IMG/VR virus record: IMGVR_UViG_3300030328_002821
Coordinates: 35,561-58,593 of that record
Strand: one strand, 5' to 3'
Source: a virus
DNA: 23,033 nt
Each line of letters opens with the position of its first letter. Positions within the stretch are counted from its first letter, which is position 1. The notes below the pieces were generated by a model. That model was given only the letters and a program-made list of their open reading frames with translations. It was not told the DNA's origin and searched no databases. Made by a program: the position numbers and the translations under genes. Below are positions 1-23,033 of the stretch, in pieces.

Positions 1-1
1 A

Positions 2-169
2 GATGCAGTAAAAGCATATCGTGATTATTACCTAAATGAGAAATATACTTTCGCAACGTGGAAAACTAACGTGCCTGAATGGTGGCCTGATAACCATTAC
101 AATGATATGATAAACTTAAGAAAGAAACAGTTTCTAGATAAAATGAGGAGAAATAAATATGCCGTATAA
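2..169 (+). CDS. 3' end of a truncated unknown gene
   Basis: An open frame runs from the left edge of the window to a TAA at 167-169 and encodes the last 55 residues of a protein that begins outside the window. The visible part is rich in Trp, Tyr and Asn, with a WWPDN stretch, and ends in a basic segment (KMRRNK). I do not recognise it. It overlaps the start of the next gene by 11 bases, matching the tight packing seen throughout. Without the N-terminus no family can be proposed. Confidence 0.6.
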   Translation, partial: DAVKAYRDYYLNEKYTFATWKTNVPEWWPDNHYNDMINLRKKQFLDKMRRNKYAV

Positions 170-677
170 TAATTGTCAAAAAATAATGGAAGATGGATAT
201 AGATGCAATAAACAGTTTAGAGTGCCTTCACATAAGTGGCAGATGAAGTTCTGTCCTGAGTGTGAAACTAATGTTAAGCACAAAGGTAACAGAATGTCTG
301 CATTAGCAAGTGATATAAAAATCAAAGACTATCTATTGAGTTTGATGGAAGAATATCCTAGTGTTAAAGATATAGTTCCTAGCCAAACTCAGATAGATGA
401 AATACGCAAAGTATTGCAGAGTTTTAGTGATGAGATGGATAGGATGAGACTTAAACGTGGAGAAATTGATAGAGTACTTAGTGCAAATAAAACTCATGTA
501 TCTAAGAAATTAAATGAATATAATAATTTGTTTAATGAAGAATTAAATAATATACGAAAGGGATTGAATGAGTTAACTCAACCTGAGTCGGAAAAATTAC
601 AGAAACATATGCTTACTTTACATAATAGAGTCTCTAAATTAGAGAAAAGAATTTCTGAATTAGAAGGTGATTACTAA
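159..677 (+). CDS. Zinc-knuckle plus coiled-coil protein, unknown function
   Basis: This 172-residue protein has four cysteines near its N-terminus (C6, C16, C32, C35; the last two form CPEC), consistent with one zinc-binding knuckle. From about residue 75 to the end it is a highly charged helical region with heptad-like spacing, ending in a KLEKRISELE segment, so a coiled coil is likely. The ATG at 159 is preceded by GAGGAG (144-149), a good Shine-Dalgarno. The zinc head on a coiled-coil stalk suggests an oligomeric nucleic-acid or protein adaptor, but that is inference; no family is recognised. Its stop codon shares a base with the next ATG (TAATG). Confidence 0.75.
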   Translation: MPYNNCQKIMEDGYRCNKQFRVPSHKWQMKFCPECETNVKHKGNRMSALASDIKIKDYLLSLMEEYPSVKDIVPSQTQIDEIRKVLQSFSDEMDRMRLKRGEIDRVLSANKTHVSKKLNEYNNLFNEELNNIRKGLNELTQPESEKLQKHMLTLHNRVSKLEKRISELEGDY

Positions 678-808
678 TGCCGGAGTGTCAAGAATGTTAT
701 GATACCGGAATGGTTGTAAAGCAGAATAGTATGGGAGAAAAGGATATAGAAATGTGTCTTTGTAAAGCATACGCATCGGAGTGGTTGATTAGATATGGAA
801 TTAAATGA
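677..808 (+). CDS. 43-residue zinc-knuckle microprotein
   Basis: The short frame begins at an ATG overlapping the previous stop (TAATG) and ends at a TGA inside the next gene, which starts at 795. The 43-residue product has C4 and C7 (CQEC) and C27 and C29 (CLC), a possible single zinc site. It matches the many small cysteine-pair proteins nearby. Translational coupling on both sides supports it being real. The function is unknown. Confidence 0.6.
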   Translation: MPECQECYDTGMVVKQNSMGEKDIEMCLCKAYASEWLIRYGIK

Positions 809-1067
809 TATTAAGAATTTTGAGATGATGAAACACCATTATAATCAAATGATAGAGTTTTATGAGAAAATGCCTTACTTAGTAAGTAATGTTCATAGAA
901 CTTTAATTGAAGATGCAATGACTACCATAGCAGCAGTTATGGAAGGAGTCACGGCACAATTACTAGAAATTATTGATGATGATTCAATAGTATTAGATGT
1001 AAAAAATAAAATGGAAGATGAGATAAATGACGAAAATGATATGTTTAAAAAAAGGAACGGAGAGTGA
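795..1067 (+). CDS. Small acidic helical protein, unknown
   Basis: This 90-residue protein is predicted to be mostly helical, with a Met- and Tyr-rich first half and a very acidic C-terminal third (DDDS, EDEINDEND). It has no cysteine pairs and no membrane segment. It starts inside the preceding microprotein gene (14-base overlap), so it is probably translated by coupling. I do not recognise a family. A 101-residue frame on the opposite strand over the same bases is a shadow of this gene. Confidence 0.65.
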   Translation: MELNDIKNFEMMKHHYNQMIEFYEKMPYLVSNVHRTLIEDAMTTIAAVMEGVTAQLLEIIDDDSIVLDVKNKMEDEINDENDMFKKRNGE

Positions 1068-1073
1068 AAACTG

Positions 1074-1139
1074 ATGGAGTTCATTTTAATCATGTTAGTA
1101 GTATTTATTAGTTTGAGATTATTGGGGTTTAAGATATGA
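1074..1139 (+). CDS. 21-residue hydrophobic membrane peptide
   Basis: A 21-codon frame encodes MEFILIMLVVFISLRLLGFKI, almost entirely hydrophobic and long enough for one membrane helix. A GGAGAGTGA stretch just upstream (about 1060-1068) provides a Shine-Dalgarno, and its stop overlaps the next ATG (ATATGAG). Small single-span peptides of this kind are common in viruses. No function can be assigned, and the small size makes the call uncertain. Confidence 0.45.
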   Translation: MEFILIMLVVFISLRLLGFKI

Positions 1140-1249
1140 GTATCATGGTTAGAAGATGTTCTGATTGTGGAAAAAACAAGAGGATTTGGTACACACATAA
1201 CGGTAGGTTTTGTAAAGTGTGCTATGAAAAAATGAAAGGAGAAGAATAA
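1136..1249 (+). CDS. 37-residue zinc-ribbon microprotein
   Basis: The product has two CxxC pairs, C8-C11 and C26-C29, with 14 residues between them: the minimal layout of a zinc ribbon. It is basic and ends in a Glu-rich tail (KGEE) whose codons (GGAGAAGAA) double as a purine-rich ribosome-binding site for the gene at 1251. The start overlaps the previous stop by four bases. The exact function is unknown. Short zinc ribbons of this type usually bind nucleic acid or protein. Confidence 0.6.
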   Translation: MSIMVRRCSDCGKNKRIWYTHNGRFCKVCYEKMKGEE

Positions 1250-1250
1250 T

Positions 1251-1391
1251 ATGAAATTAGTATGTAAAGGGTGTCTCTACGTTATGGAACACCACAAGAG
1301 TAGAATAAGTAACAAATGGCTTTGTAATAGGTGTAACAAGCCATTTATACCGGAAGGTAATACACCGATAATAGAAATAGGAGAGAAATAA
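1251..1391 (+). CDS. 46-residue zinc-ribbon microprotein
   Basis: The protein has C5-C8 (CKGC) and C25-C28 (CNRC), a two-knuckle zinc ribbon, followed by a short tail ending in IEIGEK. The ATG lies one base after the previous stop and is preceded by GGAGAAGAA. It resembles the gene just upstream in layout but not closely in sequence, so old duplication followed by divergence is possible but not shown. The role is unknown. Confidence 0.6.
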   Translation: MKLVCKGCLYVMEHHKSRISNKWLCNRCNKPFIPEGNTPIIEIGEK

Positions 1392-1393
1392 AA

Positions 1394-1585
1394 ATGAAAA
1401 CAACAATGAAAACAACAACAGGACAAACAACAATAGATTGGTCAGAAGTTTGTGCAGTAACAGTCTGCCGAGTTTGGTCAACTGAATTTGAGATGATGAT
1501 AGAAGAATATCATGTACATCTTAAATCAGGCACGATATTTGTAACAAATGATGCAAAAATCAAAACAGTAGGTTGGTGGGCTTAG
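1394..1585 (+). CDS. Small beta-rich protein, unknown
   Basis: This 63-residue protein has a Thr/Lys-rich N-terminus (MKTTMKTTT) followed by alternating hydrophobic residues, as in a small beta-sheet domain (AVTVCRVW, YHVHLKSGTIFV). AGGAGAG about eight bases upstream is a strong Shine-Dalgarno. The pattern is reminiscent of small PH-like or SH3-like barrels, but I cannot place it in a family. Confidence 0.6.
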   Translation: MKTTMKTTTGQTTIDWSEVCAVTVCRVWSTEFEMMIEEYHVHLKSGTIFVTNDAKIKTVGWWA

Positions 1586-1933
1586 ATGAATGATTTGTAT
1601 GCAACGGATGGCTTTGGAGACTATAAAATAGGTCTTCATTATATAGAGTTAGGAGATGGTTCTTTAATGGATATTAGAGCATATGGTAGCAGTACAGAAA
1701 TGTTGGCAGAAGAGGCTCAGAAAAGCATCAAGCGAGCAATTAGAATAAATGCAATGAAGAGTTATTTCAAGTGCGGCTGCTGTGGTAAAAAGGCTAAAGT
1801 GTCTCGACCTAGAATTGGTGCTAAGGCTCAATTCAATCAAGCAAATCCTAGTTTCCCATTATACGATAGCCCAATTTGTGATGATTGTCATTATGAAAAT
1901 ATGTTGGGTTTAGCATTTGAGGTGAAACAATGA
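1586..1933 (+). CDS. Zinc-binding protein, unknown function
   Basis: This 115-residue protein has a C-terminal zinc site formed by CxxC pairs C63-C66 and C98-C101, with C65 also nearby, separated by about 31 residues in a treble-clef or ribbon-like layout. The N-terminal half looks like a small alpha/beta unit. The ATG directly follows the previous stop, and GGTGGG upstream may act as ribosome-binding site. A nucleic-acid-binding role is plausible but unproven. Confidence 0.7.
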   Translation: MNDLYATDGFGDYKIGLHYIELGDGSLMDIRAYGSSTEMLAEEAQKSIKRAIRINAMKSYFKCGCCGKKAKVSRPRIGAKAQFNQANPSFPLYDSPICDDCHYENMLGLAFEVKQ

Positions 1934-2184
1934 GAGAATTTGAAATGGAAATAGAAACTAAATTAATTAATGATGTTGATTTACCACCATTAATTGTTAA
2001 GATGGATGATAGAGATTATCCTAAAATTATAATCAATACCGCACACAAAACTTGGTTAATGCTGTATCGAAAAGAGATAGCAGGTTGTGCAGAACATCTG
2101 TTCAAACAATTAGATAGAATATTGACAGCACATCTTCAAGAACAGCGTTCATTTGAAAGAATGGAAGATGAAGAAAATGTCTGA
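1930..2184 (+). CDS. Small acidic protein, unknown
   Basis: This 84-residue protein starts at an ATGA overlap with the previous stop and has a good Shine-Dalgarno (GAGGTGA). The first half is beta-like with two proline-containing turns, the second half helical (EHLFKQLDRILTAHLQ). It ends in an acidic tail whose codons overlap the start region of the next gene. No cysteines are paired and no domain is recognised. Confidence 0.65.
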   Translation: MREFEMEIETKLINDVDLPPLIVKMDDRDYPKIIINTAHKTWLMLYRKEIAGCAEHLFKQLDRILTAHLQEQRSFERMEDEENV

Positions 2185-2746
2185 TGATAGTTTTCTGTTG
2201 GAATTGAAAGATGCATCTAAAATAGATGGTAAAGTAAACTATAAAATATTAAGGGAAACTTATTATCTATCAATTAAAGCAGGTCTGACTGACGCATTAT
2301 GTATGTTTTGTCATGTACCTATTGACAACGAAGAAGAGACAATAAAATTTTCTAATATTAAATTATATTGTTCTGACAAATGTAAAGAAGAAATGAAGGC
2401 AAGTCTTAAGCCTGAAATTGATATGAGAAAACATTGTGTGCATTGTGGTGTAGTTTTCTATGCACAAAATAAACATCAACTCGCAAGAAAACAGTATTGT
2501 AGAAGACAATGTTCAGAGGAAGCACACAACAAAAGGAAACTTATTGATAGAATGAAAGGTTATCAGAACTTTAATTCTATTAGAGATAGAGTAGAGAGAA
2601 ATATGAAAACTTGGAAACAAGGTAAAGGTATAGAGTGTCTAGAATGTGGCAAGTTGTTTATTGGTAAGAGTCATAAGAAGTTTTGTTGTGACCAACCTTG
2701 CGGCCAAACATATAGAAGAAGACAAAAGAAAAATGGATTGAGATAA
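2177..2746 (+). CDS. Triple zinc-finger protein
   Basis: This 189-residue protein carries three similar zinc modules: C42-C45 with C65-C69, C87-C90 with C108-C112, and C154-C157 with C170/C171 and C175. Each has the form CxxC, then about 17-20 residues, then a YC/FC aromatic-cysteine and a final Cys. The layout resembles tandem treble-clef fingers of the FCS/MYM or DUF2116 kind. The second and third are followed by strongly basic runs (HNKRK, RRRQKK), which suggests binding to DNA, RNA or structural proteins. An upstream TTG at 2153 is in frame, but the ATG at 2177 is better placed after GGAAGATGAAGAAA. It overlaps the previous gene by eight bases. Function unknown. Confidence 0.75.
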   Translation: MSDDSFLLELKDASKIDGKVNYKILRETYYLSIKAGLTDALCMFCHVPIDNEEETIKFSNIKLYCSDKCKEEMKASLKPEIDMRKHCVHCGVVFYAQNKHQLARKQYCRRQCSEEAHNKRKLIDRMKGYQNFNSIRDRVERNMKTWKQGKGIECLECGKLFIGKSHKKFCCDQPCGQTYRRRQKKNGLR

Positions 2747-3922
2747 ATGATAGAAGAAGAATACAAATATAAAAGAGAATTAGGTGACGGTAAGTGGGAT
2801 AAGATTCTGAAAAGAAAGTTAACAGAATTATCGGTATCAGATGATTATAATGAAGCAAAACATGAATGGATAGCAACAGGTAATTGTTGGTGGAGTGGTT
2901 TGAGTGAGATGCCTGAATGGGTTACTACTCATCCACGCAAATGTTTATGTTCACATAATATAGTTTATCACTTTGAGATATTAAATACTGAAAATGGTAT
3001 TAGAGAGTGTGTTGGTTCAGACCACATTAACTCTTATTTAATTCTTAGAGCGATTAATGAAGAAACAGGAACTAATATTGATGCCATTACTGAACAGATG
3101 ATAGAGGAATGGATTAATGTAAGAGTTGAGGGTATGAAGAAAACCGCATGGTGGCATACTCATGGTGAATCATTTAAAATGATGTTCGATACAGTTAAGG
3201 ATTTAGATTTGAGGGTTAATGTTCGTAAGATTGGTAAATACTATTCTTCTGAATATAAGCAGTATTTAGATAATACACAAATAAGAAAATCAAGTAAGGG
3301 GATTTATGGTTCACCTCAGTATAAGATGGCTAGTATTGTTTGGAGATGGAATCATCCTAATAATCCTAAAAGACAATCTGAAACAAGAGGTTATCCTACT
3401 GAGAAGTTAATGAATGATGTAACATTATTTTATGCTATGTTTGAAATGCATAAAGCATTAACAGACGCAGAAGATAAAAAATTAGCAGAACGTCTTAAGG
3501 AAGTTGAAAACGAAAGAGATGAGTTTAAATTAAGGCAAGAAAGGATTAGAGAAATAGAAAGGAATAAAATGATTGCTTCTAATATAGAAGAGAATCAGGA
3601 AGATGGTGATTTTGAGGAAAGATGTGCTTATTTTGGAATAAGAACCTTTTCAGAACAAGACGCTGTTAATAGTTGGGAACGTAAGTTCTTAAGTGATATT
3701 CGTGATTGGTTATTGTCGGGCAAGACTCCAACCGAGGCACAGAAAAATTCGTTGCTTAAGATATTAAATAGAGAGAAAGGTGAGATTCAAATGGCTACTG
3801 AAAAACAATGTAATTATTTGAGAAATCTTGGATACGAAGGTGACTATCTGAAACTAAGTAAGTCAGATGCGTCAGCAGAAATATCTAAATTATTAGAAGA
3901 AAGGAGGAAAGGATATGAGTAA
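2747..3922 (+). CDS. 391-residue zinc-binding protein with coiled coil
   Basis: Residues 66-94 contain CLCSH, then a beta-like stretch, an N-G turn and VGSDHI. This resembles the small viral and phage module CxCGxxI...N...VGSxCI, except that the usual last Cys is His (H93) and the Gly is Ser. C47 may also contribute. Residues about 235-290 are charged and helical, likely a coiled coil. The C-terminal region (about 325-391) has two TxxQ-type helical units, TPTEAQKNSLLKIL and ATEKQCNYLRNLGY, of the kind found at the ends of several phage and plasmid proteins. I infer a multidomain DNA- or protein-binding protein. It follows the previous stop directly and overlaps the next microprotein by eight bases. 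Confidence 0.7.
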   Translation: MIEEEYKYKRELGDGKWDKILKRKLTELSVSDDYNEAKHEWIATGNCWWSGLSEMPEWVTTHPRKCLCSHNIVYHFEILNTENGIRECVGSDHINSYLILRAINEETGTNIDAITEQMIEEWINVRVEGMKKTAWWHTHGESFKMMFDTVKDLDLRVNVRKIGKYYSSEYKQYLDNTQIRKSSKGIYGSPQYKMASIVWRWNHPNNPKRQSETRGYPTEKLMNDVTLFYAMFEMHKALTDAEDKKLAERLKEVENERDEFKLRQERIREIERNKMIASNIEENQEDGDFEERCAYFGIRTFSEQDAVNSWERKFLSDIRDWLLSGKTPTEAQKNSLLKILNREKGEIQMATEKQCNYLRNLGYEGDYLKLSKSDASAEISKLLEERRKGYE

Positions 3923-4004
3923 GTTAGGAACATTAGCGAGATTCGCAGTAGGTGTAGTAGTGGTATCAACATTATGGCCTATTGGATTATTCGGAGATGA
4001 GTAA
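3915..4004 (+). CDS. 29-residue single-span membrane peptide
   Basis: The frame starts at an ATG with a near-perfect Shine-Dalgarno, AGGAGGAAAGG, embedded in the last codons of the preceding gene. The product MSKLGTLARFAVGVVVVSTL continues with a short hydrophobic stretch and ends GDE. It has a basic N-terminus and one hydrophobic segment (about residues 10-26), so it is probably a small membrane protein. The strong ribosome-binding site is the main reason to call it. No function is known. Confidence 0.55.
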   Translation: MSKLGTLARFAVGVVVVSTLWPIGLFGDE

Positions 4005-4005
4005 A

Positions 4006-4212
4006 ATGAGTAAAAAGAAAGTAAATAAAAAAGAAGAAGTAATGGAAGATGTAGTAGCGACAGTTGATGATTATATACAAGAGTTAAGCAAGGCTCAAAA
4101 TATAATCAATCAATTAGTTACTGAGTTGAACAACCATAAGGCATTATGTGTTCAATATGAGAATACAATTAACGCCTTAACAGGGCGTTTATTAGAGGGA
4201 AGGTCGCAATAA
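4006..4212 (+). CDS. Small coiled-coil protein
   Basis: This 68-residue protein has a lysine-rich start (MSKKKVNKKEE) followed by an amphipathic helix with heptad-like hydrophobics (IQELSKAQNIINQLVTELNN), so a coiled coil is likely. In-frame ATG at 3997 and TTG at 3982 lie upstream inside the previous gene. The ATG at 4006 has GGAGATGAG at a suitable distance and gives minimal overlap. No family is recognised. Confidence 0.65.
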   Translation: MSKKKVNKKEEVMEDVVATVDDYIQELSKAQNIINQLVTELNNHKALCVQYENTINALTGRLLEGRSQ

Positions 4213-4260
4213 TTATAGACCTTAAAAAATGTAGAGAAAATACGAGGAAAAGTGAGAAAT

Positions 4261-4467
4261 ATGAAATTGATAATAGGAAATGAAACAGGCCATACGGTCT
4301 TTGAAAATATAGAAGCAAGTGAAGTAGTTGACCAAATTAACGACCACCCATCTCATTGGGTTTATCTTAATGGTTTACAAGTAACTAGAGAGCAGGTAAC
4401 TGTAACTGATTGGGATTCAGTAACAGAGGTTAAACTCCTACCCGGAATGCAGGGAGGACTGCAATAA
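4261..4467 (+). CDS. Ubiquitin-like (MoaD/ThiS-type beta-grasp) protein
   Basis: This 68-residue protein has the layout of a MoaD/ThiS-class ubiquitin-like protein: a first beta-hairpin (about 2-17), one helix (about 19-30, EASEVVDQIN), a VYLNG strand (34-38) like the VxVNG of ThiS, and a final DSVTEVKLLP strand (52-61) corresponding to the GDxVxxxPPxxGG end. It ends G65-G66-L67-Q68. In such proteins the Gly-Gly carboxylate is adenylated by an E1-like enzyme for conjugation or sulfur transfer. Here two extra residues would first need removal, a job commonly done by JAMM proteases. An E1-like gene (9748) and a JAMM gene (11180) lie downstream. The ATG at 4261 is preferred to the GTG at 4252. 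The fold is inferred from pattern, not from a search. The next feature is a hairpin-rich gap. Confidence 0.6.
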   Translation: MKLIIGNETGHTVFENIEASEVVDQINDHPSHWVYLNGLQVTREQVTVTDWDSVTEVKLLPGMQGGLQ

Positions 4468-4483
4468 ATACCTAGGGGTATTT
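4466..4483 (+). terminator. Hairpin 1 after the ubiquitin-like gene
   Basis: A perfect 7-base inverted repeat, AAATACC / GGTATTT with loop TAGG, begins at the stop codon of the ubiquitin-like gene. It is followed by AATCTCT rather than a long T-run, so it is not a classic intrinsic terminator. It could be a 3'-end processing or stability element. The right arm also contains TATTTAAT (4479-4486), which could serve as a TATA-like element. Confidence 0.4.
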
Positions 4484-4486
4484 AAT

Positions 4487-4551
4487 CTCTATATGAGGCG
4501 GTAGCACATCCCTCTAATTATTGTGCTACCCCTCAAAAACTCTTTATGAGG
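4487..4551 (+). repeat. 12-base direct repeat flanking hairpin 2
   Basis: CTCTATATGAGG (4487-4498) and CTCTTTATGAGG (4540-4551) match at 11 of 12 positions and lie on either side of the large hairpin. The second copy supplies GAGG, the likely Shine-Dalgarno of the gene starting at 4559; the first copy supplies GAGG used in the hairpin stem. This arrangement lets the same CCTC (4531-4534) pair with either copy. Confidence 0.5.
4495..4534 (+). promoter_or_regulatory. Large hairpin, possible RNA switch before the 4559-nrdJ genes
   Basis: GGTAGCACA (4500-4508) and TGTGCTACC (4522-4530) form a perfect 9-base stem around a 13-base loop. GAGG (4495-4498) and CCTC (4531-4534) extend it by four pairs past one bulged C (4499). 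An alternative pairing, CCTCA (4531-4535) with TGAGG (4547-4551), would hide the ribosome-binding site of the gene at 4559. It sits in the longest non-coding gap of the window (4468-4558). It may be an attenuator, terminator, processing site or small RNA; sequence alone does not decide. Confidence 0.5.
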
Positions 4552-4558
4552 AATTAAA

Positions 4559-4939
4559 ATGTTATGTGATTATGAAAATATATTACCTAATGAAATCTTA
4601 CCTGCTTTATTAAAGTCACAAGGTTGGTTATACCGTGATAGTAAGCAATATAAAGATTATACATTAATGAAACCCGACTTTTATCCTGTTGGATATGTTC
4701 TAGCAGTTAGTATGAAAGCGGTAATTGTTTGTGATGGGGAAACCCTAATCGAATATAAAGACAAATTATACACAGATGTGGAAGACATGATTTCAGAATA
4801 TGGAATTGATGTTATATCCACATTCCATTCTTGGAAATTTTTGGTAGAACGAGAGTGGGTTGTAAAGAAGAACGGTGAGTATGTACATTCCTTTTCTTCA
4901 TGCTACCAAATAGGAAAAAGAAGTAAATTAAGGTGTTAA
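4559..4939 (+). CDS. Unknown 126-residue protein upstream of nrdJ
   Basis: The protein has no signal peptide or membrane segment. It looks alpha/beta, with hydrophobic strands AVSMKAVIVCDG and ISTFHSWKFLV, and ends in a basic, cysteine-containing tail (GKRSKLRC). The ATG has GAGG seven bases upstream, inside the second copy of the 12-base repeat. The gene lies directly before the ribonucleotide reductase gene, so the two are probably co-transcribed and may share the hairpin region as leader. I do not recognise a family. Confidence 0.65.
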   Translation: MLCDYENILPNEILPALLKSQGWLYRDSKQYKDYTLMKPDFYPVGYVLAVSMKAVIVCDGETLIEYKDKLYTDVEDMISEYGIDVISTFHSWKFLVEREWVVKKNGEYVHSFSSCYQIGKRSKLRC

Positions 4940-4941
4940 AG

Positions 4942-6825
4942 ATGAAAGAAATGGAACTACAAAATAAAGTGCTGTCGGAATATAATGTATTTACGAAGTA
5001 CGCTAAATATAAGTCAGAAGAAAATAGAAGAGAATCTTGGGATGAGATTTGTGACAGAAATAAACAAATGCATCTTAAAAAATATGTTAATCTAGGTAAT
5101 TCTCAACTGATTGAAGAGATAGAAAATATATATGAGAACTATGTTAAAACTAGAAAGGTAGTTCCATCAATGAGGTCATTCCAATTTGCAGGTAAACCAA
5201 TAGAATTATCACCCAATAGATTATACAATTGTGCGTATATGCCAATAGACTCTTTAGAGTGTTTTTCTGAATCTATGTTTCTACTGTTAGGTGGTACAGG
5301 TGTAGGTTATTCTGTACAACGTCATCATGTAGAACAATTACCAACTATTAGAAAACCCAATCCTGATAAGTTTAGAAGAATATTAATTAATGATTCTATT
5401 GAAGGTTGGGCTGATGCAATTAAAGTTCTTTTTGAATCATATTTTGGTGCAAGAACATCATCACCAAGTTTTGACTATGATGATATTAGACCTAAAGGTT
5501 CACCGTTAAAAACTAGTGGTGGAAAAGCCCCCGGCCCTGCTCCATTAAAAATAGCATTAGTTAAAATTGAAACAATGTTATTGCAGAAACAAGAAGGAAG
5601 TCAATTGACTCCTTTAGAGTGTCATGATATATTATGTCATATTGCTCATGCTGTTTTATCAGGTGGTATTAGGCGAGCAGCATTAATATCTTTATTTAGT
5701 GCTGATGACAATGAGATGATTAATTGTAAAGCAGGTAAGTGGTATGAACAAAATCCACAAAGAGGTAGAGCGAATAACTCAGCATTCTTACTTAGACATA
5801 GAATAGAAAAAGGATTCTTTGAGGATTTATGGGAAAGAATTAGATTATCTAATTCAGGAGAACCGGGAATTTATTTCTCCCACGATAAAGATTGGGGTAC
5901 AAATCCCTGCTGCGAGATTGCGTTACGACCCTATCAATTCTGCAACTTGACGGAATGTAATGTTTCTGATGTAGTAGACCAAGATGATTTAGAAGAGAGA
6001 GTTAAAGCCGCTACTTTCTTAGGAACTTTGCAAGCAGGTTATACTGACTTCCATTACCTAAGAGAAGTATGGAAAAAGACAACAGAAAAAGATGCATTAT
6101 TAGGTGTGTCAATGACAGGTATAGGTAGTAATAAAGTAACATCTTTGGATATTGAACAAGCAGCAATTGTTGCAAAGAATGAAAATGAGAGAGTTGCTGA
6201 TTTACTTAATATAAATAAAGCAGCAAGAGTTACTTGTATTAAACCATCAGGTACGGCTAGTTGTGTATTAGGAACTTCATCAGGTATTCATCCTTGGTAT
6301 GCTCCATTCTATAATAGAAGAGTTAGAGTGAATAAGGTAGAACCTGTATATCAATATCTATTAAATAAAGTTCCTGAACTAATTGAAGATGACTACTTTA
6401 GTGCTACCGAAGCAGTATTCTCTATACCACAAAAAGCACCTAAAGGTGATGTAATAACTAGACATGAATCCGCTATTGATATGTTAGAACGTGTAAAGCG
6501 TTTCTCTGTTGGTTGGGTTCAGCGTGGTCATAGAGATGGATTAAACACTCACAATGTATCTGCAACAGTTCAAATTCGTGAAGATGAGTGGGAAGGTGTT
6601 GGTGAATGGATGTGGTTAAATAGACATTATTACAATGGTCTAGCAGTTTTACCATATGATACAGGTTCTTATAAACAAGCACCATTTGAAGAAATATCTG
6701 AAAGTGAATACAATGGAATGTATGATAAACTTTCTGATTTAGATTTTAAAGAAGTTAAAGAATATGAAGACTATACCGATTTACAAGGAGAAGTTGCCTG
6801 TGCAGGTGGAGTTTGCGAAATATGA
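4942..6825 (+). CDS. nrdJ: Class II (adenosylcobalamin-dependent) ribonucleotide reductase
   Basis: This enzyme reduces ribonucleotides to deoxyribonucleotides and would supply dNTPs for viral DNA synthesis. From the ATG at 4942 it is 627 residues, shorter than the roughly 740-residue Lactobacillus-type monomeric enzyme. Visible hallmarks are YNCAYMP with the first active-site Cys (residue 97), the glycine-rich GGTGVGYSVQ, LSGGIRRAAL, NPCCEI with the Asn-Cys-Glu radical site (usual form NPCGE), and a partner Cys 11 residues on (FCNLTE). Also present are KPSGTASCVLGTSSGIHPWY and a C-terminal ACAGGVCEI, the CxxxxC redox shuttle. The pattern is that of monomeric class II enzymes, which need no NrdB subunit and work with or without oxygen. 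A GTG at 4933 is in frame, but the ATG is better spaced after AAGG. Confidence 0.93.
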   Translation: MKEMELQNKVLSEYNVFTKYAKYKSEENRRESWDEICDRNKQMHLKKYVNLGNSQLIEEIENIYENYVKTRKVVPSMRSFQFAGKPIELSPNRLYNCAYMPIDSLECFSESMFLLLGGTGVGYSVQRHHVEQLPTIRKPNPDKFRRILINDSIEGWADAIKVLFESYFGARTSSPSFDYDDIRPKGSPLKTSGGKAPGPAPLKIALVKIETMLLQKQEGSQLTPLECHDILCHIAHAVLSGGIRRAALISLFSADDNEMINCKAGKWYEQNPQRGRANNSAFLLRHRIEKGFFEDLWERIRLSNSGEPGIYFSHDKDWGTNPCCEIALRPYQFCNLTECNVSDVVDQDDLEERVKAATFLGTLQAGYTDFHYLREVWKKTTEKDALLGVSMTGIGSNKVTSLDIEQAAIVAKNENERVADLLNINKAARVTCIKPSGTASCVLGTSSGIHPWYAPFYNRRVRVNKVEPVYQYLLNKVPELIEDDYFSATEAVFSIPQKAPKGDVITRHESAIDMLERVKRFSVGWVQRGHRDGLNTHNVSATVQIREDEWEGVGEWMWLNRHYYNGLAVLPYDTGSYKQAPFEEISESEYNGMYDKLSDLDFKEVKEYEDYTDLQGEVACAGGVCEI

Positions 6826-7109
6826 GATATAGGTCAAAACTAAATAGAGAAGAGTTTCTAGAAATAGAGCAAGAAATATATGATATGTTTTCTGATGATG
6901 TAGTTAAATCTAATGTGCAGAAGAGATTCAATCAGTTGAGGGATGACAATATGTCTCCCCTAACATTTATGCATAACCTACTGAGAACAATGAATACTAT
7001 CAATAACATACCGAGGGATGTAGCCCTCACAAAAATAGTGGAAACACATGAATATAAAAAATATAAAGAGAGGAATATAAATGAAGATAATGTACGAAAA
7101 AACACCTAA
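6822..7109 (+). CDS. Small helical protein, unknown
   Basis: This 95-residue protein starts at an ATGA overlap with the reductase stop and is preceded by GGTGGAG. It is charged and appears all-helical, with no cysteines. The position suggests translational coupling with the reductase, but nothing in the sequence links it to nucleotide metabolism. It overlaps the next gene by 29 bases. No family is recognised. Confidence 0.65.
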   Translation: MRYRSKLNREEFLEIEQEIYDMFSDDVVKSNVQKRFNQLRDDNMSPLTFMHNLLRTMNTINNIPRDVALTKIVETHEYKKYKERNINEDNVRKNT

Positions 7110-7341
7110 GAGTGTATTAATAAAAGAATATAGAAAGATGCTAAGTCAAAATAAAAGTAATTTTACTAACAGGTATAATACCCCTGACTGTCTGCCTTCA
7201 TTGAAGAGACCTGTTGTTACTGGTAAATCAATGAGTTGGATAGAGTTTTCTAGATTAAACAGAGAACAGGTTGCTGTTCATTGTTTCCTAGAAGGTCTAA
7301 CAATAGATGGTGTAGAAACTGTTTGTGATGAAGAGGAATGA
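7081..7341 (+). CDS. Small basic-to-acidic protein, unknown
   Basis: This 86-residue protein has a basic N-terminal half (EYRKMLSQNK, KRPVVTGK), a helical second half and an acidic end (CDEEE). GAGAGGA before the ATG at 7081 is a good Shine-Dalgarno. The final Glu codons (GAAGAGGAA) also lie where a ribosome-binding site for the next gene would be. The function is unknown. Confidence 0.65.
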   Translation: MKIMYEKTPKSVLIKEYRKMLSQNKSNFTNRYNTPDCLPSLKRPVVTGKSMSWIEFSRLNREQVAVHCFLEGLTIDGVETVCDEEE

Positions 7342-8606
7342 ATATGAAAATTAAAATGAGAATAGGGAGAGTAGGTGATAGTGGTTCTTATGATGAAACA
7401 AGTTTTCTTTTTCGTTCCACTAAAAAACCGAAATGGCGTAGACTGAATCGATTCGGTGAAAGTGTAATAGTTTCTGAACGTGCTCCAAGCACTAATAAAA
7501 CATTAGACCCTGTATTTGAAGGGTTAGTGAATACAATAGGTAAAGATTTATTGCCTACAACAAAGGAATGGAAATATTATGATAATGTAACTGCTATAAT
7601 GACATTCAAGAGGGATGATGGTAACACGACATTAGTTTTCCAAAAGAATAAACCTCATTTTTATCTGAATGGTAATAAAATGAATAAGACAATTATAATG
7701 GCTAATTTGGCTAGGATAATTTATCGTGCTTGTTATGAGAGAAGTAGTAAAAGATTGGATAGTTATGTTACAAGAGTTATGACATTCCCACCAAATGTTA
7801 TTCATGCTATGGAAAATAGAACACCATATTCTTTTTTTGAAGAGGGTATGATTAAACATGAGGTTATGATTAATACTAAAGCAATCTCAGATAAGGAATG
7901 TGCATTAGAAATTTCTGATGGTGTTTGGGCTAATATAACAGTTAACGATTTAAATTCATTCATTAACTTTCATAGGTTTAAACATAAAAGGTCAGAAAAG
8001 TGGGGTGTGTCTCCTGAAGTCTTGTGGAATAAATTACTCAATGTAGAACCTACTGACTCACAGTCTAAAATGATGAGAGCATTCCTGATACAGAATAGAA
8101 CACAAGCATTAGTAGAACGGAGAGCAAAAGAATTGATGTCTGATTTAGAGCAAAATTATCCTGATAAGATTAAGTTGTTTAAAGTTCATTGGCATAACGT
8201 AGATAAAAGTAAGACTAAGTTGGGTATGTTTGTTAGAGGTACTAGATGTGATTGGATTTTACTGGAAAAAACTGGTAGTAGTTCAAGCACACAAAAAGTA
8301 ATTACAGGTAGATTTATTCCTCTTCATATGAGTGGTGAAGGTGCGAAAGGTTATGCTCTTACTGTCGTGGATGAGAGTATTCCAAATGGATATAGAATGT
8401 TAGGTATGTTAGAAAGTACTTGCATTGATAATGTTCATAAGAACTCTAGTTTAGGTGACCAATTTGCATCTAGAGCAATGACTTTAATGAATGATGAGTT
8501 CGCTGCTACACTTGTAAGTACCATTCATCTACCTAAGATGGAAACTAGAATACCTGATGAATATATACAGAATCTTGATGAGAATACACAGAGGGATTTA
8601 AAGTGA
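7338..8606 (+). CDS. Large unknown protein (422 residues)
   Basis: One of the longest unassigned genes here. It has no signal peptide, membrane segment or cysteine cluster. The N-terminal part is basic (STKKPKWRRLNR). The middle has a helical unit (about residues 115-150) with several Arg and Lys residues. The C-terminal third has a beta-like section (FIPLHMSGEGAKGYALTVVDE) and ends with MNDEFAATLVSTIHLPK. No Walker, nuclease or metal-binding motif is evident. It starts at an ATGA junction and ends overlapping the TFB start codon (GTGA), so it is probably co-translated with TFB. It might be a structural or transcription-linked protein, but I have no positive evidence. Confidence 0.75.
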   Translation: MNMKIKMRIGRVGDSGSYDETSFLFRSTKKPKWRRLNRFGESVIVSERAPSTNKTLDPVFEGLVNTIGKDLLPTTKEWKYYDNVTAIMTFKRDDGNTTLVFQKNKPHFYLNGNKMNKTIIMANLARIIYRACYERSSKRLDSYVTRVMTFPPNVIHAMENRTPYSFFEEGMIKHEVMINTKAISDKECALEISDGVWANITVNDLNSFINFHRFKHKRSEKWGVSPEVLWNKLLNVEPTDSQSKMMRAFLIQNRTQALVERRAKELMSDLEQNYPDKIKLFKVHWHNVDKSKTKLGMFVRGTRCDWILLEKTGSSSSTQKVITGRFIPLHMSGEGAKGYALTVVDESIPNGYRMLGMLESTCIDNVHKNSSLGDQFASRAMTLMNDEFAATLVSTIHLPKMETRIPDEYIQNLDENTQRDLK

Positions 8607-9505
8607 AATGTATAGAATGTGAATCAGAAAGAAATATATTTGATGAGAGATTAGGGGAAAAGGTTTGTTTAGATTGTGGCTTAGTCTTAGTTAAAAATAT
8701 ATTTGAAAATACCATTAAAGGTAGTGATTATGATTTAACTAGTAGAGAGTACAAAGGTGCTCCTAACAAGTCTTGGGATTTAGGCTCAACAATACATAAG
8801 TCTGATGTTAATAGATTTGGTGTAACAGGTAGAAAATTGTTCTTCACTCAAAAGTTTAACAACCCTTTAAATGAATCTTATTTGAGGATGTTAAAAGTTT
8901 CACAAATGAACTTATCATATTATAATGTTGATTCTGTATTGAAAAGTAGAGTTAGTAAATATTATAATTTATTATTGAAGTCTCAAACCTTTCGTTCTGT
9001 ACCAATAGATAATAGAGCAGCAAGCCTAACATATTTTATTCTTAGAGAAGCAGGTATCGCTGTTACAGTTCAGAAACATTCTGAGATAACTAAAATACCT
9101 CGTAATGAAATATCTAAATATGCTAGAGTCATTGCTTCAAAGTTAAGAAAACCTTGGATATTTTCTCAAATAAATATTGAAGGGTTAATTCAAGAAGTAG
9201 GTTCTAAATTATATTTACCTAATCCTGAATATATAGGAGATGTCAGTAAACTATCAGAACACGTTCATAGGAAATTAGATATGCATAGTATCCAATTTAC
9301 TACTGCAACACTTTCTGCTTGCTTTTATTTAGTATCTATTTTCAGGAGAGAAAATTATACTCAGCATGAAATCGCTACTTTAGTAGGTACGACAGAAGTT
9401 TCTTTGAGGAAAAACATGAAAAAGATTTTGTCTTTGTATAATATAGACAAGAAATTGTTGAATTATATTACATTAAATGATTTCATTAATGGAATTAGGA
9501 AGTAA
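8603..9505 (+). CDS. tfb: TFB-family archaeal transcription initiation factor
   Basis: This 300-residue protein has the TFIIB/TFB layout. There is an N-terminal zinc ribbon (C3, C6, C22, C25; CIEC and CLDCG) and a B-finger-like segment with SWDLGSTI at about 57-64. Two cyclin-like repeats follow (about 95-182 and 190-285); the second carries a helix-turn-helix (YTQHEIATLVGTTEVSLRK, 252-270) of the kind that reads the BRE. TFB bridges TBP on promoter DNA and RNA polymerase, so a viral copy could redirect host polymerase to viral promoters. The start is GTG: the first zinc Cys is residue 3, so no later start works, and GAGGGA lies upstream. It is divergent but intact in length. No TBP is seen in the window. 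Confidence 0.88.
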   Translation: MKCIECESERNIFDERLGEKVCLDCGLVLVKNIFENTIKGSDYDLTSREYKGAPNKSWDLGSTIHKSDVNRFGVTGRKLFFTQKFNNPLNESYLRMLKVSQMNLSYYNVDSVLKSRVSKYYNLLLKSQTFRSVPIDNRAASLTYFILREAGIAVTVQKHSEITKIPRNEISKYARVIASKLRKPWIFSQINIEGLIQEVGSKLYLPNPEYIGDVSKLSEHVHRKLDMHSIQFTTATLSACFYLVSIFRRENYTQHEIATLVGTTEVSLRKNMKKILSLYNIDKKLLNYITLNDFINGIRK

Positions 9506-9509
9506 TTTT

Positions 9510-9746
9510 ATGGATAGTGATAGAGGATTCTGGAAAAAATGGAGAAATTCTCATAATTATGATATTGGCTATAAGGGATATACCGTGTTAAAAGGCAGAT
9601 ATGTTAAAGTAACGGTAGTTGATATGGAATATTATGAGTCATCTCCTGAAAAGATATGGAGATATGTAGTAGCAACAGATTGGGGTTATAAATTAAAGAG
9701 GGTTTCACTCTTTACAAAAAAGGAAACAATAGAATGGAGTAGTTAA
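9510..9746 (+). CDS. Small beta-rich protein, unknown
   Basis: From the ATG at 9510 (after AGGAAG) this is a 78-residue protein. In-frame starts at 9477 and 9489 lie inside the TFB gene and are less likely. The sequence is aromatic and basic at the start (RGFWKKWRN) and beta-like afterwards (RYVKVTVVDMEYY, IWRYVVATDWGYKLKRVSLF). It sits one base before the E1-like gene and may be co-translated with it. No family is recognised. Confidence 0.6.
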   Translation: MDSDRGFWKKWRNSHNYDIGYKGYTVLKGRYVKVTVVDMEYYESSPEKIWRYVVATDWGYKLKRVSLFTKKETIEWSS

Positions 9747-9747
9747 A

Positions 9748-10323
9748 ATGAAGAGAAAGATAATGATAATAGGTGCAGGTGGTATAGGTAGTATGTTAAT
9801 ACATAATTTAGAAAGGTTAGGTATTTATGACATAACTGTTTTTGATGATGATAAGGTAGAGAAAAAGAATTTAACTTATCAACATTATAATGAAAGTCAC
9901 TTAGGAGAGAATAAAGCAATAGCGATTAGTAATCAGTTTAGTGGTGTTAAGGCAGAACCGTATTTAGTTTTAGTACCAAAACAATTGAAAGGTTATGACT
10001 TAGTTATTTGTTGTGCAGATAATTTAGTGGTTAGAAGGTTGCTTTATATGGAAGGCGTAGGTGATGATACTAACGTGAAGTGGTTAGACTTGAGAGCACA
10101 AGGTAGGAATGCTGTGTTAATATCATATTTATTTAATCCTGAATTAATTGATACTGTATTAACAGGTGAAGATGGTTCTTTTTCCTGTCAAGCAGGTGAT
10201 TGGGATGGAACACCTAGAGGTGTTAACATGATGAATAATGTGATTGCTGCAATGGCAGGACAATGGATTCAGAAATGGTTTAACCAAGAAGAGGTTGAAC
10301 CTAGTATGGTGATTAGTATATGA
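9748..10323 (+). CDS. E1-like (ThiF/MoeB/PRTRC-ThiF-type) adenylating enzyme
   Basis: This 191-residue protein has the E1 superfamily Rossmann core: G9-A-G-G-I-G-S15 for ATP, an acidic strand end VFDDDKVEKKNL (32-42), GENKA (53-57) with the conserved Lys, and CCADNLVVRR (88-97) matching the C-x-DN-x-xxR segment of MoeB/ThiF. These enzymes adenylate the C-terminal glycine of a ubiquitin-like protein and may pass it to a Cys. A candidate catalytic Cys is C147 in SFSCQAG, followed by GVNMMNNVIAAMAGQ, typical of the family. Odd points: the usual NLxRQ arginine is Tyr (NLTYQ), and the CxxC zinc pairs of MoeB are absent. It is shorter than MoeB (about 250) and resembles compact phage, plasmid or PRTRC ThiF proteins. 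Likely partners are the ubiquitin-like protein at 4261 and the JAMM protein at 11180. Confidence 0.85.
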   Translation: MKRKIMIIGAGGIGSMLIHNLERLGIYDITVFDDDKVEKKNLTYQHYNESHLGENKAIAISNQFSGVKAEPYLVLVPKQLKGYDLVICCADNLVVRRLLYMEGVGDDTNVKWLDLRAQGRNAVLISYLFNPELIDTVLTGEDGSFSCQAGDWDGTPRGVNMMNNVIAAMAGQWIQKWFNQEEVEPSMVISI

Positions 10324-10562
10324 TTGAAGAGATTGACGATGATTTAGATTTTGCCGAAGAAGACATTGAAAAAATAATAAATATTATTTCAAAGGAAGGT
10401 GTCTTTCTTAGAGCAGCAATAGTTAGGGTACATTGTCCTACTTGTGGTGAAGAGTTCATAGGAACTAAAAGACACGCAGGTGGGTTCATAGCAGGGCATG
10501 AAGCATATCATGAGTTTTGTTTCAAATCTGATTTATTTATAGCACAAACAGGTGGTCTATAA
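10320..10562 (+). CDS. C2H2-like zinc-finger protein ending in Gly-Gly-Leu
   Basis: This 80-residue protein has an acidic helical N-terminus (DDDLDFAEEDIEKII) and then C39-x2-C42-x17-H60-x3-H64, close to C2H2 spacing, with C67 nearby. It ends TGGL, so it has Gly-Gly one residue from the C-terminus. That could be chance, but the gene overlaps the E1-like gene by four bases (ATGA). It does not look like a beta-grasp ubiquitin-like protein. It could be an accessory or substrate of the E1-like enzyme; this is only inference from position. Confidence 0.65.
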   Translation: MIEEIDDDLDFAEEDIEKIINIISKEGVFLRAAIVRVHCPTCGEEFIGTKRHAGGFIAGHEAYHEFCFKSDLFIAQTGGL

Positions 10563-10825
10563 TGGGATTAGAAGATTGGAAAATTAAACATGATAACACA
10601 AAGTGGACTGATGAATACCCAACCGAGTTTGGTATGACAAGTTTCTTGAAGGACAAGATATTTGCTGTATCCAATACAGGTAAAAGTGTTTTAGTTCATA
10701 TGATGAATGGTCAAACATTTACTATAACTATTAAAAATAGTCCAATACCCTTTTTTAAGGATAATGGATTAACTAATGAAATCGCAATACAAGAATTAAA
10801 AGGTGAGAAAAATGAAAAAGAATAA
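10562..10825 (+). CDS. Small protein, unknown
   Basis: This 87-residue protein starts at a TAATG junction. It has a WKIKHDNTKW segment, a beta-like middle (IFAVSNTGKSVLVHMMNGQTF) and a charged tail (KGEKNEKE). The central pattern is reminiscent of small beta-barrels, but no family is recognised. It lies between the E1-like and JAMM genes, so a link with that system is possible. Confidence 0.6.
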   Translation: MGLEDWKIKHDNTKWTDEYPTEFGMTSFLKDKIFAVSNTGKSVLVHMMNGQTFTITIKNSPIPFFKDNGLTNEIAIQELKGEKNEKE

Positions 10826-11183
10826 AGGAAATAAAGGAAAATGGAATGAAACCGAAGTAGCAATGCTTTGTGATTATTTGGATGAAGGTTTAAGTGTTGA
10901 AGACATAGCAGAGCGATTTGTTGATATCAGAACTTTAGCACAAATAAAAACTAAAATTAAATCTAAGGCTATACAAGAAAGGCATATAGATTCAGATATA
11001 GAAGAAATGCATGAAGACTTAGATAAAGAAGAAGAGATGGAAGAACACTTAGAAAAAGTAAAAGATGTTCTAGAAGAAAAAATAGCAGAAGTTAAGAAAA
11101 CTAATAACAAGATGATGTTTAGATTAGTTCTAATTACAGCAGTTGGTATTGGTGTATTAATACAAATGGGGATAATAAAATGA
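10812..11183 (+). CDS. SANT/Myb-like, coiled-coil, tail-anchored protein
   Basis: From the ATG at 10812 (GGTGAG upstream; GTG at 10803 is an alternative) this is a 123-residue protein. Residues 10-53 (KWNETEVAMLCDYLDEGLS and on through the IAERF helix) look like a SANT/Myb helix-turn-helix with the typical leading Trp. Residues about 58-97 are a very acidic coiled coil. Residues 102-122 (MFRLVLITAVGIGVLIQMG) form one C-terminal membrane helix. A DNA-binding-like head with a membrane tail could tether DNA or a complex to the membrane. The domain call is from pattern only. Confidence 0.6.
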   Translation: MKKNKGNKGKWNETEVAMLCDYLDEGLSVEDIAERFVDIRTLAQIKTKIKSKAIQERHIDSDIEEMHEDLDKEEEMEEHLEKVKDVLEEKIAEVKKTNNKMMFRLVLITAVGIGVLIQMGIIK

Positions 11184-11755
11184 AGATAAAAAATAGTGAA
11201 GAAGAGTTTAGCAAGAATGATATATTATATAAGAATATAATGGAAGATGTAGTTAAAGATACAGTATGGAAACAACGAATTAAAGATTTATGGGAAGTAT
11301 GTTCTGAATCTATGGTTTGGGTATATCCTGATTTAAGTACAGAAGCGTTTCTGAGTGAAATATACAAACAATCTACTGAGCATTTTGATATTGCTAGAGA
11401 GGTACAAGTAATAGTAGATTCTAATAATAATCTATTTATGAGTGTTGGTACTCCGGGGTTTGTGTCTTTTGCAAATCAAGATGATGAGTTGTTTGAAGAT
11501 AGAGAACCTATGAGATTACCTATTAAATGTTGGATACATACACATCCTAACATGAGTGCCTATTTTAGTGGTACAGATTGGAGAACAATTGATACTTGGA
11601 AAGGTAGTATGGAAAGTGCTATTGTTCTAGGTCAAGGAGAAATGTGGGCTTATGATTGTGAAACAGAAATAGGTAGACATACCTCATTTATGAAAATCAA
11701 TAGTGAAATGAGTAGAAACTATAATAAAATGAATCAAGGAGTTGAAGAAGAATGA
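11180..11755 (+). CDS. JAMM/MPN+ metalloprotease
   Basis: This 191-residue protein has a complete JAMM zinc site: H120-x-H122-x7-S130-x2-D133 (HTHPNMSAYFSGTD). This is the signature of zinc isopeptidases such as Rpn11, AMSH, archaeal HvJAMM1, Mec+ and phage or plasmid JAB proteins. The upstream strand REVQVIVD (about 73-80) and the downstream SAIVLGQGEMWAYD strand fit the fold. JAMM proteases cut after the Gly-Gly of ubiquitin-like proteins, either maturing precursors or removing conjugates. The ubiquitin-like protein at 4261 ends GGLQ and is an obvious candidate substrate. It starts at an ATGA junction three genes after the E1-like gene. No NlpC/P60 domain is fused, unlike tail-assembly JAB proteins. 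Confidence 0.85.
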   Translation: MKIKNSEEEFSKNDILYKNIMEDVVKDTVWKQRIKDLWEVCSESMVWVYPDLSTEAFLSEIYKQSTEHFDIAREVQVIVDSNNNLFMSVGTPGFVSFANQDDELFEDREPMRLPIKCWIHTHPNMSAYFSGTDWRTIDTWKGSMESAIVLGQGEMWAYDCETEIGRHTSFMKINSEMSRNYNKMNQGVEEE

Positions 11756-12237
11756 ATAAAGAAACAAGCAGACAAACAACACTAAAGGAGTTCGGTTTAG
11801 TTTTTCTACTAACATTTATGTTAGCAGGATGTACTATCCCTAGTCCTGATGAAGTATTTGCAGAAGAAGAAGAATGTATCAAATCTTGGTCTACCTTAAA
11901 TGGGTCATTCATATATTTGATTGATGATGCAAATAATTCTACACAAGAGACTGTATGGTTAAATGTTAACACTACACATGGTCTGATTGAATTAGATTAT
12001 TTTCAGTTTAATTTAACCCATTTAAGTTTTGAAATAATAAACAATAGTGTTATATTCAATAATTTTACTTTTGATGTTAATGGATATTTACAACAAGGTG
12101 TACACTTATGGTCTAATGGTCATGCTCCTCAATTTGGGAATGCTAGTTTAATGTTCCCTGAGTTCCCATTTGATGTAACAGTTGAATATGAAGTTAAATA
12201 TAGAATATGGAATGGTAGAGAATGCAGCCCACAGTAA
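11752..12237 (+). CDS. Secreted lipoprotein with many N-glycosylation sequons
   Basis: This 161-residue protein begins with a charged segment, a hydrophobic stretch (FGLVFLLTFML, 14-24) and a lipobox L24-A-G-C27, so it is probably exported and lipid-anchored at C27. The mature part is beta-rich and holds eight N-x-S/T sequons (N50, N61, N62, N73, N87, N97, N104, N130). C42 and C158 could form a disulfide. The density of sequons in about 130 residues suggests heavy archaeal N-glycosylation at the cell surface or on virions. The role is unknown; superinfection exclusion or an envelope or surface decoration are possibilities. It starts at an ATGA overlap with the JAMM gene. Confidence 0.7.
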   Translation: MNKETSRQTTLKEFGLVFLLTFMLAGCTIPSPDEVFAEEEECIKSWSTLNGSFIYLIDDANNSTQETVWLNVNTTHGLIELDYFQFNLTHLSFEIINNSVIFNNFTFDVNGYLQQGVHLWSNGHAPQFGNASLMFPEFPFDVTVEYEVKYRIWNGRECSPQ

Positions 12238-12623
12238 CCGTAACATTTCCTGCTCCTTTACCCGCAGAGATACCCTGTCCTATTTGTGAAGGGAATAAAT
12301 GTAAAGTGTGTGAAATGTCAGGTAAGTTACAAATTACAGTAGATGCAAAAATACCAATACAACGAGCACATATAGTAAAGTTTGTTGCTGAAAATATGAG
12401 TAGTATGTCAACATTATTAAACTCTCAATATGGTTTAACTCCTGAAGTTGAAACCGAAGAAATGATTGAGTATAATGGTGGTACATACGAAGTGGTTAGA
12501 GTTAGTAGTTTAGGTGGTGCATTATGGATGGTGCATAGAGTAGATAAATTAGAATCACCTAGATACTTTAAATCATATAAAGAGTATAAGACATTCAAAG
12601 GGGGTATAGCCTATGAAGAATGA
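12222..12623 (+). CDS. Zinc-knuckle protein, unknown
   Basis: This 133-residue protein has a proline-rich beta start, then two cysteine pairs C19-C22 and C27-C30 (CPIC and CKVC) that form a compact zinc knuckle. A helical middle follows (about 50-70), then a C-terminal beta section (YEVVRVSSLGGALWMVHRVD). It overlaps the lipoprotein gene by 16 bases and the next gene by 11. No family is recognised. DnaJ-type CxxCxGxG spacing was considered, but only one half-repeat is present. Confidence 0.65.
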   Translation: MQPTVTVTFPAPLPAEIPCPICEGNKCKVCEMSGKLQITVDAKIPIQRAHIVKFVAENMSSMSTLLNSQYGLTPEVETEEMIEYNGGTYEVVRVSSLGGALWMVHRVDKLESPRYFKSYKEYKTFKGGIAYEE

Positions 12624-12855
12624 AAGAATAGTAGTTAGAGTACCGCGTTCTGCTACAACTGAGTTATTGGTTGTAACAGGTAATTATTGGAATATTGATG
12701 TATTAGATATTCGTTGGTATGAAAATGGTAAGCCAACCAAAAAGGGCATTAGAATGAATATAGACGAAGCCAAGTCTCTAAATAAGGCACTAAGGAGAGC
12801 GTTAAATGATAATATCAATAAGAACAATGAAGAAACAATTGAAGAGGAAGATTAA
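12613..12855 (+). CDS. PC4-like ssDNA-binding/transcription coactivator domain protein
   Basis: This 80-residue protein matches the PC4/p15 core pattern. A beta-sheet (VVRVP, ELLVVTGNYW) leads to IDVLDIRWYENGKPTKKGIR, like the iDiRxyy...kPTkKGIsL stretch of PC4, then a helix (DEAKSLNKALRRALN). The tail is acidic. PC4-fold proteins bind ssDNA or melted duplex as dimers and act in transcription or replication; small PC4-like proteins occur in archaea, bacteria and phages. GGGGG lies eight bases before the ATG. The next gene, histone-like, overlaps its end by 50 bases, which suggests coupled expression of two DNA-binding proteins. Confidence 0.6.
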   Translation: MKNERIVVRVPRSATTELLVVTGNYWNIDVLDIRWYENGKPTKKGIRMNIDEAKSLNKALRRALNDNINKNNEETIEEED

Positions 12856-13039
12856 ACAAGGAACATATATTAGTGCAGATGTTTATTCTGTTATAGAAAA
12901 GTATATGCATTGGAGTTTAAGTGAACTAAATTTAGAAATTGCTAAGATATATGCTGAAAGTGGTGACAGAAAAATCACTACTACCCATGTAGAAAAAGCA
13001 ATACTAAATTTAGTCTTAACTAGGTCAGAAGAGGAATAA
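12806..13039 (+). CDS. Histone-fold protein
   Basis: This 77-residue protein has a basic N-terminus (KKQLKRKIKQ), then ISADVYSVIEKYMHWSLSEL, a long helix EIAKIYAESGD, a basic loop RKITTTHV and a last helix EKAILNLV. Length and order match the histone fold (short helix, long helix, short helix). It can be lined up without gaps with archaeal histones such as HMfB, including VSxD at the start and the K-x-I loop before the last helix. The Asp usual after the second loop is His here. Such a protein would dimerise and wrap or bend DNA. The ATG at 12806 has AAGGAGAG at good spacing; ATG 12827 is possible. The very acidic C-terminus is unusual for a short archaeal histone. No database comparison was made. 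Confidence 0.6.
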   Translation: MIISIRTMKKQLKRKIKQGTYISADVYSVIEKYMHWSLSELNLEIAKIYAESGDRKITTTHVEKAILNLVLTRSEEE

Positions 13040-13041
13040 TT

Positions 13042-13137
13042 ATGGATGAAAGAATAAAGTTATTTTGGCTTTCAACTAGCGGAACAGGACAGTCAGCCAT
13101 TGATATGTCCGATTTTAATATAGAAGAGGAAGAATAA
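13042..13137 (+). CDS. 31-residue microprotein
   Basis: The frame follows the histone-like gene by two bases; GAAGAGGAA upstream serves as ribosome-binding site. The product begins MDERIKLFWLSTSG and ends in EEEE. The Glu codons (GAAGAGGAAGAA) in turn provide a Shine-Dalgarno for the next frame. No cysteines or membrane segment are present. The call rests on spacing and ribosome-binding site only. Confidence 0.4.
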   Translation: MDERIKLFWLSTSGTGQSAIDMSDFNIEEEE

Positions 13138-13138
13138 T

Positions 13139-13240
13139 ATGGATAAAGAAAGAAGAGAGAATATGAAAATACTCATGGAACTTATGAATAGAAATAAGAA
13201 ACATGATGCTGAAAGATTAGCGAGATTGGAGGAAGAGTAA
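13139..13240 (+). CDS. 33-residue charged helical microprotein
   Basis: The product MDKERRENMKILMELMNRNK plus a short tail is a single charged helix ending EEE. It is preceded by GAGGAAGAA, and its stop overlaps the ligase ATG (TAATG); its final codons TTGGAGGAAGAG form the ligase ribosome-binding site. It may act as a translational coupling leader for ligase. The function is otherwise unknown. Confidence 0.4.
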   Translation: MDKERRENMKILMELMNRNKKHDAERLARLEEE

Positions 13241-14886
13241 TGTATGCTATTCAAGCAGGTAGTCTAAGTAATTTTGCTAATGTTTGTGAAATACTTGAAT
13301 TTAAAACACCTAATGAAAAGGCTCAAACTATCTCTGATAATTTAAGTACATTTGCTTCTAAACCATTAGTGATGCAGGTGTTTTCTTTAGAGTATCCTAC
13401 TAATAATATTGGTAATATTAAAGCGGTATCTTGGATTGCTTCGGCATTAGGGTTATTTGACGATGAAGTTAAAACTGCTGCTAAAATGTGGGGTGATTTA
13501 GGAGAAGGATTATATCAAATGTATGAGGGTGAAAATAATCATTCTGATATTACATTTGGTGAGTTTTATTCTTTATTACTTTTAGATTGTTCCTCTATTA
13601 GTAATTCTTCATATGAGGTTTTTGCATCTGCACTTAGGCAAATGTCTGCTTTAGAGTTGAAGTGGTTTGTAAGATATTGGTTAAGAAAACCTAGAAATGG
13701 TGTGAATAATAAGATACCATTGAAAGCATTAGCATTACATTACAGAAATGATGATGCTACTATATACAAATATGCTCAATATAATTCAGCAAGTGAAATC
13801 TGTTCTAGTCTAGAATCAGGTCATGCTCCCGAATGTAAGTTGTGTCATGGGCAGTTTGTGCAACCTATGTTAGCGAAGCCTCGTAAAGGTAAAGAAAGAC
13901 CTACTAATTATTATGTAGATGTTAAGTATGATGGAAATAGGTATCAAATTCATAAAAACTCTTCTAGTGTTATAATCTTTAATCGTAAAGGTAAAATTGT
14001 AACAGAACAATTTCCTGATATTGAGGAACAAATACTAGAATTAGAAGTGGATGATTTCATAATTGATACTGAAATCTATCCTATCAATATAGATGGAACA
14101 CCTGCACCTCATAAGAAGATGGGTAAGCGTGTTCATAAAATAGATAAAGAACAAGCAGTAAGAGAGTGTCCTGTTAAAATGGTAGCGTTTGATATATTGT
14201 ATTGGAAAAATGTAAGTTACTTAGAATTACAATTTAAAGATAGGCTAGAAAGATTACATTGGTTATTATCAGAAGATTTGATAGCACAAAGTTTCCCCAA
14301 CCAAACAATACAAGGTGCATATAATACTGCAATTAGTTTAGGTTTTGAAGGTATAATGATAAAAGATTTAGATATGACATATCAAGCAGGTAAAAGAAGT
14401 AATGCTTGGTTAAAATATAAACCTGCTAGAATAAGTTTGGATGTTGTAATAACAACTGCTACTTATGGTACAGGAGATAGGTCAGATGTATTTGGTTCTT
14501 TTGGTATATCATTAAAAAATATTGGTTACCATCCCGCCCCAAGAAAGAATATGCCTGAAAGTATACCTCATGGTGGTGATAAAATATTGGTAAATTTGAC
14601 AGGAAACAGAGGTGAAGAATATGTTTCTATTGGTTCTGTTGGTACAGGACTTTCTAGATTGGATTTGCTAAACTTAACAACTAACTTGAAAAAGAACGTA
14701 TCTTCATATGATAATGGGGTATTTACTTTCTTACCAAGAATTGTGTTAGAAGTAACTGCTGATTTAGTAACACAAGATGCTGATGGTAACTATGGTCTTA
14801 GATTTCCTAGAGTAGTTAGGATAAGAGATGATAAGTTTGCTAAAGATATAGACACACTTCAAACTGCACAGAGGATGATACTTTGA
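13240..14886 (+). CDS. lig: ATP-dependent DNA ligase
   Basis: This 548-residue protein has the archaeal/eukaryotic ligase I layout: an N-terminal DNA-binding domain (about 1-200), the nucleotidyltransferase core and a C-terminal OB domain. The motif I lysine is K229 in KYDGNR, motif Ia is NRKGK (248-252), motif III is IDTEIYPI, motif IIIa MVAFDILYW, motif IV EGIMIKDL and motif V WLKYKP. It joins nicks using ATP through a ligase-AMP intermediate and would seal Okazaki fragments in viral replication. Length is typical for archaeal ligases (about 560). Start ATG overlaps the preceding stop, with GGAGG upstream. All key motifs appear intact. Confidence 0.93.
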   Translation: MYAIQAGSLSNFANVCEILEFKTPNEKAQTISDNLSTFASKPLVMQVFSLEYPTNNIGNIKAVSWIASALGLFDDEVKTAAKMWGDLGEGLYQMYEGENNHSDITFGEFYSLLLLDCSSISNSSYEVFASALRQMSALELKWFVRYWLRKPRNGVNNKIPLKALALHYRNDDATIYKYAQYNSASEICSSLESGHAPECKLCHGQFVQPMLAKPRKGKERPTNYYVDVKYDGNRYQIHKNSSSVIIFNRKGKIVTEQFPDIEEQILELEVDDFIIDTEIYPINIDGTPAPHKKMGKRVHKIDKEQAVRECPVKMVAFDILYWKNVSYLELQFKDRLERLHWLLSEDLIAQSFPNQTIQGAYNTAISLGFEGIMIKDLDMTYQAGKRSNAWLKYKPARISLDVVITTATYGTGDRSDVFGSFGISLKNIGYHPAPRKNMPESIPHGGDKILVNLTGNRGEEYVSIGSVGTGLSRLDLLNLTTNLKKNVSSYDNGVFTFLPRIVLEVTADLVTQDADGNYGLRFPRVVRIRDDKFAKDIDTLQTAQRMIL

Positions 14887-15371
14887 TTGATGTAGATATG
14901 ATGACTATAATTGATGATTGGCCGTATAAATGTATTAGGATTTATCAGGGTACAGCAATATTACAAGCCGTAGGTAACACAAATAAAACAATTGAAGTTG
15001 AGATAGATACCTGTCCCTATATTGATTCTGAAACACAGAAACTAATTGTACCAAGTAATGCTTTAGTTATTAAAGCAAAGATTAAGAAACAAAAAAGGCA
15101 TAAGGCTAAGACTATTGATATAATGAAGATAATAAAAGAAGATGTTGATATATCAATATCTAGGGATTTAGTTTATTTTGTGCGTGACCATATTGAAACT
15201 CTTATTGCTAACTTAGCAGTAGAGGCTCAAAATAATGCAATTAGAAACGGTGATAAGCGACTAGCACCTAGACATTGGTACTGGTTGGAAGTTCCAATAC
15301 ACGGTACACAGCATATTGTGCGTGAACAAGATGAAATTGCGTCAGATATTAAAATGAATTATTGGGAGTGA
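14883..15371 (+). CDS. Unknown protein with possible C-terminal histone-like fold
   Basis: This 162-residue protein has a beta-rich N-terminal half (about 1-75) ending in a basic patch (KIKKQKRHKAK). The helical C-terminal part (92-131: ISRDLVYFVRDHIETL, a long helix ending in NAIRNGDK, loop RLAPRH) lines up without gaps over 40 residues with the histone-fold protein at 12806. It keeps the IS-x-D start, a central Leu and Glu, the GD-basic-basic loop and the final His. Identity is only about 8 of 40, so it is suggestive, not proof. The start could be TTG at 14883 (GAGG eight bases upstream, overlapping the ligase stop) or ATG at 14898 or 14901. It may be a histone-like partner or just a helical DNA-binding domain. 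Confidence 0.6.
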   Translation: MIDVDMMTIIDDWPYKCIRIYQGTAILQAVGNTNKTIEVEIDTCPYIDSETQKLIVPSNALVIKAKIKKQKRHKAKTIDIMKIIKEDVDISISRDLVYFVRDHIETLIANLAVEAQNNAIRNGDKRLAPRHWYWLEVPIHGTQHIVREQDEIASDIKMNYWE

Positions 15372-15375
15372 AATT

Positions 15376-15774
15376 ATGTATAGTCGGCATCAGTTAGAAG
15401 GGATATTAATGTCTAATCCTAAATGTGAAATTAATGTTTCTAAGGATAAGGAAACATATATTGGTTATAGGGTTAGACTTAAAATTAGTTTTAGAGGTCA
15501 AGAGTCTTTTTTATTAGGTATTCAGCGTAGTTTATTACAACACCAAATCGAAGCCAAATATAAAAGTGAAGAACACAAGACTAGACCAAGACCTATTCTA
15601 ACTGTAACAGGTAAAAGAAACCTATGGAATATATGTGATTTAGTACCTGATAATTTACCTAATGCTAAAGGTGAATGGGAGACTTTCAAACAAGCAGTAA
15701 AAATTGTTGACTCTAACCGACAACACACAGAAGAAGGGTTAGATGAAATTTTAAAATTAAAAGGTGTGATATGA
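15376..15774 (+). CDS. LAGLIDADG-like single-domain protein
   Basis: This 132-residue protein has the strand-strand-helix pattern of a LAGLIDADG homing-endonuclease module: YRVRLKISF, then a helix-like FLLGIQRSLLQ. A TVTGKRNLWNICDLVP strand-helix follows, then EWETFKQAVKIVDSNRQHTEEGLDEIL, where a late helix typically ends such domains. The acidic Asp/Glu expected at the end of the first LAGLIDADG helix is not evident, so it may be a DNA-binding derivative without nuclease activity. It is free-standing, not inside an intein or intron that I can see. GGGAGTG lies eight bases before the ATG. Confidence 0.5.
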   Translation: MYSRHQLEGILMSNPKCEINVSKDKETYIGYRVRLKISFRGQESFLLGIQRSLLQHQIEAKYKSEEHKTRPRPILTVTGKRNLWNICDLVPDNLPNAKGEWETFKQAVKIVDSNRQHTEEGLDEILKLKGVI

Positions 15775-16118
15775 TGAGATGCCATCGGTGTAATGTTTTT
15801 GAGGTTGAAGAAAACCAACTATGTAGTGCTTGTAAAGTCGCAGTAAATTTTCTTAACGAATCTAAAGAACAAGCATCAGATGAGCAAATAATAGAATCTT
15901 CTATGATAATGAAAATGAAAGAAGGTTGTAGAGAATGTGGTACTAGTAATTTCGGTTATAATGCCGGAGTATTAGAAGAAGGTAAACTAAAGTGGTTTAT
16001 CATTCAGGTAAAGTGCCATGAATGTGGTGCGGATTACGATGAAGCATTAGATGTGAGGGTTATAAATGAGTTTAATAAAAATGAAAAACAAACAAAGACC
16101 AATAATAATAGTAGGTAA
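15771..16118 (+). CDS. Double zinc-ribbon protein
   Basis: This 115-residue protein has an N-terminal CHRC/CSAC pair (C4, C7, C18, C21) and a second ribbon CREC/CHEC (about C53, C56, C82, C85) with a beta-hairpin between (LKWFIIQVKC). The second ribbon resembles general transcription-factor and RNA-polymerase-type ribbons. The tail is basic and Asn-rich (QTKTNNNSR) and overlaps the next gene by 53 bases. Two adjacent ATG codons (15771, 15774) are possible starts. The role is unknown; nucleic-acid binding is likely. Confidence 0.65.
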   Translation: MMRCHRCNVFEVEENQLCSACKVAVNFLNESKEQASDEQIIESSMIMKMKEGCRECGTSNFGYNAGVLEEGKLKWFIIQVKCHECGADYDEALDVRVINEFNKNEKQTKTNNNSR

Positions 16119-16932
16119 ATCAAATAGAAATTGTATAGATAGGGCTAGAGAACACCATTCAAAATTGGGTTCTGAAAATCCTATTGTAAGGTATGCTGAT
16201 GAATATGATATAGAAGATAATTATTCTTTACCTAGAAATAGGGGTATCATAATACGAGAAGTTAATCTTAAACCTAAAAGTGATTTGATTATTAAAACCA
16301 TTCTAGAGTATAGAGGCAATGTGGTGTTGACTTCTTCTAATCAAAAAGATGTGCCTAAGTCTATATTTAAATTAGTTAAATTGACAAGAGCAACTTCTGA
16401 TTCAGAAGATATATTAAACATAAGAAAAATATCTCCTAGAAGTAATCCTCCGAAAGAATATGATTTAGATATATTTAAAATTATGATGGAATATTTGAAA
16501 AATCCTGATAGAGAAGATGTATTGGAGATTCTTAAATTAAACAAACCTTCTGATACTCAATTGTTAAGTTGGTTAGCACAAAATGTACACCCTAACAAAT
16601 TAATGTATATTGATTCAGAAGTAAAAAGGAAATGGTCATCAGATTATTTCTATGAGTTATTGGCGTACTCACATGAAGGAAGAACTCATGGTAAATTGGT
16701 TATGCCTAAGCGTAGCCCAATAAATGAAATGTCAGACATATGTAGAAGACTAAAATTAAAAAGAGAACAACAACATTTACTAAAGCATTTATTAGAAGAT
16801 GATGACTTTAGAAAATATGCCAAGTCTAGGCTAGATAATAGACAATGTAGACTCCTAAAATTGGGAGAAAAGAGAGAAATAAAAATTAAGCAACCAACAG
16901 TTGTTGCAACAAAATTGGATAAGTGGTTATAA
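16066..16932 (+). CDS. RFC large-subunit-like clamp-loader protein with C-terminal PIP-box-like tail
   Basis: This 288-residue protein precedes the RFC small subunit. It starts with a strand and a P-loop remnant (PIIIVGKSNRN, 12-22) lacking the canonical GxxGxGKT. VVLTSSNQKDVPKSI (86-100) fits the sensor-1 strand of clamp loaders. SDTQLLSWLAQNVHP (162-176) resembles the WIxENIP helix of the archaeal RFC large-subunit collar. The last residues, TKLDKWL, match a PCNA-binding PIP box (L-x-x-W-L with aromatic; the first Gln is Ala), like the C-terminal PIP of archaeal RFC-L. This is likely a degenerate, non-hydrolysing clamp-loader subunit that bridges RFC-S to PCNA. GAGGG before the ATG at 16066 supports that start despite a 53-base overlap. 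Assignment is inference. Confidence 0.6.
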   Translation: MSLIKMKNKQRPIIIVGKSNRNCIDRAREHHSKLGSENPIVRYADEYDIEDNYSLPRNRGIIIREVNLKPKSDLIIKTILEYRGNVVLTSSNQKDVPKSIFKLVKLTRATSDSEDILNIRKISPRSNPPKEYDLDIFKIMMEYLKNPDREDVLEILKLNKPSDTQLLSWLAQNVHPNKLMYIDSEVKRKWSSDYFYELLAYSHEGRTHGKLVMPKRSPINEMSDICRRLKLKREQQHLLKHLLEDDDFRKYAKSRLDNRQCRLLKLGEKREIKIKQPTVVATKLDKWL

Positions 16933-17180
16933 TGGCAAGAAACAATAAAAATTATTACAGATATATAGCGTTACATGAACTAGGAAACGAAAGAGCAGAA
17001 GAAGAAATGCATATTAAGGAGATAATGACATTCATTAATAATTATAAAAATAGTAAGGGTCGTTTACATCGACACGTTAATTCTATGACTAATGTTATAG
17101 TGAATCTAATGTATCAAATGCCTGAATATGATATAGTTAAAAATGGTGTATGGGTATATACTCCTAAAGGAGATGAATAG
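16932..17180 (+). CDS. Small helical protein, unknown
   Basis: From the ATG at 16932 (TAATG junction; GTG at 16923 is also in frame) this is an 82-residue protein. It is charged and helical, with an EEEMHIKEIMTFINN segment, then a histidine/arginine segment (GRLHRHVN) and a C-terminal beta-like end (YDIVKNGVWVYTPKGDE) that looks like the wing of a small winged helix. It lies between the two clamp-loader genes, but nothing shows it is part of the loader. Confidence 0.6.
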   Translation: MARNNKNYYRYIALHELGNERAEEEMHIKEIMTFINNYKNSKGRLHRHVNSMTNVIVNLMYQMPEYDIVKNGVWVYTPKGDE

Positions 17181-17181
17181 A

Positions 17182-18093
17182 ATGTTATGGACTGAAAAAT
17201 ATAGACCTCAACACATTGATGAAATTGTGGGTCATTACAATTTAATTATGGATTCCCAAGAATGGGTTAATAAAAAAGATATGCCTAACTTACTTTTGTA
17301 TGGTGTAGCAGGTTCAGGTAAAACTGCCTTTGCCGGAGCATTGTCTAATGATATATTAGGTAAGTTTAAGGATTCTAATTTTTATGAGATTAATGCCTCT
17401 GATGATAGAAAGTTAGAGACAGTTAGAACTAAGATTAAAGAAATAGCATCAACTTCAAAAATAGGAGATGTACCATTCAAAATAGTTTTACTTGATGAAA
17501 TGGATGGTATGACTAAAGATGCTCAAAATGCATTGAAAAGAATTATGGAAAGATATGCGGATAATTGTAGATTCATAATAACTTGTAATGAAAGAAACCG
17601 CATAATATATCCATTACAATCTAGGTGTGCAAATTATCTCTTTAAGAGATTAAGTGATGATAATATGCATTTGATATTATCTCGGATTTTATCATTAGAA
17701 GGTATAACTACTATTGATAAAAATGAACTCGATTCGTTTATAGGTGGTCTTCATGGTGATATTCGTAGGGGAATCACGGAATTACAAGCATCAATTTCTA
17801 GTGAAAGTCCGTTATCTAAAATAAATCAAGAAAGCCTTGAGCCGTATGTTATTATAATTAATATGTTAAATGAAAATAAATATGAACAAGCATTAGACGA
17901 GGTACATAAAATGATTTACAATTCTATTGATATGACATCGTTATGTGTTAATTTACATGACGCTGTTGTAGCAAAAGAAATGCAACACAAAAAGAAATTC
18001 CAATATCTGCGAGTAATCGGGGAGGCTGAATGGCGTAGTAAAACCATGACTCCAAAATTATTAGCGAGTTGGATGATAGCACAGATGATATAA
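17182..18093 (+). CDS. rfcS: Replication factor C small subunit (clamp loader ATPase)
   Basis: This 303-residue AAA+ protein opens and loads the PCNA ring. It starts with the RFC box WTEKYRP (3-9), Walker A GVAGSGKT (41-48), Walker B VLLDEMD (102-108), sensor-1 FIITCNE (131-137) and the RFC signature SRC (147-149), followed by a lid and a helical collar. Length is close to archaeal RFC-S (about 315-330). The ATG at 17182 is nine bases after AAAGGAG; the ATG at 17173 touches it and a distant GTG at 17143 is less likely. The gene lies after the large-subunit-like gene and before the ssDNA-binding candidate and PCNA, consistent with a replisome operon. Confidence 0.93.
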   Translation: MLWTEKYRPQHIDEIVGHYNLIMDSQEWVNKKDMPNLLLYGVAGSGKTAFAGALSNDILGKFKDSNFYEINASDDRKLETVRTKIKEIASTSKIGDVPFKIVLLDEMDGMTKDAQNALKRIMERYADNCRFIITCNERNRIIYPLQSRCANYLFKRLSDDNMHLILSRILSLEGITTIDKNELDSFIGGLHGDIRRGITELQASISSESPLSKINQESLEPYVIIINMLNENKYEQALDEVHKMIYNSIDMTSLCVNLHDAVVAKEMQHKKKFQYLRVIGEAEWRSKTMTPKLLASWMIAQMI

Positions 18094-18123
18094 AAAAAAG
18101 AAAAAAAAGAAAAGGTGAAAAAA

Positions 18124-19386
18124 ATGGAAAATAATGAAAATATTGAGAAATTAATGAAAGAAGTGGAATTGGGAGCAGGTCGAATAGGGTTACCCCTAGA
18201 AGATGCTGTTCTAAAGATAGATGAAATCTGTCAACAAAATGGTTTGGATAAAAATGAAGAACCATTAATTGTGATGAATCTATGGAGACAATACGTTGCT
18301 AGTGTAATGATGTCAGAAAAGAAAAATTCTACCGAGACTAATGATAGCCCAACAAATGCTCCTAGCAGCAGTTGGTTAAAAGAAGCATATGGTATGTTCA
18401 TCTCTTTAGATGAGCCTAGAGATATGATGGAATGGAATAGGACTAATGTATTCAATGAATATAATATGGATTGGGAAACTACTCTTGAATCAGGTAAAGT
18501 AGCAACCATCAATCAATTTGAAGATGGTACTTATCAAGTAATTAGGTATCACGAAGGTGAAAGGCAAGAAAGGCACATTCAGACATTACCTGCGGGAGCA
18601 ATGCCATTAAAAGAAGAAAATTGGTGGATAGTTCCTTTAGATGCAGTTGCTAAATATAGAGAAGACCCTAACCCTAACTATGGTAAACCATTACCTAAAG
18701 AAGAGTTTAGAAGAAGTGGTGTATTTGTAGGAGAAGTTGATGGTAAGTTTGGTAAGTATTTCTTTAACTATAAAGGAGAAGCATCAAAGGCTTTTGAGCC
18801 ACCTACATTTGAATGGTTATCTTTTAATTGTATAATAAACAGTTTTGATGATAGTAAGATTCATGGTGTAAAGACAACAACCCTTGCATCATTAGTATTG
18901 AATAGTTCTTTACCGGATGATGCTGAAACAAAAAGAGATATGAGTCAAGTATCCAAGCCGGATAAGATGATGGAATATGCAAGAGAATATTATGTGCCTC
19001 TAAGTGATTTAGATAGAGCACATGGTATGAATCTATCAAAACCATATCTAGAAAGATTAGTTATTACTGATGGTAATGTAGCAAGTATGATTCTTACACC
19101 TACTGCTAATGGTAATAGGATTGTATCTATTTCAGATTTGAATGCTGATTTTGAATATGATGGTGAAGGTTATGTTGGAACTACCTGTTGGATACCAAGT
19201 GGAATTGAAATTGATTTCGGTGTTGGTTCTGATATTATTGTAGTTGGTAGAACATCACAAAGAACAAATGAAGATGGTTCTTTAGATAGTACAACATTAA
19301 ACGTAAGTGGTCTATATGTCACATCTAAGAGAGGGAAAGTAGTAGAAGTTGAAATCCCCCTTGAAGATGATACAGATTGGTTCTGA
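18124..19386 (+). CDS. Probable ssDNA-binding protein (OB-fold, acidic aromatic tail)
   Basis: This 420-residue protein has a helical N-terminus (about 1-65), a low-complexity linker rich in Ser, Thr, Asn and Pro (about 69-82), and long beta-rich regions. A final OB-like segment (GSDIIVVGRTSQR and NVSGLYVTSKRG) is followed by an acidic end DDTDWF. Acidic tails ending in an aromatic residue are typical of SSB proteins and help recruit partners. With clamp loader, PCNA, polymerase and a recombinase-like ATPase next door, an RPA/SSB role is the best inference, but no diagnostic RPA motif or zinc finger is seen. It follows a purine-rich 30-base gap (18094-18123) containing AAAGGTGA as ribosome-binding site; GTG at 18115 is an alternative start. 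Confidence 0.5.
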   Translation: MENNENIEKLMKEVELGAGRIGLPLEDAVLKIDEICQQNGLDKNEEPLIVMNLWRQYVASVMMSEKKNSTETNDSPTNAPSSSWLKEAYGMFISLDEPRDMMEWNRTNVFNEYNMDWETTLESGKVATINQFEDGTYQVIRYHEGERQERHIQTLPAGAMPLKEENWWIVPLDAVAKYREDPNPNYGKPLPKEEFRRSGVFVGEVDGKFGKYFFNYKGEASKAFEPPTFEWLSFNCIINSFDDSKIHGVKTTTLASLVLNSSLPDDAETKRDMSQVSKPDKMMEYAREYYVPLSDLDRAHGMNLSKPYLERLVITDGNVASMILTPTANGNRIVSISDLNADFEYDGEGYVGTTCWIPSGIEIDFGVGSDIIVVGRTSQRTNEDGSLDSTTLNVSGLYVTSKRGKVVEVEIPLEDDTDWF

Positions 19387-19395
19387 GTGGTATTA

Positions 19396-19668
19396 ATGTA
19401 TCAAATATCAGATAAGATAATACACAGTCATAGTTTTGCTGTCCCTCTACAAACAGTAGAGTTTTTGACAGTTAGGTTAAACGAAGAGAATGGTGAGTAT
19501 TGGTTAAAAATGCACTTACCATCAGGAAAAGAAATAAGAATAAAAGTCAGTAGTTTAGAATTAAACTCTATATTGGGTGAGTGGGCTATGGCAAAGGGTA
19601 ATGAAGTTTATCCTGAATTTAATAATGGTGATAATAATGAGTTGGAATACGGAAAAACAAGAAGATAA
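19396..19668 (+). CDS. Small beta-rich protein, unknown
   Basis: From the ATG at 19396 (GTG at 19387 also in frame) this is a 90-residue protein. It has alternating hydrophobic strands (VEFLTVRLNEENGEYWLKMHLPSG) and then a helix (LELNSILGEWAMAKG), similar to a small barrel-plus-helix fold. Its end overlaps the ATPase gene by 32 bases. It is not recognised. It may be an accessory replication factor by position only. Confidence 0.6.
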   Translation: MYQISDKIIHSHSFAVPLQTVEFLTVRLNEENGEYWLKMHLPSGKEIRIKVSSLELNSILGEWAMAKGNEVYPEFNNGDNNELEYGKTRR

Positions 19669-20503
19669 TGAAGACACTTTTGCAGCAGCAAAGGCGAGGA
19701 TTAAGAAGCAGATAGAAGCAAGAAATAATAGGGAGAAATCCTTTTTATTGTGTTCTATTACTGGTGACCCAAAGGTAGGTAAAACAGGTACAGCAATGGA
19801 TTGTAGAACCCCAAAAGAAATTGAAGAAGGATACAAAGTATTTGTTCTAGATTTTGATGATGGGGCTGAACCCACTTGGGATTCAGGTTGGGATAGAGAT
19901 GAGAATATAATAATCTTTAACCCAATTGAAATGAAAGGAGATGGGACTGTTAATTGGAATGAAACATTTCAGAATGCACATTCTTTCATAACATATGTGA
20001 AAGAAGAAGTTGAAACATCAAATGTTAAAGCAATTATATTTGATGGAGTAGATAAGGCATATGAAGGCTCAGGAGATGTATTGAGGGAACATTTAGTTAA
20101 ATCTTCTAAAAGAGAGGGTTTAATTATACATGATACTGATTCTGTTACAGTTAAACCTTTAGACTGGAAAATCAGAAATAGAGTGTATAATCGTCTTTTA
20201 GATGCTTTTATTTCTATTGATGCAGATAGGTTTTTGATTACACACATGAAACCTATCTACGGAAATATAGTTAATCCCGTACCTATCGGTGTTGTACCTG
20301 ATTGGCATAAATCTACACCTGCTAGATTTACTCAGATGATACACATCAATAAAATTAAGAGTGGTGCAACAACTAATTATATTGCTGAATTACAAGCAAG
20401 TAAAACAAATCCCTCAATTGTAGGAAAGGAATGGACTGTATTTGTTACCAATGGTGAAAATGTATGGTCAGGTATACCTGAACTGCGTGAGGGAAATTTA
20501 TGA
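19637..20503 (+). CDS. Sak4-like RecA-fold ATPase (AAA_24-type recombinase)
   Basis: This 288-residue protein has a Walker A GDPKVGKT (43-50) and a Walker B strand KAIIFDG (131-137), with FVLDFDDGAEP (69-79) after strand two. The C-terminal half contains DRFLITHMKP, as in phage Sak4 and AAA_24 proteins. These are RecA/RadA-core ATPases that promote single-strand annealing in phage recombination and repair. It lacks the N-terminal helix-hairpin-helix domain of RadA. The ATG at 19637 (after GGTGATAATA) is chosen over earlier in-frame codons deep in the previous gene. It ends in an ATGA overlap with PCNA, so recombination and clamp genes are probably co-translated. Confidence 0.75.
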   Translation: MSWNTEKQEDNEDTFAAAKARIKKQIEARNNREKSFLLCSITGDPKVGKTGTAMDCRTPKEIEEGYKVFVLDFDDGAEPTWDSGWDRDENIIIFNPIEMKGDGTVNWNETFQNAHSFITYVKEEVETSNVKAIIFDGVDKAYEGSGDVLREHLVKSSKREGLIIHDTDSVTVKPLDWKIRNRVYNRLLDAFISIDADRFLITHMKPIYGNIVNPVPIGVVPDWHKSTPARFTQMIHINKIKSGATTNYIAELQASKTNPSIVGKEWTVFVTNGENVWSGIPELREGNL

Positions 20504-21294
20504 GATTTGAGATAGATAATAAAAAGTTTATAGATGCTTTAAATGCAGTAGCATTAAAAGGTAAATACCCTAGTGGTGGTACAACTAAAATTAAATCATT
20601 ATCTGATTATGCATATATAGTTGCTGAAACTGCTTCTGAAACAGGTGCAGCATCGTCAATTACATTGTATAATGCAAATGACTCAACGGCTTGTTCTATT
20701 AAAGTACAAGATTCTGAAAACTTGGACATGGTTCATATTGGGGGTGAATCTGTCCTTGATATTTCTAAGTTGAAGAGGTATCTTAAACCAATGAAAGGCT
20801 CTGTTAGAGTTGATATTGGTGAAACAATTATACTAGATACAGCAACTAAGAGTGCTACTATACCTTCTGTAATTAGTCACCCATCATTTTCTATGATTCA
20901 GTTAGTTAGAAATATTGATTTAGAAGGAAAGGGTGTGAATAACCTACCTACATTTGGTAAGGCTAATGTTCAGTTTGAAGCAGCAGTTATGTTAACTTCT
21001 GATTCATTAAAAGATGCTTGTACTACTTGTGACGTGGCTAATACATCTAGGTATATATTAGAATCTACTTCTACTGATTTTAGGATAAGTATTCCTGAAG
21101 TTAATACAGAAAAGATTGTGGTATATCCTGAAACTTTAACAGTTGATGGTGAAGAAGCAATAGTAGAATTAACAGGTGAGTTTGCTCATTTTTTAGATGG
21201 AATAACTACCATCTATCTTAAGGATGACTTTCCTGTTTTAATTACATCTCCTAATAGGGTATTAATTAAAGCACCAAGATTTAATCCGAGGTAA
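20500..21294 (+). CDS. pcn: PCNA-like sliding clamp
   Basis: This 264-residue protein has the length and layout of archaeal PCNA (about 245-250): two related beta-alpha-beta halves. SVLDISKLKRYLKPMKG corresponds to the first-half helix and strand, and the C-terminal segment TIYLKDDFPVLITS and VLIKAPR matches the PCNA ending with a Pro before the last strands (xxPLxIxY...LAPR). It is very divergent and usual landmark residues are weak, but its place between RFC and polymerase supports it. It would encircle DNA and tether the polymerase, ligase and the PIP-box protein at 16066. GTGAGGG precedes the ATG. Confidence 0.8.
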   Translation: MRFEIDNKKFIDALNAVALKGKYPSGGTTKIKSLSDYAYIVAETASETGAASSITLYNANDSTACSIKVQDSENLDMVHIGGESVLDISKLKRYLKPMKGSVRVDIGETIILDTATKSATIPSVISHPSFSMIQLVRNIDLEGKGVNNLPTFGKANVQFEAAVMLTSDSLKDACTTCDVANTSRYILESTSTDFRISIPEVNTEKIVVYPETLTVDGEEAIVELTGEFAHFLDGITTIYLKDDFPVLITSPNRVLIKAPRFNPR

Positions 21295-21299
21295 TATAT

Positions 21300-23003
21300 A
21301 TGATAATTAGTGAAACAACAGAAGGAATATACACAGCATGGCGGGATGATACAGGTAAAAGGGAATCCTGTATCACTCCCCACTCTGTTTTTAGACCATA
21401 TTTCTATATTTTAGCAAGTGATTCTAAACCTGAGAATATTATTAGTAGAGATAAATGGGGTAATAGTAAAGTATTAACTGTATCTTATGAAGAATTTTCA
21501 GCATATAAAAATCTACAAAACTTACCTTTAACTAGAGTTTACTGTAAAAACCCTCAAGAGATGAGGAAGGTAAAGGATGAGTTTACTACTACTTTTGAAG
21601 CAGACGTAAGATATACACATAGATATGCTGTTGAGGTATTTAACAAGGGTAATAGTGAAGCGATACGTTCTTTTGGTGAAAAAGGATTTCCTGAATATGA
21701 TTTAAGAAAGTGTTATTGGGATATGGAATGGATGCAAGGTGGAGAACATGATGGTAAGATTACTTGTATAGTTATGTATGATAATTTTGAAAAGAAGTTT
21801 TATAGATATAGTTGGTTTCCTACAAAAAGAAACTTAAGTGAAAATACTGTAAGAGAAGATACAGAAGAGTTTATCTTTGATAATGAGAAAGCAATGATAC
21901 TTTATTTCTTAACAGTAATAAATAAACAAGACCCTGATATGTTAATATCTTGGTTTGGAAACAGATTCGATTTACCTAAGTTATTAGAAAGGTGTGCTGC
22001 ACTTAATCTAGACGCTAGGTTATTATCACCTGTTTGGGAAATAGATGGATTCAAACAAAATAAAGATAGTTATTCTTTTACAAAAGATTTTTTTGGCCCT
22101 ATTGCACAGCCAATTAAAGGAAGAATTACTCTAAGTTTAGACGTAGCATTTGAAAGACAATGGAATGATTCTCAACGAGGTACTCTTCCTTCACTATCAT
22201 TAGACTATGTATCTAATCTAGTCTTAGGTTCTAAGAAATTGGTTAGTGAAAAGTTTCCTGATAAACAGGAGTTTTTCAGAAGAGGTTGGTTAGAAGATTC
22301 TGATACCTATTTGCAGTATGCCTTAATAGATGTAGAACTAATTAAAGAATTAGACGAAACAAACTATTTGTCAGAAGCGGTATTGTCATTACAGCGTTTA
22401 ATTAAAGCCCCATTTAATGCTTGTTTTTATGCAAGTAATATGGGTGGAATATATTTCATGCGTAATGCTTGGTGGAAAGCACCATCATCAACCGATGGAG
22501 TCAAGATTAACTATGAAGGAGCAATGATATATGACCCATTAGAAGAAGGTACTAATGGACTACATCAAGGTGTAGCAGCATTTGATTATGCACAATTGTA
22601 CCCTTCTATGATGATAGCAAGAAATATATCATGGGAAACTAAATCGGATGTTCCAACAGAATTTGCTGTAAACATTTCTACACCTAGAGATTTTTCCCCT
22701 ATTGAAAAAGAAACAATGTTATATTACAAAACTGATGAGTTAGGAATTTTACCTAAATCAGTTTTAGAATTAAAGGCTTTGAGGGATGAATATAAAAAGA
22801 AAATGAAAACTGCATCAACCAAAGATGAAAAAATGAAATGGAACAATAACCAATTAGCAGTAAAGCGTTTAATGGCGAGTTTCTATGGAATCATCGGGTA
22901 TCAGGGTTTTGGTTGGGCTGATGTAGATATAGCCGCCAGTATTACCGCTAGTGCAAGAGAGGCAATTAGATTTGCTGCATTAAAAGTGGAGGGATTAGAA
23001 TAG
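21300..23003 (+). CDS. polB: Family B DNA polymerase, large fragment without motif C
   Basis: This 567-residue protein carries the 3'-5' exonuclease motifs: Exo I D141-M-E143, Exo II FGNRFD (219-224) and Exo III Y340-xxx-D344. It also carries polymerase motif A, FDYAQLYPS (428-436), and motif B, KRLMASFYG (522-530). The frame stops with TAG at 23001-23003, 38 residues after motif B starts, just before the expected YxDTDS motif C and the thumb domain. Family B archaeal polymerases are about 770-800 residues, so about 200 residues are missing. The remaining bases do not restore motif C in any frame. Either the enzyme is split into two polypeptides (as in Methanothermobacter), or the rest lies beyond an intron or insertion, or the stop is an error. 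The exonuclease residues appear intact. Confidence 0.9.
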   Translation: MIISETTEGIYTAWRDDTGKRESCITPHSVFRPYFYILASDSKPENIISRDKWGNSKVLTVSYEEFSAYKNLQNLPLTRVYCKNPQEMRKVKDEFTTTFEADVRYTHRYAVEVFNKGNSEAIRSFGEKGFPEYDLRKCYWDMEWMQGGEHDGKITCIVMYDNFEKKFYRYSWFPTKRNLSENTVREDTEEFIFDNEKAMILYFLTVINKQDPDMLISWFGNRFDLPKLLERCAALNLDARLLSPVWEIDGFKQNKDSYSFTKDFFGPIAQPIKGRITLSLDVAFERQWNDSQRGTLPSLSLDYVSNLVLGSKKLVSEKFPDKQEFFRRGWLEDSDTYLQYALIDVELIKELDETNYLSEAVLSLQRLIKAPFNACFYASNMGGIYFMRNAWWKAPSSTDGVKINYEGAMIYDPLEEGTNGLHQGVAAFDYAQLYPSMMIARNISWETKSDVPTEFAVNISTPRDFSPIEKETMLYYKTDELGILPKSVLELKALRDEYKKKMKTASTKDEKMKWNNNQLAVKRLMASFYGIIGYQGFGWADVDIAASITASAREAIRFAALKVEGLE

Positions 23004-23033
23004 GAAAAATAATATTCATTGGTAAAATATTTA
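23004..23033 (+). other. AT-rich sequence after the polymerase stop
   Basis: The last 30 bases are AT-rich and contain AAAATATTTA at the very end (23024-23033), which could be a TATA-like element for a following gene. No ribosome-binding site, start codon or motif C is visible. It is too short to say whether it is a spacer, the edge of an inserted element or a promoter. Confidence 0.3.

Follow-up and report, generated by a model that had tools for sequence, protein, structure and literature searches.

The question raised by this locus is whether a virus can carry a complete ubiquitin-like pathway of its own. In most accounts, viruses steal, mimic or block individual components of the host ubiquitin system. 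Archaea possess the SAMP, UbaA and HvJAMM1 proteins, i.e., a ubiquitin-like protein (Ubl) with a C-terminal Gly-Gly, a ThiF-type E1 and a JAMM protease. The original prediction, made from a 23,033-nt stretch of viral DNA (the window), was that a 68-aa MoaD/ThiS-like beta-grasp protein, an E1/ThiF-like enzyme and a JAMM protease with a full active-site motif form one pathway, with the Leu-Gln tail of the tag being trimmed by JAMM; no E2 or E3 was recognised.

The window covers the replication half of a tailed-virus record of 58.6 kb (IMGVR_UViG_3300030328_002821). Archaeal-type replication genes (PolB, RFC-S, TFB and ligase) lie opposite a head-tail module, and this layout is that of Magrovirales, viruses of marine Poseidoniales (compared with layouts in PMC10768690 and PMC12999244). 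The placement is by gene layout, and Poseidoniales is the presumed host order. The features considered are as follows (positions in the window):

4261..4467, + strand: ubiquitin-like tag, 68 aa, by its predicted beta-grasp model, Foldseek and VIA-align comparisons, and relatives
4453..4464, + strand: codons of G65-G66 and the tail L67-Q68 of the tag
7338..8606, + strand: 422-aa protein, whose C-terminal domain (about residues 253-412) is the E2-like candidate
8421..8423, + strand: codon of Cys362, candidate tag-accepting cysteine
8603..9505, + strand: TFB-like transcription factor gene, a neighbour outside the pathway
9748..10323, + strand: E1/ThiF-like enzyme, 191 aa
10186..10188, + strand: codon of Cys147 (SCQ motif), candidate catalytic cysteine
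11180..11755, + strand: JAMM metalloprotease, 191 aa
11537..11578, + strand: JAMM motif, H120 to D133

Tag, E1-like enzyme and JAMM protease in related viruses

By sequence, the 68-aa tag had no family match, and searches of Pfam, PHROGs, NCBIfam and PDB gave nothing informative. Its AlphaFold (AF2) model (pLDDT 88.8, pTM 0.73) has the order b-b-a-b-b-a-b, as in a beta-grasp fold. Top Foldseek rows for this model were mostly ubiquitin, NEDD8, SUMO, ThiS and MoaD, with a best E value of 5e-3 and none below 0.001. VIA-align matched MoaD with Z 5.7 over 63 aa at 3.3 A; Z was at least 5 for only 2 of 996 chains, and a few protein G rows were in the top 50. Relatives of the tag were detected in 83 of 111 sources, window included, and all 64 distinct viral tags have Gly-Gly near the C-terminus. 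The residues that follow vary: one or two are present in 56 tags and none in 8. The predicted fold and the di-glycine are those of a beta-grasp ubiquitin-like modifier, with putative conjugation to proteins, and the tails of the 56 tags are consistent with the suggested trimming by JAMM. An alternative GTG start is listed at 4252, and the alignment of relatives begins at the ATG of 4261.

The E1-like protein belongs to the ThiF superfamily (PF00899, E 9e-19, 68 bits against a cut-off of 28.1). K56, C89, D91, R116, R120 and C147 are invariant in all 76 aligned rows (77 before a short row was dropped). By analogy with MoeB, we take K56 and D91 to be nucleotide-site residues and C147 to be the candidate catalytic cysteine, the combination expected of a ThiF/E1 protein; an equivalent of C147 also occurs in the E1 rows of the host order and of Methanoperedens. 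In tblastn searches of 50,697 phage records, the E1 gave no match at 1e-5, and JAMM matched two records, with E 0.08; as two named magrovirus records are missing from the collections, this absence carries little weight.

The JAMM protein has the catalytic Glu and HxH-x7-S-x2-D arrangement, and E74, H120, H122, S130 and D133 are invariant in 81 of 81 rows (82 before a short row was dropped); the search for JAMM relatives covered the best 80 of 103. Pfam Prok-JAB matches the window protein with E 2e-4 and 21.6 bits, below a cut-off of 25 that is a database threshold and not a biological feature. A profile of 37 JAMM relatives found AMSH-type JAMM proteases at 1e-5. Thus, each of the three ORFs was found at the position and with the identity originally proposed, including the full JAMM motif.

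The predicted co-occurrence was also borne out and is more than coincidence, so that neither of the two outcomes named beforehand as refuting, another fold for the tag or a lack of co-occurrence, appeared. Of 110 sources (the window and 109 IMG/VR loci, some of which share contigs), 82 have tag, E1 and JAMM in one order and on one strand. The other 28 are too short to tell: the DNA ends no more than 4.9 kb upstream of E1, or it breaks off at or ahead of E1 or JAMM. The distance from the tag gene to E1 is 2.4-8.1 kb, a spacing that counts against the pathway reading. When loci were picked by an unrelated marker, RFC (drawn from the best 80 of 574 RFC relatives), E1, JAMM and the 422-aa gene were found in 31 of 31 with enough DNA. 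We also counted 72 full loci, for which tag and JAMM were required and which remained after 12 loci that repeated a contig had been removed. The 422-aa gene lies between tag and E1 in every one of them, and the TFB-like gene, located between the E2-like gene and E1, is likewise kept in 72 of 72 (PRK00423 match, 4e-16, below cut-off). Across the loci examined, E1, JAMM and the 422-aa gene are constant and keep their synteny, and the same holds for the tag where testable.

Near-copies were removed before alignment (A1, 47 rows; A2, 35; A3, 37 of 45 picked; A8, 61), and one locus (L110) was excluded as identical in DNA to the window. Against three close relatives, dN/dS was 0.20-0.36 for the tag, E1, JAMM and 422-aa genes, with dS of the 422-aa gene being above 1 and so near saturation. 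The four genes are under purifying selection and retain their active-site residues.

An E2-like candidate domain in the 422-aa protein

The statement that no E2 or E3 is recognised needs partial revision. Its E3 half stands, in that none was identified; zinc-ribbon neighbours were considered as candidate E3s. Its E2 half does not, as the 422-aa protein contains an E2-like candidate. Cys362 is invariant in 70 of 70 viral rows (74 distinct sequences before short rows were dropped), and an equivalent Cys is present in 14 of 14 host rows. The viral and host domains are homologous (hhalign 97.2%, E 4e-11, 135 columns), with Cys aligned on Cys, and the host homologue adjoins the tag in host operons.

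The model of the C-terminal domain suggests an E2-like topology. With VIA-align, 48 of 50 rows were E2 enzymes by title, with Z up to 4.6; two Mediator subunits scored Z 4.0-4.2. With Foldseek, eight unrelated rows had lower E values, with probabilities of 0.23 or less, and the best E2 row came ninth (E 0.15, probability 0.69). No Pfam E2 family, UQ_con included, was among the best 25 of 36 families for 61 viral members or among the matches listed for 14 host members, and no E2 turned up in PDB sequence searches. Profile comparison with four E2s, run with controls, was not significant (probability 0.9 and 1.4%), and in both of these E2 comparisons the invariant Cys lines up with that of the E2. 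The His-Pro-Asn motif that precedes the Cys in E2s was seen in neither the viral nor the host alignment. With no such motif seen and no UQ_con match listed, we classified the 422-aa protein as E2-like only and not as an E2 family member. Taken alone, the assignment is weak, and the domain is a candidate, not a proven E2.

Homologous genes in Poseidoniales genomes

Homologues of the four genes form an operon, are fused and co-occur in Poseidoniales genomes. All four parts were found in 60 of 145 genomes, none in 66, and one to three in 19; Fisher p-values for this co-occurrence disregard kinship and MAG incompleteness. Three loci (L126, L148 and L156) have the adjoining set E2like-UBL-E1-JAMM. 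Of 69 tag-bearing genomes, 67 have the E2-like gene, and 43 have two to four tag units in tandem and in frame, such that host tag genes often look like polyubiquitin. Host fusion genes were of the types UBL-UBL-E1 and E1-JAMM. The proposal that tag, E1 and JAMM belong to one pathway gains support from the back-to-back host set and these fusions, along with the co-occurrence in viruses. Canonical E2 (PF00179) was above cut-off in none of the 145 genomes, with 26 having a sub-threshold match.

Two further candidates were rejected. A UBL-E2-like fusion in L207 was suggested by eye and was not detected by the E2-like profile. A tag was also suspected in contigs of Methanoperedens, where by eye the gene that follows E1 ends in KGG; the tag profile gave this no support (best E value for that gene, 0.66).

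In an E1 tree (cellular relatives being the best 80 of 128), viral E1s lie on one side of a branch with support 98/99, and host-order E1s form a clade with 99/97. These clades are sisters with weak support (86/43), and Methanoperedens is next. Viral, host-order and Methanoperedens E1s are together set apart from other ThiF rows (99/97), with a warning by the tool that long branches meet. The host-order clade also includes O_L139, a truncated row from the MAG Euryarchaeota archaeon UBA258. The separate viral and host-order lineages speak against a recent capture of the viral E1 from the host, which we rejected; with viral E1s being a lineage apart, the viral set looks like a parallel pathway.

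Proposed pathway, alternatives and known systems

Together, these data make it likely that the locus encodes a Ubl conjugation and deconjugation pathway, with putative chemistry and targets. JAMM would cut off the 0-2 residues past Gly-Gly of the 68-aa tag. The freed Gly-Gly would be adenylated with ATP by the E1, which would probably form a thioester on C147 of SCQ, as suggested by family chemistry and the invariance of this residue. Cys362 of the 422-aa protein may then accept the tag and hand it on to substrates, which is the least certain step. JAMM could also take the tag off substrates again, so that the mark would be reversible.

Several other explanations were weighed. ThiF-type E1s in general can work without an E2, and direct transfer by E1 has been proposed for archaeal SAMPs. 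By the same scheme, the viral E1 would pass the Ubl directly to substrates and the 422-aa protein would be a co-factor, target or regulator. The non-significant sequence link to E2s and the absence of canonical E2 above cut-off in the host order agree with this. We nevertheless find it unlikely, given the invariant Cys362, the homologue adjoining the tag in host operons, the E2-like gene in nearly all tag-bearing genomes and the E2-dominated VIA-align list. The tag could instead carry sulfur, loaded on its C-terminus as a thiocarboxylate and destined for tRNA thiolation or the synthesis of cofactors. In favour are its fold, to which carriers of the MoaD/ThiS type come closest along with ubiquitin, and an E1 of the ThiF family. 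On the other side, we noticed no sulfur-transfer partner in reading the genes of the window and of the remaining record, a carrier would not be expected to have tandem tags or a partner with a Cys, and some ThiF (E 1e-10 or better) occurs in 133 of 145 host genomes, mostly as a separate MoeB/UbaA-sized match. This role is quite unlikely, and so is the matching one for JAMM, which, as in systems of the CysO/Mec+ or TtuB type, would only mature the tag or cut adducts.

It is very unlikely that the genes serve to disarm a related host system, for example with JAMM stripping host tags and with decoys in the form of the viral tag and E1. A homologous system is present in the host order, and Borg JAMM proteins are described as proposed removers of host SAMP marks (PMC12660748), but a lone protease would be enough, and the tag, E1 and E2-like proteins retain active-site residues under purifying selection. 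Counter-defence is also compatible with active tagging. A tail-assembly role without conjugation is hardly credible: the Ubl and JAB pair is described in lambdoid tail clusters (PMC1779556), whereas here the genes are in a replication module, together with E1, and the same set is found in cellular genomes.

If the conjugation pathway is real, these viruses, whose presumed hosts are among the abundant archaea of the ocean, would follow a different strategy from the use of single host parts: they would keep a tag of their own together with an activator, a probable conjugator and a protease for tag removal. The host result also informs how ubiquitin systems diversified, as roughly half of the sampled genomes of a single order have polyubiquitin-like tandem genes alongside E1, JAMM and several E2-like proteins. 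In both virus and host the set is small, at four proteins, and amenable to laboratory tests. We see an even chance that magroviruses are the first viruses with an entire ubiquitin-like cascade, orthogonal to the polyubiquitin-like system of the host and re-labelling proteins of infected cells, and that the E2-like domain is a new family common to the virus, the host order and Methanoperedens contigs.

Among known systems, the PRTRC plasmid cluster provides the best NCBIfam match of both E1 (PRTRC_ThiF, 1e-15) and JAMM (PRTRC_A), but both are far under the curated cut-offs (57.7 bits against 144.75 and 16 against 101.8). The set resembles SAMP/UbaA/HvJAMM1 (cf. PMC4443979) in having an archaeal Ubl with C-terminal Gly-Gly, a ThiF-type E1 and JAMM. 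It differs in that the E1 misses the UbaA cut-off (NCBIfam NF047750, 35.5 bits against 450) and that the host set adds an E2-like partner and tandem tags. Type II CBASS (Cap2/Cap3; cf. PMC10097602) is closest by E1, with Cap2 being the best PDB sequence match (5e-8) and Cap2 / E1-E2 the closest in PADLOC. However, there is a dedicated Ubl gene here and no cGAS-like gene was noticed, and the tag, 422-aa protein and JAMM matched no PADLOC-DB family at E 0.01, those of Type II CBASS and Bil included.

Bil (BilABCD), according to the account in PMC11354881, also has Ubl, E1, E2 and JAMM encoded together, with BilA containing two Ubl domains. Bil is a bacterial anti-phage defence, whereas here the genes are in a virus and a related set is in the host order. 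Bacterial PolyUbl operons (Iyer et al., as cited in PMC11354881) have tandem Ubl, E2-like, JAB, E1 and JAB-E1 fusion genes and are similar in gene content to Poseidoniales genomes, which likewise have tandem Ubl, E2-like, E1, JAMM and E1-JAMM fusions. These operons come from bacteria, and the E2-like domain in them is reported there as inactive, whereas the present sets are archaeal and viral, with an invariant Cys. Finally, RaFAH (PMC8276007) lists a MoeB/ThiF gene, linked to ubiquitination, among the prevalent auxiliary genes of archaeal viruses. It is probably the same E1-like gene as here; the passages on it mention neither a tag nor JAMM, and no E2-like gene or related host system. A ThiF-family gene in archaeal viruses had thus already been noted, and what goes beyond the original prediction is the E2-like candidate as fourth partner and the homologous system in Poseidoniales.

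Gene set in the virus and its relatives

The window comprises positions 35561-58593 of a virus record 58,593 bases long and encodes, on one strand, a family B DNA polymerase, an RFC-small-subunit-like AAA protein, a TFB-like factor, an ATP-dependent DNA ligase and ribonucleotide reductase (RNR). Elsewhere in the record, mostly on the opposite strand, are genes for an SU10-type capsid protein and a terminase-like protein. This arrangement matches the published layout of Magrovirales, viruses of marine Poseidoniales (PMC10768690, PMC12999244), and the virus is of the Magrovirales type, a name based on gene content and layout. The original prediction placed three genes, coding for a ubiquitin-like (Ubl) tag, an E1 enzyme and a JAMM protease, in one pathway, and all three open reading frames (ORFs) were confirmed in the ORF list. 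With two neighbors, they are:

4261-4467, + strand, tag protein (68 aa)
7338-8606, + strand, 422-aa protein, E2-like candidate
8603-9505, + strand, TFB-like gene
9748-10323, + strand, E1 (191 aa)
11180-11755, + strand, JAMM protease (191 aa)

The E1 call was borne out by a ThiF family match (9e-19) and the JAMM call by a complete motif in the window protein, whose match to Prok-JAB lies below Pfam's cut-off; the JAMM family profile retrieves AMSH proteases at 1e-5. No family could be assigned to the tag by sequence, and the beta-grasp fold proposed for it is supported by a confidently predicted beta-grasp model built from a 47-relative alignment. With this model, top Foldseek rows were mostly ubiquitin, NEDD8, SUMO, ThiS and MoaD (best E 5e-3), and VIA-align placed MoaD first (Z 5.7, 63 residues, 3.3 A); of the 996 chains compared, 2 reached a Z of 5 or more.

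IMG/VR was scanned with E1 (29 loci) and JAMM (80 loci, the best 80 of 103 JAMM relatives). The co-occurrence implied by the prediction was observed in 82 of 110 sources, in which tag, E1 and JAMM follow in this order on one strand; in the remaining 28, the available sequence ends too near the genes to judge. The tag-E1 distance is 2.4-8.1 kb and the E1-JAMM spacing -27 to 1511 bases. All 64 distinct viral tags have Gly-Gly near the C-terminus, followed by no residue in 8, one in 25 and two in 31, of many kinds, which points to a constant cut site with an unconstrained tail. Unchanged residues include E74, H120, H122, S130 and D133 of JAMM (81/81 rows) and K56, C89, D91, R116, R120 and C147 (SCQ) of E1 (76/76 rows). 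In 72 non-duplicate viral loci, selected for having tag and JAMM, the E1, TFB-like and 422-aa genes are also constant. Against three close relatives, dN/dS is 0.20-0.36 for the tag, E1, JAMM and 422-aa genes, with dS of the 422-aa gene above 1 and so close to saturation.

A module-independent survey used loci drawn by the RFC-like gene (of 574 relatives, the 80 nearest; a number of these contigs were already in the earlier set). E1, JAMM and the 422-aa gene were all present in 31/31 loci with at least 8 kb upstream; among eight with 5.5-8 kb, E1 was reached in 2 and JAMM in 4. The tag, too distant from the RFC marker for such a test, was found in 1 of the 31. Magrovirus-type E1, JAMM and E2-like genes also occur on contig NZMJ01000073.1 (L113), binned as a Maricaulis MAG and probably a misbinned virus.

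Several other features of the viral genome were noted. This virus has two ATP-dependent DNA ligase genes, one in the replication module (window 13240-14886) and one in the head gene cluster (L111, another locus of the record, 5075-7624, minus; 849 aa). Histone-fold signals at window 14883-15371 and 12806-13039 are weak (PF00808, E 0.0067; CENP-X, E 0.09), both under Pfam's cut-offs. In the structural cluster (L111:8616-10062 and L112:3347-10296, minus), nine proteins, three of them resembling paralogues, start with a common SWxx(I/L/V) or MWFD(I/V)LK motif, and two more terminate in WGDIH/WDDIH; these terminal motifs, found in 0/39 window ORFs, could be a virion-sorting tag. Between the terminase-like gene and one that is portal-like by eye, L111:13374-14744 (minus) looks LAGLIDADG-like by eye, an identity without Pfam support.

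The E2-like candidate and the host counterpart

The 422-aa protein has a single invariant cysteine, C362 (70/70 rows; context GPICIDN..SxGDQ...ND). Its predicted model (pLDDT 89.0) has a helix, four strands, an inserted hairpin, a strand-end Cys and then helices. Foldseek returned nothing under E 0.05 for this model; its most probable listed row was E2-25K (probability 0.69, E 0.15) at rank 9, and the eight rows above it are unrelated, with lower E but probabilities no higher than 0.23. A second look with VIA-align gave 50 rows, of which 48 were E2 enzymes by title (aligned across residues 253-419, Z 3.9-4.6) and two were Mediator subunits (Z 4.0-4.2). Profile comparison with four E2s was not significant, although in it the viral and host E2-like profiles both put their own Cys on the E2 Cys, as two control profiles did not. 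No E2 family is among the Pfam matches listed for the viral and host proteins, and no HPN motif was seen in the 422-aa family; we therefore call it an E2-like candidate.

Cellular relatives of E1 were sought in genome contigs with an E1-alignment profile. Among the best 80 of 128, the closest were mainly MAGs titled Poseidoniaceae, Poseidoniales, Poseidonia and Euryarchaeota, followed by Methanoperedens and one Methanosarcinales genome. In three host-order loci (L126, L148, L156), the tag, E1 and JAMM genes directly adjoin one another, preceded by a ~345-aa gene with the same ..CID..GD.. domain as the 422-aa protein. The viral 422-aa family matched 14 host domains in profile comparison at 97.2% (E 4e-11, 135 columns), and four host rows alone at 57.7%. 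An E2-like domain also forms the end of the gene immediately preceding E1 in three Methanoperedens/Methanosarcinales contigs (profile E 2.5e-4, 1.5e-3 and 0.09). The E1 tree has a viral clade and a separate host-order clade, with Methanoperedens outside both and weak virus-host sister support (86/43). Given these separate clades and the 20-35% identity between viral and L126 tags, the viral set is diverged from that of the host.

We examined 145 genomes of L126's order, including those behind MAGs titled Poseidonia and Poseidoniaceae, counting an E1 as the specific type at E <1e-35 (next matches, 1e-16). Tag was found in 69, JAMM in 71, the E2-like protein in 76 and specific E1 in 69; 60 genomes have all four parts and 66 have none, and 11, 4 and 4 genomes have three, two and one, respectively (pairwise Fisher p 9e-27 to 1e-33, uncorrected for kinship). 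Canonical E2 above cut-off was found in 0/145. L217-L223 (e.g., L220:433-2934), also host-order loci, encode additional large proteins with the E2-like domain (open frames 435-850 aa), most with paired, zinc-ribbon-like cysteines on the N-terminal side; an expanded family of substrate-selecting enzymes is possible. The viral RNR gene (window 4933-6825, PF02867) lies directly beyond the tag region, and JAMM is adjoined on the opposite strand, in L126 (11116-14811) and in L148, by a large gene that by eye resembles a class II RNR.

Proposed pathway and known systems

From the observed genes, motifs, linkage and homology, we infer the chemical steps and targets. The most parsimonious reading is that JAMM would mature the tag, E1 would activate it with ATP, the E2-like Cys would transfer it to proteins and JAMM would reverse the tagging. 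These components could instead serve sulfur transfer, but the Cys-bearing partner, tandem tags and gene fusions favor tagging. Of the 69 host genomes with a tag, 43 carry head-to-tail tag units in a single frame (two units in 29, three in 13, four in 1); in the sequences read, units end in GG, or in AG in some genomes. Tag-tag-E1 is a single ORF in G136 and G107 (sequences) and G041 (coordinates), as is E1-JAMM, by coordinates, in G037, G074, G081, G102 and G135; fusion partners usually function together. Protein tagging by the virus may re-label proteins of the host or of the virus itself, marking them for degradation or protecting them, or it may interfere with the host's tags.

The literature searched, which lacked three central magrovirus papers, contains no account of Poseidoniales poly-tags or of a virus with the complete set, and priority is not established; the words ubiquitin, ThiF and JAB are absent from the main texts of PMC10160649, PMC5332604 and PMC5628999 on these viruses. 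Other reports describe related cases. RaFAH listed a MoeB/ThiF protein, tied to ubiquitination, among the most prevalent archaeal-virus auxiliary genes (PMC8276007), JAMM proteins of Borgs have been proposed to be deSAMPylases (PMC12660748), bacteria have PolyUbl and Bil operons (PMC11354881), and lambdoid tail clusters pair Ubl with JAB (PMC1779556). An earlier report on one marine group II genome described RING proteins together with a UCH protease, a set that differs from the present tag, E1, E2-like and JAMM set (PMC4327156).
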